DNA from: an uncultured Pelagibacteraceae bacterium
GTDB taxonomy: Bacteria; Pseudomonadota; Alphaproteobacteria; Pelagibacterales; Pelagibacteraceae
Assembly (NCBI GenBank): GCA_902524115.1
Contig: CABZCA010000006.1
Span: 1 to 64,000 of the forward strand
DNA length: 64,000 nucleotides
Direction of reading: 5' to 3'
This document shows, one piece after another, positions 1 to 64,000 of this stretch. The position numbers and the translations under genes were made by a program. How positions within the stretch are numbered: position 1 is the stretch's first letter; each line of letters starts with the position of its first letter. A model generated the notes under the pieces. It had not been told where the DNA came from. It searched no databases and worked only from the letters and a program-made list of their open reading frames with translations.

Positions 1-1
1 T

Positions 2-391
2 CCAACATCTATAAAGATTTATAACAAATTCAAAGGAACAAAAAAAATTATTGGTATTTGTCTTGGTTATCAATTGATATTACATAGTGAAAATGGAAAA
101 ATTATTCAGCAAAAAAATATTTACCATGGTTTTCAATCGACTGTAAAAGTTACAAGTAATCATTCTATTTTTAAGAAAAACTCAATTTTTAAGGTTGGCA
201 GGTATCATTCCTTAAAGTTAAAAGAACCTTTTATGAATGAAAACTTTAATATCACAATGAGATGTACAAAATCTGATATTGCAATGGGTTTCGAAAATAC
301 TCAAGATGATGTATATGGATTTCAGTTTCACCCAGAATCTTTTTTGACAAATAATGGTAAATTACTTATTAAAAAAATCTTATCAGCGTAA
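2..391 (+). CDS. pabA: Para-aminobenzoate synthase glutaminase component (PabA-like), 5' end missing
   Basis: The reading frame is open from the window edge. It shows the class I glutamine amidotransferase nucleophile elbow GICLGYQ near base 55 and the C-terminal catalytic His and Glu in FQFHPESF near base 320. These give a Cys-His-Glu triad that releases ammonia from glutamine. Anthranilate synthase component II (TrpG) has the same fold. The PabA call rests on the overlapping downstream pabC-like gene. The first part of the gene lies outside the window. Confidence 0.75.
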   Translation, partial: PTSIKIYNKFKGTKKIIGICLGYQLILHSENGKIIQQKNIYHGFQSTVKVTSNHSIFKKNSIFKVGRYHSLKLKEPFMNENFNITMRCTKSDIAMGFENTQDDVYGFQFHPESFLTNNGKLLIKKILSA

Positions 392-1124
392 AAACTTTAA
401 AGAAATTGAGTTTGATGATCTATGGAACAAGGATGGAGTTTTTACAACAATGTGGATCTATAATAAGCCACCTAAAATTCTTTTTTTTAAAACACACATT
501 GATAATTTAATAAAATCATTAAAGGCCTATAAGATTTATGAAAAAGGATTAAAAAGTAATATTTTAAAATTAATAAATGAAAATATAGATAAAACAAAAT
601 CTTATAATCATTTACTTAGAGTTGCTTTAAATAAAAAAACTATTTCAATATCTCTTAGAGACAAAGTTAAACTCAAGCAAAAATTTGGTATAAAATTAGT
701 CCACTATGAAAGAGTGAAACCTGAGTATAAAAATTTAAAATATAAAAAAATACTAGGTTATTTATCCAAAATGAATACATCTAAAGAAGACATAGCTTTA
801 TGTGTAAATGATAAAATATTTGAAACTGGAACTTCAAATTTATTATTTATTAAAAACAACAAAATTTATTCACCAAAAAATAAATATTATAGAGGGACAA
901 ACCTTAAATTTTATGAGAAAAAATTTAATATAATAAAAAAAGATATTTATCTAAAAGAATTAAAACAATTTGATGAAATCCTGCTTATTGGTTCAGGCAA
1001 AGGAGTAGTTTCCACTAGTTATATTGTTGATAACAACTGGAAGAGAAGAAAAAACAAAATATTTAATTCAATGTATAAAACTTTTGAAAAAGAATTTAAA
1101 AAACAAAAATATATTTATAATTAA
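354..1124 (+). CDS. pabC: Class IV aminotransferase, probable 4-amino-4-deoxychorismate lyase (PabC-like)
   Basis: A 256-residue protein with class IV PLP-fold hallmarks: a Lys-rich stretch (LKYKKILGYL) where the PLP lysine is expected, the ETGTSNLLFI motif that follows it in this family, and a C-terminal glycine-rich GSGKGVVS phosphate-binding segment. PabC removes pyruvate from aminodeoxychorismate to give p-aminobenzoate for folate. The ATG at 354 is the only start that keeps the conserved N-terminus and lies 38 nt inside pabA, suggesting translational coupling. Branched-chain or D-amino-acid aminotransferases share the fold, but the pabA context favours PabC. Confidence 0.7.
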   Translation: MVNYLLKKSYQRKNFKEIEFDDLWNKDGVFTTMWIYNKPPKILFFKTHIDNLIKSLKAYKIYEKGLKSNILKLINENIDKTKSYNHLLRVALNKKTISISLRDKVKLKQKFGIKLVHYERVKPEYKNLKYKKILGYLSKMNTSKEDIALCVNDKIFETGTSNLLFIKNNKIYSPKNKYYRGTNLKFYEKKFNIIKKDIYLKELKQFDEILLIGSGKGVVSTSYIVDNNWKRRKNKIFNSMYKTFEKEFKKQKYIYN

Positions 1125-1127
1125 AAA

Positions 1128-1529
1128 ATGAGAGATCCTAATAACCCATGTCTATTTTGCAATATATCGACCAATAATTTCGAACTAGAAAATGAATTGG
1201 CCTACGCGAGTTATGATACTTACCCAGTTTCAAAGTATCATGCTTTAATAGTTCCAAAGAGACATGTTGAAAATTATTTTGAACTTAATAATGAGGAAGT
1301 CTTAGCCTGTGACTCTCTTCTGAAAAAACTTAAAAAGAAGCTTGAAATTAAAGATGATACAATTGAGGGATTTAATGTTGGATCAAATTCTGGCAAAACT
1401 GCAGGACAATCAATTAATCATTGTCACATTCATCTGATTCCAAGAAGATCAGGAGACGTTGATAATCCCCAAGGTGGTGTTAGAGGCGTAATTGCCTCTA
1501 AACAACATTATGTGCGTAAAACCAAATAA
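1128..1529 (+). CDS. HIT family nucleotide hydrolase/transferase
   Basis: A 133-residue protein carrying the histidine-triad motif HCHIHLIPRR near residues 107-116 and an N-terminal CLFCNI pair typical of zinc-binding HIT proteins. Family members cleave nucleotide phosphoramidates or dinucleoside polyphosphates in the cytoplasm. The start codon follows the stop of the pabC-like gene by 3 nt, so the three genes are probably one transcript. The natural substrate cannot be read from the sequence. Confidence 0.85.
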   Translation: MRDPNNPCLFCNISTNNFELENELAYASYDTYPVSKYHALIVPKRHVENYFELNNEEVLACDSLLKKLKKKLEIKDDTIEGFNVGSNSGKTAGQSINHCHIHLIPRRSGDVDNPQGGVRGVIASKQHYVRKTK

Positions 1530-1624
1530 TAAATACGTTTATAAGCTGTTGAAATGTCATTATATCGCGGTTGATCTATTTAAATAAGTGTACTAAAAAT
1601 CTTAAGCGGAAGGAACAATTCACA

Positions 1625-2425
1625 ATGATATCATCTAATCCATTCTTAACATTAGCGGAGACAGTACCTCCATTTTTGATGCAATCTTTTGTTATATTAA
1701 TGGGCTTACTAATTCTAGTTGGAACAGTAATGGATATTATTCATAAAAAAAACGTGAAGTATTTCTTTAATAATGCAAAAAAAGCAAAATTATCAGCTAC
1801 GAAAACCTTATCAACAGGTGAGAGAATATCTGTAATTTCAAAAACTATAGCAAGCGATATTGCTACTACATCTGAACTTGGTGCAGGTAAAAGAAGAGTG
1901 GCGCATGTAATGGGAATGTACGGAACAATACTTTTTTGGGTAGGTTCAGTTGTCATGATATTCTTTTATACATCTCCAGGATCTACTACTCCAACTATAT
2001 GGCCAATGATATGGCACATTGGAGCAGCACTAACTGTATTAGGAGGATCTTGGTTTTGGTTCTTTCTAAGAGTTGATGTTTATTCTGAGGCACAACCTTG
2101 GTTTAGAATGATAAAAGCTGACTTATTTGTTTTAGCTTTAATATTATCATCCTTATTCGGTCTAATATGGTCTTACCTCCAATCACTAAATCTCGTTGGA
2201 AGATATGATGACATGGTTTTTTTAGCATTATTTATTGTTGCAAATCTAGTTTTATTTGGCGGAGTATATTGGTCAAAATTTGCTCATATGTTTTATAAAC
2301 CGGGAGCAGCAATACAAAAAAATTTAGCAGAAGCTGATGGTTCTAGAGATAATCTACCACCAGAAGCAGATGCACCTGAGCAATTTGGCTTAGGTATAAA
2401 AAGAGAAGAGCCAAAACACTATTAA
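1625..2425 (+). CDS. aprM: Adenylylsulfate reductase membrane anchor AprM
   Basis: A 266-residue integral membrane protein with about five hydrophobic segments, immediately before aprB and aprA. In the SAR11-type and some sulfur-oxidiser apr loci, AprM is thought to dock the AprBA complex on the membrane and pass electrons from sulfite oxidation to quinone. The open frame extends upstream to a TTG at 1571. The ATG at 1625 is preferred because a purine-rich AGCGGAAGGAA ribosome-binding stretch precedes it and the added N-terminal residues look non-coding. The name depends on context as well as topology. Confidence 0.8.
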   Translation: MISSNPFLTLAETVPPFLMQSFVILMGLLILVGTVMDIIHKKNVKYFFNNAKKAKLSATKTLSTGERISVISKTIASDIATTSELGAGKRRVAHVMGMYGTILFWVGSVVMIFFYTSPGSTTPTIWPMIWHIGAALTVLGGSWFWFFLRVDVYSEAQPWFRMIKADLFVLALILSSLFGLIWSYLQSLNLVGRYDDMVFLALFIVANLVLFGGVYWSKFAHMFYKPGAAIQKNLAEADGSRDNLPPEADAPEQFGLGIKREEPKHY

Positions 2426-2459
2426 TATGATAAAAATTAAAAAGGAGAAAAATTAAATT

Positions 2460-2930
2460 ATGTCAACTTTTGTATATATGACCCGTTGTGATGGTTGTGG
2501 TCACTGTGTAGATATTTGCCCTTCAGATATAATGCATATCGATGAAACAATAAGAAGAGCAAAGAATATTGAACCAAACTTTTGTTGGGAGTGTTATTCA
2601 TGCGTGAAAGCATGCCCTAATCATGCTATCGATGTAAGAGGTTATGCAGATTTTGCACCGATGGGACACAGCGTTAGAGTTAGACGTGAAGAGGAAAAAG
2701 GAACTATTTCATGGAAAATAAAATTTAGAAATGGAACTACAAAAGATTTTGTATCTCCAATCACAACTAAACCTTGGGGAAAGTTTATTCCAAAACTTGC
2801 TGAGGGAGATAAACCAAATCAAGGAGAGATAAATTCTCAAAGATTATATACTGAGCCAGAAGGTTTAAATATTGATGGAGAACTTCCATCAGTACCTAAA
2901 GAAACTTTCAAAAAGGGAGTTTATTATTAA
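2460..2930 (+). CDS. aprB: Adenylylsulfate reductase beta subunit (two 4Fe-4S clusters)
   Basis: A 156-residue ferredoxin-like protein with two cluster motifs near the N-terminus, CDGCGHCVDICP and CWECYSCVKACP, followed by the AprB tail. It carries electrons from the FAD site of AprA to the membrane. A good GGAG ribosome-binding site lies upstream. Its stop overlaps the aprA start as TAATG, which fits strict stoichiometric co-translation. Confidence 0.95.
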   Translation: MSTFVYMTRCDGCGHCVDICPSDIMHIDETIRRAKNIEPNFCWECYSCVKACPNHAIDVRGYADFAPMGHSVRVRREEEKGTISWKIKFRNGTTKDFVSPITTKPWGKFIPKLAEGDKPNQGEINSQRLYTEPEGLNIDGELPSVPKETFKKGVYY

Positions 2931-4792
2931 TGGCTAAACATAAAACACATTACGAAGATTGTGACGTTCTTGTAGTTGGTGGTGGAATGGCTGGAACAGG
3001 TGCTGCTTTTGAAGCAAGGCACTGGGGAAGAGATTTGAAAATTGTTTGTGTTGAAAAAGCAAATATAGATAGAAGTGGAGCTGTTGCCCAAGGATTGTAT
3101 GCAATTAATTGTTACATGGGTATGCAATGGGGTGAAAACCAGCCTGAAGATCATGTAAGATATGCACGTAATGATCTAATGGGAATGGTAAGAGAAGATT
3201 TAGGTTATGACATGGCACGTCACGTAGACTCAACTGTACATATGTTTGATGAGTGGGGCCTGCCAATGATGAAAAATGAAAAAACTGGTCGTTACTTAAG
3301 AGAGGGTAAATGGCAAATCATGATTCATGGTGAAAGTTACAAACCAATTGTAGCTGAAGCTGCTAAAAAATCAGCAGACAAAATTTATAATAGAATAATG
3401 GTCACTCATCTTTTAATGGATGAGGAAAAAGAAAACAGAGTAGGCGGTGCAGTAGGTTTCAATATGAGAACTGGAGACTTCCATGTTTTCAGAGCAAAAA
3501 CAGTTATTGTTGCAGCTGGTGGAGCCTCTCACATATTTAAACCAAGAGCTGTTGGAGAAGGTATGGGAAGAACTTGGTATGCTCCTTGGAGTAATGGTTC
3601 AGCATATGCACTTCCAATTGCAGCTGGTGCCAAAATGACTCAGATGGAGAATAGAATTGTTTTATGTAGATTTAAAGATGGATATGGTCCCGTTGGTGCA
3701 TATTTTCTTCATTTAAAAACTTACACTCAAAATGCTAATGGAGAAAACTATGAGAAGAAATGGTATGAACAAACAAAGGAATTAGTTGGCGAATATATCG
3801 ACCATCACCCAACACCAACATGTTTAAGAAATCACGCATTTATTCAAGAAACAATGGCAGGTGGAGGCCCAATTCACATGGTTACTACAGAAGCCTTCCA
3901 AGATCCACATTTAGAAACGGTTGGCTGGGAAAATTTCTTGGGAATGACCGTCGGTCAAGCAGTTGTTTGGGCGTCACAAAATATTGACCCTAAATATACA
4001 AATCCAGAACTTACTACATCTGAACCTTACGTTATGGGTTCACATGCTACATGTTCAGGTGCATGGGTCAGTGGACCTGAAGATCTATCACCGCCAGAAT
4101 ATTTCTGGGGTTACAATAGAATGTTAACAATTGAGGGACTTTTTGGAGCTGGAGATACTGTTGGAGGAAGTGCACATAAATTTTCTTCAGGCTCATTTAC
4201 AGAGGGTCGTTTAGCAGCAAAAGCTGCAGTAAAATATATTGAAGACCAAAAAGCTAACGATATTAAAGTTAGCGATAAACAATGTGAAGATTTTAAAACA
4301 GCTGTTTACAAACCACTTGAAAATTATACTGTTGGACGAAACGAAATCACAGGTGGAACTGTTTCACCTAGCTATATATCTCCAATTCAAGGACTTCAAA
4401 GACTACAGAGAATTATGGATGAATACGTTGGAGGAATTGCAACAAATTACATGACCAACGCAAATATGCTTAAAAAAGGTTTAGAATTACTTAAATGGCT
4501 TGAAGAGGATTTAGAAAATGTTGGAGCAGAGGATTATCATCAATTAATGAGAGCTTGGGAACTTAAGCATAGAGCTTTAACATCTCAGTGTGTAACAGAA
4601 CACACTATGTTTAGAGAAGAAACAAGATGGCCAGGCTACTATTACAGAGGTGACCATATGAAACTTGATGATGATAATTGGCACTGTCTGACAGTTTCTA
4701 GACGTGATCCTAAAACTGGTAAGTTTTCTTTGGAAAAGGTACCCGTTTACCATATCGTGGATGAGAACGAGAAGAAAAAAGAAGCTTCTTAA
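2930..4792 (+). CDS. aprA: Adenylylsulfate reductase alpha subunit (FAD)
   Basis: A 620-residue flavoprotein of the succinate dehydrogenase/fumarate reductase fold. It has the N-terminal dinucleotide motif VVGGGMAGTGAAF and the AprA-specific block GSHATCSGAWVSGPED. The enzyme interconverts sulfite plus AMP and adenylylsulfate. In SAR11 it is believed to run toward sulfite oxidation, because these cells lack assimilatory sulfate reduction. The neighbouring sulfonate lyases and sulfite exporter fit a sulfite-disposal role. No ATP sulfurylase gene is present in this window. Confidence 0.95.
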   Translation: MAKHKTHYEDCDVLVVGGGMAGTGAAFEARHWGRDLKIVCVEKANIDRSGAVAQGLYAINCYMGMQWGENQPEDHVRYARNDLMGMVREDLGYDMARHVDSTVHMFDEWGLPMMKNEKTGRYLREGKWQIMIHGESYKPIVAEAAKKSADKIYNRIMVTHLLMDEEKENRVGGAVGFNMRTGDFHVFRAKTVIVAAGGASHIFKPRAVGEGMGRTWYAPWSNGSAYALPIAAGAKMTQMENRIVLCRFKDGYGPVGAYFLHLKTYTQNANGENYEKKWYEQTKELVGEYIDHHPTPTCLRNHAFIQETMAGGGPIHMVTTEAFQDPHLETVGWENFLGMTVGQAVVWASQNIDPKYTNPELTTSEPYVMGSHATCSGAWVSGPEDLSPPEYFWGYNRMLTIEGLFGAGDTVGGSAHKFSSGSFTEGRLAAKAAVKYIEDQKANDIKVSDKQCEDFKTAVYKPLENYTVGRNEITGGTVSPSYISPIQGLQRLQRIMDEYVGGIATNYMTNANMLKKGLELLKWLEEDLENVGAEDYHQLMRAWELKHRALTSQCVTEHTMFREETRWPGYYYRGDHMKLDDDNWHCLTVSRRDPKTGKFSLEKVPVYHIVDENEKKKEAS

Positions 4793-4808
4793 TTGAAACA
4801 AATCAGAA

Positions 4809-5159
4809 ATGGCTTTTTTAGATAAATCCGACGAGGAAATTATTAAAATTGCAGATCCTATGTGGGCTAATTTGGTCAAGTCCTCAAACATCAAAGATTA
4901 TGGTGGCTTTACTCGAGATTTGTCTTCTCAAATGATGTATGGAGCTAATGAAGTCGAACTTGGAAAGCAATGGGCAAACAACGAGTTGATTTCAAGTCTA
5001 GCTGAAGGATGTAAAGCTATTGGCTGTCTTAGAAGAGGTCTATACATAACTGTCTTGTATAAACAGACTAGCACAAAGATCCCTGGAGATTTTTTGGGAA
5101 GACTAGTTCTTGGGGAAGAGGGAGATGAAGTTAAAGTCTTCGGTGCAACAATATTCTAA
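4809..5159 (+). CDS. Conserved protein of unknown function linked to aprMBA
   Basis: A 116-residue soluble protein starting 16 nt after aprA, so probably the last gene of the apr operon. I recognise no named domain. It has two cysteines (CKAIGC, near residues 68-73), no signal peptide and no membrane segment. Its position suggests a part in AprBA assembly or sulfite handling, but that is inference only. Confidence 0.7.
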   Translation: MAFLDKSDEEIIKIADPMWANLVKSSNIKDYGGFTRDLSSQMMYGANEVELGKQWANNELISSLAEGCKAIGCLRRGLYITVLYKQTSTKIPGDFLGRLVLGEEGDEVKVFGATIF

Positions 5160-5209
5160 ATATTTTAAAAAATATTTGCATTTATTACAACTTGTGATAC
5201 TCCGCGAGT

Positions 5210-5356
5210 ATGTTTCAAATAATAAATTATAATTTAAAAAAACTTCCTTTATTCTTTGAAAATCAACTAAGTAAAATAATTAAATCATTTTTATATCTTT
5301 TTATCTTCTTTGCTTGGGGCATAATTCTTCTTAGTACTGCACAGAATTTTATCTAA
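5210..5356 (+). CDS. Possible small single-span membrane protein (48 aa)
   Basis: An ATG-initiated open frame of 48 codons in the 247-nt gap between the apr operon and the TauE/SafE gene. Residues about 26-45 are strongly hydrophobic (SFLYLFIFFAWGIILLSTA), preceded by a lysine-rich segment, the layout of a one-pass membrane peptide. No clear Shine-Dalgarno sequence precedes it. In AT-rich DNA such a frame can arise by chance, so it is a candidate only. Confidence 0.35.
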   Translation: MFQIINYNLKKLPLFFENQLSKIIKSFLYLFIFFAWGIILLSTAQNFI

Positions 5357-5406
5357 AAACATTCATATTTATTGACTTTATATTCGTAGAGGAATAATTA
5401 CTTTAA

Positions 5407-6492
5407 ATGGAGTATTTTCTTCCAATTGCACAAGTCGAAATAAATATACTTTTTATATTTGGTCTAAGTTTAGTTGTAGGAATTTTATCTGGCTTATTTG
5501 GAGTTGGTGGAGGATTTTTGATGACACCTTTTTTAATTTTTCTAGGTGTACCTCCTATTTATGCAGTTCCCAATGAAGCCAGTAATATTTTAGGAACCTC
5601 AGTCTCTGGATCTACAACTCATTATCTTAAAGGAACACTCGATTATAAAATGGGACTAATGATTGTTATTGGAGGAACTGTCGGAACAATACTTGGAATT
5701 ATAACTTTTTCATATTTCAAAGATATTGGAAAAATCAATGTAGTTATCTCTTTAGCTTATATGTACATTCTTGCAATTTTAGGAACCTTTATGCTTATTC
5801 AAGGAGTATCAGAAATTGATAAAGCAAGAAAAAAAATAACTGAAAGAAAAAAGTTACATAAACATTATTGGATACATGGTCTTCCTTTAAGAATGCGTTT
5901 TAAAAAGTCACAACTTTATGAAAGTGCATTTACACCAATAATAATAGGTCTGATAGTTGGTTTCATTGCTGCTATTATGGGAATAGGTGGTGCTTTTATT
6001 TTAGTACCAGCAATGATTTATATTATTGGAATGCCTACAAGATTAATCCCAGGAACTTCTCTTTTTGTCACTATATTTATAAGTGCTATCGTAACAATTT
6101 TACATGCTTTAAACTATGGAACCATAGATTTAATTTTAGTTACAGTATTAATTTTAGGCTCGATAATCGGTGTTCAGTTTGGACAAAAAATTGGAGAAAA
6201 AATTGATAGTTCAGAATTTAAAACTATTTTAGCAATATTATTATTATTAGTTGGTATAGCAATTGCTTATGATACTTTTATTAAAGATGAAAAAACAGTA
6301 AATACTATTGTCGATGGTACTAATAATTTAGGACCACTAAGTGAATTTATATTAAACTTTTCTAGAGATTTACCAGTATTTTATGGCCTAACATCTGTAC
6401 TTCTTGCTGTTGTTCTGGGTGTTGGAGCTGCAATGATTAGAAGAGTTTATTCTAATTGGGATGATAAAAGATTAGCAAAATTAAAAAAATAA
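5407..6492 (+). CDS. TauE/SafE (TSUP) family sulfite/sulfonate exporter
   Basis: A 361-residue membrane protein with the internally duplicated TSUP architecture. The first half has GVGGGFLMTP and the second GIGGAFILVP, each followed by hydrophobic helices, with an extra C-terminal helix. TSUP proteins export sulfite, sulfoacetate or related anions. Lying between aprA and suyAB-xsc, it probably protects the cell from sulfite released by sulfonate cleavage. The substrate is inferred from context. Confidence 0.85.
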   Translation: MEYFLPIAQVEINILFIFGLSLVVGILSGLFGVGGGFLMTPFLIFLGVPPIYAVPNEASNILGTSVSGSTTHYLKGTLDYKMGLMIVIGGTVGTILGIITFSYFKDIGKINVVISLAYMYILAILGTFMLIQGVSEIDKARKKITERKKLHKHYWIHGLPLRMRFKKSQLYESAFTPIIIGLIVGFIAAIMGIGGAFILVPAMIYIIGMPTRLIPGTSLFVTIFISAIVTILHALNYGTIDLILVTVLILGSIIGVQFGQKIGEKIDSSEFKTILAILLLLVGIAIAYDTFIKDEKTVNTIVDGTNNLGPLSEFILNFSRDLPVFYGLTSVLLAVVLGVGAAMIRRVYSNWDDKRLAKLKK

Positions 6493-7659
6493 TTAGGCGC
6501 TTCTATATAATTTAGTCATAACAAACTCTTTATGACCAAGAGCTTCAGCACAAGTTAATCTTCCATTTGCAACTCTTAAAGTTGATTTAATTAATTCATC
6601 TCCAGCTTGACTTAAGTTCATTTCTCTTGATAAAATTTTTGAAACATCCACATCAATGTGTTCACTCATGGTTTTTGCAGTAAGAGGATTTGCCGTTAAC
6701 TTAATTACAGGTTCAATAGGATTTCCTATAATATTTCCTTGTCCAGTTGGAAATAAGTGAATATTAAAGCCACCTGCAGCTTGTAAAGTAACACATTCTG
6801 CGGCAGCTGAAGAAGTATCCATGAAGTACAATCCCGCACCTTTTGTCGGTTCCTCGGCTGGCTCTAAAACATCAATAAATTGGCATCCTCCAATTTTCTG
6901 AAAATTACCAAATGCTTTTTCTTCAATAGTAGTTAATCCACCAGCAATATTTCCTGCAGTTGGTTGACTTTCTGATAAATCATCTGTTGCTTCTTTAAGA
7001 ATGAAATCATTATAATCATTCCATGTTTTTTTAAACTTTGCTTGAGCTTCAGGTGTCTTACCTCTTTTTTCACAAACTGTTTCAGCTCCAGTAAGCTCAG
7101 ATGTTTCACCAAAACATAAATGCACACCTAAGGGTTCTAATTTATCCATAAGATTTCCAACAGTTGGATTAGATGCTAATCCTGATGTTGTATCAGACTC
7201 ACCACATTTTACTGAAATCCATAAATCACTCATTGGACACTCTTCTCTCTGTTTTTCTGATGCCCACATTGAAAACTCTTGTGCCTTTTTTGAAACTTTT
7301 GCAATTGTGTCTATATCACCAACACCTTCGATACTAAAACCCTCAACCGGTTTTCCAGTGCTTGCAATAGCATCTACAATTCTTTTTGTCCATTTGGGTT
7401 CAATACCTATAACTATAACAGCTGCAACGTTTGGATTTTTTCCTGTACCAATCATTGTTCTAAAATGAAGTTCTAAGTCTGCACCAAACTGAAGTCTCCC
7501 ATATGAATGAGGTAGTGCAATTGTGCCTTTTATATTATTTGCTACAGCTTCAGCACACGCGTTTGAAATATCATCTACAGGAAGAATAATTACGTGATTT
7601 CGTGTTCCAGCACGTCCATTTTCTCTTTTGTATCCTAAAAAACTCTTTGGAATTTCCAT
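6493..7659 (-). CDS. suyB: (R)-sulfolactate sulfo-lyase large subunit (UxaA/SuyB family)
   Basis: A 388-residue protein of the altronate/galactarate dehydratase C-terminal family, starting 3 nt after the small SAF-domain subunit. The segment [19 protein letters not shown] matches the SuyB/UxaA core. SuyAB splits (R)-sulfolactate to pyruvate and sulfite. The split two-gene form, the sulfite exporter next door and the divergent xsc gene favour SuyB over a sugar-acid dehydratase. By sequence alone, altronate or galactarate dehydratase cannot be fully excluded. Confidence 0.75.
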
Positions 7660-7662
7660 TTA

Positions 7663-7950
7663 TTACCACTTTTTTGTTTTTACATTGTGAACATGAACAT
7701 GTTCACCTTTTTTAATATTTTTAACTACTTTCCCAATATCATGTCCATATTTCAAAATAGTGTCACCTTCATTTAGATCTGCCATTGCAATCTTATGACC
7801 TAAGGGTATTTCGTCTTTTGATTGTATTGAAACAGACTTATCGTTTTCCATTATCCAACAATTACAATCTTGTTCTGGGGTTATTTTTTCTATAACAACT
7901 ACGCCAACGTTGTCTTTTTCATCGTGTATTATTATATCAGTATTTGACAT
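7663..7950 (-). CDS. suyA: (R)-sulfolactate sulfo-lyase small subunit (SAF domain, SuyA)
   Basis: A 95-residue SAF-domain protein ending in GEHVHVHNVKTKKW, the histidine-rich C-terminal signature of SuyA and of the UxaA N-terminal domain. It forms the metal-binding half of the lyase with SuyB. It reads divergently from xsc across an 89-nt gap that must hold promoters for both directions. Confidence 0.75.
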   Translation of the reverse strand: MSNTDIIIHDEKDNVGVVVIEKITPEQDCNCWIMENDKSVSIQSKDEIPLGHKIAMADLNEGDTILKYGHDIGKVVKNIKKGEHVHVHNVKTKKW

Positions 7951-8039
7951 TGTGACGATTTCTTTATTTGAAATTTGCTAAATCTTATATATTAATCGGG
8001 CTCTTTCACAATTAAAAAAAGAATTAGAAAGGCTGTACT

Positions 8040-9824
8040 ATGACTAAAATGACAACAGAAGAAGCATTTATAAAAGTTCTTCAAATGCACGGTATTGAGC
8101 ACTCGTTTGGAATAATAGGATCAGCTTTTATGGCAATTTCCGATTTATTTCCCAAAGCAGGAATTACTTTTTGGGATGTTGCTCATGAAACTAATGGTGG
8201 CTTAATTGCAGATGGCTACACAAGAGCAACTGGAAAAATGTCAATGGTTATCGCTCAAAATGGGCCAGGAATAACCGGATTAGTCACACCAATTAAAACA
8301 GCTTATTGGAACCATACACCTTTATTGTTAGTTACTCCTCAAGCAGCAAATAAAACTATGGGTCAAGGTGGTTTTCAAGAGGTTGAGCAGATGAATTTAT
8401 TCAAAGATATGGTTTGCTACCAAGAAGAAGTGAGAGATCCATCTAGGATGGCAGAAGTATTAAATAGAGTAATAGAAAAAGCATTTAGAGGTTCGGCACC
8501 AGCTCAAATAAATGTACCAAGAGATTATTGGACACAAGTAATAGATATTGAGTTACCACCGATTGTAAGATTTGAGAGACAAGGTGGAGGAAAAGAAGCA
8601 ATTGAAAGAGCTGCAAAACTTTTATCTGGTGCAAAATTCCCAGTAATATTGTCTGGGGCAGGCGTAGTAATTGGTAATGCAATTGATGAATGTAAAAAAT
8701 TGGCTGAAAAATTAGATGCTCCAGTATGTAATGGATATCAACATAATGATAGTTTTCCAGGAAGTCATCCTTTAGCAGTGGGACCATTGGGATACAATGG
8801 ATCTAAAGCTGGCATGGAATTAATTTCAAAAGCAGATGTAGTTTTAGCATTAGGAACAAGATTAAACCCTTTTTCAACTTTACCTGGATACGGAATTGAT
8901 TATTGGCCAAAAGATGCAACAATTATTCAAGTAGATATGAATCCTGATAGAATTGGACTTACGAAAAAAGTAACAGTTGGAATTTGTGGTGATGCCAAGA
9001 TGGTTTCACAGCAAATCTTAGAGAAACTCTCTCCATCAGCAGGAGACAATGGTAGGGATGAGAGAAAAAATCTCATTCATCAAACAAAATCTGCGTGGCT
9101 ACAAACTCTAACAAGTTTAGACCATGAAGATGATGATCCAGGAACTGTTTGGAATAAAGAAGCTAGAGAAAGAGACTCTGATAGAATGTCACCGAGACAA
9201 GCTTGGAGAGCAATACAAGCAGGAATGCCTGATGATGTAATTATTTCAAGTGATATTGGAAATAATTGTGCAATTGGTAATGCATATCCAACTTTTGAAA
9301 AACCTAGAAAATATTTAGCACCAGGTTTGTTTGGTCCATGTGGTTATGGTTTTCCATCTATACTAGGAGCAAAAATAGGATGTCCTGATACACCTGTAAT
9401 TGGTTTTGCAGGCGATGGTGCATTTGGAATAAGTATGAATGAAATGAGCTCTTGTGCTAGAGAAGAATGGCCTGCAATTACAATGGTTATATTTAGAAAT
9501 TACCAATGGGGAGCAGAAAAGAGAAACTCTATTTTATGGTTTGATGATAATTTCATTGGAACAGAATTAGATCCTGAATTAAGTTACGCTAAAGTTGCGA
9601 ACGCATGTGGTTTAAAAGGTGTAGCAGTTAAAACTATGGAAGAAACAACCAAAGCAATCAAACAATCATGTGAAGATCAGAAAAAAGGAATTACAACATT
9701 TATTGAGGTTATTTTAAATCAGGAACTTGGTGAACCATTCAGAAGAGATGCAATGAAGAAACCAGTGCAAGTTGCCGGTATCAGTAAAAATGATATGAAA
9801 CCTCAAAAATCATTATCTGAGTAA
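8040..9824 (+). CDS. xsc: Sulfoacetaldehyde acetyltransferase
   Basis: A 594-residue thiamine-diphosphate enzyme, close to the usual Xsc length. The ThDP motif GDGAFGISMNEMSS begins near residue 458 and ends at an Asn about 28 residues on. The flanking YQWGAEKRN block is typical of Xsc rather than acetolactate synthase. Xsc converts sulfoacetaldehyde and phosphate to acetyl phosphate and sulfite, the common end step of taurine, isethionate and related C2 sulfonate degradation. A GAAAGG ribosome-binding site lies upstream. No taurine dehydrogenase or phosphotransacetylase gene is seen here. Confidence 0.93.
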   Translation: MTKMTTEEAFIKVLQMHGIEHSFGIIGSAFMAISDLFPKAGITFWDVAHETNGGLIADGYTRATGKMSMVIAQNGPGITGLVTPIKTAYWNHTPLLLVTPQAANKTMGQGGFQEVEQMNLFKDMVCYQEEVRDPSRMAEVLNRVIEKAFRGSAPAQINVPRDYWTQVIDIELPPIVRFERQGGGKEAIERAAKLLSGAKFPVILSGAGVVIGNAIDECKKLAEKLDAPVCNGYQHNDSFPGSHPLAVGPLGYNGSKAGMELISKADVVLALGTRLNPFSTLPGYGIDYWPKDATIIQVDMNPDRIGLTKKVTVGICGDAKMVSQQILEKLSPSAGDNGRDERKNLIHQTKSAWLQTLTSLDHEDDDPGTVWNKEARERDSDRMSPRQAWRAIQAGMPDDVIISSDIGNNCAIGNAYPTFEKPRKYLAPGLFGPCGYGFPSILGAKIGCPDTPVIGFAGDGAFGISMNEMSSCAREEWPAITMVIFRNYQWGAEKRNSILWFDDNFIGTELDPELSYAKVANACGLKGVAVKTMEETTKAIKQSCEDQKKGITTFIEVILNQELGEPFRRDAMKKPVQVAGISKNDMKPQKSLSE

Positions 9825-9874
9825 CATATTTTTTTACATATAAATTTGTATCTTTGTTGTTAATATTTATATGA

Positions 9875-11029
9875 ATGAATTTTTTGTTATTTTTAAAAAA
9901 GTTTGTAATAGTCTTAAGTATTTATTTATCTTTAGATATAATTTTTTTTTACTTTTTACCAATAGATTTAAAATCTAAATTATATAATAACAGAGCTCAC
10001 AGAATAAAATCTTTTTACTATCATCATGATCTAAGACCTATGGCGTCTTTTTATGATCATTGGGGTTATGAAAAATATCAAATATTTACAAACAATCTAG
10101 GATTTAAAGATAAAAGTAATAGGCAAATTAATTTTAAGAATAAAAATTTATTGTTTATAGGGGATTCATTTACAGAGGGTGTGGGTATTAAATATGAAGA
10201 TACATTTGTAGGTTTAATTGAAAGTAAATTGAAAGAAAAAAATGATAATATTGAAATTCTAAATGCTGGTGTGCAATCTTATTCAACAAGTATTTATTTA
10301 GCCAAAATTCATTATTTATTAAATATTAAAAAATTACCTATTACAGATATTGTAGTAGTTGTTTCTGGAGGAGACATATTTGATGATGCATATAAATATT
10401 TTAATGTCGATGAAAATTTTATATTAAATCATGTTGATCATAAAAATAAAATTGTAATTAACTTAATTAATTTTTTTAAATCTAATACTTTAATTTATCA
10501 AGTTATATCAAGAATAACTCCTCCAAAGGTAATACCTGGTCTAATAAAATCTTTATTTATTAAAAAAACCTCACTTAATTATAATGAAAAAGAAAATGAA
10601 TTATTAAAAATATCAAATGATGAAATCTCAAAAATGAGCTTTTTGTATCTTCAAGACTACAACTATTTATTTTCCAAAGATGAGTTTGATAAGTGGGGAA
10701 AAAATGCGATTGATAAATCTATAAATAATTTAAAAGAACTTTCTAAAATAGTAGAAAAGAAAAATATAAATCTCAATATTTTTTATCTTTACGAACCAGC
10801 AATCATTTTAAGAGAACCAGATATTGCAGTCTTAACTTACATAAAAGATAGTTTTAAAAGTTTAGAAACAAATAGCGTCAGTTTCTTTGAACTAAATGAT
10901 TATTTCAAAGGTTATAAGGATAAATATGAGGTTTATAAAAATTTATTTTTTATTAATGACATACATTTGAATAAAAAAGGAAATAAACTAGTTTTTGAAG
11001 AAATAATTAAAAAAATAAATTTTAAATAA
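9875..11029 (+). CDS. SGNH/GDSL-type hydrolase with N-terminal membrane anchor
   Basis: A 384-residue protein with one hydrophobic N-terminal segment. Near residue 90 it has the block I motif FIGDSFTEGVG with the presumed nucleophile Ser. Near the C-terminus NDIHLNKKGN supplies the Asp and His of the triad. Such anchored SGNH proteins often esterify or de-esterify cell-surface glycans. The substrate is unknown. Another ATG in a different frame begins four bases upstream and is not used. Confidence 0.75.
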   Translation: MNFLLFLKKFVIVLSIYLSLDIIFFYFLPIDLKSKLYNNRAHRIKSFYYHHDLRPMASFYDHWGYEKYQIFTNNLGFKDKSNRQINFKNKNLLFIGDSFTEGVGIKYEDTFVGLIESKLKEKNDNIEILNAGVQSYSTSIYLAKIHYLLNIKKLPITDIVVVVSGGDIFDDAYKYFNVDENFILNHVDHKNKIVINLINFFKSNTLIYQVISRITPPKVIPGLIKSLFIKKTSLNYNEKENELLKISNDEISKMSFLYLQDYNYLFSKDEFDKWGKNAIDKSINNLKELSKIVEKKNINLNIFYLYEPAIILREPDIAVLTYIKDSFKSLETNSVSFFELNDYFKGYKDKYEVYKNLFFINDIHLNKKGNKLVFEEIIKKINFK

Positions 11030-11087
11030 TAATTCTATTAACTTTTAATTTTAAAAATATATAGTAAATTTTCAGTTTGTATATTTT

Positions 11088-12089
11088 ATGGATGTAAAAT
11101 TAGATAAATGGTATCGACCAAAAATTGACAAGGAAGTTTTAAAAGAGCTTACAAGGAAATCTGATGCCAAAGGATTAATACACGTAAGTATTTATTTTGG
11201 TTTTCTCTCTCTAGTAGGCTATTTAGCCTATTTTACATGGGGAACTTGGTGGTCAGTATTTTGGTTTTATATATACGGAAATATTTTTTGCTTTTGTAAT
11301 CCTATTTGGCATGAGACAGGTCACAAAACTGCATTTCAGTCAAAGTTTTTAAATGAATTCTTTTATTATATCTCATGTTTTATGGCATACTTTGAGCCTA
11401 CAAGATGGAGATTTACCCATTTTGTTCATCACGGAAATACATATTCAACTAAAAATCCTTATGATCATGAAATTGAATATGACAACAATTTAAAAGACAC
11501 CCCTAAAAAACTAATAATGAATTTAATCCCTTTTGGTGAGTTATTATTTTTTAAAAAAAGTATAGCTTTTGAAGTTATTAAACATGCTTTTGGCGTAAAA
11601 ACTAAAGTTATGATTGATAGTATTCCTGAAAATGCAAGACCAAGAGCTATTTTGATTTCAAGAATTTATGTAGGTATTTGGCTATCTATAATTATCTGGT
11701 CTCTATTGATATCTTCATGCTTGCCGGTGTTGTATCTTTTGTTACCTCATTATTACGGAAAAGGATTACATAAATTTGTTGCTTTTACACAACACGCCGG
11801 TTTAGCGAGAAATGTTAAAGATCATAGATTGTCAGCAAGAGATATGAAATTAAATCCAATACTAAGCTTTTTATATTGGAAAATGGAGTATCATTGTGTG
11901 CATCATATGTTCCCAACGGTTCCAGCTTATAATTTAGAAAAATTACATTCCCATTTAAAAGATCAGTTACCACAAATTAAAAATGGATTATTTGATACAT
12001 ATAAAGAGATAATACCTGCTTTAAAAAAACAAAGAAATGAACCTGATTATCATTTAGATATTTCTTTACCAGAACAACAAGCCTCTTAA
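11088..12089 (+). CDS. Membrane fatty acid desaturase family protein
   Basis: A 333-residue membrane protein with the three di-iron histidine boxes of acyl-lipid desaturases and hydroxylases: HETGH near residue 70, HFVHHG near 110 and HCVHH near 265, separated by hydrophobic hairpins. It probably introduces a double bond or hydroxyl group into an acyl chain at the inner membrane. The stop overlaps the next small gene as TAATG. Confidence 0.85.
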   Translation: MDVKLDKWYRPKIDKEVLKELTRKSDAKGLIHVSIYFGFLSLVGYLAYFTWGTWWSVFWFYIYGNIFCFCNPIWHETGHKTAFQSKFLNEFFYYISCFMAYFEPTRWRFTHFVHHGNTYSTKNPYDHEIEYDNNLKDTPKKLIMNLIPFGELLFFKKSIAFEVIKHAFGVKTKVMIDSIPENARPRAILISRIYVGIWLSIIIWSLLISSCLPVLYLLLPHYYGKGLHKFVAFTQHAGLARNVKDHRLSARDMKLNPILSFLYWKMEYHCVHHMFPTVPAYNLEKLHSHLKDQLPQIKNGLFDTYKEIIPALKKQRNEPDYHLDISLPEQQAS

Positions 12090-12280
12090 TGTATAAAAAT
12101 TATAAATTACTTTTATTTCTAGGAGCTGCAGCAATATTTCTTTATATTAGCGTTGGAAAATATGAGGAATTTAGTCTTCAAAAATCTATTTCTGCATGCA
12201 CGATCGCAAAAAGTAAATTAAAAAAAGAAATTTCACCTCAAGAAGCAAGAATTATTTGTGAGAAAGAAATCAAAAATTAA
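12089..12280 (+). CDS. Small membrane-anchored hypothetical protein
   Basis: A 63-residue protein translationally coupled to the desaturase by a one-base TAATG overlap. An N-terminal hydrophobic segment (LLLFLGAAAIFLYISV) is followed by a short lysine-rich tail with two cysteines (ACTIAK and IICEKE). No family recognised. It may be an accessory subunit of the desaturase, which is only inference from the overlap. Confidence 0.6.
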   Translation: MYKNYKLLLFLGAAAIFLYISVGKYEEFSLQKSISACTIAKSKLKKEISPQEARIICEKEIKN

Positions 12281-12317
12281 TGAGTAAAGAGTTATTAAAA
12301 TATCTAAAAGAAATTTT

Positions 12318-13583
12318 TTAAAGTAGATTTGGTAACCAAGTTGAAAATATTGGGAATAATATCATTAATATCCCATAAATAATCCCAACTATTGTAAATA
12401 AAGGAACCTCTTTAAAAGCATTAGCAGGGTTCTCCTTTATTACACCAGCTGCAGTATATATTCCCACACAAACAGGTGGAGTAATCATTCCAATACCAGC
12501 AAAAGCAACAAAGACTACGTATAAATGAAGCAAACTTTGATCAAAAGATAATGTTAAAGCTGCAAAAATTGGAACTGTTAAATAAAATACTGGAACAATT
12601 TCAATAAAAGTCCCAAGAACTAAACATATTATACCTAGCATAGCCCAGAATAAATTTACACTTGCGCCCATATCAGTAAAGTAAGTAATAATTTTTTGAG
12701 GTGCTTGAGTATAAGTAAGAACAACACTTAAAAAAGTTGCAGTTGCAATAATTGAAAATATAACAGCAGTAATTATAGCTGTATCCTTCAAACAACTTAA
12801 TAGAGATGAAAATGTTAATTCTCTATAAATTAAAAACCCTATTGCCACAGCATAAACCCCTGCAATTGCTGCGGACTCTGATGGTGTTAAAAAACCTGCA
12901 TATATTCCACCTAAGATTATAATTGGAGTTATTAAAGCCGGAAGTGCTGCAACAAAAGAACTTAATCTTTCTTTAAGAGTCGCCTTTTTATCTGCTCTTA
13001 TATGTCTACACTTAAATAAAACTAATAGAACCATTAAAATTAGAAGAATAATTCCTGGTATCACACCAGCAGCAAATGTTTTCGATACAGGGACGTATGT
13101 AAGTGCACTAAATAAAATAGCAGCATTTGAAGGAGGGATTAAAGCCTCAAGTAATGCTGCTGATGCAGCCAATACAACAACAAAAGGTGTAGGATAGCCT
13201 TGCTCAATCATTTTTGGCATCATGATTGTTCCAACTGCAGTAATTGCAGCTAATATTGATCCACAGAATGCTGCAAAGAAACCCATCGCTATAACCATTG
13301 CAACACCCAAACCTCCTGGCCAATGTCCCACCAAAGTTGTTGCAAATTTTACAAGTCTAAGTGCTGCACCACCTTTAAGCATCGCCATACCACTGAATAT
13401 AAATAACGGTACAGCTATAAGGACATGTTTTGTTAGAGCTCCAAAAGATACTTGAATTAAAACCGACCAAGGAAGATTTAGTCCACCAATAGCAGCCATA
13501 GAACTACCTAAACCAAATACTAAAAAAATTGGAACAGAAATTATTAAAGCTACTAGAGATAATATGGATGCTAATACAAACAT
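12318..13583 (-). CDS. TRAP transporter large permease (DctM family)
   Basis: A 421-residue polytopic membrane protein of the DctM family with about a dozen hydrophobic segments and the conserved FGGxxx-like and IPPSNAAILFS loop typical of TRAP large subunits. It imports an organic anion using a sodium or proton gradient. Its start abuts the stop of the small subunit gene. This is the last gene of a dctP-dctQ-dctM operon. The substrate cannot be told from the sequence. Confidence 0.92.
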   Translation of the reverse strand: MFVLASILSLVALIISVPIFLVFGLGSSMAAIGGLNLPWSVLIQVSFGALTKHVLIAVPLFIFSGMAMLKGGAALRLVKFATTLVGHWPGGLGVAMVIAMGFFAAFCGSILAAITAVGTIMMPKMIEQGYPTPFVVVLAASAALLEALIPPSNAAILFSALTYVPVSKTFAAGVIPGIILLILMVLLVLFKCRHIRADKKATLKERLSSFVAALPALITPIIILGGIYAGFLTPSESAAIAGVYAVAIGFLIYRELTFSSLLSCLKDTAIITAVIFSIIATATFLSVVLTYTQAPQKIITYFTDMGASVNLFWAMLGIICLVLGTFIEIVPVFYLTVPIFAALTLSFDQSLLHLYVVFVAFAGIGMITPPVCVGIYTAAGVIKENPANAFKEVPLFTIVGIIYGILMILFPIFSTWLPNLL

Positions 13584-14075
13584 TTAATTATTTATTAAAT
13601 TTAAAATGTTATCAAACAATAACTCTAATGAGGTTAGAGCTAATATTAAGAAACCAACAGGGAATGCTAAAAACATCCACCATATAGGTATACTAATTTC
13701 AATTTCCATGACTTGACCTAAATTGAAATACATGATTGTTGCATCAAGACCAGCTTTAAAAAATATACAAGCAGATATAAGTGCAACTATATTTACAATT
13801 AAAAACAATATTTCTTTATTCTTTTTTGATAATAAAGGAGTCAAAAAATCAACTTTTATGTGTTGTCCTTTTTTTAAAAGAGGTCCTAATAATGGAAATA
13901 CTAACCAACTTACTAAAACAGGTGGTAATTCTATAAACCAAGCAAATCCAGTCCCAGTTATGAAACGTGTGGCTGCACTTAAAAATAAAGCAGCAACCAT
14001 AATAAAAATGATTAACATTGCGAGAGCTAATGCAGCCGAAGCTAAATAATTATTAACTGCTCGCAATGCTTTCAT
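13584..14075 (-). CDS. TRAP transporter small permease (DctQ family)
   Basis: A 163-residue protein with four hydrophobic helices, the standard DctQ layout. It lies between the dctP and dctM genes of the same operon. The start is preceded by ATCTAAAAAA, with no Shine-Dalgarno sequence. A hairpin overlaps the end of dctP just before this start. Confidence 0.9.
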   Translation of the reverse strand: MKALRAVNNYLASAALALAMLIIFIMVAALFLSAATRFITGTGFAWFIELPPVLVSWLVFPLLGPLLKKGQHIKVDFLTPLLSKKNKEILFLIVNIVALISACIFFKAGLDATIMYFNLGQVMEIEISIPIWWMFLAFPVGFLILALTSLELLFDNILNLINN

Positions 14076-14085
14076 TTTTTTAGAT

Positions 14086-14119
14086 TACGCAAAAACTTAT
14101 TCTAATTATTATTTGCGTA
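14086..14119 (-). promoter_or_regulatory. Intercistronic hairpin at the dctP/dctQ junction
   Basis: On the minus strand TACGCAAA (14119-14112) pairs perfectly with TTTGCGTA (14093-14086) across an 18-nt loop. The 5' arm lies in the last codons of dctP, and the loop contains the dctP stop codon. The 3' arm ends 10 nt before the dctQ ATG. No U-run follows, so it is more likely a processing, stability or translation element than a terminator. The stem is modest. Confidence 0.45.
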
Positions 14120-15118
14120 CTCTTGCGCTGCTTTTAAAGCATCAGCATCAATCATTTTAGCCATTGCAGGCATAACTTTATCTTTCATTAACTTATCAAA
14201 TTTTGCTTTCTCAGTTCCTGAAAGTGTTGTTACTACACCGCCTCTGTCTTGGAATTCTTTAAGAACAGTTTCACCATGATCCATAATTCTGTCTGTTGAA
14301 AGTGTTCCCACTTCTTTACCAACATCCATTATTATTTTCTGTAAATCAGCAGGTAAACTATTAAACCAAGTAGAGTTAGCCATTATGTATGCATCTGCGT
14401 AGTATTGGTAAGGTTTTTGAGCATATTTTAAAAATTCCCACCAACTGTATGCTTTTATGCTTCCTGGAGGACTATTTATCGTGTCAATCATTCCAGACTG
14501 CAAAGCATTATATACTTCTCCAGTTTTTAAAGATACACGGTTTGCTCCAAGTGCGTCCCACATAGGTTCTTCACTTTTAAGCAGTCTTCTAGCTTTAAGA
14601 CCTTTCATAGCATCAATACCTGTTAATTCTCGCGCACTTGAAATTGACATTACAGGTCCAACAGGATTGTACATAACTAAAGTTGAATTTGTTTTTTTGG
14701 TTAATTCACCCCAAATTTCTTTTCCTGCTGAAGAATTTTGAAAAAAACCTCTTTGTTGTTTCCAAGAATTAAACAGTCCCGGAAAAGATGCAACATTAAA
14801 GTTCTTATTAATTGGTGGAAAACTTACGACACCAACAATTCCTCCTAATTCAACAGCTCCTGAAGTTACGGCACCCATTACTTCTCTAATTCCGAAAAGT
14901 TGTTTAGATGGATATACCTCGATTTTAAGTTTTCCATTTGCTCTTTTATTTACTTCATCTGCAAAAATTTGAGCATGCTTTGCACTATGATGTTTTGGAC
15001 TCCAATGAACAGATAGACGTCCAACAATCTCAGCAAAAGCTGCAGTTGAAGAAATTACAAATGAAATAATTAAGAAAAAGCTAACTAAACTTTTTGATAA
15101 TATTTTTATTTTATTCAT
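14102..15118 (-). CDS. TRAP transporter substrate-binding protein (DctP family)
   Basis: A 338-residue periplasmic protein with a Sec signal peptide (hydrophobic core ending near ...STAAFA) and the DctP fold: an early conserved HxxxxHAQ region, MKGLKARRL near the middle and the NALQSGMIDTINSP segment that holds the carboxylate-binding site. It is first in a dctPQM operon and has a strong AAAGGAGAGGG ribosome-binding site. It captures a carboxylate or sulfonate anion in the periplasm; the identity is unknown. Confidence 0.92.
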   Translation of the reverse strand: MNKIKILSKSLVSFFLIISFVISSTAAFAEIVGRLSVHWSPKHHSAKHAQIFADEVNKRANGKLKIEVYPSKQLFGIREVMGAVTSGAVELGGIVGVVSFPPINKNFNVASFPGLFNSWKQQRGFFQNSSAGKEIWGELTKKTNSTLVMYNPVGPVMSISSARELTGIDAMKGLKARRLLKSEEPMWDALGANRVSLKTGEVYNALQSGMIDTINSPPGSIKAYSWWEFLKYAQKPYQYYADAYIMANSTWFNSLPADLQKIIMDVGKEVGTLSTDRIMDHGETVLKEFQDRGGVVTTLSGTEKAKFDKLMKDKVMPAMAKMIDADALKAAQEYANNN

Positions 15119-15230
15119 ATTTTCCCTCTCCTTTTTTAAATAATCTTATTATTTTGAGTCAATTAAAACAATCAAAATAACACTGCTTAAATTTGAATAA
15201 TAAGGTCTAAATGTTATATTAATTGAAACT

Positions 15231-15689
15231 ATGATTTATAAATTATCAAAAAGCCTTTTTGTGCTTTTTTTCCTGATTTTATTTTCAAATTATTCTTACA
15301 GCGAGACTAAAATAGACGAAGCTGTTGACAAAACTACAGATTTTTTAAAGTCTGTTTCAAAAAGAGGACTAAACAAAAATCAAACAGCTGAATTTTTAAA
15401 TAATTATGCAATTACTTTAAAAGATGAGAGAACAGATGGAGAAATTACCTATATTTTTGATAGTGAAAATTACAAGAGATATAAAGATGGGAAAGTCATA
15501 TCCAAAGATGGCTGGAGATTTTCAAAATTAGGAGCCTTAAGATTATTTAACGGTGATGTAAAACTGACTTGGAAAATAAAAATCGGCAAAGAGAATTTAA
15601 TGGTTATTAAAACAAAATTTCAACCAATTGGAAAAGAATATCCTTTTACATACAAACAAAAAAAACTATTTTTTGATGAAATCCAATGA
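15231..15689 (+). CDS. Secreted hypothetical protein
   Basis: A 152-residue protein with a clear signal peptide (lysine followed by LFVLFFLILFSNYSYS). The mature part is charged, without cysteines or a motif I can name. Its last codons overlap the start of the next small membrane protein by 4 nt, so the two are probably co-translated. Confidence 0.65.
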   Translation: MIYKLSKSLFVLFFLILFSNYSYSETKIDEAVDKTTDFLKSVSKRGLNKNQTAEFLNNYAITLKDERTDGEITYIFDSENYKRYKDGKVISKDGWRFSKLGALRLFNGDVKLTWKIKIGKENLMVIKTKFQPIGKEYPFTYKQKKLFFDEIQ

Positions 15690-15868
15690 ACCCAACTGAT
15701 ATTCTACTAAGTATTGCAATCGTTGGAATATACACAATTATTTATGTTTATTTGAAATCTAAATATGATGATAATAAAACAATCATAAAATTATTCGTGA
15801 TTGGCTTCATTTACTCAACAATAATTACTGGTATTCTTTATTATTTAATAAAATTTATAGCTTCTTAA
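15686..15868 (+). CDS. Small two-span membrane protein
   Basis: A 60-residue protein with two hydrophobic segments separated by a short charged loop (KSKYDDNKT). It starts within the end of the preceding secreted-protein gene (ATGA-type overlap), which supports translation. No family recognised. Confidence 0.55.
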   Translation: MNPTDILLSIAIVGIYTIIYVYLKSKYDDNKTIIKLFVIGFIYSTIITGILYYLIKFIAS

Positions 15869-15877
15869 AAAGTTTAT

Positions 15878-16564
15878 ATGAGACATAAATTGAAATTAAT
15901 TTATTTCAAAATGAGAGCACTAGCAGAAGCTCCTCGCTTATTATTTCATTACACAAATATTGAATATGAAGATCTTATGTCATGGGATTATTATGATAAG
16001 GAATGGTCAGAGGTAAAACCTAATATCCCATTTAAACAATTACCCATGTTAGTTATAGATAAGAAGCATGAGATTTGTCAAAGCTTGGCAATTATGACAT
16101 TTGTTGAAAATTTAGCAGGCATTAATATTACTGATCCAATATTAAATGCTAAAGCAAATGCTATCATGCAGAGTGCACAGGAACTTTTTATGCCTCTTAA
16201 CCCAACAGTAAATTTTGCAATAGGTGAGAAATTTATAAAGAAAAAAGATGACATGATGCCATTTTTATTGTCAAGATTTGAAGATCTTGAAAAAGCCATG
16301 AAGAATAATGATAAAAAATTTTTTATCTATGATGAGCCTAGAGCATGTGATTTTGTTGCGTTTCATCATTTAGATTTATCTAAAATGCTTGATCCCTCAA
16401 TAATAAAAAAATTTCCTAGGTTAGAAAAATTTCTGGAGGACATAATGTCTATCGAAAGTATTAAATCTTATTTGGATAAACGTCCTGAATTGATTGATGT
16501 AAGTGTTGAACCAAAATTAGTTATTGATGGGGTTCCACACTCAACAGGAGTTAAAAAAACCTAA
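15878..16564 (+). CDS. Glutathione S-transferase family protein
   Basis: A 228-residue protein with a thioredoxin-fold N-terminal domain. It shows the sigma-class-like pattern KLIYFKMRALAEAPRLL followed by PFKQLPMLVID, whose cis-Pro binds glutathione, then ICQSLAIMTF. A helical C-terminal domain follows. It probably conjugates glutathione to electrophiles or acts as a glutathione-dependent isomerase. A Tyr (YF near residue 10) sits where the catalytic hydroxyl is expected. Confidence 0.82.
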   Translation: MRHKLKLIYFKMRALAEAPRLLFHYTNIEYEDLMSWDYYDKEWSEVKPNIPFKQLPMLVIDKKHEICQSLAIMTFVENLAGINITDPILNAKANAIMQSAQELFMPLNPTVNFAIGEKFIKKKDDMMPFLLSRFEDLEKAMKNNDKKFFIYDEPRACDFVAFHHLDLSKMLDPSIIKKFPRLEKFLEDIMSIESIKSYLDKRPELIDVSVEPKLVIDGVPHSTGVKKT

Positions 16565-16578
16565 TTATTAATAGTTGA

Positions 16579-16606
16579 TTGCGTTATAGAAAATTTCTAT
16601 TATAAC
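16579..16606 (+). promoter_or_regulatory. Promoter upstream of the truncated tRNA-Met copy
   Basis: TTGCGT (16579-16584), a 16-nt spacer and TATAAC (16601-16606) lie 15 nt before the tRNA 5' end, the expected geometry for a tRNA promoter. Because the tRNA copy behind it has lost its 3' part, this promoter now points into the three genes at 16754-17765. Confidence 0.55.
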
Positions 16607-16620
16607 TTTCAGGAATTTAT

Positions 16621-16682
16621 GGCGGGGTAGCTCAGTTGGTTAGAGCGCGGGACTCATAAGCCCGAGGTCAGTGGTTCGATCC
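16621..16682 (+). pseudogene. 3'-truncated tRNA-Met copy (left direct repeat)
   Basis: These 62 nt are identical to nucleotides 1-62 of the intact tRNA-Met at 17920, from the mature 5' end through the T-loop, including the CAT anticodon. After 16682 the sequence diverges to TCTAGATTTCC. The T-stem 3' strand and the acceptor 3' strand are therefore lost and no CCA end can form. The perfect identity of the rest implies a recent event or continuing exchange with the intact copy. Confidence 0.9.
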
Positions 16683-16720
16683 TCTAGATTTCCTAATTAA
16701 TTTAAGCAAACATAAATATT

Positions 16721-16737
16721 GGTCCAGTGGTGGTCCA
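16721..16737 (+). repeat. GGTCCA repeat cluster inside the left end
   Basis: Two GGTCCA hexamers start at 16721 and 16732, spaced exactly 11 bp (about one helical turn). The same motif and spacing recur near the right end. The pattern resembles arm-type binding sites of tyrosine recombinases; this function is inferred. Confidence 0.5.
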
Positions 16738-16753
16738 TTGATATGATAGTTTT

Positions 16754-17092
16754 ATGAGAAAAATTTTAGGAATTATAGTTCTGAGTTTCTTATGTAATGT
16801 GAATACAAACGCAGAAATAATAAAATTGATTTGTATTGATCCAAAAGAAAGAGACTTTATAGTTCAAATTCCAAATGAGGGTATCATCGCACAAATACAA
16901 GGTCAGATAGTCGGATTACAAAGAACCGAGGACCATTATTTCCTAGAACACTATGAAAAAAAAGGTGTAAAAAATGATATTTTTTTTTCAATTAATAGAT
17001 CAACAGGAAAATTTGAAGGACTTTGGCAAATTGGATCTATTAAAGGTTTTTATTCTGGATACTGCAAATTAAAACCAAAAAATAAATTTTAA
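16754..17092 (+). CDS. Secreted orphan protein, first cargo gene of the tRNA-Met element
   Basis: A 112-residue protein with a signal peptide ending near ...NTNA, and a small mature domain containing two cysteines (one near the start, ICID, and one near the end, GYCKLK), which could form a disulfide. No family recognised. It is the first gene behind the old tRNA promoter and is followed 7 nt later by the next cargo gene. Confidence 0.6.
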   Translation: MRKILGIIVLSFLCNVNTNAEIIKLICIDPKERDFIVQIPNEGIIAQIQGQIVGLQRTEDHYFLEHYEKKGVKNDIFFSINRSTGKFEGLWQIGSIKGFYSGYCKLKPKNKF

Positions 17093-17099
17093 TAATTTT

Positions 17100-17288
17100 A
17101 TGAAAAAAGACTGGAATGATGAAGATGATAAGCAACTAGCAAGAGTTAGAGCTAAAATTAATAATCCTCAAGATTTTAAAGATCCTGAAAAAAGAAATAT
17201 TTTCGAGAAATTCGGACATTATTTGCTTGATAACTCAAAAGTAACATTGATTGTTATAGGGATAATTATTTTATTGATGATAATTTAA
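17100..17288 (+). CDS. Small tail-anchored membrane protein, second cargo gene
   Basis: A 62-residue protein with a charged soluble part (KKDWNDEDDKQLARVRAK) and a C-terminal hydrophobic segment (VTLIVIGIIILLMII) reaching the last residue, the layout of a tail anchor. Closely spaced with its neighbours on both sides. No family recognised. Confidence 0.6.
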   Translation: MKKDWNDEDDKQLARVRAKINNPQDFKDPEKRNIFEKFGHYLLDNSKVTLIVIGIIILLMII

Positions 17289-17297
17289 CATCACATT

Positions 17298-17765
17298 ATG
17301 AGAAAATTTTTGACAATAATTTTCATCTTAATTTTTTATAGTTCAGCAAATGCTGGTTCAGATTTTCAAAATTCTTTGGAAAATTTATATAATAAGTATG
17401 ACTCTATAAACGCATATGATTATGCTTTTTATTTATCTGAAGTAGGGGAATTAGCGAAAAAGAAAAAAGATAACGCTATAAAATGTTATAGAAAACTTTT
17501 GAAAGAAAAAAAAAGATCTATTTATGATAATGATAAAAATTGTGTTAAATTTAAAGTTTCTTTCGGTTCACAATCTGATGTATGGAGATTAAATTTTATA
17601 AAATTTTCTACAATTTTAATTGATGCAATCCAAAAAAATGAAAATGGATATTTTAAAGTTCTACCAGATGGAAAGAAAAAAATAGTAGAAGATAATATAT
17701 TGATACTCGCAGATTTTAACGAATTGATTGTTATCCTTTTCAAATTAGCAAAAGATTCAAATTGA
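17298..17765 (+). CDS. Secreted orphan protein, third cargo gene
   Basis: A 155-residue protein with a signal peptide (FLTIIFILIFYSSANA). The helical, lysine-rich mature domain contains two cysteines (KCYRK and NCVKF). No family recognised. Three adjacent genes all directed to membrane or periplasm suggest an envelope-acting cargo. Confidence 0.6.
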   Translation: MRKFLTIIFILIFYSSANAGSDFQNSLENLYNKYDSINAYDYAFYLSEVGELAKKKKDNAIKCYRKLLKEKKRSIYDNDKNCVKFKVSFGSQSDVWRLNFIKFSTILIDAIQKNENGYFKVLPDGKKKIVEDNILILADFNELIVILFKLAKDSN

Positions 17766-17794
17766 TAAAACAAATCACGCACAGGTCTCCACGT

Positions 17795-17835
17795 GACCAG
17801 AAATCCTGGTCCAAATTTGATCCACTCATGGTCCA
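17795..17835 (+). repeat. GGTCCA repeat cluster and inverted repeat inside the right end
   Basis: GGTCCA (17808), GATCCA (17819) and GGTCCA (17830) are spaced exactly 11 bp. GACCAG (17795-17800) and CTGGTC (17806-17811) form an inverted repeat around AAATC. The motif and phasing match the left-end cluster, supporting a common binding protein for both ends. Confidence 0.5.
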
Positions 17836-17875
17836 CGGGGAAACCCTTATTAAACACAATTTCTTAATTTCTTGT

Positions 17876-17903
17876 TTGAAAGAAAAAAAATAAGTAGTAT
17901 AAA
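17876..17903 (+). promoter_or_regulatory. Promoter of the intact tRNA-Met, carried by the element
   Basis: TTGAAA (17876-17881), a 16-nt spacer and TATAAA (17898-17903), 16 nt before the tRNA 5' end. The geometry equals that of the promoter before the truncated copy, but the sequence is different. Confidence 0.55.
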
Positions 17904-17919
17904 CCAACAATTATTTTAA

Positions 17920-17996
17920 GGCGGGGTAGCTCAGTTGGTTAGAGCGCGGGACTCATAAGCCCGAGGTCAGTGGTTCGATCCCACTTCCCGCTACCA
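17920..17996 (+). tRNA. tRNA-Met (CAT), elongator type
   Basis: The 77-nt cloverleaf has acceptor GGCGGGG/TCCCGCT with G1-U72 and G7-U66 wobbles, D-stem GCTC/GAGC, anticodon loop CTCATAA, T-stem AGTGG/CCACT and an encoded CCA. The anticodon stem has an A-G mismatch next to the loop. It lacks three consecutive G-C pairs at the loop end of the anticodon stem, which favours elongator over initiator. It ends 2 nt before the convergent apt stop codon. Confidence 0.93.
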
Positions 17997-17998
17997 AA

Positions 17999-18526
17999 TT
18001 AATGGCCAGGAAAATCCATCAAATTTTCAACTTTGTAACCTTTTTTTAGAAGATTATCACAGCCACCTAAATCAAAAAGATTTATGACAAATATAAAGGC
18101 TGCAATATTTCCTTTAGAAATCTCTACGAGTTTTGCTGCAGCTTCTGCAGTTCCTCCTGTCGCTATCAAATCATCTATTATAAGAACAGAATCATTTTCT
18201 GAAATTGAGTCTTTATGAACTTCTATTGATGCTGTTCCATATTCAAGCTCAAAATCAACTGAATGCACATCAGCAGGTAGTTTATTTTTTTTTCTTAACA
18301 TTATGAATGGTTTTTTTAAAATGTAAGAAACAGCAGATGCAAACACAAAACCACGTGATTCAATTGCAGCAATTTTATCTATTTTAAATTTTTTGGATCT
18401 CTCAACAATTTGATTTATTGACTCCTCAAAAGCAGTCTCATTCTTTATTAATGTGGTTATATCTCTAAATAAAATACCTTTTTTAGGATAATCTTTAATT
18501 GAGCGAATATAATCTTTTAAATCCAT
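17999..18526 (-). CDS. apt: Adenine phosphoribosyltransferase
   Basis: A 175-residue protein with the PRPP-binding motif VLIIDDLIATGGTAEAA and the upstream AIESRGFVFASAV block typical of Apt. It converts adenine and PRPP to AMP. It is divergent from mtnP, which releases adenine from methylthioadenosine, so the two genes form a salvage pair. Its 3' end runs against the tRNA-Met gene with a 2-nt gap. Confidence 0.93.
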   Translation of the reverse strand: MDLKDYIRSIKDYPKKGILFRDITTLIKNETAFEESINQIVERSKKFKIDKIAAIESRGFVFASAVSYILKKPFIMLRKKNKLPADVHSVDFELEYGTASIEVHKDSISENDSVLIIDDLIATGGTAEAAAKLVEISKGNIAAFIFVINLFDLGGCDNLLKKGYKVENLMDFPGH

Positions 18527-18563
18527 AATAGTTATTTATAATTCAGATATAATTACTTTTTAC

Positions 18564-19436
18564 ATGGCAAATAATAAATTAGCAATAATTGGTGGAAGTG
18601 GTCTTTATGATGTTGAGGAGTTTAAAGACAGAGAATTATTAGATTTAAACACTCCTTGGGGAAAACCATCAGATAAGATTTTAAAAGCAAATTATAAAAA
18701 TAAAGAAGTTTATTTTTTACCAAGACACGGCAAAGGACACTTTATTTCACCATCAAACATAAATTTTAGAGCAAACATTGACTCATTAAAACAATTGGGT
18801 GTAACAGATGTTGTATCTGTCTCTGCCGTAGGTTCTTTGAAAGAAAATTTGCCTCCCGGTAAATTTGTTATTGTTGATCAATTTATAGACAGAACATTTG
18901 CTCGAAATAAAAGCTTTTTTGATGAGGAAATAGTTGCTCATGTATCAATGGCACACCCAACCTCTAAAGGCTTAATGAATGCATGTGAAGATGCTATAAA
19001 AAAAGAAGGAATAGATTATCAAATGGGAGGAACTTATGTGGTAATGGAAGGCCCACAATTTTCAACTTTAGCTGAGTCGAATCTTTACAGATCATGGAAA
19101 GCAGATGTGATCGGAATGACAAATATGCCTGAAGCTAAATTAGCAAGAGAAGCAGAAATTAGATATGCATCTGTTTCAATGGTGACTGATTATGATTGTT
19201 GGCATCCAGATCATGAAAATGTTGATGTCCAAAAAGTAATAAAAATATTATTAGATAATGCTTCTAAAGCAAAAAGCATGATTAAAAATCTTATTGATAA
19301 TTTTGAAACTCATATTGATCCTGACGATCCAACAAATAATTGTTTAGATGTTGCTATAATTACTGCTCCAGAAAAAAGATCACAAAAGACGAAAAACAAA
19401 CTAAAAACAGTAGCCGGTAGAGTTTTAAACAAGTGA
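18564..19436 (+). CDS. mtnP: S-methyl-5'-thioadenosine phosphorylase
   Basis: A 290-residue nucleoside phosphorylase with GGSGLYD at the N-terminus, the phosphate-binding FLPRHGKGH, the MEGPQFSTLAES block, and IGMTNMPEAKLAREAEI with DYDCWH near the adenine pocket, all typical of MTAP. It splits methylthioadenosine, a product of spermidine synthesis, into adenine and methylthioribose-1-phosphate. The stop overlaps the next start as GTGA. Confidence 0.93.
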   Translation: MANNKLAIIGGSGLYDVEEFKDRELLDLNTPWGKPSDKILKANYKNKEVYFLPRHGKGHFISPSNINFRANIDSLKQLGVTDVVSVSAVGSLKENLPPGKFVIVDQFIDRTFARNKSFFDEEIVAHVSMAHPTSKGLMNACEDAIKKEGIDYQMGGTYVVMEGPQFSTLAESNLYRSWKADVIGMTNMPEAKLAREAEIRYASVSMVTDYDCWHPDHENVDVQKVIKILLDNASKAKSMIKNLIDNFETHIDPDDPTNNCLDVAIITAPEKRSQKTKNKLKTVAGRVLNK

Positions 19437-20224
19437 CTGTAAAATTAAATGATAAGCAAATTTTAGATTATAAAAAAGACGGCGTAATTTTAATCAAAAA
19501 AGCTTTTTTGCCTTGGATTGAAAAACTTAGTAAGGGATTTCAAAAAGTATTAAATAAACCAAGCTCACTTGGAAGAGAAAATGTTTCAAAACAACATGGA
19601 GGAAGATTTTTTGAGGACTATTGTAATTGGGAAAGAATTGAAGAATTTAAAGATTTTATTTTTAATTCACCAGCAGCAGAAATCGTCGCTCAATCGACTC
19701 AATCTAATAAAATTCAAGTGTTTCATGAGCACATTTTCTTAAAGGAGCCTGGAACAAAAAAGGAAACTCCATGGCATCAAGATCTTCCATATTATTGCGT
19801 AGATGGAAATGATACAGGAACTTTTTGGATACCATTAGATAATGTATCAAAAGATAACTGCCTTAAAGTTTTGAAAGGATCCCATAAGTTGCCAATGCTA
19901 GTAAAGCCTACCAAATGGTCAAATGACACTTTTTGGTATAAAAATAACAACAATTTTATGGACATTCCAAATATAGATAAAAATAATATTTTTAGTACAG
20001 AGATGCATATGGGAGATGCAATATTATTTAATTTTAAAGTATTACATTCATCTTCAGGAAATAATGACAAAAAAAGTCGTAAAACTTTCTCTGCAAGATT
20101 TATTGGAGACGATGTGAGATACATTGATAGAAAAGGAGAAACTTCTCCACCTTTTGAAGGAATAGATTTAAATTCAGGAGATAAAATGAGAAAGGATTGG
20201 TTCCCTGTGGTTTGGGGCAATTAA
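19433..20224 (+). CDS. Phytanoyl-CoA dioxygenase (PhyH) family protein
   Basis: A 263-residue Fe(II)/2-oxoglutarate oxygenase. The iron ligands are visible as HQD in PWHQDLPYY (near residue 114) and a distal His in LHSSSG (near 204), followed by an Arg for 2-oxoglutarate. The start is the GTG overlapping the mtnP stop. It lies between mtnP and mtnA, so its substrate may be linked to methylthio or sulfur metabolism, but related enzymes hydroxylate many small molecules. Confidence 0.8.
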   Translation: MTVKLNDKQILDYKKDGVILIKKAFLPWIEKLSKGFQKVLNKPSSLGRENVSKQHGGRFFEDYCNWERIEEFKDFIFNSPAAEIVAQSTQSNKIQVFHEHIFLKEPGTKKETPWHQDLPYYCVDGNDTGTFWIPLDNVSKDNCLKVLKGSHKLPMLVKPTKWSNDTFWYKNNNNFMDIPNIDKNNIFSTEMHMGDAILFNFKVLHSSSGNNDKKSRKTFSARFIGDDVRYIDRKGETSPPFEGIDLNSGDKMRKDWFPVVWGN

Positions 20225-21298
20225 ATGAGAATTAAGGGAAAAAGATATAGAACAATTTGGTATGAAAATAATGTAGTAAAAATAATTGATCAAACCAAAC
20301 TTCCACATAAGTTTGTTATTAAAGATTTGAAGACAATAAAAGATGCAGTAAAAGCAATAAAAACTATGCAGGTAAGAGGTGCACCTCTTATTGGTGGAAC
20401 TGCTGCTTATGGAATAGTATTGGCAATTCAAGAAAATAATAATTTAGATTTTATTAAAAAAAGTTCAGAAGAATTAGTTAATTCAAGACCTACAGCTATA
20501 AATTTACAGTGGGCAATTCATAGAATGAATAATAAATTATCATTTGTGGAGTCTGATGAGTTATTGGATGTTGCATTAAAAGAAGCAAAATTAATATGTG
20601 ATGAGGATATCAAATTTTGTGAGAATATAGGAGTTAATGGGCTTAAAATAATTGAAGAAATTTTTAATAAAAACAAAAAAACTGTGAATATCTTAACTCA
20701 CTGTAATGCAGGGTGGTTAGCAACTATAGATTGGGGGACTGCAACCTCACCAATTTATCAAGCTCATAGAAAAGGAATACCAATTCATGTATGGGTCGAT
20801 GAAACAAGACCAAGAAATCAAGGAGCGAATCTAACTTCGTTTGAATTAAATGAAGAGGGTATACTAAATACAATTATTACAGATAATACTGGTGGTATTT
20901 TAATGCAAAGAGGAGAGGTTGATATGTGCATTGTTGGAACAGACAGGACTCTATCTACAGGAGATGTTTGTAATAAAATTGGTACATATTTAAAAGCATT
21001 AGCAGCATATGATAATAATGTGCCCTTCTATGTGGCTTTACCAAGCTCCACAATTGATTGGGAAACTAAAGATTATAATAAGATACCTATTGAAGAAAGA
21101 AGTTCTGAGGAACTATCCCATATAGAAGGAAAAGACGATAAAAATAATATCAAGAAAGTTTTAATTTATCCTGAAAATAGTAAATCAATGAATTTAGCAT
21201 TTGATATAACTCCAGCAAAATATGTAACAGGTTTAATTACAGAGAAAGGTATATGCCAGGCATCAACTGTCGGTTTAAAACAAATGTTTAATAGATAA
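20225..21298 (+). CDS. mtnA: S-methyl-5-thioribose-1-phosphate isomerase
   Basis: A 357-residue protein of the eIF2B-like isomerase family. It contains MQVRGAPLIGGTAAYG for phosphate binding, THCNAGWLATIDWGTA with the catalytic Cys, and MCIVGTDR with the catalytic Asp. It converts methylthioribose-1-phosphate to methylthioribulose-1-phosphate, the step after MtnP. It starts directly after the PhyH stop and its stop overlaps the sulfatase start. Later steps of the pathway (mtnB, mtnC, mtnD) are not in this window. Confidence 0.93.
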   Translation: MRIKGKRYRTIWYENNVVKIIDQTKLPHKFVIKDLKTIKDAVKAIKTMQVRGAPLIGGTAAYGIVLAIQENNNLDFIKKSSEELVNSRPTAINLQWAIHRMNNKLSFVESDELLDVALKEAKLICDEDIKFCENIGVNGLKIIEEIFNKNKKTVNILTHCNAGWLATIDWGTATSPIYQAHRKGIPIHVWVDETRPRNQGANLTSFELNEEGILNTIITDNTGGILMQRGEVDMCIVGTDRTLSTGDVCNKIGTYLKALAAYDNNVPFYVALPSSTIDWETKDYNKIPIEERSSEELSHIEGKDDKNNIKKVLIYPENSKSMNLAFDITPAKYVTGLITEKGICQASTVGLKQMFNR

Positions 21299-22881
21299 TG
21301 AATAAAGTTAAAAATATTTTATTTATAATGGCTGATCAACTAAGATTTGATTATCTTTCTTGTTGTGGTCATCCGCACCTTAAAACAACTCATATAGACG
21401 GTTTAGCAAAAAAAGGAGTTATATTTGAGTCAGCATATGTTCAAGCTCCTGTTTGTGGCCCATCAAGAGCTTCATATTATACTGGAAGAACAGTATTTAG
21501 CCATGGATCAACTTGGAACCAAATACCTTTACCAATCGGTGAACTAACTATTGGAGATTATTTGAGACAATCTGGAATTAGGACTGGAGTTGTTGGTAAA
21601 ACACATATGAGACCCGATATAGATGGAATGAATAGACTTGGAATTTCAAAAGATACGGAAATAGGTCTGACAGTTAGTGAACCAGGATTTGATCCTTATG
21701 AGAGAGACGACGGACTTCATCCTAATAACCACATTAAAAATTCAACTAAAAAGCTATCTTACAATGATTGGTTAAACAAACTTGGATATGAGGGTGATAA
21801 TCCTTGGGATAGTTGGGCAAATTCATCAGAGGATGAAAGTGGAAACATTTTGAGTGGATGGAGGTTAAGAAATTCAAATAAACCAGCAAGAGTTAAAGAA
21901 GAACATTCTGAAACTGCATTTATGACAAATAGATCAATGGAATTTATCGAAGAAAGTGGAGAGAAGCCTTGGTTTTTACATTTATCATATATTAAACCTC
22001 ATTGGCCATACATTGCTCCTGCCCCTTATCATAATATGTACTCACCAAACCAATTTTATCCAGTTCATCGAAGTAATACTGAAAAAGAAATAAATCATCC
22101 AGTCTATAAAGCTTTCATGGAAAATAATATTTCAAAGACTTTTTCAAGAGAAGAAGTGAGAAACACTGTTCTTTCAGGATACATGGGATTGATAAAGCAA
22201 ATAGATGATAATCTTGGGAGACTATTTAATTTTCTTGAAGAAAAAAATTATATGAAGAATACCATGATAGTTTTTACATCAGATCATGGTGACTATCAGG
22301 GCGATCATTGGCTAGGAGAAAAAGAGCTTTTTCATGAACAAATTGTGAAAGTTCCAATGATAATTTATGATCCAAGTAATTTATCAGATAATAACAGGGG
22401 AGTAAGAGAAAAAAGATTTGTAGAGGCTATAGACTTACTACCTACTTTTTTAGACTATGTAGATAGCAACGTAAGTAAACATCGTCTTGAGGGACAATCA
22501 TTGTTACCAATTATTAGAGGAAATAAAGTTTCTAATTGGAAAGATAGTGTATTTAGTGAAATAGATTACTCATTTAACGAAGCAAGAAAAATTCTTAATA
22601 TTGGAGCATCAGATGCTAGAGCTTATATGATTAGAAATAATAGATGGAAGTATATTTATTACAAAGGTTTTCCACCTCAATTATTTGACTTAAAAAATGA
22701 CCCTGATGAATTTAAAGACCTAGGACAATCTCTTAACCATTCAAAAATTATTGAGGAAATGAAAGATATTCTACTTAAAAGAATTACAAACAGAAAAAAT
22801 AGGGTTGCAGCAACGGATGAATTTGTTTTAAAAGAAAGAGATTATACAAAAGAACATGGAATTATGATAGGAGTTTGGTAA
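21298..22881 (+). CDS. Type I sulfatase / phosphonate monoester hydrolase family protein
   Basis: A 527-residue alkaline-phosphatase-superfamily enzyme. The metal-binding MADQLRFDYLSCCG is near the N-terminus, and C53 lies in the CGPSRASYYTGR sulfatase signature, where Cys is oxidised to formylglycine. The C-terminal half has SDHGDYQGDHWLGEK. There is no signal peptide, so it acts in the cytoplasm, unlike many arylsulfatases. Choline sulfate, another sulfate ester or a phosphonate ester could be the substrate. No formylglycine-generating enzyme lies in this window. Confidence 0.85.
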   Translation: MNKVKNILFIMADQLRFDYLSCCGHPHLKTTHIDGLAKKGVIFESAYVQAPVCGPSRASYYTGRTVFSHGSTWNQIPLPIGELTIGDYLRQSGIRTGVVGKTHMRPDIDGMNRLGISKDTEIGLTVSEPGFDPYERDDGLHPNNHIKNSTKKLSYNDWLNKLGYEGDNPWDSWANSSEDESGNILSGWRLRNSNKPARVKEEHSETAFMTNRSMEFIEESGEKPWFLHLSYIKPHWPYIAPAPYHNMYSPNQFYPVHRSNTEKEINHPVYKAFMENNISKTFSREEVRNTVLSGYMGLIKQIDDNLGRLFNFLEEKNYMKNTMIVFTSDHGDYQGDHWLGEKELFHEQIVKVPMIIYDPSNLSDNNRGVREKRFVEAIDLLPTFLDYVDSNVSKHRLEGQSLLPIIRGNKVSNWKDSVFSEIDYSFNEARKILNIGASDARAYMIRNNRWKYIYYKGFPPQLFDLKNDPDEFKDLGQSLNHSKIIEEMKDILLKRITNRKNRVAATDEFVLKERDYTKEHGIMIGVW

Positions 22882-23219
22882 TGAACCCTTTAATATTGTC
22901 ACTAATTTGTTTAGTTTCTGTAGGAATATCTGCAAATTTAATAAAATTAATTCGTGGAAATAGAATTTTATTAATTATTTCTTTATTGCCCTGTATTTAT
23001 ATATTTATCTTTGGTTTGTATGCAACTTTAGGTCCAATGGATTTATATAAAGATGGTACAGATAATTTTTATGCCCAGAACCCAGGTAAGGAATTACCAA
23101 TAGTGTTTGTATTATTAAAATTCTATCAATATATTTTAATGATTGTTGGTTTAGTTTTTGGTTTTATTTATTACAATTATATAAAAAAAATAAAAGATAC
23201 TAGGGAGTCATCAGACTAG
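22881..23219 (+). CDS. Hypothetical membrane protein with three helices
   Basis: A 112-residue protein with three hydrophobic segments. The frame extends to a TTG at 22875, but the ATG at 22881 overlaps the sulfatase stop as TAATG and is the likelier start. Its 3' end overlaps the convergent TRAP permease gene by 20 nt. No family recognised. Confidence 0.6.
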   Translation: MNPLILSLICLVSVGISANLIKLIRGNRILLIISLLPCIYIFIFGLYATLGPMDLYKDGTDNFYAQNPGKELPIVFVLLKFYQYILMIVGLVFGFIYYNYIKKIKDTRESSD

Positions 23220-24510
23220 GCAAATACAAACAAATTGCGGGAAAAGCAATAATTAAAGCGAGTCTAATTACATCAGTCAATAAGAATGGAAGAGTCCCAA
23301 ACCAAATAGTTTGTAAAGGTGTTTTTTGCATTACACCCTTTATAACAAATAAATTCATTCCTACAGGAGGTGAAATCAATCCAAACTCAACAACTATTAC
23401 CGCAAATATTCCAAACCATACTGGATCAATTCCAGCATCAACTATTACCGGATAAAATACTGGAATAGTTAAAAACAACATTGCCAAAGAGTCCATCACA
23501 GTTCCTAGAAGCAAATATATTGCACAAATTACTAGAATTATTCCTAGTGGTGTTAGTTCTAGATAGTTTATAAAATCAACAACTGCAAAAGGCAATTGTG
23601 TGACTGTTATTAGATAATTAAATATACTTGCACCAATAACAATTAAATATAAAGAACCAACTGTTTTTATAGTTGTCCATAAAGCTTCTTTTAAAAGATT
23701 TAACTTTAATTGACCTCTAAAAAAAATAAAAATTAAAACTAATATCACTCCAACTGCAGCACTTTCAGTTGCTGTAAAAAAACCTAAATAAAGTCCACCC
23801 ATCATAATTGCAAATATTAAAAATATTGGAAAAACTTTTGATATTGCAGAAATCCTCTCTTTTAATGGCATCTTTGTTCCATAACCACCCTGCGAGGGAT
23901 AGATTAAAAGATAAATCCTAATAGCGATCATATACAGTACCACTGCTATTAACCCAGGTATCAGTGCAGCAAAAAATAATTCCTGAACAGATTGTTCAGT
24001 TAAATAAGCATATATTACCAATATAACGCTTGGCGGAATTATTATTCCAAGCGTTCCACCAGATGCAATAGAACCACTGATTAAAGCATCGCTATAACCA
24101 TGTCTTCTCATTTCAGGACCTGCCATTTGAGACATTGTTGCTGCTGTTGCAATTGATGATCCACAAATCATCCCAAACCCAGCACATGCTCCAACAGTAG
24201 ACATTGCTAAACCACCTTTATAATGACCCACTATTGCATAAGCAGCGTCATATAAATTTCTTGATAAGTTCGAACTGTTGGCAAGATTTCCCATTAAAAC
24301 AAATAGAGGCAATACTGATAATGTATATTTTGAGACAGCATCAAAAGGAGCAGTTCCCAAAACAAATATTGCAGGATCAAATCCCGAAATCAATGCAAAG
24401 CCAGTGAAACCAACAACTAACATTGAAATTCCGATTGGTACATTTAATACCATTAAAATTAATACTGCAGCAAAAGATAATCCGCCATTTATTACAGCTT
24501 CTAAACCCAT
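23200..24510 (-). CDS. TRAP transporter large permease (DctM family)
   Basis: A 436-residue polytopic membrane protein with the DctM signature loop GIIIPPSVILVIYAYLTEQS and C-terminal EFGLISPPVGMNLFVI. It pairs with the overlapping small permease gene. The matching binding protein is probably the divergently placed gene at 25971, with a hydrolase gene between. The substrate may be an aromatic or other organic acid, judging from the neighbouring catabolic genes. Confidence 0.92.
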   Translation of the reverse strand: MGLEAVINGGLSFAAVLILMVLNVPIGISMLVVGFTGFALISGFDPAIFVLGTAPFDAVSKYTLSVLPLFVLMGNLANSSNLSRNLYDAAYAIVGHYKGGLAMSTVGACAGFGMICGSSIATAATMSQMAGPEMRRHGYSDALISGSIASGGTLGIIIPPSVILVIYAYLTEQSVQELFFAALIPGLIAVVLYMIAIRIYLLIYPSQGGYGTKMPLKERISAISKVFPIFLIFAIMMGGLYLGFFTATESAAVGVILVLIFIFFRGQLKLNLLKEALWTTIKTVGSLYLIVIGASIFNYLITVTQLPFAVVDFINYLELTPLGIILVICAIYLLLGTVMDSLAMLFLTIPVFYPVIVDAGIDPVWFGIFAVIVVEFGLISPPVGMNLFVIKGVMQKTPLQTIWFGTLPFLLTDVIRLALIIAFPAICLYLPSLMTP

Positions 24511-25001
24511 TAAAAATTCTCTGATTTAGATTTAATTTTATAAATAGTTTTGATAAACCATATGATAATTGCAAAAACACTTAACCACATACCAATAGAG
24601 CATATGAAATAAAAAGGATAAAAATAAAGCTCTAGATCAATTGTTACTCTTTGATTGTTCATAAATTTATATGATGTCAAAGTAGTCGAATATGCCATTA
24701 AAGACATAATCGATATCATTAAAACAAATTTTAAAATTACCAAGTAAGTTTTAAATATACCTAAATTTAAATTATTTATAAAATCTGCTGAAACATTAGC
24801 ATTTAAATAAAATGCTCTTGGCATTGCAAGGAAAGCTACTAATGCCATCCCTATTTCAACCAATTCAATTGTACCTGTTACTGGTGAATTTAAAAAACGT
24901 CTCCCAAATACATCACAAAATGTTAATACAGCTAATAAAAATAAAATAATACCTGAAGCTATCGCCGAATAATCAAAAACTTTACTGACTTTAGAAATCA
25001 T
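24510..25001 (-). CDS. TRAP transporter small permease (DctQ family)
   Basis: A 163-residue protein with four hydrophobic helices. Its stop overlaps the start of the large permease gene by one base (TAATG). It is the first gene of this two-gene operon, so the permease genes are transcribed apart from their binding protein, unlike the other two TRAP systems here. Confidence 0.88.
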   Translation of the reverse strand: MISKVSKVFDYSAIASGIILFLLAVLTFCDVFGRRFLNSPVTGTIELVEIGMALVAFLAMPRAFYLNANVSADFINNLNLGIFKTYLVILKFVLMISIMSLMAYSTTLTSYKFMNNQRVTIDLELYFYPFYFICSIGMWLSVFAIIIWFIKTIYKIKSKSENF

Positions 25002-25068
25002 AAAAATGTTGCTTCAAATTATTTAAACATTAACATATAAATAGTTTCAAAAATAGAAAGTATTAATC

Positions 25069-25920
25069 ATGAAATTTATTTCTTTTAAACATAATGAACA
25101 AAATAAGTTCGGTATTATAAATAATAATAAAATTACAGATTTAACTGGAAAAGTATTTAATTCAAATACACTTAAAGATTTAATTTCAAATCAAGGAATA
25201 GAGGATGCGAAATCTTATGTAACAAATAATCCAGGCAATATTAATGTCTTAGATATTGAATATTTACCATTAATTCCAAACCCTGGAAAAATTATTTGCG
25301 TGGGTTTAAATTATAGTGAACACGTTAAAGAAACCAACAGAACAGTTGAAGAGAATCCAGTAATTTTTCATCGATTTCCAGAAAGTCAAACTGCACATTT
25401 ACAACCAATTCAAAGACCCGTTGTTTCACAAAGTTTAGATTTTGAAGGTGAGATGGCAGTAATTATGGGTGAAGGCGGCAAACATATAAAACCTGAGGAT
25501 GCTTTAAAGCATATTATTGGTTATTCATGTTACAATGAGAGCACTGTAAGAGAGTGGCAGAGACACACTAGACAATTTGGAATGGGTAAAAACTTTGAAA
25601 AAACAGGGAGTTTTGGTCCGCACATGGTCTTAGCTGAAGACATTAATGATTATAAAAATCTAACAATTGAAACTAGATTAAATGGTGAAGTAATGCAAAA
25701 TGCAAAATTAAGTCAGCTTATTTTTGATATTCCAATTTTAATTTCGTATGTCTCTAAAGCAATGGCCTGGAGAGCGGGTGATGTACTAGTCACTGGTACG
25801 CCTGGAGGGGTAGGGTTTAAAAGAAACCCTCCAGTATTTATGAAGCCTGGAGATAATGTTGAAATAGAAATCACAGAAATTGGCACTTTATCTAATACAA
25901 TTAAGGATGAAATAATCTAA
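25069..25920 (+). CDS. Fumarylacetoacetate hydrolase (FAH) family protein
   Basis: A 283-residue FAH-family enzyme. PGKIICVGLNYSEHVKE opens the catalytic domain, and acidic metal ligands occur in SLDFEGEMAVI and further on. GDVLVTGTPGGVGFKR is the family's C-terminal block. Members hydrolyse or decarboxylate 2-oxo acids, including ring-cleavage products of aromatic pathways. It lies with a TRAP system, an extradiol dioxygenase and a ring hydroxylase, so a role late in aromatic catabolism is plausible. Confidence 0.85.
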   Translation: MKFISFKHNEQNKFGIINNNKITDLTGKVFNSNTLKDLISNQGIEDAKSYVTNNPGNINVLDIEYLPLIPNPGKIICVGLNYSEHVKETNRTVEENPVIFHRFPESQTAHLQPIQRPVVSQSLDFEGEMAVIMGEGGKHIKPEDALKHIIGYSCYNESTVREWQRHTRQFGMGKNFEKTGSFGPHMVLAEDINDYKNLTIETRLNGEVMQNAKLSQLIFDIPILISYVSKAMAWRAGDVLVTGTPGGVGFKRNPPVFMKPGDNVEIEITEIGTLSNTIKDEII

Positions 25921-25970
25921 TTTTCAAGTTAAACTTTCTAATAATTATTTAATAATAAGAGGGGATTAAC

Positions 25971-26984
25971 ATGAAAAAAAAAATAATTGGTTTTGTTATA
26001 GGAATTTTTTCCTTAAGCATTATTAGCACGGCATCAGCTACAGAATTAAAGTTAGCAACTTTTGAACCACCAAAAGCATTTATAGCAAGTAAGATTTTAG
26101 CTGCTTGGGCAGATAAAGTTAACAAATGTTCAAATGGTGCTTTAAATGTAAAAATGTATGCAGGAGGAGTATTAGGAAGTCCTCCCAAACAATACGATAT
26201 AGTAACCTCAGGTGTTGCAGATATATCTTGGACAGTTCTTGGATATATTGGTGGTCAATTTCCTTTAAGTTCAGTTGTAGAACTACCATTCTTGACCAAA
26301 ACCTCAAAAGCTGGATCAAGAGCTTTAAATACTCTTTTTGAGGAAGGTTACCTAGATAAAGAAATGGCAGGAATTAAACTGATAGGACTTCATTCGAATC
26401 CAGGATATCAAATCCATATGAAGGATACTAAAGTAGTTAAGCCTGCAGACTTTAAAGGTAAAAAAATGAGAGTTCCAAGCAAAATAGCTGGAACTATTCT
26501 TAAAACTTTAGGAGCAACTGGAGTTAAAGTACCAGCACCAGGAACTTCAGAAGCCTTAAATAAAGGTGTTATAGATGGCACACCTTTCCCATACACAGCA
26601 ATTGGTTCATTTAGATTATTTGATGTTACTAAATATCATACAGAAGTTAACATCACTAATGCAACCTTTGGATTAATAATGAATGAAGGGAAATATAACG
26701 GTCTATCTTCAGCGGCAAAAGGATGTGTTGATAAACATTCTGGTCAATGGTTTGGTGACTGGGCATCTAATTTAATTGATACTCAGAATGCCAAGATGAG
26801 AGTTCAAGTAGAAAATACTCCAGGACACGAGATAACTGTTGCATCAGACTCAGTTTTAGCTGAATACAAAAAAATATTGGCTCCAATCGAATCTGACTGG
26901 TTAGCAGAAATGAAAGGTAAAGGTCTTGATGGAGATGCTGTATTAAAAAGAGCAAGAGAAGTAATTTCTAAAATAGACGGTTAA
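25971..26984 (+). CDS. TRAP transporter substrate-binding protein (DctP family)
   Basis: A 337-residue periplasmic protein with signal peptide (ending near STASA), the VPSKIAGTILK region and the ALNKGVIDGTPFPYTA segment at the ligand site. A GAGGGG ribosome-binding site precedes the ATG. It is followed by a strong terminator, so it is expressed alone or from the FAH promoter. It belongs with the dctQM pair at 23200-25001. Confidence 0.9.
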   Translation: MKKKIIGFVIGIFSLSIISTASATELKLATFEPPKAFIASKILAAWADKVNKCSNGALNVKMYAGGVLGSPPKQYDIVTSGVADISWTVLGYIGGQFPLSSVVELPFLTKTSKAGSRALNTLFEEGYLDKEMAGIKLIGLHSNPGYQIHMKDTKVVKPADFKGKKMRVPSKIAGTILKTLGATGVKVPAPGTSEALNKGVIDGTPFPYTAIGSFRLFDVTKYHTEVNITNATFGLIMNEGKYNGLSSAAKGCVDKHSGQWFGDWASNLIDTQNAKMRVQVENTPGHEITVASDSVLAEYKKILAPIESDWLAEMKGKGLDGDAVLKRAREVISKIDG

Positions 26985-26995
26985 TAGTTAAATTG

Positions 26996-27025
26996 GAGCC
27001 CGCTAATTTCGTAGCGGGCTCTTTC
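26996..27025 (+). terminator. Rho-independent terminator after dctP
   Basis: GAGCCCGCTA (26996-27005) pairs perfectly with TAGCGGGCTC (27012-27021) around a 6-nt loop and is followed by TTT. It is the most GC-rich hairpin in the window and lies directly after the binding-protein gene. It probably ends or attenuates transcription before the dioxygenase gene at 27048. Confidence 0.85.
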
Positions 27026-27047
27026 AAAATTAAGTATAATAAAAAAA

Positions 27048-28019
27048 ATGGCAGTAAAAGCTTTAAGTTATATTGGAGTTAATTCAGATAAATTCGAGGA
27101 TTGGTCAGAATATTCTCAAAAATACCTTGGTATGCAACAGATGGACCGTGGAAAAGAAATTCTATCTTTTAGAATGGATGACCAAAAACAAAGGTTAACA
27201 ATAACTGGTGATCAAGGAGATGGATTGGGATTTTTAGGATGGGAAGTCGAGAACAAGGAAGATCTTCAAACTTTTGCAAATAAATTAGAAGAAAATAAAA
27301 TAGTAGTAAATCATGGAAAGACTTCTTTTGCAGACAAACGTTTTGTTGAAGATTTAATATATTTTAACGACCCACAAGGAAATCGTATTGAACTCGTTTA
27401 TAAGCCTATGTTAGATACAGATCCTTTTAAACCAGGTAGACCAATTTCAGGATTTAAGACTGGAGCACTAGGGATGGGACATGCAGTTGTACATGTTAAA
27501 AATATTGATGATTTAATTCCATTTTACAGAGATGTAATGGGCTTCAAGATAAGTGATTATAGTCATACTCCAATTTCTTTATGCTTTTTTCATGTTAATG
27601 GCAGACATCATAGTTTAGCTTTATTTGGCTCAGGTGAAACTGGTTTCCATCATTTTATGGTTGAGTACAATAACCTAGACGATGTAGGTCAAGGTTATGA
27701 CTTGTTACAATACAAGGATAATGCAATTGCTTATACAATGGGAAGGCATACCAATGATTATATGACTTCATTTTATTCAATTACACCTTCAGGATTTTTT
27801 ATTGAAAATGGATGGGGTGGGAGGATTATTAATCCAGACATATGGGAGCCCATTGAAACATTCGAAGGGCCTAGTTTTTGGGGACACGAGAGACTTTATT
27901 TACCCGATGACGAGAGAATGAAATTTAGAAATAAAAGACTTGAAACTGCTTCTCAAGGAAAACAAGCTCCATTGTTAATTGATTGTCCTTGGTTATATTC
28001 AAAGTTAAAAAAAAAATAA
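27048..28019 (+). CDS. Type I extradiol dioxygenase (two VOC domains)
   Basis: A 323-residue protein with two glyoxalase/VOC repeats. The second holds the presumed Fe(II) triad: His in GMGHAVVHV (near 144), His in GFHHFMVEY (near 201) and Glu in FFIENGWG (near 252). The layout matches BphC/HsaC-type enzymes that open catechol rings next to the hydroxyls. The catechol may be made by the monooxygenase that follows 15 nt later. Confidence 0.82.
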   Translation: MAVKALSYIGVNSDKFEDWSEYSQKYLGMQQMDRGKEILSFRMDDQKQRLTITGDQGDGLGFLGWEVENKEDLQTFANKLEENKIVVNHGKTSFADKRFVEDLIYFNDPQGNRIELVYKPMLDTDPFKPGRPISGFKTGALGMGHAVVHVKNIDDLIPFYRDVMGFKISDYSHTPISLCFFHVNGRHHSLALFGSGETGFHHFMVEYNNLDDVGQGYDLLQYKDNAIAYTMGRHTNDYMTSFYSITPSGFFIENGWGGRIINPDIWEPIETFEGPSFWGHERLYLPDDERMKFRNKRLETASQGKQAPLLIDCPWLYSKLKKK

Positions 28020-28034
28020 TTTTTAAAAATATCA

Positions 28035-29495
28035 ATGAAAGAATTTGATGTCACAATAGTAGGATTAGGACCTGCAGGAGGGACTTTAGCAAATCTTCTA
28101 GCAATGCATGACTTTTCAATATTAATTCTCGATAGAGAAAAAAGTTTTTATCCACTGCCTAGAGCGGTTCATTTTGATGATGAAATAATGAGAGTATTTC
28201 AAACAATAGGAATTACAAAAGAATTTTTGAAACATACTATAATTAATAAAGGTACTAAATTTGTTAATTCTAAAGATAAAGTAATATTAGATTGGCCAAG
28301 ACCAAAAAAAATTACAGATAATGGATGGTATCCAAGTTATAGATTTCATCAACCTGATTTAGAAAAAAAACTTAGAAAAAAATTAAAAAATTATAAAAAA
28401 GTCTCAATAGAACAAAATTCCGAAGTTATAAAAATTAAAAATTCAAAAAATCATGTGGATATAACTTATTTAAATATAAATAATCACAAAGAGAATCTTA
28501 TAAGGTCAAAATATGCAATTGGATGTGATGGTGCCAACTCTATAACTAGAAAACAAATGAAAACAAAAATGGATAATCTAGGTTTTACTCAAAAATGGGC
28601 AGTAGTTGATCTGATATTGAAAAAGAAAAAAAATAATTTACCAGATAGAACAATTCAATATTCAAATCCAAAACAACCAGCAACATATTGTAGAAATGTT
28701 GGTAGACGTAGAAGATGGGAATTTGCAATTAAGAAAAATCATAGTGATAAAAAAGTTTTATCAGAAAATTATATTTGGAATTTTCTAAAACCTTGGCTAA
28801 ATAAAAGAGAAGCAATTATTGAGAGAAAAACAATTTATACATTCGAATCTGCCATTGCGAGAAAATGGCGAAAAGGTAGAGTTTTTATAGCAGGTGATGC
28901 CGCTCATTTAATGCCACCATTTATGGGGCAAGGAATGTGTGCTGGGATTAGAGATGCTTCAAATTTGGCATGGAAAATTGCCAACTGTATAAGAAATAAA
29001 TTTGATGAAACACTTTTAAACACATATCAATCAGAAAGATCTCTCAATGTTAAAGAATATATTGAAACCACTATGAGGATGGGAGAATTTGTAAATGCTG
29101 TTGAGTCTATTCAAATAACAGACAATATAAAATCTGATAAAAAAGGTATTAAAAAAATGCAGTCAATTAAACCTAAACTAGGAAAAGGTCTAGGTAACCT
29201 CAAAGATAGAAATAGAGGAAAAACTTTTCCTCAATTCAAGCTTAAAAATAATAAAACCCTAGATGATTATTTTTCAAAAAAAGGAATGATAATTTTATCT
29301 TCAGATATAAAGCCTAAAAACCCAAAAAATTACATTATATTGAATGCAAAGAATTTAAGCGATGTATCAAAATATTTAAGAAATATTAATTCAAAAGCTA
29401 TTTTAGTAAGACCAGATAGATTTATTTTAGCTTCAGCAAGATCAAACAAAGATGTTAGTTTTCTTTTTAAAAAATATTCTGCATTTTTAAGCTAA
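28035..29495 (+). CDS. FAD-dependent aromatic ring monooxygenase (MhpA/PheA-like)
   Basis: A 486-residue group A flavin monooxygenase. It has the dinucleotide motif GLGPAGGTLA near residue 10, an internal CDGAN block, and the second FAD motif GDAAHLMPPFMGQGMCAG near residue 286, close to MhpA and related phenol-type hydroxylases. It would hydroxylate a phenolic acid for the upstream extradiol dioxygenase. The sequence is lysine-rich and AT-driven, and the substrate is not resolvable. The 3' end overlaps the convergent gene by 9 nt. Confidence 0.85.
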   Translation: MKEFDVTIVGLGPAGGTLANLLAMHDFSILILDREKSFYPLPRAVHFDDEIMRVFQTIGITKEFLKHTIINKGTKFVNSKDKVILDWPRPKKITDNGWYPSYRFHQPDLEKKLRKKLKNYKKVSIEQNSEVIKIKNSKNHVDITYLNINNHKENLIRSKYAIGCDGANSITRKQMKTKMDNLGFTQKWAVVDLILKKKKNNLPDRTIQYSNPKQPATYCRNVGRRRRWEFAIKKNHSDKKVLSENYIWNFLKPWLNKREAIIERKTIYTFESAIARKWRKGRVFIAGDAAHLMPPFMGQGMCAGIRDASNLAWKIANCIRNKFDETLLNTYQSERSLNVKEYIETTMRMGEFVNAVESIQITDNIKSDKKGIKKMQSIKPKLGKGLGNLKDRNRGKTFPQFKLKNNKTLDDYFSKKGMIILSSDIKPKNPKNYIILNAKNLSDVSKYLRNINSKAILVRPDRFILASARSNKDVSFLFKKYSAFLS

Positions 29496-30272
29496 ATTAA
29501 AGATTTCATTTACTGCTTTTATCTTTGAATGATTATTTGGTGCGATCTCACCATTAGGCATATACAAAGAATTTTCAAATCCAACTCTTATTTTGCCCCC
29601 TAAGTTTATTGCTTTTTCTAGACAGGATATTTCTTCTTTCGCAAAAGCACATATTGCCCAGTCTAAATTAATATTATTCTCTCTCATTTTTTCTAGAAAG
29701 AATGGAATGTTGTCTGGGTAACTTATTTTACCTGAGTAATGTCCAATTACAAAGAGACACCAAGCTCCCTCAACATTAATTTTAGCTTTGTTCAATAAAT
29801 TAACTAATAAATCTATGTCATTTGGATTATATAAAAGATGTTGTATTTTAGTTCCAGCTTCTGTCAAATATTTATACAACTTTACATCTTCATCAGTTGG
29901 ATTTCTTGAGGGTATCATCTCAGCTATACCAATTGATGTTCCAGGCGGTGTAACATCATAAGCAAGTTTTCTCATATCTTCTGGAGAATATTTTCCAACT
30001 GCCTCTGTTGTAACTTGGATATGCATTTTTGGAACTTTAAACTCTAACTCCTTTAAAGCTTCTTTATACAAACCTGCATCAAGAACGTGTTCTCCTTTTT
30101 CATTCCTTACATGCAGATGTATTGCACCAGCTCCTGCTTTATAACAATTCTTTGCGACTTCAACAGTTTCTTGTATAGTTAAGGGTACTTCAGGATGATC
30201 TTTCTTGACTTTTCTTGCTCCATTTGGAGCTACCATTAATTTAGGTAATTCATTTGGTTGATAAAAAGGCAT
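29487..30272 (-). CDS. BKACE family beta-keto acid cleavage enzyme (DUF849)
   Basis: A 261-residue TIM-barrel protein with the zinc-binding IHLHVR motif near residue 50, a later His pair region and the C-terminal VGFENSLYMPNG block. BKACE enzymes condense a beta-keto acid with acetyl-CoA to give acetoacetate and a CoA ester. The best known converts 3-keto-5-aminohexanoate in lysine fermentation. The true substrate is open. It follows the aldolase/dehydrogenase gene by 3 nt and is in its operon. Confidence 0.85.
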   Translation of the reverse strand: MPFYQPNELPKLMVAPNGARKVKKDHPEVPLTIQETVEVAKNCYKAGAGAIHLHVRNEKGEHVLDAGLYKEALKELEFKVPKMHIQVTTEAVGKYSPEDMRKLAYDVTPPGTSIGIAEMIPSRNPTDEDVKLYKYLTEAGTKIQHLLYNPNDIDLLVNLLNKAKINVEGAWCLFVIGHYSGKISYPDNIPFFLEKMRENNINLDWAICAFAKEEISCLEKAINLGGKIRVGFENSLYMPNGEIAPNNHSKIKAVNEIFNLA

Positions 30273-30275
30273 AAA

Positions 30276-32309
30276 TTATCTTAAAGATGCAGCGATATTT
30301 CCACCATCAACTGTTAAAATAGCTCCAGTGGTTTTTTTTGAAATTGAAAGATGAAAGAATGCTTTGGCTACATCTTCGGCTTTGACTTCATTTAAAAGTA
30401 AATTACCCTTCATATAATTGTCTGTCGTAACATCTCTAGCTTTAGCTCTTGATTTTATCATTTTATCATTTAGGAGTCCGGTTCTAATTCTATCTGCATT
30501 CACTCCATTAGATCTTATCCCGTAAGAGCCGTAATCTACAGCATATTGTTTACAAAGATTTAATAATGCAGATTTTGGCAAACCGTAGGGTCCAAAATTT
30601 TTACCTGGATTTACAGATTGTTTAGAAATGTTAAATAACAAACATCCTTCATTTTTCTGAAGTTTCATAATTCTTGTAGCTTCAGAAGCACAGTATTGAT
30701 GGGAAAAAAAGTTATCTTCAAAACTTTTTCTTAAAATTTTATCGCTAACCTCAGCAATAGAACCTCCTGTAGCAGTACCTGCATTTGATATTAAAATATC
30801 TATTCCTCCAAATTGAGATGAAATTAAATTAAATGCTTTTTTAACACTTTCTTTGTTTGTTACATCGCAATAAATGCAAAGATCATTTAATTTCTTAGTC
30901 ATTTCATCAACCTTTTTTTTATTATTATCTATTAAAATTACTTCTGCGCCATATTTTTTGAATAATTTATATGTTGCTGTTCCTATTCCACCAAAAGCAC
31001 CAGTAATTACAACAATACTCCCTTCTAATTCCTTTTTTTCTTTTTTTAATTTTGCTTGCTCAAGAGACCAATATTCAACATCAAAAATATCTTTTTTTGT
31101 TATAAATTTATACTTAGAGGTTTCTTCAACAGACGAAATTACTCTTGCGTTAGTCTCTGTCAAATCAACAGCAATATTTGCAGCTTTAAGACTGTTACCT
31201 ACACAAAATATACCAATATTTTGTACTATTATTACTCTTGGTGAAGTATCTAGCATTATCTTTTTTTCTTTAACCTTTTTTTGATTTCGTTCAAAATATT
31301 GCAAATATTTTTTCCTATAATTTATAAATGCTTTTTTTGCAGTTTTTTCAAATTCACTAATTGAGGATTTAGGTTCAGGTTTTATAATTAAAGGAAAGGG
31401 TTTAACTCTTATTACATGATCTGGTGTTGCGGTTCCCTCTATAGAATATCTTGACACCTCTTTTCCATCAATAAAATACTTCAATATTTTATTGTTTCTA
31501 AAAGTAAGAATAAATTTCTTATTTACACCATTAGATGTGAGTCCTCGAAGTATTGGTGCTATTTGAGCAGGAGTAATTTTAGTATTTAAATTTTTTATTT
31601 GTTTGAGTTTTTTTCTTTTTAATTTTTTTATAGCCTTTTCAGCATCACTCACATATTTGATCATTAGATCATATGATTCTTTTGCATCGTTAGAGAATGT
31701 GAAAATTCCATGATTAAGTAAAATAAGACAGTTTATATTTGGATTTTTTAAGTAAACCTCTTTAATCTTCTGAGCTAATCCATAGCCTGGCATTACATAA
31801 GGAATAATACTTACTTTTTTTCCAAATATCTTTTTGCAAAAAGTAATACCATTTGGTCTGTTAGTGACGTTCATAATCGCATCAGAATGCGTATGGTCAA
31901 CAAACTTAAATGGTAAAAAAGCATGAAGAAAAGTTTCAACTGACGGATTGGGAGATTTAATGTTAATTAAATTCCTTTTTTGATATGCTACCATTTCTTC
32001 ATCTGATAATTTTTTTTTATTCTTTAATGCCAAAAGAGGATTTAGTTTTACAGCCGGCAAACCTTCTGGTTCAATTTCTGCCATATCCCATCCACTCCCT
32101 TTTACACACAAAACATCATAGTTTTTTCCATCTAAATCTTTTACGGTAGTTTTAACAGAGGTATTACCACCCCCATGCAAAACTAATTCACTATTTCTTC
32201 CTAGTAATCTAGTTGTATAAACTCTCAACGCCATATCTCTAGAATGACCCAGTTTCTTGTATTTTGATATATATTTTTTAGCTTCTGTATTTGACCAATT
32301 ATTTTTCAA
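30276..32309 (-). CDS. Bifunctional class II aldolase / short-chain dehydrogenase
   Basis: A 677-residue fusion. The N-terminal class II aldolase domain has zinc histidines in DHTHSDAIM and LNHGIF. The C-terminal SDR domain has TGAFGGIGTA for NAD binding and the YGLPK (YxxxK) active site. The family resembles rhamnulose-1-phosphate aldolase/lactaldehyde dehydrogenase fusions. It probably cleaves a sugar or hydroxy-acid derivative and oxidises one product. It is co-transcribed with the BKACE gene. Confidence 0.87.
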   Translation of the reverse strand: MKNNWSNTEAKKYISKYKKLGHSRDMALRVYTTRLLGRNSELVLHGGGNTSVKTTVKDLDGKNYDVLCVKGSGWDMAEIEPEGLPAVKLNPLLALKNKKKLSDEEMVAYQKRNLINIKSPNPSVETFLHAFLPFKFVDHTHSDAIMNVTNRPNGITFCKKIFGKKVSIIPYVMPGYGLAQKIKEVYLKNPNINCLILLNHGIFTFSNDAKESYDLMIKYVSDAEKAIKKLKRKKLKQIKNLNTKITPAQIAPILRGLTSNGVNKKFILTFRNNKILKYFIDGKEVSRYSIEGTATPDHVIRVKPFPLIIKPEPKSSISEFEKTAKKAFINYRKKYLQYFERNQKKVKEKKIMLDTSPRVIIVQNIGIFCVGNSLKAANIAVDLTETNARVISSVEETSKYKFITKKDIFDVEYWSLEQAKLKKEKKELEGSIVVITGAFGGIGTATYKLFKKYGAEVILIDNNKKKVDEMTKKLNDLCIYCDVTNKESVKKAFNLISSQFGGIDILISNAGTATGGSIAEVSDKILRKSFEDNFFSHQYCASEATRIMKLQKNEGCLLFNISKQSVNPGKNFGPYGLPKSALLNLCKQYAVDYGSYGIRSNGVNADRIRTGLLNDKMIKSRAKARDVTTDNYMKGNLLLNEVKAEDVAKAFFHLSISKKTTGAILTVDGGNIAASLR

Positions 32310-32394
32310 AGTAATATCCTCATATAAATTATTATCGTAGTTTTTTATTTGAAAGAAGCAAAAAATTAAATTAGTAAAGTTATTAAATATTCAT

Positions 32395-33435
32395 ATGACT
32401 AAAGTTGGAGAACATATTACGCTTGATATAATAGGTACAAAAAAGGAATACGATCCTGTTTTCTTTGAGAAATTAGTTTATAAAATCGCAAAAATAGCGA
32501 AGGTTACAGTACTTGAAATTTCTAAATATAAATTTGAGCCACAAGGGTTTACCTTAGTTGCATTATTGGCTGAAAGCCATATTAGTTTTCACACATTCCC
32601 AGAAAAAGGTATTATTAGTTTCGATTTTTTTACATGTGCGAAAATTTCTCCCTCTGTTGCTTTAGATGTTATTAAAGATGAAATAGAACATTCACAAATA
32701 ATTACAAAAGAATTTAATAGAGATACAGTAGATCTCTATCATGACAATTATAGTTCACCTGGTTTAAAAAAATCATATGTAGTTAATAAAGTTTTTGAAA
32801 ATTTTAAGTCAAAGGTAGGTCAACATATTGAGATACTGGAACTAGAACAATTTGGAAAAGCTTTGTTTATAGATAATGAAATTCAGGTAGCTGAAAAAGA
32901 TGAATATCTTTATAGCTCTACCTTTGTTAACTCAGGTATTGAGTTAAATCCCACCAAAGAAAAAGCAGCTATTATAGGTGGTGGAGACGGTGGTGTAGCA
33001 AGAGAATGTATATCCAAAAATTTTAGTTTTATTGATTGGTATGAGTTAGACCCTGAAGTAGTTGAAGTTTGTGATAAGCATCTGGGTAAAATAGGTGAGA
33101 AAGCTACAGAGAAAAATTCAGTAAAATGTGTTTGGGGAGACGCGTTTGAAAGCATTAAATCGGTCAAAGATGATACTTATGATCAGATATATGTTGATTT
33201 AAATGATGATCAATACTGTATTGATTTAGCTGCTAAAAATATGAATTCACTTGTAAGAATTTTAAAACCAAAAGGTGTCATCACAGCTCAGGTTGGAAGC
33301 CAAGATAAAAAACCAAAACAAGTAGAAAATTGGTTAAATATATTTAATAAAAACTTTGGTAATACTAAATTATCTAGAGTTTACATACCTAGTTTTGATT
33401 GTTCTTGGAACTTCTCTTCTTCAATAAATCATTAA
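32395..33435 (+). CDS. Fused S-adenosylmethionine decarboxylase and spermidine synthase
   Basis: A 346-residue two-domain protein. Residues about 1-120 are a SpeD-type AdoMet decarboxylase: E60-S61 in AESHISFHTFPE is the self-cleavage site that makes the pyruvoyl group from Ser61, with C81 as the likely proton donor. Residues about 130-346 are an aminopropyltransferase with DEYLYS and GGGDGGVARE. One polypeptide would make and use decarboxylated AdoMet to produce spermidine and methylthioadenosine, feeding MtnP. Putrescine is the expected acceptor, but specificity is not shown. Confidence 0.88.
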   Translation: MTKVGEHITLDIIGTKKEYDPVFFEKLVYKIAKIAKVTVLEISKYKFEPQGFTLVALLAESHISFHTFPEKGIISFDFFTCAKISPSVALDVIKDEIEHSQIITKEFNRDTVDLYHDNYSSPGLKKSYVVNKVFENFKSKVGQHIEILELEQFGKALFIDNEIQVAEKDEYLYSSTFVNSGIELNPTKEKAAIIGGGDGGVARECISKNFSFIDWYELDPEVVEVCDKHLGKIGEKATEKNSVKCVWGDAFESIKSVKDDTYDQIYVDLNDDQYCIDLAAKNMNSLVRILKPKGVITAQVGSQDKKPKQVENWLNIFNKNFGNTKLSRVYIPSFDCSWNFSSSINH

Positions 33436-33492
33436 AATTTTCTTTTTTAATCTCAAAAATTGTGAAATAATTATTTATTAACGGAGGAAATA

Positions 33493-34320
33493 ATGAATGT
33501 AATAAAAAATATATTTTTAACTGTTCTGTTATCTTTATTTTTAATTAGCACTTCTAGTGCAGATAAAATTAAGATAGGAACTGAAGGTGCTTACCCGCCT
33601 TGGAATTCAAAAGATGCTTCAGGTAAACTTATTGGATTTGAAGTAGAACTTGCATGGACACTTTGTAGATATATAGGTCAGCAGTGCGAAATCGTTGAAC
33701 AAGACTGGGACGGAATGATACCAGCTTTAACATCAAAAAAATTTGATGCTATAATGGCTGGAATGTCAATCACTGATGAAAGAATGAAAACAATTAATTT
33801 TTCACAAGGATATGCTGATGAAGTAGCATCTTTGGCTGTCATGAAAGGTTCAGACTTAGAGGGAATAAATACTCCAGAAGCTGTGAATTTAAATTTAGGT
33901 GGTTCGTCTGTAAATAAAGCTATGAAAACTTTAACATCAGCTTTATCAGGCAAATCAGTTTGTACTCAAATTGGAACAATCCACCAAAATTTCTTAGAGT
34001 CTGGTGATGTTGGAAAAATAAATTTGAAAACTTATAAAACTCAAGATGAGGTTAATCTTGATTTAAGTAATGGTAGATGTGATGTTGCTTTAGCTGCTGC
34101 GGTAGCATTTACTGACTATGCAGAAAAATCTGGTGAAGCCGTTGTACTTGTGGGACCAACTTTTTCTGGTGGTGCATTTGGTAATGGTGTAGGGGTAGGT
34201 ATTAGAAAAGACGATACTAAACTCTTAAAAGCTTTTAACAAAGCTATCGATAAAGCAAGAAAAGATGGCCATATTAGCAGAATTGCTATCAAATGGTTCG
34301 GCTTTGATGCATCTATGTAA
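33493..34320 (+). CDS. Amino-acid ABC transporter periplasmic binding protein
   Basis: A 275-residue family 3 solute-binding protein with signal peptide ending near TSSA. The mature start KIGTEGAYPPWN and SITDERMKTINFSQGY are typical of basic amino-acid and opine binders (HisJ/ArgT/OccT group). A GGAGGAAA ribosome-binding site precedes the ATG. The following hairpin separates it from two permease genes. Arginine, ornithine or lysine would suit its position after a polyamine gene. Confidence 0.88.
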   Translation: MNVIKNIFLTVLLSLFLISTSSADKIKIGTEGAYPPWNSKDASGKLIGFEVELAWTLCRYIGQQCEIVEQDWDGMIPALTSKKFDAIMAGMSITDERMKTINFSQGYADEVASLAVMKGSDLEGINTPEAVNLNLGGSSVNKAMKTLTSALSGKSVCTQIGTIHQNFLESGDVGKINLKTYKTQDEVNLDLSNGRCDVALAAAVAFTDYAEKSGEAVVLVGPTFSGGAFGNGVGVGIRKDDTKLLKAFNKAIDKARKDGHISRIAIKWFGFDASM

Positions 34321-34333
34321 TTAATTTTAGATA

Positions 34334-34358
34334 TGGCGACTATAATATATAGTCGCCA
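34334..34358 (+). promoter_or_regulatory. Intercistronic hairpin between binding-protein and permease genes
   Basis: TGGCGACTAT (34334-34343) and ATAGTCGCCA (34349-34358) form a perfect 10-bp stem with a 5-nt AATAT loop. No U-run follows. The stem ends 6 nt before the permease ATG, where a Shine-Dalgarno sequence would normally be, and none is visible. It likely stabilises the upstream message and restrains permease translation. Confidence 0.75.
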
Positions 34359-34364
34359 ATCTAT

Positions 34365-35057
34365 ATGGAACTTCTTTCATTTGGAGATACTGGTTGGGGA
34401 GACGAACTCTTTTTAGCAACTTTAATGACCATTGCCGTTTCTATTGCAGCTATGGCAATAGGATTTTTATTCGCATTAATATTTACACCTTTAAAACTAT
34501 CTAAAAATAAATCACTTAATATCATTGGAAATTGTTACACTACTATTATTAGAGGGGTTCCAGAACTATTAGTAATATACTTGTTGTTTTTTGGTGGTAC
34601 AGGAGCTGCAATGTATGTAGCTTCAATTTTTGGTTATGATGGCTATATTGAAATAAATGCATTTATAACTGGTGCTCTTGCAATTGGGATTATTTCTGGA
34701 GCTTATTCTACTGAAGTTTTTAGGGGTGCAATATTATCGATTGATAAAGGTCAATTTGAAGCTTCAAAAGTTTTGGGAATTAAAAAGAATATTCAATTTT
34801 ACAAAATTATTTTACCGCAAATGTTGAGGCTATCAATTCCTAACCTAAGTAATATTTGGCAAATAACTCTAAAAGATACTTCTTTAATTTCTGTAACAGG
34901 ATTAGTAGAAATAATGAGGCAATCTTATATTGCTGCCGGTTCAACCAGGGATCCTTTATTTTTTTATTCAGTAGCAGCTGTCTTATACTTAATGCTTACT
35001 TTCTTAAGTATGAAATTAATTAATAAATTAGAAACAAAATATAGCAAAGGATACTGA
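34365..35057 (+). CDS. Amino-acid ABC transporter permease (HisQ-like)
   Basis: A 230-residue membrane protein of the HisQ/HisM family with five to six helices and the cytoplasmic EAA-type loop (EASKVLGIKKNIQFYKIILP). It starts just after the hairpin without a Shine-Dalgarno sequence. Its stop overlaps the start of the second permease gene. Confidence 0.88.
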   Translation: MELLSFGDTGWGDELFLATLMTIAVSIAAMAIGFLFALIFTPLKLSKNKSLNIIGNCYTTIIRGVPELLVIYLLFFGGTGAAMYVASIFGYDGYIEINAFITGALAIGIISGAYSTEVFRGAILSIDKGQFEASKVLGIKKNIQFYKIILPQMLRLSIPNLSNIWQITLKDTSLISVTGLVEIMRQSYIAAGSTRDPLFFYSVAAVLYLMLTFLSMKLINKLETKYSKGY

Positions 35058-35734
35058 TGGATATAAAATTAATGATTAGTATTTTTCCGAGCTTATTAAG
35101 TGGTGCAGTTATCACTCTTCAACTTTTAGTATCATCAATGTTTTTTGGATTAATAATAGGTTTAATTTTTGCAATTTTAAGAATTAATAAAAATCCAATA
35201 ATTAATAAGTTTGCCTATGGTTATTCTTATTTTTTTAGAGGAACTCCTCTACTTGTTCAATTATATTTAATATATTATGGGTTAGCAAATATAGAACTAT
35301 TAAGAAATTCATTTTTTTGGGTAATAATTAAAGAACCATACTGGTGTGCAATTATTGCATTTTCCTTAAATACAGGAGCCTATACATCTGAAATATTGAG
35401 ATCAGCATTTCAGACAATTAAAAAAGGTTATATTGAGGCAGCACAAAGTTTAGGTGTAACAAAAAAAATAACTTTTTACAGAATTCAATTGCCAATAGCC
35501 GTAAAACAATCACTCCCAGCTTATGGAAATGAAATAATATTAATGCTGAAAGGTACTTCACTTGCAAGTGTTATAACTATCATGGATTTAATGGGTGAAG
35601 CTAGAAAAGTAAATGTTCTAACTTTTAAACCTTTTGAAGCTTTTATAACTGCAGGAGTTATTTACTTATTTATTACATTTATAATTCACAATATTATAAA
35701 GTATTTAGAAAAAAAATATGGGTTTCAAACATGA
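35057..35734 (+). CDS. Amino-acid ABC transporter permease (HisM-like)
   Basis: A 225-residue homologue of the previous permease with the EAA loop (EAAQSLGVTKKITFYRIQLP) and RGTPLLVQLYLIYYG. The two would form the heterodimeric channel. The gene for the ATPase that must energise the system is missing; instead a nitrilase gene overlaps its end by 4 nt. Confidence 0.88.
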   Translation: MDIKLMISIFPSLLSGAVITLQLLVSSMFFGLIIGLIFAILRINKNPIINKFAYGYSYFFRGTPLLVQLYLIYYGLANIELLRNSFFWVIIKEPYWCAIIAFSLNTGAYTSEILRSAFQTIKKGYIEAAQSLGVTKKITFYRIQLPIAVKQSLPAYGNEIILMLKGTSLASVITIMDLMGEARKVNVLTFKPFEAFITAGVIYLFITFIIHNIIKYLEKKYGFQT

Positions 35735-36516
35735 AAGTAGCATGTATTCAGTTATCTAGCGGGGAAGATTATAATAAAAATTTTAAAGATATTGTAAAAT
35801 ATATTAATCAAGCAATTACAAATAAGGCAGATTTAATAATTACACCAGAAACTTCTTCATTGATGTCTGCTGACAAAAAAAATTTATTTAAGTATTCATA
35901 TGATATGAAACATGATCCAATAATAAAAAAAGTAAAAATTATAGCCAAAACAAAGAAGAAATGGATACTTCTTGGCTCAATGTGCATTAAAGTAAAAAAC
36001 AAATTAAGAAATAGATCTATTCTTATTGGATCTAACGGTAAAATATATACCTATTACGATAAAATAAATATGTTTGATGTTAAAGTTTCAAAAAAAGAAC
36101 AACATAAAGAAAGTAAAGTATTTAAGGCAGGTACAAAATTAGTTTCAGCTAAATTACCCTGGGGAAAAATAGGTCTTTCAATTTGTTATGATTTAAGATT
36201 TCCAGAACTCTATAGAAACTTATCAAAAAGAAATCTAAGTTTTATAACTGTTCCATCTGCATTTACTAAAACAACTGGTCAAAGACATTGGTTAACGTTA
36301 TTAAAAGCAAGAGCAATTGAAAACTTTTGTTATATTTTTGCGCCTAATCAAACAGGAAAAAATACGATTAAAAGAGAAACTTTTGGACATTCAGTTATTA
36401 TTTCGCCTGATGGAAAAATAATAGCTCTTAAGAGATTAGGAAAAGGAATTATTTATTCTAATATAAAACCAAAAACATCTATGGATTTAAGAAAAGTTAT
36501 TCCAAGTATGCTTTAA
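35731..36516 (+). CDS. Carbon-nitrogen hydrolase (nitrilase superfamily, Nit-like)
   Basis: A 261-residue nitrilase-fold enzyme with the Glu-Lys-Cys triad: E40 in IITPETSS, Lys in YYDKINMFD (near 111) and Cys in LSICYDLRFPE (near 152). The last block is typical of the Nit1/Nit2 omega-amidase and deaminated-glutathione amidase branch. It overlaps the permease gene, so it may hydrolyse an imported amide, or repair a metabolite. The substrate is unresolved. Confidence 0.83.
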   Translation: MKVACIQLSSGEDYNKNFKDIVKYINQAITNKADLIITPETSSLMSADKKNLFKYSYDMKHDPIIKKVKIIAKTKKKWILLGSMCIKVKNKLRNRSILIGSNGKIYTYYDKINMFDVKVSKKEQHKESKVFKAGTKLVSAKLPWGKIGLSICYDLRFPELYRNLSKRNLSFITVPSAFTKTTGQRHWLTLLKARAIENFCYIFAPNQTGKNTIKRETFGHSVIISPDGKIIALKRLGKGIIYSNIKPKTSMDLRKVIPSML

Positions 36517-36902
36517 TAGTTTGTGTATTGTTTAATCTCTTTAATCTTTGAACCAGTTTTATTGTTTATTGTTAATTTAATTTTTGCTCTATCATCATTT
36601 AGAAAATGAACATCTCTTGATAGTTTTATAAAATTTTCACCAAAATCACTATTTTTTTCACACATTCTTTTATTATCTTCAATATCCCAAAGTTTTCCAT
36701 TTATTGCCTTTAATTCTTCATAAAGTTTTTTTAATTCATCTTTTAAAGCTATGTTTTTATCTAATTGTTTTGTTAAAACTAGATATTCATCATTAATAAA
36801 TATTAATTTATCTGTGTCTTTAATTTTTTCTTTTTTGATTTCTAAAATTGAAATTTTATCTAAAAGTTCACCTACAGATACTTCAACTAATATTTTATTC
36901 AT
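36513..36902 (-). CDS. DUF6165-like hypothetical protein
   Basis: A 129-residue, highly charged, helical protein without signal peptide or membrane segment, opening with ILVEVSVGELLDKISILEIK. This start resembles proteins of unknown function often found near glycosyltransferase genes, and a GT9 gene is divergent here. Its 3' end overlaps the convergent nitrilase gene by 4 nt. Confidence 0.65.
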   Translation of the reverse strand: MNKILVEVSVGELLDKISILEIKKEKIKDTDKLIFINDEYLVLTKQLDKNIALKDELKKLYEELKAINGKLWDIEDNKRMCEKNSDFGENFIKLSRDVHFLNDDRAKIKLTINNKTGSKIKEIKQYTNY

Positions 36903-36934
36903 ATATAAACATAGTGTGTTAAGTTGTTTAAAAT

Positions 36935-37876
36935 ATGTCTAATATTCTTATAATTAAACATGGATCTTTGGGTGATATAGCCCAAGCGAGTGGTGCAATT
37001 CAAGATATTTCTAATTTTCACAAAGATGATAAAGTCTATTTATTAACATCAAAGCCATACATTGATCTTTTCAAAAAAAATCCATATTTAGAAGACATAA
37101 TTTTGGATAAGAGATTATCAAGATTTAATCTGATTTATTTATTTAATCTCATGCGTAAACTAAAAAAATACAAATTTATAAAAGTTTTTGATTTACAAAA
37201 TTCTTCGCGTTCAAGCTTCTATAAAAAAATATTATTTCCAAATGCTGATAATTTTGTTTGGTCGTCTTCTGAAACCACGTTGCCAAAAGATAAATCCAAG
37301 CACGAATTTGATAAAAGTCCTGTTTTAGACAGATTTAAACATCAATTAGAAACATCTGGTGTTAATACTAAAAACACTATGTCTCCTGATTTTAAGTGGG
37401 CTTGTTCTAATATTGAAAATATAAAAAAAAAATTTGATTTAAATAAATACATAATCTTATTCCCCTTTTGCTCTCCACATTTGCAGATTAAAAAATGGCC
37501 TAGCTACAATAAACTTATAGATTTGATTAAGGATAAATTTAAAGATGAATACAAAATTATAGTGGCTCCTGGTCCTAATGAAATTAATAAGACAAAAGAA
37601 ACTAATGCTATTTCAATTTTAAAAGAAAATATATCTTTAGATATCTCTGAACTTGCTACTTTAATAAAAGACAGTTCTTTTGTTGTAGCAAATGATACTG
37701 GACCTGCGCATATGGCTGCGCATTTGGATGCAAAAGGAGTAGCATTATTTGGTTCTCACACTACTGCATATAAAGTAAGTATAGAGAGAGAAAATTTTAA
37801 AGCGATTCAAGTAACAGATTTAAATAAATTATCTCCCAAAAAAGTTTTTGAATATTTAACAAAATCATTAAATTAA
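36935..37876 (+). CDS. Glycosyltransferase family 9 (heptosyltransferase-like)
   Basis: A 313-residue GT-B enzyme with N-terminal IKHGSLGDIAQASGA and the C-terminal nucleotide-sugar block VVANDTGPAHMAAHL, both family 9 marks. It adds a heptose-like or other sugar to the lipopolysaccharide core or another surface glycan in the cytoplasm. It overlaps the following TSUP gene by one base. Confidence 0.85.
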   Translation: MSNILIIKHGSLGDIAQASGAIQDISNFHKDDKVYLLTSKPYIDLFKKNPYLEDIILDKRLSRFNLIYLFNLMRKLKKYKFIKVFDLQNSSRSSFYKKILFPNADNFVWSSSETTLPKDKSKHEFDKSPVLDRFKHQLETSGVNTKNTMSPDFKWACSNIENIKKKFDLNKYIILFPFCSPHLQIKKWPSYNKLIDLIKDKFKDEYKIIVAPGPNEINKTKETNAISILKENISLDISELATLIKDSSFVVANDTGPAHMAAHLDAKGVALFGSHTTAYKVSIERENFKAIQVTDLNKLSPKKVFEYLTKSLN

Positions 37877-38619
37877 TGGAAATAAATTTCCTTTTTTTTA
37901 TAAGTGTTGTTCCTGCTATAATTTTGTATGGTATTGCAAAGTCTGGATTAGGAGGTTCAATATCATTAATATCAGTTCCATTGATGACAGTTGTAATGCC
38001 ATTACAGCAAGCATTAGCAATTATTTTACCTATTTTAATTCTTTCAGACATGATTGCAGTTTACAGATTTAGAAGAGAGTTTAATTTTAAAATACTCAAG
38101 GTAATTGTCCCTTTTGCAGCAATAGGAATTATAATTGGATCCTTTACATTCAATCATTTTTCAGAGGATTTACTTAAATTAATAGTTGGAATAATGGGAT
38201 TTTTATTTGCTGGACATTATTTCTTGTTTAAAAAAGAAAAGACAGTTCCAGCTAAGCAAAATTTTTTAAAAGGCGCAATTTGCTCATCTATTGCCGGGTT
38301 TTCAAGTTTTTGTGTTCATGCTGGTGGAACACCTACAAGTCTTTATTTACTTCCATTAAGATTGAAAAAAGAAATTTATGTAGGAACTAGAATTATCTTT
38401 TTTTGTTGTGTTAACTTAATAAAGCTACCTTTGTATATTTATCTATCAATGATGAATTTTGATACATTGTTTCAATCAGCCTCTCTTTTCCCATTAGCTT
38501 TAATTGGAATATTTATTGGATATCAAATACTTAAAATTATAGAGGAAAATTTGTTTTATAATATTATCTATGGTTTAATTCTTGTGAGCAGTACAAAGTT
38601 AATATTTGATTTTATTTAA
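37876..38619 (+). CDS. TSUP (TauE/SafE) family transporter
   Basis: A 247-residue membrane protein with the duplicated TSUP fold in its shorter form (KSGLGGSISLISVPLM near the N-terminus and AGGTPTSLYLLPLR in the second half). It may move sulfite or an organic anion. It is the second of three TSUP proteins in the window and is not placed next to sulfur genes. Its end overlaps the convergent gene by 8 nt. Confidence 0.78.
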   Translation: MEINFLFFISVVPAIILYGIAKSGLGGSISLISVPLMTVVMPLQQALAIILPILILSDMIAVYRFRREFNFKILKVIVPFAAIGIIIGSFTFNHFSEDLLKLIVGIMGFLFAGHYFLFKKEKTVPAKQNFLKGAICSSIAGFSSFCVHAGGTPTSLYLLPLRLKKEIYVGTRIIFFCCVNLIKLPLYIYLSMMNFDTLFQSASLFPLALIGIFIGYQILKIIEENLFYNIIYGLILVSSTKLIFDFI

Positions 38620-39694
38620 ACTTTGTCTTTTTAATAGAGTTGTTACCAAATTTTTTTAGCAAAAATGGAAGAAAAGCTACTATAATTAATATCCTTAAGA
38701 AATGATGATAGCTGACAAAAATTGGGTCAATATTATAGGCAACGCTAATAACAACCATTTCATGAATTCCTCCTGGGGCAAAACTTAAAAAAGTTGGAAT
38801 AAAATCAAATCCTAAGTACTGAAGAAAGTATGCTGTAACCATAGCAACAAAAACTAATATTGAGCATACAATTATTCCATGAAAAATATAAAAAAATAAT
38901 TCTTTAAGCCTTAATCCATTTAATCTACTTCCAAGAGCTGTACCTAAAAAAATAAATGCTATATTTATTACTGTGTCTGGAAATCTAGAATTAACAATCT
39001 CAAAAGTATAAAATAAACCCGATAAGGCCATAGCACCGACAAGTATAGGCGACGGTATACTTAATTTTTTGAGCAATATAGAAAATAGATAACAAATAAT
39101 TATTAGAAAAAATATTTCAAAAAAATATTTTAAATCATAAATATTTTCGTAATTATATCCTGCGATTTCAGAAAAACCTAATTTACTAATAAATAATATA
39201 GGTACAAAACTTACAATAAATATAACTCTTGTAGCCTGGGGTATTAAAACTTGTTTATGATTTTCTTTTTTCCCATACTCTAAAAGTGCTGCAGCTATCG
39301 GTACAAATGCACCTGGTAGAGCAGCAAGTGTTGCAATAAACTTATCAAATTTACAAACTTTAACAAAATAATATCCTGCTAAAATAGTGCTTATTAAAGT
39401 ACAAAGAACCATTGCCATAGATGAGAATATCCATAAATGAATTTTATATAATAAAGATACATTCAGAGTCCCACCTAAAATAATACCAACCATTAGAAAA
39501 ACTGGATTAAGTAATTTTGTTGAGAATTCAATTTTAAAATTAGTAAAAGCAATGCAAAGATTTAAACCTAAAGCACCTAGTAACCAAGGCAAAGGAAGAC
39601 CAATTAGAGTTCCAATGTAACCTCCTATTACCCCTATGATTAAAGCCTTATAACTAATGTTAAGCTCATTTAATAATTTTTTAAATGGAATCAC
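38612..39694 (-). CDS. AbrB-type membrane protein (ammonia monooxygenase-like family)
   Basis: A 360-residue polytopic protein with repeated halves, including GYIGTLIGLPLPWLLGALG and FLSFAPGGIHEMVVI. The PWLLG and APGG blocks mark the family known as AbrB/putative ammonia monooxygenase in databases. Despite the name it is a membrane transporter-like protein, not the DNA-binding AbrB regulator. It is divergent from a tricarboxylate-type importer, with which this family is often associated. Function unknown. Confidence 0.75.
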   Translation of the reverse strand: MIPFKKLLNELNISYKALIIGVIGGYIGTLIGLPLPWLLGALGLNLCIAFTNFKIEFSTKLLNPVFLMVGIILGGTLNVSLLYKIHLWIFSSMAMVLCTLISTILAGYYFVKVCKFDKFIATLAALPGAFVPIAAALLEYGKKENHKQVLIPQATRVIFIVSFVPILFISKLGFSEIAGYNYENIYDLKYFFEIFFLIIICYLFSILLKKLSIPSPILVGAMALSGLFYTFEIVNSRFPDTVINIAFIFLGTALGSRLNGLRLKELFFYIFHGIIVCSILVFVAMVTAYFLQYLGFDFIPTFLSFAPGGIHEMVVISVAYNIDPIFVSYHHFLRILIIVAFLPFLLKKFGNNSIKKTKFK

Positions 39695-39721
39695 GTTTAA
39701 TATTTAAATAATAAATCCTCA

Positions 39722-39750
39722 TTGACACTGAATTTTAATTTATGTTTAAT
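39722..39750 (+). promoter_or_regulatory. Promoter of the tctCBA operon
   Basis: TTGACA (39722-39727), a 17-nt spacer and TTTAAT (39745-39750) give a near-consensus housekeeping promoter 33 nt before the tctC ATG, with GGAGAG as ribosome-binding site. The dctP gene at 52003 has almost the same arrangement. Confidence 0.65.
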
Positions 39751-39782
39751 AACTAATTATAATTATAATAGGAGAGAAAATA

Positions 39783-40763
39783 ATGAAACTAATTAAATCA
39801 ATAATTTCAGTTTTATTCTCAGCAATTCTAATACTTTCAGCAACAACAACTAGTTCAATGGCAATTGATAAATTGCATTTTGTAATTGGCGGTGGTGCTG
39901 GTGGTGGTTGGGATGGAACTGCTAGAGGTACTGGAGAAGCTTTAACAAAAGCTGGTATGTTAAAAAGTGCATCATTTGAAAATATGTCAGGTGGTGGAGG
40001 AGGAAAAGCATTAGCTTATATGATTAACAACAAGCCTGCTAATACAGTCTTAGTTCAATCAACACCATTAGTTTTAAGATCAATTACAAGACACAAAGGT
40101 TATGTAAGTGGCAGTGGAACTTTATCTTATAAAGATGTTGTCCCAATAGCTGGTGTTATTGGAGATTACGGTGCAATAGCAGTTGCTAATAATTCACCTT
40201 ATAAAAATTTTAAAGATGTTGTTGATGCATACAAAAAAGATGCAAGTTCTATTAAAATGGCAGGTGGATCAGTAAGAGGAAGTATGGACCATTTAATTGG
40301 CGCTTTAGCTTTTCAAGCTGCTGGTGCTAATCCAAATGATGTAGCATACATTCCTTATGATGCTGGCGGAAAAGCATTAGCTGGACTGTTATCTGGGGAA
40401 ACACAAATTATCTCTACAGGTTTAGGTGAACTTATGGGCGCTAGAGACCAAGTAAGAATTATTGGTATTACAGCTCCTTCAAGAGTTTCTGATGCTCCAG
40501 ATGCACCAACTCTAAAAGAACAAGGTTATGATGTACAGTTTGTCAATTGGAGAGGTTTTTTTGGTCCTCCAGGAATGAGCAGTGCTGATAAATCTAAAAT
40601 TGCTAAAATGTTAGGCGATGTACAAAAAACTTCTGAATGGGAAACTGTTAGAGCAAGAAATGCATGGGTTAATATTTACAATCCAGAAGGAAAGTTTGTG
40701 TCTTTCTTAGAAAAACAAACTGAAGAAATGACAGCTCTTATGAAAAAATTAGGAGTTATATAA
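39783..40763 (+). CDS. tctC: Tripartite tricarboxylate transporter binding protein (TctC family)
   Basis: A 326-residue periplasmic protein with signal peptide ending near SSMA and the TctC/Bug fold: an N-terminal glycine-rich GGGAGGGWDGTAR ligand loop, a second GGSVRGSMDHLIGA loop and YIPYDAGGKAL. Such proteins bind carboxylic acids with high affinity. First gene of tctCBA. The ligand could be citrate or another organic acid. Confidence 0.88.
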   Translation: MKLIKSIISVLFSAILILSATTTSSMAIDKLHFVIGGGAGGGWDGTARGTGEALTKAGMLKSASFENMSGGGGGKALAYMINNKPANTVLVQSTPLVLRSITRHKGYVSGSGTLSYKDVVPIAGVIGDYGAIAVANNSPYKNFKDVVDAYKKDASSIKMAGGSVRGSMDHLIGALAFQAAGANPNDVAYIPYDAGGKALAGLLSGETQIISTGLGELMGARDQVRIIGITAPSRVSDAPDAPTLKEQGYDVQFVNWRGFFGPPGMSSADKSKIAKMLGDVQKTSEWETVRARNAWVNIYNPEGKFVSFLEKQTEEMTALMKKLGVI

Positions 40764-40785
40764 TCTTAAAAGATTATTAAAAATT

Positions 40786-40834
40786 AGAGCAGTGAATATA
40801 AATACTACAAAAGTTATATCACTGCTCTTTTTTA
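40786..40834 (+). terminator. Attenuator-like hairpin overlapping the tctB start
   Basis: AGAGCAGTGA (40786-40795) pairs perfectly with TCACTGCTCT (40819-40828) around a 23-nt loop, followed by six T. The GTG start of tctB (40792-40794) lies inside the 5' arm and the U-run lies in its 13th-15th codons. It could terminate transcription after tctC and hide the tctB start. Confidence 0.7.
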
Positions 40835-41262
40835 TATTTTCAACATTTTATTTATATACAGCATATCAAATTCAAGTTTTTGCATTTGATGAAAATGCAC
40901 CTTTTAATGCAAGAACATTCCCAATTTATTTAGGTTATGCAGGCCTTTTTTTTTCAGGTTTAAAACTAATTTTACCTGATCCTAATACAATAAAAGTTAA
41001 CCATAAAACTTTAGAATATAAAAAAACACTAATACTTATTGTTATTGCAATAATTTATGGTGCTACAATTTTAAAAGTTGGTTATTTTTTAACTACATCA
41101 TTATTTTTGTTCTCTTCATATTATTTTTTAGGAGAGAGAAGATGGGTCTTAATGTTTTTATTATCCTTTCCTTTTGTAGCAGCCTTTATGTATTTGCTTC
41201 ATGGCGTTCTTGATATTTATTTAAGAGATCCATTCTTACAATCAATTGGAGTAATGGGATGA
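40792..41262 (+). CDS. tctB: Tripartite tricarboxylate transporter small permease (TctB family)
   Basis: A 156-residue membrane protein with four hydrophobic segments in the TctB position between tctC and tctA. The start is a GTG buried in a hairpin stem; no other plausible in-frame start precedes the first helix. The end overlaps tctA by 4 nt. Confidence 0.82.
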   Translation: MNINTTKVISLLFFIFSTFYLYTAYQIQVFAFDENAPFNARTFPIYLGYAGLFFSGLKLILPDPNTIKVNHKTLEYKKTLILIVIAIIYGATILKVGYFLTTSLFLFSSYYFLGERRWVLMFLLSFPFVAAFMYLLHGVLDIYLRDPFLQSIGVMG

Positions 41263-42764
41263 TAGAGGGAATTCTAATTGGTTTAACAACAGCTCTTACT
41301 CTTCAAAATATTTTAATGGTAATGGTTGGTTGTTTTTTTGGAACAATTATTGGAATGTTACCAGGACTTGGTCCAATGACAGCTATAGCTTTAATGATAC
41401 CAATTACTTATGGTTTTGATCCAGCAACTGGTTTAATTTTAATGGCAGGCGTTTACTATGGTGCAGTATTTGGAGGTTCTACATCATCAATACTTTTAAA
41501 TGCACCTGGTGTCCCAGGAACTGTTGCAACATCATTTGATGGTTACCCAATGGCTCAACAAGGTAAAGCTGGAAAAGCTTTAGCAATTGCTGCTTGGAGT
41601 TCATTTGCTGGTGGTACGTTGTCGGCTATATATTTATTATTTATGGCCCCAAGTTTATCAAAAGTAAGCTTATCTTTTAGATCTCCTGATTATTTCGCAT
41701 TAATGATTTTAGGTCTGACTGCTATAGCTGCGTTTTCTTCCAAGGGTCAGTTTTTAAAGGCTATGATGATGGTAGTGCTTGGTTTAATGCTAGCATCTGT
41801 TGGTCAAGATAGCTTATCTGATATTACAAGATTTACATTTAATAATATGAATTTAACTGATGGTATCAGTTTTGTTCTTGTTGTTATGGCAACTTTTGCA
41901 ATGAGTGAAGCACTTACAATTATATTAAAAAGAAATGATCCGACTAGTGCAGCTAAACAAGTTTCATTAACAGAACTTGGTTCAATTAGAATTAATAAAG
42001 AAGAAAGAACCAAAATGTACAAAACAATTCCCAGATCATCTATAATTGGTTTTTTAATTGGGGTTTTACCAGGAGCAGGAGCTACTATCGCTTCTTTTTT
42101 AGCTTATGGAATGGAACGAAATATTGTTAACGATGAAGAAAAAGAAAAATTTGGCAAGGGAAGTGTTAATGGTTTATCAGCTCCAGAAACAGCAAATAAT
42201 GCAGCCTGTTCAGGGTCATTTGTACCTATGCTTACTTTAGGTATACCTGGAAGTGGAACCACTGCGGTCATGTTGGGGGCTTTATTAGGATTTGGTGTCC
42301 AGCCTGGTCCAAGACTATATATGACTAATCCAGAAATATTTTGGTCTATAATCATGTCTATGTATATAGGAATGGTAATTTTATTAATTCTAAATTTACC
42401 TCTTATTCCTTATATAGCTAGAATTCTAGCAGTCCCAAAAAATTATCTAATACCTTTAATCCTATTTTTTTCTATTACTGGAATTTATGTAATGTCATTT
42501 AATAACTTTGATATTTATTTAATGATTGGAATTGCAGTTGTTGCAACTTTTATGCGGCTTTATGATTTTCCAATGCCACCATTAATACTCGCATTTGTTC
42601 TTGGTGGATTAATGGAAGAGAATTTAAGAAGATCTTTATTGTTAAGTAATGGATCTTGGGAATTCTTATGGGATAGAACTCTTACTGCATGTATTTTGTT
42701 AACCACAATATTAATTGTAGTTTGGCATATATATAAAACTATGTTTAAAAAGACTAAAGACTAA
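41259..42764 (+). CDS. tctA: Tripartite tricarboxylate transporter large permease (TctA family)
   Basis: A 501-residue polytopic protein with the TctA marks GTIIGMLPGLGPMTAIALM near residue 30, YGAVFGGSTSSILLNAPG, and GSFVPMLTLGIPGSGTTAVM in the second half. It forms the ion-driven channel for the ligand captured by TctC. The 3' end overlaps the convergent gene by 4 nt. Confidence 0.92.
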   Translation: MIEGILIGLTTALTLQNILMVMVGCFFGTIIGMLPGLGPMTAIALMIPITYGFDPATGLILMAGVYYGAVFGGSTSSILLNAPGVPGTVATSFDGYPMAQQGKAGKALAIAAWSSFAGGTLSAIYLLFMAPSLSKVSLSFRSPDYFALMILGLTAIAAFSSKGQFLKAMMMVVLGLMLASVGQDSLSDITRFTFNNMNLTDGISFVLVVMATFAMSEALTIILKRNDPTSAAKQVSLTELGSIRINKEERTKMYKTIPRSSIIGFLIGVLPGAGATIASFLAYGMERNIVNDEEKEKFGKGSVNGLSAPETANNAACSGSFVPMLTLGIPGSGTTAVMLGALLGFGVQPGPRLYMTNPEIFWSIIMSMYIGMVILLILNLPLIPYIARILAVPKNYLIPLILFFSITGIYVMSFNNFDIYLMIGIAVVATFMRLYDFPMPPLILAFVLGGLMEENLRRSLLLSNGSWEFLWDRTLTACILLTTILIVVWHIYKTMFKKTKD

Positions 42765-43180
42765 GTAATATAAATTTTATCTGACAAACCGTAACAAAGT
42801 ATAGCCATCATTATTAGAAAAATTGTAGGCGCTATAATTCCTTCGTTTGTAGATTTATCATTAATACCCGTTTTATCAATTTTAAGTGAGTAGAAATTTG
42901 TTCCTAAAACGCAAGCATGGATAATAAATATTAAATTAAAGAAGGCCCAAGTACCTTCAACTCCATTTGGTCTTACAAACATTATATAAATTGCCATTAT
43001 CACCCAACCAAGCATTAGGGCTCCAACAAATCTAACCATCACTGCTGCGCTGTGATCAATATTAAATCGATCCATCATTTTTTTAGTTCCTACAATTGTT
43101 TGAAAACAATATGCAGCTATTCCTATAAAATGTGCAAGAAAGATAATTAAGTAAAAAATATTGTTAAATTTAGCAATCAT
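42761..43180 (-). CDS. Hypothetical four-helix membrane protein
   Basis: A 139-residue protein with four hydrophobic segments and little loop sequence. No family recognised. It may be first in a transcript of its own, because the glycosyltransferase gene upstream ends 9 nt before its start. Confidence 0.6.
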   Translation of the reverse strand: MIAKFNNIFYLIIFLAHFIGIAAYCFQTIVGTKKMMDRFNIDHSAAVMVRFVGALMLGWVIMAIYIMFVRPNGVEGTWAFFNLIFIIHACVLGTNFYSLKIDKTGINDKSTNEGIIAPTIFLIMMAILCYGLSDKIYIT

Positions 43181-43189
43181 AGTTATATT

Positions 43190-44272
43190 TTATAAGATTC
43201 TTTTATAATTTTCAATTATTCTATCCCAAAGAAAGTTTTCAGAATTATTTTTTGCTTCTTTTCCGTATTCTATATATTTATTATCTCTAAAAAGGTTGTC
43301 TATGCTTGAATATACATCTTCCAATTTATTTCCATCACATATCAAGCCAGTTTTTTCGTGGATTATTGCATCTGAGGCTCCTCCATCTTTCCCACCAATT
43401 GACGGAACGCCATATTGTGCAGCTTCTACATAAGCAATACCAAAACCTTCAACAGATTTTTTATAAATTATTGAAGGCATTACAAAAATATCTGACTTTG
43501 CTACAAGAGCATTTTTTAAATCTGAAGGTAAATCTTTTAAAAAGGTGACTTGATCTTCTAATTTCAATTCAATTACTAGTTTTTTTAATCTCTCTTCTTC
43601 ATCGCCATACCCAATACAAGTGTAAGTAATATCAGGGTAGATTTCCTTTAAGTTTCTAACAGCCATTATTACTTTTTCATGATTTTTTCTCTTATCAAAT
43701 CTTGAAACTGTAATTAGTCTATTTTTTTTACCTTTTAAAATATTTTCTGCTTCATCTAAATATTTTTGTGGCACTTCACTCATTGGATCAATTCCAGGAT
43801 TTATAATAACTATTTTTTTCTCCTCGACACCCAACTCAATAGCTAAATTTTTTGTGTAGCTCGAATTAGCAACAATATGATCAACATTATTTAGAACTGA
43901 TAATACTTTTTTATTTAGACTTGAACCTTTTGGGTGATTAATCTCTTTTGAATGAATTAAGCAGATTTTTTTTTTATTTGTTTTTATAAGCTCCAAACTT
44001 TTCCAATGATCAGCGATAATACATTGTGCTTTATTAGTTTGCTCAAGATAATCATTAATCATATATGATTTTCTATATTTTCTAATAAGCTTCATTCCAC
44101 TTACTCTTTCTATTGAAAATGAAACCGATTTATCAAACTCTTCATGATTTTCATGATAATCTGCAAAAACTTTTATAAGGTTAAGTTTTGAAAGAGACCT
44201 TGCTAGTCCCCACATTAGATTTTGCATGCCTCCTAATTCAGGAGGAAAAGTTCTAGTTATTACTAAATACAT
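43190..44272 (-). CDS. Glycosyltransferase family 4
   Basis: A 360-residue GT-B enzyme with an N-terminal FPPELGGMQNLMWGLA acceptor loop and the C-terminal nucleotide-sugar signature EGFGIAYVEAAQYGVPSIG. It transfers a hexose or similar sugar to a lipid or surface glycan. It follows the redoxin gene by 3 nt in the same direction. The acceptor is unknown. Confidence 0.87.
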   Translation of the reverse strand: MYLVITRTFPPELGGMQNLMWGLARSLSKLNLIKVFADYHENHEEFDKSVSFSIERVSGMKLIRKYRKSYMINDYLEQTNKAQCIIADHWKSLELIKTNKKKICLIHSKEINHPKGSSLNKKVLSVLNNVDHIVANSSYTKNLAIELGVEEKKIVIINPGIDPMSEVPQKYLDEAENILKGKKNRLITVSRFDKRKNHEKVIMAVRNLKEIYPDITYTCIGYGDEEERLKKLVIELKLEDQVTFLKDLPSDLKNALVAKSDIFVMPSIIYKKSVEGFGIAYVEAAQYGVPSIGGKDGGASDAIIHEKTGLICDGNKLEDVYSSIDNLFRDNKYIEYGKEAKNNSENFLWDRIIENYKRIL

Positions 44273-44275
44273 TAA

Positions 44276-44830
44276 TTAATAAAACCATTTAATACTACAG
44301 CCCATACTTGGAAATTGATCATTTGGACCATTGTTAGTTTTTGCAATCATTTTCATAGCATTTTTAAGTTCACTATCACCAGTCTCAATAGGTTTTAAAT
44401 TTTTTAATTCTCTAATTCTACCTCTATATTGAAGTTCAAGATTTTTATTATAACCAAAAAAATCTGGAGTGCAGACTGCACCATAAGTTTTAGCCACTTC
44501 TTGCGTTTCGTCTATTAAATATGGAAAATTAAAATCATTATTTTTTGAAAATTTAATCATGTTATCAAATGAATCTTCTTCATATCTATTGGGGTCATTT
44601 GACATTATTGCTATAGATTTAATTCCATCATTTTCCAATTCTTTACAGTCTTCGACAACATTATTTATGACAGCTATTACATATGGACAGTGATTACAGA
44701 TAAACATTATTAGTGTTCCATTTTCACCCTTTGCATCATTCAAGGAAATCATTTTGTTGTCTATAGATTTAAGTTGAAAGTAATCAGCTTTTTTACCGAA
44801 GTCACATATTGGTGTTTTAGTTAATGCCAT
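44276..44830 (-). CDS. Thioredoxin-fold redoxin (AhpC/TSA-like)
   Basis: A 184-residue protein with the thioredoxin fold and a CNHCPY motif near residue 46, the C-x-x-C arrangement of a bacterial redoxin group. TLIMFICNHCPY forms the first strand and active site. No signal peptide, so cytoplasmic. It is divergent from the gamma carbonic anhydrase gene across only 20 nt. Confidence 0.8.
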   Translation of the reverse strand: MALTKTPICDFGKKADYFQLKSIDNKMISLNDAKGENGTLIMFICNHCPYVIAVINNVVEDCKELENDGIKSIAIMSNDPNRYEEDSFDNMIKFSKNNDFNFPYLIDETQEVAKTYGAVCTPDFFGYNKNLELQYRGRIRELKNLKPIETGDSELKNAMKMIAKTNNGPNDQFPSMGCSIKWFY

Positions 44831-44850
44831 GTTAAAAGACTATATAATTT

Positions 44851-45363
44851 ATGTTTTACGATTTAAAAGATAAAAAACCAAAAAACCTTGGCGAAAATTG
44901 GGTGGCACCTAACGCTGTTATAATTGGAGATGTAACATTAGAGAAAAATTCAAGTGTATGGTTTAATGCAACGTTAAGAGGTGATATAGAAAATATTCAT
45001 TTAGGAGAAGGGTCTAATGTTCAAGATGGAAGTGTTTTGCATACTGACCCTGGTTACCCATTAAAAATTGGAAAAAATGTAACTATAGGTCATTTGGTTA
45101 TGCTTCATGGTTGTACAATTGATGACAATTCTTTAATTGGCATTGGAGCTGTAGTTCTCAATAAAGCAAAAATTGGAAAAAATTGTATCATTGGAGCTAA
45201 ATCATTAATTACAGAGAATAAGGAAATTCCTGATAACTCGTTAGTAATGGGTTCACCTGGAAAGATTATTCGTCAGTTAACTGATGATGAAATTGAGGCG
45301 GTAAAGCAAAATGCAATAAGGTATCAAGAAAACTGGAAAAAATATTCAAAGTCAGTATTTTAA
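44851..45363 (+). CDS. Gamma carbonic anhydrase-like protein (hexapeptide repeat)
   Basis: A 170-residue left-handed beta-helix protein with repeated hexapeptides. The zinc-ligand pattern is present: His in DGSVLHTDP and the pair in TIGHLVMLHGC. It matches the YrdA/PaaY/gamma-CA group of trimeric enzymes. CO2 hydration or thioester hydrolysis has been shown for different members, so activity is not certain. Confidence 0.85.
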   Translation: MFYDLKDKKPKNLGENWVAPNAVIIGDVTLEKNSSVWFNATLRGDIENIHLGEGSNVQDGSVLHTDPGYPLKIGKNVTIGHLVMLHGCTIDDNSLIGIGAVVLNKAKIGKNCIIGAKSLITENKEIPDNSLVMGSPGKIIRQLTDDEIEAVKQNAIRYQENWKKYSKSVF

Positions 45364-45367
45364 TGAT

Positions 45368-46336
45368 ATGAAAAATATATTTCTTATTTTAACAATTTTC
45401 TTGTATTCATCACTTTCTTTTGCGTCAGACGAAAGGCCTGGAAGATATTTTGAGGATCAGCCTGATGTAACAGATGATTATCAAATTCATTTCAATTATT
45501 TATTAGCTAAAGATAGTGAAGACAGAGAGCTTGATATCAATGGCAAAATGGAAAAAATAATCTTAATGATGAATAAATGGATGGAAATTTCTACTAGTAA
45601 AAATAAAAAAGGAGACAAAATACCAAGGAAATATAAATTTGATTATAGAGAAGATGGAAAATTAGATATCACATTTATACGAATGGATAAAAATTTTAAA
45701 CAGCTTCATAAATGGGCAAATAACGACATAACTCCTTTTTTGTATTTAAAAAAAGGTCAAACAAATAATAAAAAAGTTTATTTTAATTTTGCCGACATCA
45801 AAAGTGTTGATGGTGGTGAGGCTGGTATAGGTTTTGGTTCAATATTTTTACGAAATAAATCTGTTAAAACTGACAAGAGAAAAGCCGCAATTGCATTGCA
45901 TGAATTACTTCATACTCAAGGAATGGGGACTAATTGTATGCCCTGGATTAAATCATCAAATCTTAAGAGCCATAGTAGTCATTTAAAAAACTATGATCAA
46001 AGGACAATGTTAAATTCAGTAAATCCTAGTAGTCCTAGAATTGGAAAGATTTATGCCCACAACATAGATAAGTGCCCTCAATTTATGGACTCAGTTTATT
46101 TAACACCTACAAGAGAAGATCCATATGATCCCTATAAATTATTTTGCTTATTCGAACTCGGAAAATATGAACATCCTAATTATCTATACATAATTAGAAA
46201 ATTAAAAAAAGCAGGTAAATATAATTGGAAGATGAGATTTGCATCAAGTTGTAAAACAAGAAATATGAAAAAAGATAACAAAGGTTATTTTGTTTATGGT
46301 GTTGAAGGAAATATTTTGGATAAAGTAAAATATTAA
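45368..46336 (+). CDS. Secreted metalloprotease-like protein (HELLH)
   Basis: A 322-residue protein with signal peptide ending near LSFAS. It has a zinc-binding HELLHTQGMGT motif near residue 178. This resembles the metzincin HExxHxxGxxH, but the third His is replaced by Thr, so the third ligand must come from elsewhere or activity is altered. Several Cys suggest disulfides in the periplasm. The family is not recognised. Confidence 0.65.
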   Translation: MKNIFLILTIFLYSSLSFASDERPGRYFEDQPDVTDDYQIHFNYLLAKDSEDRELDINGKMEKIILMMNKWMEISTSKNKKGDKIPRKYKFDYREDGKLDITFIRMDKNFKQLHKWANNDITPFLYLKKGQTNNKKVYFNFADIKSVDGGEAGIGFGSIFLRNKSVKTDKRKAAIALHELLHTQGMGTNCMPWIKSSNLKSHSSHLKNYDQRTMLNSVNPSSPRIGKIYAHNIDKCPQFMDSVYLTPTREDPYDPYKLFCLFELGKYEHPNYLYIIRKLKKAGKYNWKMRFASSCKTRNMKKDNKGYFVYGVEGNILDKVKY

Positions 46337-46354
46337 TCAAACAAATTAAATAAA

Positions 46355-47284
46355 ATGAAAAAAATATTTATAGTTTTAATTACTTTAGTTTTTTATTCTA
46401 CTTCAGTAGTTGCCGTAGAAAAATTTAAGTTTAAATATAACTTGCATGAAAATTTACCAAAGAAATGGGTTACTGAATTCAAAAACATAATGAATATTGT
46501 GCAAGAAGTTATGCCTATAAATGAGAACACTAACGATTGGGTTAAGAATAATATGAAATTAACGAACATGAAACAGGGCTATAATATGGATATCTATGCA
46601 TGGAAAAGCACAAAAAATCCTTTTCCGGAAAAGCGTATTAATATGAAATACTCAGGTATTGAAGGATGTAATTCACCTGAACCATGGATGCAACTAGATA
46701 TATTTCCACAAGATTGGACAAGTTCAATTAATAAAATTCGTACTTACACTGTTATTGTTCATGAGTATTTTCATGTTTATCAAAGAGCACTTTCTCACAG
46801 AGTTGGGTGTCTGTCTAACAACAGTGCAAAATGGTTGGTAGAGGGAGGTGCTAAAGTTTTAGAAGAGATCTATTCAAGGCAATATTACAAAAAAGACCTT
46901 TTAAAGAGCGACATTCAAGAGAGAAAAAGATGGAGTATTAAAAAGGTTACTAAAGAACCTCATTTATACGAACAACATAAGACATCACCACAAAAAAATG
47001 GATTTGATAGTAATTATGCTGGCTCTGCATTCATGTTGCTGGCTTTAGTTAACGAATTAAAAAAAAATAATCTTTCTGAAGAAGAAGCATTTGAGTTAGT
47101 TTTTAGAGAATTCTGGATACAAAGGGCTAAACAACCCTCAGGCTGGAATTGGCAAACTAGTTTTAAAAATACTTTTGGTATGACTTTGGATGAATTTTAC
47201 GAAAAATTAAGTAAATACAAAAGAAAAGATCTTAAAAAAATACTCCCAAGCAAGACATTAATGATACAGGATATTTTTAGTTAA
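46355..47284 (+). CDS. Secreted metalloprotease-like protein (HEYFH, gluzincin-type)
   Basis: A 309-residue protein with signal peptide ending near SVVA. HEYFHVYQ near residue 134 supplies two zinc histidines and the catalytic Glu. About 30 residues on, WLVEGGAKVLEE gives the downstream Glu typical of MA-clan (gluzincin) peptidases. It follows the other metalloprotease-like gene by 18 nt, and the two probably form an operon. No close family named. Confidence 0.65.
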   Translation: MKKIFIVLITLVFYSTSVVAVEKFKFKYNLHENLPKKWVTEFKNIMNIVQEVMPINENTNDWVKNNMKLTNMKQGYNMDIYAWKSTKNPFPEKRINMKYSGIEGCNSPEPWMQLDIFPQDWTSSINKIRTYTVIVHEYFHVYQRALSHRVGCLSNNSAKWLVEGGAKVLEEIYSRQYYKKDLLKSDIQERKRWSIKKVTKEPHLYEQHKTSPQKNGFDSNYAGSAFMLLALVNELKKNNLSEEEAFELVFREFWIQRAKQPSGWNWQTSFKNTFGMTLDEFYEKLSKYKRKDLKKILPSKTLMIQDIFS

Positions 47285-47292
47285 TCCTTAAC

Positions 47293-47314
47293 TGATCTTC
47301 AGAAAAGAAGGTCA
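47293..47314. terminator. Possible bidirectional hairpin between convergent genes
   Basis: TGATCTTC (47293-47300) and GAAGGTCA (47307-47314) pair with one mismatch or wobble around AGAAAA. It lies between the stop codons of two convergent genes. There is no T-run, so it is a weak candidate. Confidence 0.3.
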
Positions 47315-47499
47315 TTAACTGAGTAAATAATAAGTCCTAAAATTATTAGAAAAAATACCACAAATGCGATTTGCTCACTAATTTTCTTAGAAACTTTGGT
47401 TTCACCTTTTTTAAATTTTCTAATTTGAAAAATGCCAAACCTCATTACTGCCAATCCCCCTAAAACAAGCGCTATAGCAATAATAAATCCACTTAGCAT
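47299..47499 (-). CDS. Small two-span membrane protein
   Basis: A 66-residue protein with two hydrophobic helices joined by a lysine-rich loop (IRKFKKGETKVSKKISEQ), the arrangement of twin-transmembrane proteins such as the HIG1 and DUF2909 groups. Its start is 2 nt after the upstream gene ends, so it is in an operon with the oxidase-family gene. Function unknown. Confidence 0.6.
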   Translation of the reverse strand: MLSGFIIAIALVLGGLAVMRFGIFQIRKFKKGETKVSKKISEQIAFVVFFLIILGLIIYSVNDLLF

Positions 47500-47501
47500 T
47501 T

Positions 47502-48107
47502 TTATGGAACTAGCCAGTTTTGTTTATTATTTGAAATATCAAATCTTGCTCTTCTATGGCCTTTTGCTGCAAGATAGAGCCACTCAATACTTTCAATATT
47601 ACATTGAATTACGGTAAAGTTTTTATAACCCTCTTCACTTTGTTCCATAGTAAAGCCTGATTTTTCAATGTCTTCACTTAAACCTGAACTTGGTTCATCC
47701 GTTTCTGTTCCTGGTCCATTGGTTACTAAATAACATTTTCGACTGACATGAGCAGTTTTTGACCATGATTGTTCAGTTATTTCATTTTCATGATTGATTA
47801 TGCAATTAACTTTAACTCGAAGCTGAATTTTTTCCTCTTTATCGTAAAATATTAAAGCAGCATTTTTATTTTTTTTTAATTTTGGAATTTTGTCTGATCT
47901 AATGTCGCTATGGAATTGAAGCATATTTCGAGATTGGTCTGATTTTCTAAGAACAACAATTCTTCCATCAAAGTCTGATTGATCTCCACAAACAAAAACT
48001 GGAATTCGAAAAGGTGATGATCTATTGGTAACCGCATCATCAAGCATTGACCAAATTTTTTTCTTTATTTCAGAAAAGTCCTCATAGTATGGGACAGTAT
48101 TTGACAT
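47502..48107 (-). CDS. Pyridoxamine 5'-phosphate oxidase family (FMN-binding split barrel) protein
   Basis: A 201-residue protein with the split-barrel pattern of PNPOx-like flavoproteins (RIVVLRKSDQSRNMLQFHSD near residues 49-68 and a C-terminal basic YLAAKGHRRARFD). True PNPOx oxidises pyridoxine phosphate. The divergent middle part leaves open another FMN-dependent oxidoreductase. It is 4 nt after the dehydrogenase gene. Confidence 0.72.
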   Translation of the reverse strand: MSNTVPYYEDFSEIKKKIWSMLDDAVTNRSSPFRIPVFVCGDQSDFDGRIVVLRKSDQSRNMLQFHSDIRSDKIPKLKKNKNAALIFYDKEEKIQLRVKVNCIINHENEITEQSWSKTAHVSRKCYLVTNGPGTETDEPSSGLSEDIEKSGFTMEQSEEGYKNFTVIQCNIESIEWLYLAAKGHRRARFDISNNKQNWLVP

Positions 48108-48111
48108 TGGT

Positions 48112-48987
48112 TTATTTCTTTTTTTTAAGTCTAGCGATTAGACTAGAACTATCCCAACGATTGCCACCCATTTTCTGAACATCAGCGTAATACTCATCAA
48201 CAATTTCGGTAATAGGAACAGGTGAACCATTTCTTTTAGCTTCTTCAATTACAATTTTTAGATCTTTTCTCATCCAATCTACAGCAAAACCATAGTCAAA
48301 TTTATCTTCAACCATAGTTTTATATCTATTTTCCATTTGCCAAGATTGAGCTGCTCCTTTTGAAATCGTTTCCATAACTTTATCAATATCTAATCCAGCA
48401 TTTATTCCAAAGTTAATAGCCTCAGATAAACCTTGAACAACTCCTGCAATACACATTTGGTTCATCATTTTTGTAAGTTGACCACTTCCTGATTGACCAA
48501 TTAATTTTACTTTTTTACTATAGCAATCAATTACCGGTTCTGCTTTTTTAAAAGCTTCTTCATCACCACCTACCATAACAGTTAGAATTCCACCTTCAGC
48601 ACCCGATTGACCACCAGAAATTGGTGCATCTAAAAAAGCAAATCCTTTTTCTTTAGCTTTTTTATAAAGTTCTCTTGATACTTCTGCAGATACAGTTGAA
48701 TTATCTACGTAGATTGAACCTTCTTTAGCGCTATGAAATAATCCGTTTTCACCTAAAGTAACTTGTTTCAAATCTTCATCGTTACCCACACAAGTAAAAA
48801 TAAAATCAGCACCTTCCGCAGCTTCTTTTGGTGTTGTAGCCATTTTGCCTTTATATTCAGAAATCCATTTTTCAGCTTTGGCAGTTGTTCTATTAAAAAC
48901 AGTTACATTGTGTCCAGCTTTTGATATATAACCAGCCATCGGATAACCCATTACCCCGAGACCTATGAAAGCAACATTACAAGTCAT
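48112..48987 (-). CDS. Beta-hydroxyacid dehydrogenase (tartronate semialdehyde reductase/HIBADH family)
   Basis: A 291-residue NAD(P)-dependent enzyme with the Rossmann motif FIGLGVMGYPMAGYI, the substrate-binding DAPISGGQSGAEGG and catalytic Lys in KMMNQMCIAG. The family includes 2-hydroxy-3-oxopropionate reductase and 3-hydroxyisobutyrate dehydrogenase; the exact substrate cannot be decided. There is no Shine-Dalgarno sequence, and only 11 nt separate its start from the divergent transporter start. Confidence 0.85.
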   Translation of the reverse strand: MTCNVAFIGLGVMGYPMAGYISKAGHNVTVFNRTTAKAEKWISEYKGKMATTPKEAAEGADFIFTCVGNDEDLKQVTLGENGLFHSAKEGSIYVDNSTVSAEVSRELYKKAKEKGFAFLDAPISGGQSGAEGGILTVMVGGDEEAFKKAEPVIDCYSKKVKLIGQSGSGQLTKMMNQMCIAGVVQGLSEAINFGINAGLDIDKVMETISKGAAQSWQMENRYKTMVEDKFDYGFAVDWMRKDLKIVIEEAKRNGSPVPITEIVDEYYADVQKMGGNRWDSSSLIARLKKKK

Positions 48988-48998
48988 AAATTATTTAT

Positions 48999-50207
48999 AT
49001 GTTTAAAAGTTTAAATTTAAAAGTAATTATATTTGGTTTTATTTTTACATTTTTTTCGTGTTTTGGACAGAGTTTTTTTATAGGACTGTTTAATTCTAGT
49101 ATAAGAGAAACTCTTTCTATAACACATGGACAATTTGGCACGATTTATGCATCTGCAACTCTATTTAGTAGTTTGCTTCTTATTTGGATTGGAAAAAAAA
49201 TTGATGATGTAAATGTGATAAAATTTGCAATCTTTGTTACGATACTTTTATCTTTTTCCTCTTTTTTCTTTTCCAAAACATCATCAGTAGCTTTTTTATT
49301 TGTTGCAATTTTTTTAATGAGATTCTCTGGGCAAGGATTAATGTCTCACACAGCTTCAACTACTATTTCAAGATATTTTACTAAATCTAGAGGTAAAGCG
49401 TTAAGTATTATTTGGTTTGGTCTATCTTCAGCGGAATTTATAATGCCTGTATTAATTGTTTATCTTTTGACAATAATTATTTGGCAAGATTTATGGATAA
49501 TATTTTCTTTAATAGTTTTAATTTGTTTACCTTTAGCATCTTACATTTTAGTTAAAGATGTAAAATTAGATACCAGAGAGAGCAACCAAAATGAAAAATT
49601 AAAAGAGGATAATATTAAAAACTGGAAAAGAATAGAAGTCCTTGGAGATTATAGATTTTACATTGTCTCATTAAACATGTTGGCAATGCCTTGGATAGCA
49701 ACAGGAGTATTTGTGTATCAATCATTTGTCACTAATTCAAAAGGGTGGGGTGAATATACAATTGCGCAATCTTTTATGTCTTACTCAATTTTTTCTGTAA
49801 TTACTTTGATTGTTGCTGGCTATTTGATTGATAAGTTTACAAGTAGAAAATTACTAATCTATATGAATATACCATTATTCTTAGGAACTTTAGTGATCAT
49901 GTACTTTGATGCTCCAATAACTGCTTTTTTATTTCTTGGATTGGTTGGAATATCAAACGGTCTAGCTAACTTATTAGGATCATCAACATGGGCAGAAATT
50001 TACGGTGTAAAATATATTGGATCTATTAAAGCTTTGACTACAGCTTTAATGGTATTTGCAACTGCTTTTGGTACAGCATTGTTTGGCTTCTTTATAGATG
50101 CTGGATTTTCAATCGAAAAAATTGCATTTATTGCAGCAATTGCTATAGCATGCTCTATAGCCTTACTTTTCATCATCAGAAAAAAATTAAATCCAATTTA
50201 TATCTAA
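48999..50207 (+). CDS. Major facilitator superfamily transporter
   Basis: A 402-residue protein with twelve hydrophobic segments and the MFS cytoplasmic loop pattern (IGKKIDDVN after helix 2). It resembles the oxalate/formate or monocarboxylate antiporter-like branch, but the substrate is not clear. Its ATG stands 11 nt from the divergent dehydrogenase start, so it may be translated from a very short or absent leader. Confidence 0.82.
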   Translation: MFKSLNLKVIIFGFIFTFFSCFGQSFFIGLFNSSIRETLSITHGQFGTIYASATLFSSLLLIWIGKKIDDVNVIKFAIFVTILLSFSSFFFSKTSSVAFLFVAIFLMRFSGQGLMSHTASTTISRYFTKSRGKALSIIWFGLSSAEFIMPVLIVYLLTIIIWQDLWIIFSLIVLICLPLASYILVKDVKLDTRESNQNEKLKEDNIKNWKRIEVLGDYRFYIVSLNMLAMPWIATGVFVYQSFVTNSKGWGEYTIAQSFMSYSIFSVITLIVAGYLIDKFTSRKLLIYMNIPLFLGTLVIMYFDAPITAFLFLGLVGISNGLANLLGSSTWAEIYGVKYIGSIKALTTALMVFATAFGTALFGFFIDAGFSIEKIAFIAAIAIACSIALLFIIRKKLNPIYI

Positions 50208-50249
50208 TACTGCTTGATTTTTTTATAATCGAGGTGTATCTAACCGCTC

Positions 50250-50768
50250 ATGGCAAGAGTTACAGTTGAAGATTGTATTGATAAAGTTGAAAGTCCTTAC
50301 GAATTAGTATTGGTTGCAAAAGAAAGAGCAACACAACTTAATTCTGGATTAGAACCAACTTTAGATAGAGACAACGACAAAAACACCGTTATTGCATTAA
50401 GAGAAATTGCTGAAGAAACAATTAAAGTTCCAGATTTAACTGAAGCAGCAGTTTATAAATTAAGAAAACATGTTGAACAAGTAGATGACACTTCAGAGGA
50501 CGAAGATGATATTGGTGATGATTTTGAAAATCTTTATAAAGGAGAAATTTCAAAAAGTGGTGTTCCAATACTTCCATCTAAAAGAGCAAGAAAAATTCCA
50601 GAAAAAATTCAAGTTTCAAAAGACGATTTAGAAGAATTACAAAATACGACAGAACAACCTACATCTGATCCAGTTGAAGAGATGCAAGAAGAAGAATCCG
50701 ACGTTTCATTAGACGAAATGAAAGATCAAGAAGATACTGTATCTGACGAAACAGAAAATCAAGAATAA
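50250..50768 (+). CDS. rpoZ: DNA-directed RNA polymerase omega subunit with acidic C-terminal extension
   Basis: The first 70 residues ([21 protein letters not shown], then [12 protein letters not shown]) are a normal omega subunit. The whole protein is 172 residues, clearly longer than most omegas, because of an Asp/Glu-rich tail from about residue 90. Omega assists assembly of the core enzyme and binds ppGpp in proteobacteria. A TATAAT box lies at 50224-50229 upstream. Confidence 0.9.
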
Positions 50769-50769
50769 A

Positions 50770-51912
50770 TTAACTAAATTCCTTTATTATTTTTTCCCTG
50801 TGCTCATCTAAATCAGGAATATCACCTCTTGTATTTTCATCTTTATAGGTAGACATTTTAATTGGGTTTCCTGCAGATTTAAATTCACCAATAATTTTAT
50901 GGTATGATTTCACAATCATATTTCTTTCTTGAATTTGAGGATTTTCTACAGCTTGCTTTATATTAAAAATTGGTCCACATGGAATTTTCAATGCTTCCAT
51001 TTCTTTTACCCATTCATTAGTAGTTTTTGAATTTAATTGTTTTTCAAAAATTTCTTTTAATTGATCCATGTTTTCACATCTTAATGAATTAGAATTAAAC
51101 CTTTCGTCATTTGAAGTTTCAGGAATTTTTAACACGTCACAAAGTTTTGCAAAAAGTTTATCGTTTCCTGCAGCAATGATTATGTAGCTATCTTTTGTTT
51201 TAAAAGCCTCAAAGGGAGCAATAGATGGATGTCTTGAACCCATAGGCCCTGGAATTTCATTTTTGGAGAGATATCTTGCAATTGCATTTTCTAAAATTGC
51301 TATTTGGCAATCTAACATTGAGACATCTATAAAAGCACCCTTTCCAGTTTTTTGTCTATCGTATAAAGCTGCGTTAATTCCAATAGCAGTAAATAGACCA
51401 GCAGTGATGTCTCCAATAGAAGTTCCAACTCTAGTGGGCTCAGTATTAGGATGACCAGTTACACTCATCAATCCACCCATTCCCTGAACTACCATATCGT
51501 ATGCAGGTAATTCTTTTAAAGGTCCTGTTTGACCAAACCCTGATGCTGATGCATAAATTAATTTAGGATATTTCTTACTTACAACTTCCCAACCAAAACC
51601 CCACTTTTCTAAAGTACCAGGTTTAAAATTTTCTACTAAAATATCTGCTTTGGATAAAATTTTATCAAAAATAATTTTATCATCTTTGTTTTTCAAGTTT
51701 AAGGCTATGCTTTCTTTACCTCTATTTAATGACATAAAGTATGCAGAATAATCTTCAACGAAAGGTCCAAATTTTCGAGAGTCGTCACCTGTTTCTGGCG
51801 CTTCAATCTTTATAACCCTCGCACCTAAATCTGAGAGTATCATCGTACAATAAGGTCCTACTAAAACCCTTGTTAAATCAACAACTAGTAAATTTTTTAA
51901 TGGTCCATCCAT
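50770..51912 (-). CDS. CaiB/BaiF family CoA-transferase
   Basis: A 380-residue type III CoA-transferase with VDLTRVLVGPYCTMILSDLG at the N-terminus and the catalytic Asp in AYDMVVQGMGG (near residue 137). It moves CoA between carboxylates through an Asp-anhydride. It is divergent from a TRAP operon that ends in malonyl-CoA decarboxylase, so malonate is a reasonable acceptor. Formyl-CoA, succinyl-CoA or other pairs are possible. Confidence 0.85.
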   Translation of the reverse strand: MDGPLKNLLVVDLTRVLVGPYCTMILSDLGARVIKIEAPETGDDSRKFGPFVEDYSAYFMSLNRGKESIALNLKNKDDKIIFDKILSKADILVENFKPGTLEKWGFGWEVVSKKYPKLIYASASGFGQTGPLKELPAYDMVVQGMGGLMSVTGHPNTEPTRVGTSIGDITAGLFTAIGINAALYDRQKTGKGAFIDVSMLDCQIAILENAIARYLSKNEIPGPMGSRHPSIAPFEAFKTKDSYIIIAAGNDKLFAKLCDVLKIPETSNDERFNSNSLRCENMDQLKEIFEKQLNSKTTNEWVKEMEALKIPCGPIFNIKQAVENPQIQERNMIVKSYHKIIGEFKSAGNPIKMSTYKDENTRGDIPDLDEHREKIIKEFS

Positions 51913-51938
51913 AATTAAATATATGACATTTCCTTATA

Positions 51939-51967
51939 TTGACTCTTACTAATAAGTTCAATTTAAT
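51939..51967 (+). promoter_or_regulatory. Promoter of the second-last TRAP operon
   Basis: TTGACT (51939-51944), a 17-nt spacer and TTTAAT (51962-51967), 35 nt before the dctP ATG. It matches the tctC promoter in both boxes and spacing. GAGGGG is the ribosome-binding site. Confidence 0.6.
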
Positions 51968-52002
51968 ATGTTTATTAAATTAATTTAAAAGAGGGGAAAA
52001 AC

Positions 52003-53013
52003 ATGTTTAAAAAAATAAGTTTTTATTTCACAACATTATTTTTAGCTTTCTCATTAATTGGATCAGCTTATGCTGTTACATTAAAAGCAAGTCATCAGTG
52101 GCCTGGAACTCCAAGAGCTGATGGTTCTTTTGATCCAAGACATGAAATGGTTCAAATAATTGCAGATGAAGTAAAAAAAGCAGGAGTGGATTTAGATATT
52201 AGAATATATCCAGCAAAATCACTTTATAAGCCAAAAGAACAATGGAAACCAATGACAACTGGTCAGTTAGATATTTCTGCATTTCCATTGGCATACGCAT
52301 CTAAATTTCATCCTGAATTTGATGCAACATTAATGCCAGGAACAGTAAAAAATCATGATCATGCCTTAAGATTTAATAAAGGCCCGATGATGACAGAGAT
52401 CAAGAGAATCATTAATGATGCTGGTGTAGTTGTATTATCTGATGCTTGGCTTGGTGGCGGATTTGCATCAAAATCTAAATGTATAAAAAATCCATCAGAT
52501 GCTAAAGGACAGGTGATGAGAGCAGCTGGTAAAGCATTTAACCAAATGTTAGAAGCAGCTGGAGCGGGCATTCAAAGTATGCCTTCATCTGAGATTTATA
52601 CTGGATTACAAACAGGTGTATTAACTGGTGCAAACACTAGTTCTGGAAGTTTTGTAAGTTACAAAATTTATGAACAAGTAAGCTGCGCAACTCCTCCAGG
52701 AAAATTTGGATTATGGTTTATGTATGAGCCAATTTTGATGTCAAAAATGAGTTTTGATAAATTAAATTCAAAACAACAAAATGCCTTGATGCAAGCAGGT
52801 AAAGTTGCTGAGAAATATATGACTGCGCAAGTCGAAAATTTAGATAAAAAATTTGAAGACGCATATAAAGCAGCAGGAGTAAAGTTAGTATATATGGATG
52901 CAAACGATCATGCTGCTTGGGTTGAGATTGCAAAACAATCTTCTCACAAAGCATTTGCTGAAAAAGTTCCAGGTGGCGATAAGCTGATGGAAATGGCTTT
53001 GGCAGTTAAATAA
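52003..53013 (+). CDS. TRAP transporter substrate-binding protein (DctP family), malonate candidate
   Basis: A 336-residue periplasmic protein with signal peptide ending near GSAYA and the DctP regions AKGQVMRAAGKAFNQ and SEIYTGLQTGVLTGANTSSG. Two Cys (SKSKCIK, VSCATP) could form a disulfide. It is first in a dctP-dctQ-dctM-malonyl-CoA decarboxylase operon, so malonate or a related dicarboxylate is the suggested ligand. Confidence 0.9.
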   Translation: MFKKISFYFTTLFLAFSLIGSAYAVTLKASHQWPGTPRADGSFDPRHEMVQIIADEVKKAGVDLDIRIYPAKSLYKPKEQWKPMTTGQLDISAFPLAYASKFHPEFDATLMPGTVKNHDHALRFNKGPMMTEIKRIINDAGVVVLSDAWLGGGFASKSKCIKNPSDAKGQVMRAAGKAFNQMLEAAGAGIQSMPSSEIYTGLQTGVLTGANTSSGSFVSYKIYEQVSCATPPGKFGLWFMYEPILMSKMSFDKLNSKQQNALMQAGKVAEKYMTAQVENLDKKFEDAYKAAGVKLVYMDANDHAAWVEIAKQSSHKAFAEKVPGGDKLMEMALAVK

Positions 53014-53028
53014 AAAAAATATATAAAG

Positions 53029-53063
53029 AACCCCTATTTGTAAATTAAATAGGGGTTTTTTTT
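53029..53063 (+). terminator. Attenuator/terminator between dctP and dctQ that contains the dctQ ribosome-binding site
   Basis: AACCCCTATTT (53029-53039) pairs perfectly with AAATAGGGGTT (53047-53057) around a 7-nt loop, followed by T to 53063, directly against the dctQ ATG at 53064. The only Shine-Dalgarno-like sequence for dctQ, AGGGG at 53051-53055, is inside the 3' arm. Confidence 0.88.
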
Positions 53064-53558
53064 ATGAAAGAAAAATATTTAAAATTTTGTAATTTTTCGT
53101 CAAAGGCATGCGGTGCCTTTGCTGTTTTAGCATTAATATTATCTATTTTAGTAATTGTGGAGCTTGTCTTTGAAAGATATTTCTTTCAAAGAGCAATTAC
53201 ATGGCAAACTGAGTTAGTCACAATGCTTTTAGTTGCTTCAACTTTCATTGGTAGTGCTTATGTTTTAAGCGAAAAAGCTCATGTAAGCATGGAATGGATT
53301 TATGATTTTTTGTCGAAAAAAAATATACTGAGACTAAAAATATTTACATCTTTAATAAGTTTATTATTTTTTTTAATTTTATTCTATTTTGGATTTTTAA
53401 TGGTTGAAGAAGCTTTTACCAAAAATTATTCGACAGGAACAGTTTGGGATCCACCTCTATGGATACCTTATTCTTCAATGATGATTGGAGCAGCCTTGAT
53501 GATACTTCAATATATTGCAGAAATTATAAAGCTTTTTGACGAAGAAGGTACCAATTAA
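53064..53558 (+). CDS. TRAP transporter small permease (DctQ family)
   Basis: A 164-residue protein with four hydrophobic helices including the conserved WQTELVTMLLVASTFIGSAY region. It starts immediately after a terminator T-run, so it is probably expressed only from read-through transcripts. Its stop overlaps the large permease start by one base. Confidence 0.9.
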   Translation: MKEKYLKFCNFSSKACGAFAVLALILSILVIVELVFERYFFQRAITWQTELVTMLLVASTFIGSAYVLSEKAHVSMEWIYDFLSKKNILRLKIFTSLISLLFFLILFYFGFLMVEEAFTKNYSTGTVWDPPLWIPYSSMMIGAALMILQYIAEIIKLFDEEGTN

Positions 53559-54889
53559 TGGATCCTTTATTAATAGCAGTAATAGTTGCAGTTTTTACTT
53601 TAATAGTTTTATTTTCGGGAATACCAATCGCGTTTGGTTTAAGTTTTGTATCTATAGCACTTTTAGTAGCATTTGAAGGATTTCAAATGTTAGACGTATT
53701 TGCCGAAACCTTTTATGCAGGACTAAACTCTTTTGTTTTGCTCTCAATACCAATGTTTATTTTAATGGGGATGGCAGTAGCAAATTCTCCAGCAGGAAAA
53801 GATTTATATACTGGATTAGATAGATGGCTTTGGAGAGTTCCAGGTGGACTAGTAATATCAAATATTGGCGCTTGTTCAGTTTTCGCTGCTTTAAGTGGAT
53901 CAAGTCCAGCAACTTGTGCAGCAATTGGAACTATGGGTATACCTGAAATGAGAAAAAGAGGATACTCAGATCAAATAGCAACAGGAACAATAGCAGCCGG
54001 TGGAACCTTAGGAGTTTTAATCCCCCCAAGCATTGTTTTAATTGTTTATGGAATTGCAACCGGTACTTCGATTGGAAGATTATTTTTATGCGGATTGGTG
54101 CCTGGCTTTATGTTAGCAGGAATGTTTGCAATTTGGGCTCTTATTCATAGTTACTTTATTGATAAGGATTCAGCCAGAGCTTTAAAGAATAGAAAACCTC
54201 CAACATTAAAAGAAAAAATTGAGGTTTTGCCAAGAATTCTTCCTTTTTTAGCAATCATAGCTGGTGTCTTATATGTTTTATATGGTGGTGTTGCTACACC
54301 ATCAGAGGCTTCAGGTGTTGGAGCATTTTTAGTTTTTGTATTAATAGCTGTTGTTTACAAAATTTACCAACCAAAAAAAATATGGAATATTGTTAAAGTT
54401 TCAATGAAAGAAAGTGTAATGATAATGTTTATTATCGCTGCATCTTACCTTTTTGCATTTACCTTATCTCAACTTTACGTAACTCAATCCTTAGCCCAAA
54501 GCATGGTAGAGCTAAGCTCTAACAAATGGGTAGTATTTATTTTAATAAATATTTTCTTATTAATAGCTGGTTTCTTTTTACCACCAGTAGCTGTTATTGT
54601 TATGACTTCCGCAATATTGTTGCCTGTTATTACAACTTTGGGATTTGATCCATATTGGTTTGCAATTGTATTTACAATTAATATGGAAATTGGTCTTATA
54701 ACTCCACCTGTTGGATTAAATCTTTACATAATTAAAGGTATCACACCGGATGTAAGTTTGTCTGAAATACTAAAAGGTTCTATACCTTTTATGATAATTA
54801 TGGCTTTAGCTATATTAATACTATGTATTTTCCCTGAAATTGTTACCTGGCTGCCTGACAAAATAATGGGCAAAAGTTTAGGTTTTTAA
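53558..54889 (+). CDS. TRAP transporter large permease (DctM family)
   Basis: A 443-residue polytopic protein with ALSGSSPATCAAIGTMGIP, GVLIPPSIVLIVYGIATGTS and EIGLITPPVGLNLYIIKG, all DctM marks. It forms the membrane channel with DctQ. The malonyl-CoA decarboxylase gene follows after 15 nt. Confidence 0.93.
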   Translation: MDPLLIAVIVAVFTLIVLFSGIPIAFGLSFVSIALLVAFEGFQMLDVFAETFYAGLNSFVLLSIPMFILMGMAVANSPAGKDLYTGLDRWLWRVPGGLVISNIGACSVFAALSGSSPATCAAIGTMGIPEMRKRGYSDQIATGTIAAGGTLGVLIPPSIVLIVYGIATGTSIGRLFLCGLVPGFMLAGMFAIWALIHSYFIDKDSARALKNRKPPTLKEKIEVLPRILPFLAIIAGVLYVLYGGVATPSEASGVGAFLVFVLIAVVYKIYQPKKIWNIVKVSMKESVMIMFIIAASYLFAFTLSQLYVTQSLAQSMVELSSNKWVVFILINIFLLIAGFFLPPVAVIVMTSAILLPVITTLGFDPYWFAIVFTINMEIGLITPPVGLNLYIIKGITPDVSLSEILKGSIPFMIIMALAILILCIFPEIVTWLPDKIMGKSLGF

Positions 54890-54904
54890 TATATAAAAAA
54901 CACC

Positions 54905-56212
54905 ATGTTAAATATAAAAAGAATTTTTGAGACTATTGCTGATGCTGGACAAAAAATTTTAGAAAAAAATTCTGTCAAAAGCATTGCAAAAAAAAGAGAT
55001 CTTCTAGATCTTTGCGATGATTTACTATCAACTAAAGGTGCAGCTTTTGGAATAACACTAGCAAGAGACATCTTATTCAGATATCAAAATTTATCTTTAG
55101 AGGATAAAAACAAATTTTTAATTCAAGTAAATGATAAATATAAACCAGACTCATTAAAAATAGATGAAGCTATTAAAAGTTACAGCAAATCGAAGGATAC
55201 CTCATCTATATTAAATCTATCTCGGGTTGCATCAGGAATAAGAAAAGAGTTGTTTGTAAGACTAAATATGGCTCCAAACGGCACCTCAGAGATAGTTTCC
55301 TTAAGAGAGGATTTATTAAATTTAATAAAAGACCAACCTGAACTTAAAAGTTTAGATTATGACTTGATAGATATTTTTAAAAATTGGTTTAACCCAGGCT
55401 TTTTAAAATTAAGAAAAATTACATGGGATACAAAAGCAAATATTTTAGAAAAATTATTAAAGTACGAAAAAGTACATTCCATGAAGGATATGAATGAACT
55501 TAAAAGAAGACTAGGAAAAGATAGAAGATTTTTTGCCTATTTTCATCCAGCATTAGATGACGAACCAATAATATTTGTTGAAATTGCTTTAACAAAAGGT
55601 CTTAGTCAGTCAATACAAGAATTAACAAGACCTTCAGAAGAAAAAACAAAAAATTATGATACAGCAACTTTTTATTCAATTAGCAACTGTCAGGAAGGTT
55701 TATCAAGAGTAACGTTAGGGAATTTTTTAATAAAAAGAGTTGTTTATGAGCTGCAAGAAGAACTTCCAGATGTAAAGTATTTTGGAACATTATCCCCAAT
55801 GGTAGGATTTGCTAATTGGTTTAAAAAAATGGAAAGTTCTCAAGCTGCTGAAATACTAGGAGAGGCAAATAAAAAAAGTTTAGATTTTTTAAAGTCTTCT
55901 GATTTAAAAATAGGAGACAAAAGAATTGCTGACAATAAGGCTTTGATTAGTAAGTTAGCAGTAAATTATTTAGCAAAACAGAAAAATGATTTTGGTTTTC
56001 CAATAAATGATGTTTGTAGATTTCATTTAAAAAATGGAGCTGACATTGATGATATTGCAGTAAACGCAAATGTTTCTGAAGTTGGTTTTAAAAGGTCTTT
56101 TGGTGTCATGGTTAATTATAGGTACGAATTAGCTAAAATTGAGAAAAATCACCAAGAATATGTAAACGAAAAGAAAGTTAACATTTCAAATAAAGTTAAA
56201 AAACATGTCTAA
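54905..56212 (+). CDS. matA: Malonyl-CoA decarboxylase
   Basis: A 435-residue protein with an N-terminal helical domain and a C-terminal GNAT-like catalytic domain. The family blocks PIIFVEIALTKGLSQSIQEL and ATFYSISNCQEGLSRVTLGN (with the catalytic Ser) and a late CRFHLKNGA are all present. It converts malonyl-CoA to acetyl-CoA and CO2. With the TRAP genes before it and the divergent CoA-transferase, it suggests growth on malonate. The 3' end overlaps dusA by 8 nt. Confidence 0.92.
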   Translation: MLNIKRIFETIADAGQKILEKNSVKSIAKKRDLLDLCDDLLSTKGAAFGITLARDILFRYQNLSLEDKNKFLIQVNDKYKPDSLKIDEAIKSYSKSKDTSSILNLSRVASGIRKELFVRLNMAPNGTSEIVSLREDLLNLIKDQPELKSLDYDLIDIFKNWFNPGFLKLRKITWDTKANILEKLLKYEKVHSMKDMNELKRRLGKDRRFFAYFHPALDDEPIIFVEIALTKGLSQSIQELTRPSEEKTKNYDTATFYSISNCQEGLSRVTLGNFLIKRVVYELQEELPDVKYFGTLSPMVGFANWFKKMESSQAAEILGEANKKSLDFLKSSDLKIGDKRIADNKALISKLAVNYLAKQKNDFGFPINDVCRFHLKNGADIDDIAVNANVSEVGFKRSFGVMVNYRYELAKIEKNHQEYVNEKKVNISNKVKKHV

Positions 56213-57206
56213 GATTAACAGATTGGTATCAGTTGCACCTATGATGGATTGTACTGACAGGCATGAAAGATACTTTTTAAGATTGATAAGTAAACATGTG
56301 CTTCTCTACACAGAAATGGTGGTTTCTGAAGCAATTGACAGAGGAGATAAAGAAAAATTATTATCTTTTGATCTAAGAGAAAAACCAGTTGCACTTCAAT
56401 TAGGTGGCTCTACGTCAAAATTATTAGCAAATTCAGCAAAAATTGGTGAGGAATTTGGTTATGATGAAATTAATTTAAACCTTGGATGTCCAAGTAAAAA
56501 AGTTCAAAAAAATAGATTTGGCGCATGTTTAATCAAGGAGCCAAATTTAGTGGCTGATTGTTTATCAGAAATGATTAATTCAACATCTTTACCTGTTACG
56601 GTTAAGACTAGAATTGGTTATGATGACGTAGAAGACTACGAGCATTTTTATAATTTCATAAAAACTTTAAAGGAAACAGGAGTTAAAACTTTTATAATAC
56701 ATGCAAGAAAAGCTATGTTGGGTAAATTCACTCCAAAGCAAAACCTTAATATACCTCCTTTAAAATATGATTATGTGTATAAACTAAAGCAAGATTTCAA
56801 AGACCTTGAAATAATTATTAATGGAGGTGTCACTTCAGTGGAAGAAGTAAAAGATCATTTAGATAAAGTAGATGGAGCAATGATTGGAAGATCTGTTTAT
56901 CATTCTCCTTATCTTCTAGCTGATATTGAAAAAGAGATATTTAATAATCATGATATAAAAGAGCGAGAAGAAATTGTTGAGGAATTAATAGATTATGTTA
57001 AAGCCCAAGTAAAAATGGGTACAAGAGTAAATCAAGTTATGAGACATACCCTTGGTTTATTCCATGGACAAACAGGTTCAAGTCATTGGAAAAGATATTT
57101 AAGTGAAAATATGTGTGTAAGAGATGCGGATGTAAAAAAAATCGATCATATTATGGATAAAGTTAGACTTTCTCCCAAATTACATTCGGCAGGTCGAATT
57201 GATTAA
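56205..57206 (+). CDS. dusA: tRNA-dihydrouridine synthase A
   Basis: A 333-residue FMN TIM-barrel enzyme with VAPMMDCTDRHERYFLRL at the start, NLNLGCPSKKVQ with the catalytic Cys, and a C-terminal HTLGLFHGQTGSSHWKRYLS helical domain specific to DusA. It reduces uridines 20/20a in the tRNA D-loop. It is translationally coupled to malonyl-CoA decarboxylase, a housekeeping gene riding in a catabolic operon. Confidence 0.92.
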   Translation: MSKINRLVSVAPMMDCTDRHERYFLRLISKHVLLYTEMVVSEAIDRGDKEKLLSFDLREKPVALQLGGSTSKLLANSAKIGEEFGYDEINLNLGCPSKKVQKNRFGACLIKEPNLVADCLSEMINSTSLPVTVKTRIGYDDVEDYEHFYNFIKTLKETGVKTFIIHARKAMLGKFTPKQNLNIPPLKYDYVYKLKQDFKDLEIIINGGVTSVEEVKDHLDKVDGAMIGRSVYHSPYLLADIEKEIFNNHDIKEREEIVEELIDYVKAQVKMGTRVNQVMRHTLGLFHGQTGSSHWKRYLSENMCVRDADVKKIDHIMDKVRLSPKLHSAGRID

Positions 57207-58029
57207 TACTATTCTTTCTAATCAGTATTATCTTTTAATTTTATTAATGATAGTCACTGCATTTCCAGTTGGATTTTTTGCAGGTTATTTTGGGATAGGT
57301 GGAGGCCTAATTTCTGTACCTGTACTTTTTTTTATTTTTGAAACAGCAAATGTTGATAAATCTTATTTAATGCATCTTTCAGTGGGCACAGCTTTTTCTA
57401 TTACAATATTTACTGCCTTTGTTTCGGTTATGACTCATAGAAAACATAAAGCTGTAGATACAAATATTTTAAAAACTTTTGGGGTTTTTGTAATACTAGG
57501 TGTTTTGCTTGGTACTTATATGGCCGCATTGTTAAATACAAAATCTTTAGTTTTATTTTTTGCTGTTGTTGTCTATTTTTTTGGAGGATATTTGTTAATA
57601 GTAAATCAAGAATTAAAGAAAAGTAAAAAATTTAAATTTTTTCCAAGAGCTATGTTTGGTTTTTTGTCAGGCTTTATTTCTGCTCCTATGGGAATAACAG
57701 GAGCTATGATGAATGTTCCTATTCTAAGATATTTTGGGTACCCAATTAGTAGAGCAATTGGAAGTTCAGCCGCAATAGGATTTGTAATAGCATCTATTGG
57801 TTCAGTTGGTTTTTTGACATCTGGTTTTTTACTAAATGCAAATCTTCCTTTAAGCATAGGTTTTGTAAATATTCCTGCTTTTTTGATATTTATTCCAATT
57901 ACATCTTTTATGGCTAGAATTGGAGCAAATATGGTTCACACTACTGATAAAAATAAAACTCAAAGAATGTTTGGGGTATTTTTATATGTGATAGGGACTC
58001 TGTTTTTGATTAGGTTTTTAGATCTCTAA
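57199..58029 (+). CDS. TSUP (TauE/SafE) family transporter
   Basis: A 276-residue membrane protein with the repeated TSUP motif (GYFGIGGGLISVPVLF and SAPMGITGAMMNVPIL). The start is a TTG overlapping the dusA stop by 8 nt; no ATG precedes the first helix. A possible sulfite or organic anion exporter, third of this family in the window. Confidence 0.8.
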   Translation: MINTILSNQYYLLILLMIVTAFPVGFFAGYFGIGGGLISVPVLFFIFETANVDKSYLMHLSVGTAFSITIFTAFVSVMTHRKHKAVDTNILKTFGVFVILGVLLGTYMAALLNTKSLVLFFAVVVYFFGGYLLIVNQELKKSKKFKFFPRAMFGFLSGFISAPMGITGAMMNVPILRYFGYPISRAIGSSAAIGFVIASIGSVGFLTSGFLLNANLPLSIGFVNIPAFLIFIPITSFMARIGANMVHTTDKNKTQRMFGVFLYVIGTLFLIRFLDL

Positions 58030-59484
58030 TTAAATCTTTTGGTCGTATTCACCTATTTTGCCAGTTTTTTGGAGCAAATCGTCGATAAATTTGAAGATTT
58101 TTTTCTTTCTTTCATCAGATGTTGGACTTTCGGTAACTACCACTAGCGAAGGTTTATTAGATGAGGCTCTTATTAAACCCCAAGAGCCGTCTTTAAAAGA
58201 AAACCTAATACCATTTACTGTAAGTATATTTTCAATTTTTTGACCATCAATTTGAACATTATTTGATTTTAAATCTTCAATTTGTTTAATTAATTCATCA
58301 ACAACCTGATATTTTTTATTATCTTCACAAAAAGGTGCCATCGTGGGTGATTGATAGGTAATAGGTAGTTCACTAATAATTTCATTTATTTTCTTATTAT
58401 TATTATCAAGCAAATGACAGACTTGTATTGCTGAATTTATACCATCATCATATCCGAAACCTAAAGGTTGGTTGAAAAAGAAATGACCACTTTTTTCAAA
58501 ACCAGCTAGTGCTTTTTCATTATTTACTTTTCTCTTAATGTGGGAATGACCAGTTTTCCAATACAATGTTTCACAGGAATTATTTTTTAAAACTTCATCT
58601 GTAGAATATAATCCAGTTGATTTTACATCTACAACAAATGTAGATCCCTTGTGGTTTGAAGATAAATTTCTTGCAATCAATAATCCAATTTTATCCGAAA
58701 AAATTTCATTACCATCGTTATCTATTACACCTACACGATCACCATCTCCATCAAATCCAAATCCAATATCTGCATTATTTTCTTTTACTGATTTACTTAT
58801 TGCATGTAACATTTCAAGATCTTCGGGATTGGGATTATACTTTGGAAAAGTATAGTCTAAATTACAATCTAGCTCTATTACTTCACATCCTATTCCTCTT
58901 AATATGTCTGGTGCAAATATACCTGCTGTTCCATTGCCACAGGCAACTACAGCTTTAATTTTTTTCGTAATTCTATTCTTATTTACTAGATCGTCTTTAT
59001 AAACACTTTGAAAATTAGTTATTTCTTTTTCATTTCCTTGACCTTCAATAAATTTGTTATTTAAAGTTATGTCTTTCAGTTCTTGCATTTCTTCTGGCGC
59101 ATGGGTTAAACCTTTCTTGATTCCCATCTTTACTCCTGTCCAACCATTTTCATTATGACTTGCCGTCACCATTGCAACAGCATCACTTTCTAAATTGAAT
59201 TGTGCAAAATAAACCATCGGCGATAACGCTAATCCCACATCTTCAACATAACAACCTGTCGAGATAAGTCCTTTTTTCAAAGCTGCTTTTATTTCTTCAC
59301 TATAAGATCTGTAATCATGGCCAATTATGATTCTTGGGTTTTCTTTTTTTGTATGATTAATAACCTGAGTTCCTAAACCTTTACCCAAATTTGTCACACC
59401 TTCTAAATTGATATTGTCAGGATACAACCACCGTGCGTCGTACTCTCTAAAGCCAAAAGGATCAATTTTTATTGAATTTTTCAT
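58030..59484 (-). CDS. Phosphomannomutase/phosphoglucomutase
   Basis: A 484-residue alpha-D-phosphohexomutase with the phosphoserine loop VTASHNENGWTG (near residue 110), the metal loop FGFDGDGDRVG (near 245) and the sugar loop AGFEKSGHFFF. It resembles the bifunctional AlgC type. It interconverts hexose 1- and 6-phosphates for surface glycans. It converges on the TSUP gene with no gap. Confidence 0.9.
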   Translation of the reverse strand: MKNSIKIDPFGFREYDARWLYPDNINLEGVTNLGKGLGTQVINHTKKENPRIIIGHDYRSYSEEIKAALKKGLISTGCYVEDVGLALSPMVYFAQFNLESDAVAMVTASHNENGWTGVKMGIKKGLTHAPEEMQELKDITLNNKFIEGQGNEKEITNFQSVYKDDLVNKNRITKKIKAVVACGNGTAGIFAPDILRGIGCEVIELDCNLDYTFPKYNPNPEDLEMLHAISKSVKENNADIGFGFDGDGDRVGVIDNDGNEIFSDKIGLLIARNLSSNHKGSTFVVDVKSTGLYSTDEVLKNNSCETLYWKTGHSHIKRKVNNEKALAGFEKSGHFFFNQPLGFGYDDGINSAIQVCHLLDNNNKKINEIISELPITYQSPTMAPFCEDNKKYQVVDELIKQIEDLKSNNVQIDGQKIENILTVNGIRFSFKDGSWGLIRASSNKPSLVVVTESPTSDERKKKIFKFIDDLLQKTGKIGEYDQKI

Positions 59485-59565
59485 GTTAATATTTTTATAT
59501 TTTTTTTATTTTTTTATTGATAATTTTTTTCTTAAGTTCTATAAATGTTCTATTGATTTGTTGGT

Positions 59566-59622
59566 CATATAGTATATTAACCAAACCATCATACAACATC
59601 TAGTTGTTTTACTTAATTAAGT
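59566..59622. promoter_or_regulatory. Cluster of dyad-symmetric sites upstream of nrdA
   Basis: Three short dyads lie in the 159-nt region before nrdA: ATATAGTATAT (59567-59577), ACAACATCTAGTTGT (59593-59607) and ACTTAATTAAGT (59611-59622). The middle one resembles an NrdR box, but the spacing of about 28 bp to the first is not the usual three turns. They may be operator sites for ribonucleotide reductase control. Confidence 0.35.
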
Positions 59623-59643
59623 ATAGTACAAAAAAGGAGCTAA

Positions 59644-61581
59644 ATGAACAAGATTTTATCACAAGCTATTAGGAAAGCTGTCTCTGATTATGCACCAAAT
59701 GTGAATCAAGATCCTAAAGATAAAAGATTAGATTTATTTTCTCTTAACAGTGAAACAGAACTATTTCAAAATTCAAAAGGCATAACAATTAAAATTGATA
59801 GAAGCAGAGATGATAATTTAACTGACTTTGGAAAAGCTACTCTTAAAGATAGATATTTAGGAGCAAACGAATCTTTCCAGGATTTATTTGCAAGAGTTGC
59901 AAGTCATTATGCTGATGACAATTTACATGCTCAAAGATTATATAATTACATTAGTAATCTTTGGTTCATGCCAGCAACACCAGTTTTATCAAATGGGGGA
60001 ACTACAAGAGGATTGCCAATCTCTTGTTTTCTAAACGAAGCTAGTGATAGTCTTAATGGTATTCTAGATCTATGGAGTGAGAATGTTTGGCTTGCAGCAC
60101 GTGGTGGAGGAATTGGAAGCTATTGGGGAAATCTTAGATCAATAGGTGAGAAAATTGGAAGAGTTGGTAAAACTTCAGGAATAATTCCATTTATAAAAGT
60201 AATGGACTCTTTAACAATGGCAATTAGCCAAGGTTCATTAAGAAGAGGTTCAGCTGCTTGTTATATACCAATAGATCATCCAGAAATTGAAGAATTTATT
60301 GAGATGAGAAGACCAACTGGAGGAGATCCTAATAGAAAATCGTTAAATTTACACCACGGTGTTTTAGTTTCAGACGCTTTCATGAGAGCTGTTGAACTTG
60401 ATGAACAATGGGGACTTAAAAGTCCAAAAGATGGAGCTGTTCAAGCAACTGTATCTGCAAGAAATCTATGGATAAGATTACTTACAGCTAGAATAGAAAC
60501 AGGAGAGCCATATATTATATTTATCGATACTGTTAACAGACAAATACCACAACATCATAAATTAGCAGGTCTTACTGTTAAAACCTCAAACCTTTGTAGT
60601 GAGATAACTCTACCTACAGGAATTGACAAAGATGGTAAAGATAGAACAGCAGTATGCTGCTTGTCTTCTTTGAATATTGAAAAATATGATGATTGGAAAG
60701 ATGATGAGAATTTTATAGGAGATGTCATGAGATTTTTAGACAATGTAATGACAGATTTCATTGAAAACGCACCTGAGCAATTCAGTGATGCTACTTACTC
60801 AGCAATGCGAGAGAGAAGTGTTGGATTAGGCGTTATGGGACTTCATTCATATTATCAAAAGAAAATGATTCCGATTGAGTCGGTTATGAGCAAAGTTTGG
60901 AATAAAAAAATGTTTGAACATATTCAAAAGCACGTAGACAAGGCATCAAAAGATTTAGCAGAGGAAAGAGGACCATGCCCTGATGCATCTGATTACGGTG
61001 TTATGGAGAGATTTTCGAACAAAACTGCAATAGCACCCACAGCATCTATCTCAATTATATGTGGTGGAACATCTCCAGGCGTTGAACCAATTGCAGCTAA
61101 CAGCTTTACTCACAAAACATTGTCTGGTTCATTCAATGTTCGAAATAAGTATTTAAGACAATTATTAGAAAAACATGGAAAAGATACAGATGAAGTATGG
61201 TCAAGCATAACAACAAACCAAGGATCTGTTTCACATTTAGATTTTTTAACTCAAGAAGAAAAAGATGTATTCAAGACAGCTTTTGAGTTAGATCAAAGAT
61301 GGCTTGTAGATTTGAGTGCAGATAGAACTCCGCATATTTCACAAGCACAATCTATTAATTTATTTTTACCTGCAGATGTACACAAAAAAGATTTACATCA
61401 AATCCATTTCCAAGCCTGGAAGAAAGGATTGAAGAGTCTTTACTATTGTAGGTCTAAATCAATACAGCGTGCTGAAAATGTTAACGATGCAAATTCAACT
61501 GACATTGCAGCAAATGTTTATAAATCAAAAGATGAAAGTAACAACCAACAAGATTATGAGGAGTGTTTATCATGTCAGTAG
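59644..61581 (+). CDS. nrdA: Class I ribonucleotide reductase large subunit
   Basis: A 645-residue protein with the reductase signatures: an active-site Cys in GLPISCFLNE (near 126), the N-x-C-x-E core in TSNLCSEITLP (near 317), a second redox Cys in AVCCLSSLN, the YY pair in LKSLYYCRSKS, and the C-terminal shuttle ECLSCQ. It is shorter than the 760-residue E. coli type and shows no ATP-cone at the N-terminus, so overall dATP inhibition through that site may be absent. A GGAG site precedes the ATG. Confidence 0.93.
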   Translation: MNKILSQAIRKAVSDYAPNVNQDPKDKRLDLFSLNSETELFQNSKGITIKIDRSRDDNLTDFGKATLKDRYLGANESFQDLFARVASHYADDNLHAQRLYNYISNLWFMPATPVLSNGGTTRGLPISCFLNEASDSLNGILDLWSENVWLAARGGGIGSYWGNLRSIGEKIGRVGKTSGIIPFIKVMDSLTMAISQGSLRRGSAACYIPIDHPEIEEFIEMRRPTGGDPNRKSLNLHHGVLVSDAFMRAVELDEQWGLKSPKDGAVQATVSARNLWIRLLTARIETGEPYIIFIDTVNRQIPQHHKLAGLTVKTSNLCSEITLPTGIDKDGKDRTAVCCLSSLNIEKYDDWKDDENFIGDVMRFLDNVMTDFIENAPEQFSDATYSAMRERSVGLGVMGLHSYYQKKMIPIESVMSKVWNKKMFEHIQKHVDKASKDLAEERGPCPDASDYGVMERFSNKTAIAPTASISIICGGTSPGVEPIAANSFTHKTLSGSFNVRNKYLRQLLEKHGKDTDEVWSSITTNQGSVSHLDFLTQEEKDVFKTAFELDQRWLVDLSADRTPHISQAQSINLFLPADVHKKDLHQIHFQAWKKGLKSLYYCRSKSIQRAENVNDANSTDIAANVYKSKDESNNQQDYEECLSCQ

Positions 61582-62579
61582 CAGAAAAAATTAATAAAGA
61601 AATAATTCAACCAAAAAAAATGGGTCTGTTAGTTGAAAACCCAGTTTACAAACCTTTTAGATATCCGTGGTGCTATGATGCATGGTTAACTCAACAAAGA
61701 ATTCATTGGTTGCCTGAAGAAGTCCCTTTAGGAGACGATGTAAGAGACTGGCAAAAAAACTTGTCACAACCAGAAAAAAATTTATTAACTCAAATTTTTA
61801 GATTTTTTACTCAAGCAGATGTTGAAGTTAACAATTGTTACTTAAGACACTACACAACTGTATTTAAACCAACTGAAGTACTAATGATGATGACTGCATT
61901 TGCATCTATGGAAACCGTTCATGTTGCAGCTTACTCACATCTTTTAGATACTATTGGAATGCCAGAGTCAGAATACTCAGCTTTCATGAAATATAAAGAG
62001 ATGAAAGATAAATATGATTATATGCAAAACTTTAATGTAAATTCAAAAGAGGATATTGCAAAAACAGTTGCAGTGTTCAGCGCATTCACGGAAGGTCTGC
62101 AATTATTTGCTAGTTTTGCAATCTTACTTAATTTTCCAAGACACAATAAAATGAAGGGGATGGGCCAAATTGTAACTTGGTCAGTAAGAGATGAAACACT
62201 TCACTGCAATTCGATGATCAGAATCTTTAAGGAATTTATTAAAGAAAACCCTGAAATATGGACACCAAAACTTAAAAAAGAACTTTATGAAGCATGTAGA
62301 ACTATCGTCGAGCATGAAGATTCTTTTATTGATTTAGCTTTTGAAATGGGACCTATGGAAGGTTTAACAGCAAAAGAAGTTAAAGAATACATAAGGTTTA
62401 TTGCAAATAGAAGACTAGATCAGCTAGGTTTAGAGCCGATTTATGATGTTCAGAAAAATCCATTAACATGGCTTGATACTATGTTAAATGCAGTTGAACA
62501 TATGAACTTTTTTGAAGGTAGGGCCACCGAATATTCAAAAGCATCCACAAGAGGATCATGGACAGAGGCTTTTTCTTAA
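61572..62579 (+). CDS. nrdB: Class I ribonucleotide reductase small subunit
   Basis: A 335-residue di-iron protein. ETVHVAAY carries the Glu, His and candidate radical Tyr in the E-x2-H-x3-Y pattern, and a later SVRDETLHCN holds the second Glu/His pair. The frame reaches a GTG at 61563, but the ATG at 61572 has AGGAG at a proper distance and is chosen. It overlaps the last codons of nrdA, giving coupled translation of the two subunits. Confidence 0.93.
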   Translation: MSVAEKINKEIIQPKKMGLLVENPVYKPFRYPWCYDAWLTQQRIHWLPEEVPLGDDVRDWQKNLSQPEKNLLTQIFRFFTQADVEVNNCYLRHYTTVFKPTEVLMMMTAFASMETVHVAAYSHLLDTIGMPESEYSAFMKYKEMKDKYDYMQNFNVNSKEDIAKTVAVFSAFTEGLQLFASFAILLNFPRHNKMKGMGQIVTWSVRDETLHCNSMIRIFKEFIKENPEIWTPKLKKELYEACRTIVEHEDSFIDLAFEMGPMEGLTAKEVKEYIRFIANRRLDQLGLEPIYDVQKNPLTWLDTMLNAVEHMNFFEGRATEYSKASTRGSWTEAFS

Positions 62580-62743
62580 AAATAATATTAATAAGTTTAC
62601 TTGTGCTTCTAACTAACTGTAACACAGTTACGGGAACAATAGAGGGTGGAGCTCTTGGAGTTGTAAAAGATGTTAAAACCACATACCATTATTCAACATG
62701 TGTATTTACTGAAACTCAGTGTGGTGATTTGGATCTAGATTAA
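62558..62743 (+). CDS. Small lipoprotein (entericidin-like)
   Basis: A 61-residue protein with a type II signal: a hydrophobic run (FFLKIILISLLVLL) and the lipobox LLTNC with the lipid-modified Cys near residue 21. The mature peptide NTVTGTIEGGALGVVKDV recalls entericidin-like lipoproteins, and two more Cys lie near the end. Its start overlaps nrdB by 22 nt. Function unknown. Confidence 0.6.
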   Translation: MDRGFFLKIILISLLVLLTNCNTVTGTIEGGALGVVKDVKTTYHYSTCVFTETQCGDLDLD

Positions 62744-62790
62744 ACGGTAAAAGGATACTAAGTTAAATTGTGCGGAGGAAAGTAGGTTAT

Positions 62791-63360
62791 TTGAGCACTA
62801 ATAATAATTTTTTTTTAAGAAGAAGATCTGTTTTAGCAAAAAAGATGCAAAATCATCCAATCAAAGAGGATGATCTTCAAACAATAATTAACGCTGGAAT
62901 AAGGGTTCCAGATCATGGAGCCTTAAATCCTTGGAAAATTAGAGTTATAAAAGATGATAAATTAAAAATTCTTGATGAAGATGTAATACTAACAGAATTT
63001 AAGAGGGAAAACCCAGATGCTAGTGACGAAAGCTTAGAAATTGAGTCAAAAAGACTTCAAAGAGCTTCTGTGGTCTTAGCAGTTATATCATCACCCGTTG
63101 AACATCCAAAGATACCGAACTGGGAAATGGTATTATCGTCTGGAGCTGTGTGCATGAATTTATTATCATGTGCTCAATCTTTAGGCTATGCAGCTCAATG
63201 GTTAACAGAGTGGTACGCTTACAATGCAAAAATGTTAGAATATTTAGGAGGAAGACCTGGTGTGGATAGAATTTCAGGTTTTATTTATATTGGTTATAAA
63301 GTTGAGGAACCACACGAAAGAAGAAGGCCAGACCCCATAAAAGTTGTTTCTTATATATAA
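62791..63360 (+). CDS. Nitroreductase family protein
   Basis: A 189-residue FMN-dependent enzyme with FFLRRRSVLAKKM at the start, INAGIRVPDHGALNPWKIRVI (FMN-binding) and GFIYIGYKVEEPHERRRP near the end. A GTG at 62770 is in frame, but the strong GGAGGA at 62774-62779 would then lie inside the gene. The TTG at 62791, 11 nt after it, is therefore the likelier start. It probably reduces nitro compounds, quinones or a related electrophile with NAD(P)H. Confidence 0.82.
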   Translation: MSTNNNFFLRRRSVLAKKMQNHPIKEDDLQTIINAGIRVPDHGALNPWKIRVIKDDKLKILDEDVILTEFKRENPDASDESLEIESKRLQRASVVLAVISSPVEHPKIPNWEMVLSSGAVCMNLLSCAQSLGYAAQWLTEWYAYNAKMLEYLGGRPGVDRISGFIYIGYKVEEPHERRRPDPIKVVSYI

Positions 63361-64000
63361 TTATCTTTGATTTAATTGAAGAACTTTTCTGTGCTTGTTA
63401 CCTTTATAACTAGCCAAAGGTCTTATTAATTTATTAGCAGCATGTTGTTCTATAATATGAGCAGACCAACCAGTAATTCTTGAAATTACAAATATTGGTG
63501 TGAAGAAATCGGTATCAAATCCCATTAAATGGTAAGTTGGCCCGGTAGGGTAATCTACGTTTGGATGAATATTTTTTCTATCTATCATTACCTTTTCAAC
63601 TATGTCGTAAATTTTTTCAAACCTTTTATCTTTTCTAATTTTAGCGACTTTTCCAAAATACTCTCTCATCGTAGGAACTCTAGAGTCTCCACTTTTATAA
63701 ACTCTGTGTCCGAAACCCATAACAACATCTTTATTATCTAATGCTCTATTGATCCATTGGAGTGCATTTTCTGGTTTTTTGATTTTATTCATCATATGCA
63801 TAACCTCTTCATTAGCACCTCCATGAAGAGGGCCTTTTAAACTTGCTATTGCACCAGTAATTGCACCGTGAATATCTGATAAACTACTCGTTATTGTTCT
63901 TGCAGTAAAAGTTGAAACATTAAAACTGTGCTCTGCGTATAAAATAAGAGATACGTCAAATGCTTTAACAATTTCTTTATTTGGAACTTTTCCAAAACAC
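63361..64000 (-). CDS. Citrate/2-methylcitrate synthase, 5' end missing
   Basis: The frame runs from the stop at 63361 through the right window edge. It contains the citrate synthase blocks LYAEHSFNVSTFTART, GPLHGGANEEVMHMM and VVMGFGHRVYKSGDSRVPTM, which hold the catalytic His residues, and DYPTGPTYHLMG. The GDSRVPTM and LILYAEH forms resemble the PrpC-type bifunctional enzymes more than classic GltA. Propionyl-CoA or acetyl-CoA would be condensed with oxaloacetate. Confidence 0.85.
   Translation of the reverse strand, partial: CFGKVPNKEIVKAFDVSLILYAEHSFNVSTFTARTITSSLSDIHGAITGAIASLKGPLHGGANEEVMHMMNKIKKPENALQWINRALDNKDVVMGFGHRVYKSGDSRVPTMREYFGKVAKIRKDKRFEKIYDIVEKVMIDRKNIHPNVDYPTGPTYHLMGFDTDFFTPIFVISRITGWSAHIIEQHAANKLIRPLASYKGNKHRKVLQLNQR

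Follow-up and report, generated by a model that had tools for sequence, protein, structure and literature searches.

Why does the gene for tRNA-Met(CAU) begin twice on this contig, and what drives the genes that lie between the two beginnings? The window, which is the whole 64,000-nt stretch analysed here, comes from the 1.1-Mb genome (about 80% complete) of an uncultured member of the Pelagibacteraceae. ARAGORN finds a single intact tRNA-Met(CAU) in it, at 17920-17996 on the plus strand, and a truncated copy begins 1,299 bp upstream in the same orientation (16621-16682) and reproduces the opening 62 nt of the intact gene without a mismatch. Together with an Rfam match to this copy that covers only model positions 8-63 of 71 (36.4 bits), this identity confirms the observation of the first-pass annotation that the tRNA behind the upstream promoter is truncated. 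Three relatives (G031, locus L049; G047, L043; G004, L064) carry the locus uninterrupted, as a glutathione S-transferase (GST) gene, 56 nt, tRNA-Met, 2 nt and an adenine phosphoribosyltransferase-type (APT) gene; they are three of the 47 tRNA loci compared, the others being cut short, occupied or provided with other neighbours. The same GST gene (15878-16564, plus strand; Pfam GST_N/GST_C) is the left neighbour in the window, and the APT gene (17999-18526, minus strand; Pfam Pribosyltran) is the right one, with identical spacing of 2 nt to the tRNA. When aligned with these loci, the empty-site spacings match both sides of the insert, the promoter side preceding the truncated copy and the 3' side following the intact one. 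Since relatives thus have an uninterrupted tRNA locus, the comparison identifies the 1,299 bp from 16621 to 17919 as a site-specific insertion within the tRNA-Met(CAU) gene. An insert flanked by an intact tRNA and a displaced fragment in the same orientation, with an empty site in relatives, is the hallmark of a tRNA island, and all of this is found here. A 60-aa membrane-type ORF precedes the GST gene (15686-15868), and a look-alike adjoins the element of G037 (L057) on its left.

The alignment also indicates what was exchanged. The host retained the 3' part of the tRNA, while the element brought the 5' part of the now intact gene along with a new promoter, leaving the old promoter before most of a tRNA. 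The plus-strand block at 16575-16606 (TTGATTGCGT...TATAAC) is assigned as this orphaned host promoter because it is kept, with few differences, before the same tRNA in all three empty-site relatives. A promoter scan matches TTGATT-17-TATTAT within it, and TTGCGT-16-TATAAC is the alternative if the promoter is placed at 16579-16606, as the first-pass annotation had done; its view that this is the old tRNA promoter, now aimed at the cargo, is borne out by the three relatives. Promoter capture is thus real as a matter of position, and its function in cargo expression is putative. On the right, the intact tRNA would now be served by an element-borne promoter, TTGAAA-16-TATAAA (17876-17903, plus strand), recognised in an alignment of the right ends of 11 elements; the empty sites differ from it in sequence. 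Over these 11 elements, the 60 nt before the intact tRNA have a mean pairwise identity of 0.89. The gene so treated is probably single-copy, because a 77-nt match at 100% identity occurs in 34 of 101 genomes, once in each, the single-contig genome G012 included.

The arrangement is no product of chance, since it recurs: a pattern for 5'-truncated tRNA copies, which misses copies with an A at position 64, finds the same split tRNA-Met in nine of 399 genus genomes, the window's included. In each of the nine carriers both ends of the element are conserved, and an intact tRNA follows 1.0-3.8 kb downstream. A search with the left-end box described below returns 13 contigs, every one from uncultured Pelagibacteraceae, which points to a SAR11-type host, and 12 of them with the box behind a truncated tRNA copy; six are additional to the nine carriers, which makes 15 elements in all. 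Insert size ranges from 998 to 3,795 bp in the ten elements that have both tRNA copies. Some bases near the 5' end of the displaced tRNA piece in AG-447-L03 (L099) are altered, which is what a copy without function would be expected to show.

Both ends of the element carry GGTCCA repeats 11 bp apart. On the left, where the truncated copy forms an attL-like junction, a conserved spacer (16683-16718, plus strand; recognisable in 14 of the 15 elements, different in AG-917-B07) is followed by a box at 16719-16742, plus strand, with two direct GGTCCA repeats at 16721 and 16732; on the right, GGTCCA, GATCCA and GGTCCA follow each other with an 11-bp period at 17808, 17819 and 17830 (17808-17835, plus strand). 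Behind the box, TTGGTCCA[CG]TGGTGGTCCA[CT]TGAT, positions +1 and +5 are A and T in all 15 elements (13 of 13 distinct strings), whereas +2 to +4 vary; the search pattern included TGAT, and the first T of TANNNT is present by construction, leaving only +1 and +5 as free evidence. These two bases complete TGATANNNT, an extended -10 motif 17 nt behind TTGGTC, and the first start codon (11 ATG, 4 GTG) lies 6-8 nt past TANNNT in all 15. In the window, the predicted cargo promoter thus reads TTGGTC (16719-16724), 17 nt and TATGAT (16742-16747) with an extended TGA (16719-16747, plus strand), 6 nt ahead of the first start codon, with a predicted start at about 16754. TTGGTC matches TTGACA at three of six positions only. 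The 15 elements share ancestry, so the conservation of the box does not amount to independent trials. The first genes themselves are mostly unrelated, with only three related pairs among the 15 first proteins in blastp at 1e-3, and control ORFs seldom show such a layout: among the 59 ORFs of at least 150 aa in the window, TANNNT occurs at that distance in 8, with TGn as well in 1, and with TTG 17 nt upstream in addition in none.

Elements of a second type, again at this tRNA, have a comparable layout. In G052 (L060), G249 (L161) and G287 (L159), three of the 399 genomes, GCTCCA repeats replace GGTCCA. Their left-hand tRNA is complete and, judged by position, has kept its earlier promoter, and a 3' tRNA fragment lies downstream in G052 and G249, none being found within the short G287 locus. 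All three nonetheless present TTGCTC-17-TAAAGT-6-ATG, in a search that required TANNNT and with a first frame of only 13 codons in G249. Given the conserved spacing of box, -10 motif and start codon, the mostly unrelated first genes, the control ORFs and these type-B elements, we think that the cargo is read from a promoter of its own and that its transcripts begin at or beside the start codon. Strictly leaderless translation is doubtful for the four first ORFs that start with GTG, because all 171 leaderless starts listed for the alphaproteobacterium Sinorhizobium are AUG, partly by definition (PMC3616915).

The first-pass annotation proposed instead that the cargo is expressed chiefly from the old tRNA promoter, by way of a chimeric leader of half a tRNA joined to mRNA. 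The conserved old promoter does lie directly upstream, a sequence scan finds no terminator-like site on the plus strand between it and the cargo, and the orientation of the genes agrees with such a model: the three cargo ORFs of the window all follow the tRNA, as was noted at the outset, and of the 36 ORFs with 50 aa or more in the 11 elements with both ends, 35 do so and one is opposed (AG-899-N16, AG-912-F23, AG-892-J03 and AG-447-L03 were left out of this count, their right ends lying outside the locus). However, every one of the 15 elements has a conserved promoter-like module 6-8 nt ahead of its first ORF, among them AG-917-B07, which has kept box and first gene although no tRNA copy remains upstream; the type-B elements, with an intact tRNA on the left, have such a module as well. 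The 14 left flanks, which hold the old promoters, share a mean identity of only 0.67, near-random when compared with shuffles (0.64, sd 0.04). It is thus very unlikely that the old promoter is the principal one. Nor is the leader likely to be processed as had been supposed. RNase P recognises the helix formed by acceptor and T stems, and a tRNA lacking the 3' acceptor strand is a poor substrate; since this strand is gone from the truncated copy and the folding of the chimeric leader does not surpass that of shuffled sequences (z +0.47), cutting at 16621 is unlikely. The same folding result led us to drop a structured leader RNA.

Read-through from the old promoter into the cargo is possible, since no terminator-like site intervenes, and need not be invoked to explain expression. 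The first-pass annotation had named a separate start between 16690 and 16754, with no read-through from upstream, as the observation that would speak against it. Such a start is predicted, at about 16754; as for the read-through, the old and new promoters both lie upstream in the same direction, and sequence cannot apportion expression between them. Perhaps both serve and integration swaps promoters, the cargo being read from its own promoter and, in addition, through from the tRNA promoter that happens to precede it, that of the element in a circular form and that of the host once integrated. In a circle, the geometry would place the right-end promoter ahead of the left end, just where the old promoter lies now; tRNA promoters of both origins face the cargo. 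However, the circular form and its transcript are hypothetical here, and we hold this relay to be possible but on the doubtful side.

The left flanks bear on yet another scenario, in which the element is the remnant of a larger island or prophage that decayed, lost its integrase and is now fixed. Its small size, the want of a recognised integrase and the changed half-tRNA bases in AG-447-L03 would fit such a history. However, the ends are conserved around different cargo in 15 elements, and several left flanks resemble a right end: G164 (0.87), G293 (0.83), AG-912-F23 (0.82), AG-892-J03 (0.80) and G037 (0.75), each value being the highest in 11 comparisons, whereas 200 shuffles, compared once each, reach 0.73 at most. 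This suggests that these five tRNAs had already been given an element's promoter earlier and then received another element in a serial insertion, the case of G037 being weak. With the four clearer flanks, the small form itself would be what moves, and we consider a fixed relic highly improbable.

What could mobilise such a small element? Pfam recognises no integrase in the 26 ORFs scanned out of the 36 in the 11 elements; of the remainder, eight belong to a 55-aa family (represented in the scan by a typed near-consensus), another shares 97.5% identity with a scanned ORF, and the last, of 57 aa, lay outside the scan. Pfam likewise finds no integrase in the three ORFs of the window, and PF00589 has no match in its approximately 80% complete genome. 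Since no integrase is recognised on board and the search for a helper found none, we infer mobilisation in trans. In viral contigs, neither the left-end box, nor a 35-nt tRNA core, nor the paired repeat gives any match. As a helper marker, the 55-aa ORF yields 11 pattern matches, none of them confirmed. The triple TGGTCCA repeat, present among the 101 relatives in G008 and G017 only, occurs at 21 viral loci, which were set aside: their GC content, 0.38-0.67, exceeds that of the window (0.31), and in every case the anticodon-loop string is missing from the surrounding 400 nt. Three viral contigs with, by eye, an apparent full tRNA-Met were rejected as helpers because their repeats differ. In two of these loci (L103 and L105) the apparent tRNA-Met(CAU) adjoins a 424-aa ORF that looks integrase-like by eye, in a locus with ACGTACC-type repeats, possibly a phage that uses the same tRNA; L104 shares the tRNA context and ends before this ORF. 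Phage_integrase matches per genus genome number one in 24 of 37 genomes, none in 10 and two in 3, and in a sister family two in 18 of 24. The recombinase found once in those 24 genomes (L106, 4644-5600; L107, 4740-5711) was discarded as well, as it sits in a glycan region in both loci viewed and no link to the element was found.

From their position and from what is known of bivalent integrases, we take the GGTCCA repeats to be candidate arm sites, with which the predicted -35/-10 module overlaps in all 15 elements. A tyrosine integrase provided in trans by a helper would then act on the tRNA core and on these repeats; the element would insert in tRNA-Met(CAU), displacing the host promoter and the 5' part of the tRNA leftward, and would supply on its right a replacement 5' part with a tRNA promoter of its own. 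Transcription of the cargo would proceed mainly from TTGGTC-17-TATGAT, starting at or next to the first start codon, and integrase binding at the overlapping repeats would shut it off; the old tRNA promoter may contribute read-through without being required. A precedent exists in KplE1: the intS promoter overlaps the attL arm sites, and the integrase represses it (PMC2951348). In that system the first gene encodes the integrase itself and the overlap was tested, whereas here the first gene is cargo, and the overlap, at the left end of 15 of 15 elements, is a prediction from sequence for a putative promoter and candidate sites.

That the element was inserted site-specifically and belongs to a recurrent, apparently non-autonomous family that targets a tRNA is well supported, and the promoter model is a prediction. 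As a whole, the account that joins the insertion, the family, an integrase in trans and a cargo expressed mainly from the left-end promoter strikes us as likely. It is tempting to go further and to imagine a class of cassettes of 1-4 kb in SAR11-type bacteria that carry no integrase and live by promoter exchange, an arm-site cargo promoter being switched off as a helper mobilises the cassette, but this generalisation is rather unlikely to hold as stated. If it did, insertion would take over the promoter and the 5' half of an apparently single-copy tRNA, so that loss would have to be precise, and would leave the old tRNA promoter aimed at a cargo whose own promoter is near-leaderless. In any case, a tRNA gene that is apparently single-copy can have its promoter replaced by such elements, and they offer an example of possible gene movement among abundant ocean bacteria without an on-board integrase, as minimal cassettes at one tRNA gene, their ends fixed and their cargo, in part nuclease- or defence-like, open to exchange.

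How does this family relate to known systems? Islands of the Islander class are marked at their ends by a displaced tRNA fragment and a regenerated, similarly oriented intact tRNA; only 5' fragments that lie downstream and 3' fragments that lie upstream are rejected, which admits a 5' fragment upstream (PMC4383910). The element here is flanked in the same way. However, it measures 1.3 kb and replaces the 5' part and promoter of the tRNA instead of its 3' end, and whereas an on-board integrase is usual for the islands described there (PMC4383910), none is recognised here. Tycheposons of Prochlorococcus, also proposed in Methylophilaceae, are described as cargo-bearing elements of 4-200 kb with a tyrosine recombinase and a tRNA border (PMC10872708). 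The present family resembles them in its streamlined, marine or pelagic host, its tRNA-Met border and its cargo, but differs in size (1-3.8 kb, 1.3 kb in the window) and in that no recombinase was found. It is a tRNA-targeting integrative element distinguished by its very small size, by having no recognised integrase and by replacing the 5' part and promoter of its tRNA. Among the best-ranked papers, a set mostly outside subscription journals, we found no description of this kind of element, and we do not claim that none is in print. Further variants occur. In G011 (L061), an element at 2235-3766 has TTGATCACACATAGATCACAGTGATAGAGT with an ATG 9 nt later, and GATCAC repeats; the tRNA pieces on its two sides are both incomplete, and ARAGORN detects no intact tRNA over the 8-kb locus. 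In G020 (L059), an element at 3156-4900 behind the same tRNA-Met has GACACA-type repeats and two larger ORFs in the opposite direction.

The cargo itself gives few functional cues. On the plus strand of the window, ORF 1 (16754-17092; 112 aa) starts like a signal peptide by eye and has no family match, ORF 2 (17100-17288; 62 aa) has a C-terminus hydrophobic by eye and a hit to the DnaB N-terminal domain below the cut-off (E 0.021), and ORF 3 (17298-17765; 155 aa), again with a signal-peptide-like start by eye, reaches only a PHROG of unknown function (E 0.075), so that none of the three has a family above threshold in Pfam, PADLOC or PHROG. A search for DNA relatives was set aside: 40 of 101 genomes pass E 0.001, but those besides the window's hold only short, chance-like pieces. 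Across the family, 19 of 26 scanned cargo ORFs have no Pfam family above the cut-off. Relatives carry an HNH nuclease (G008), an Mrr-type restriction domain and TerB (AG-914-I15), a ResIII/DEAD helicase resembling restriction enzymes (G338), a T5orf172 protein (G196) and a protein with a CapR homology domain (G403; L087, 10163-11500, minus strand). These nuclease, restriction and CapR domains suggest anti-phage or satellite functions for some. CapR, known from phage satellites, is a repressor of a helper capsid gene (PMC10111431). Small size, mostly one-directional genes and, in relatives, nuclease- or defence-like cargo, with one CapR homology domain, recall the PICMI and PICI satellites. However, int, alpA and primase, the marks of those satellites, have no match in the three ORFs of the window's insert. 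An ORF of 55 aa is common to eight of the 11 two-ended elements, the window's not among them; a structure prediction of this shared protein (pLDDT 60.5, pTM 0.38) was set aside. In 13 of 101 genomes there are relatives of it, and some of these lie elsewhere, for instance at the tmRNA gene. Two such members (L128, 5269-5567; L129, 5317-5615) lie beside the tmRNA gene, near genes that by eye resemble restriction enzymes or methyltransferases, and in both loci a recurrent 110-aa ORF on the other strand accompanies the 55-aa ORF.
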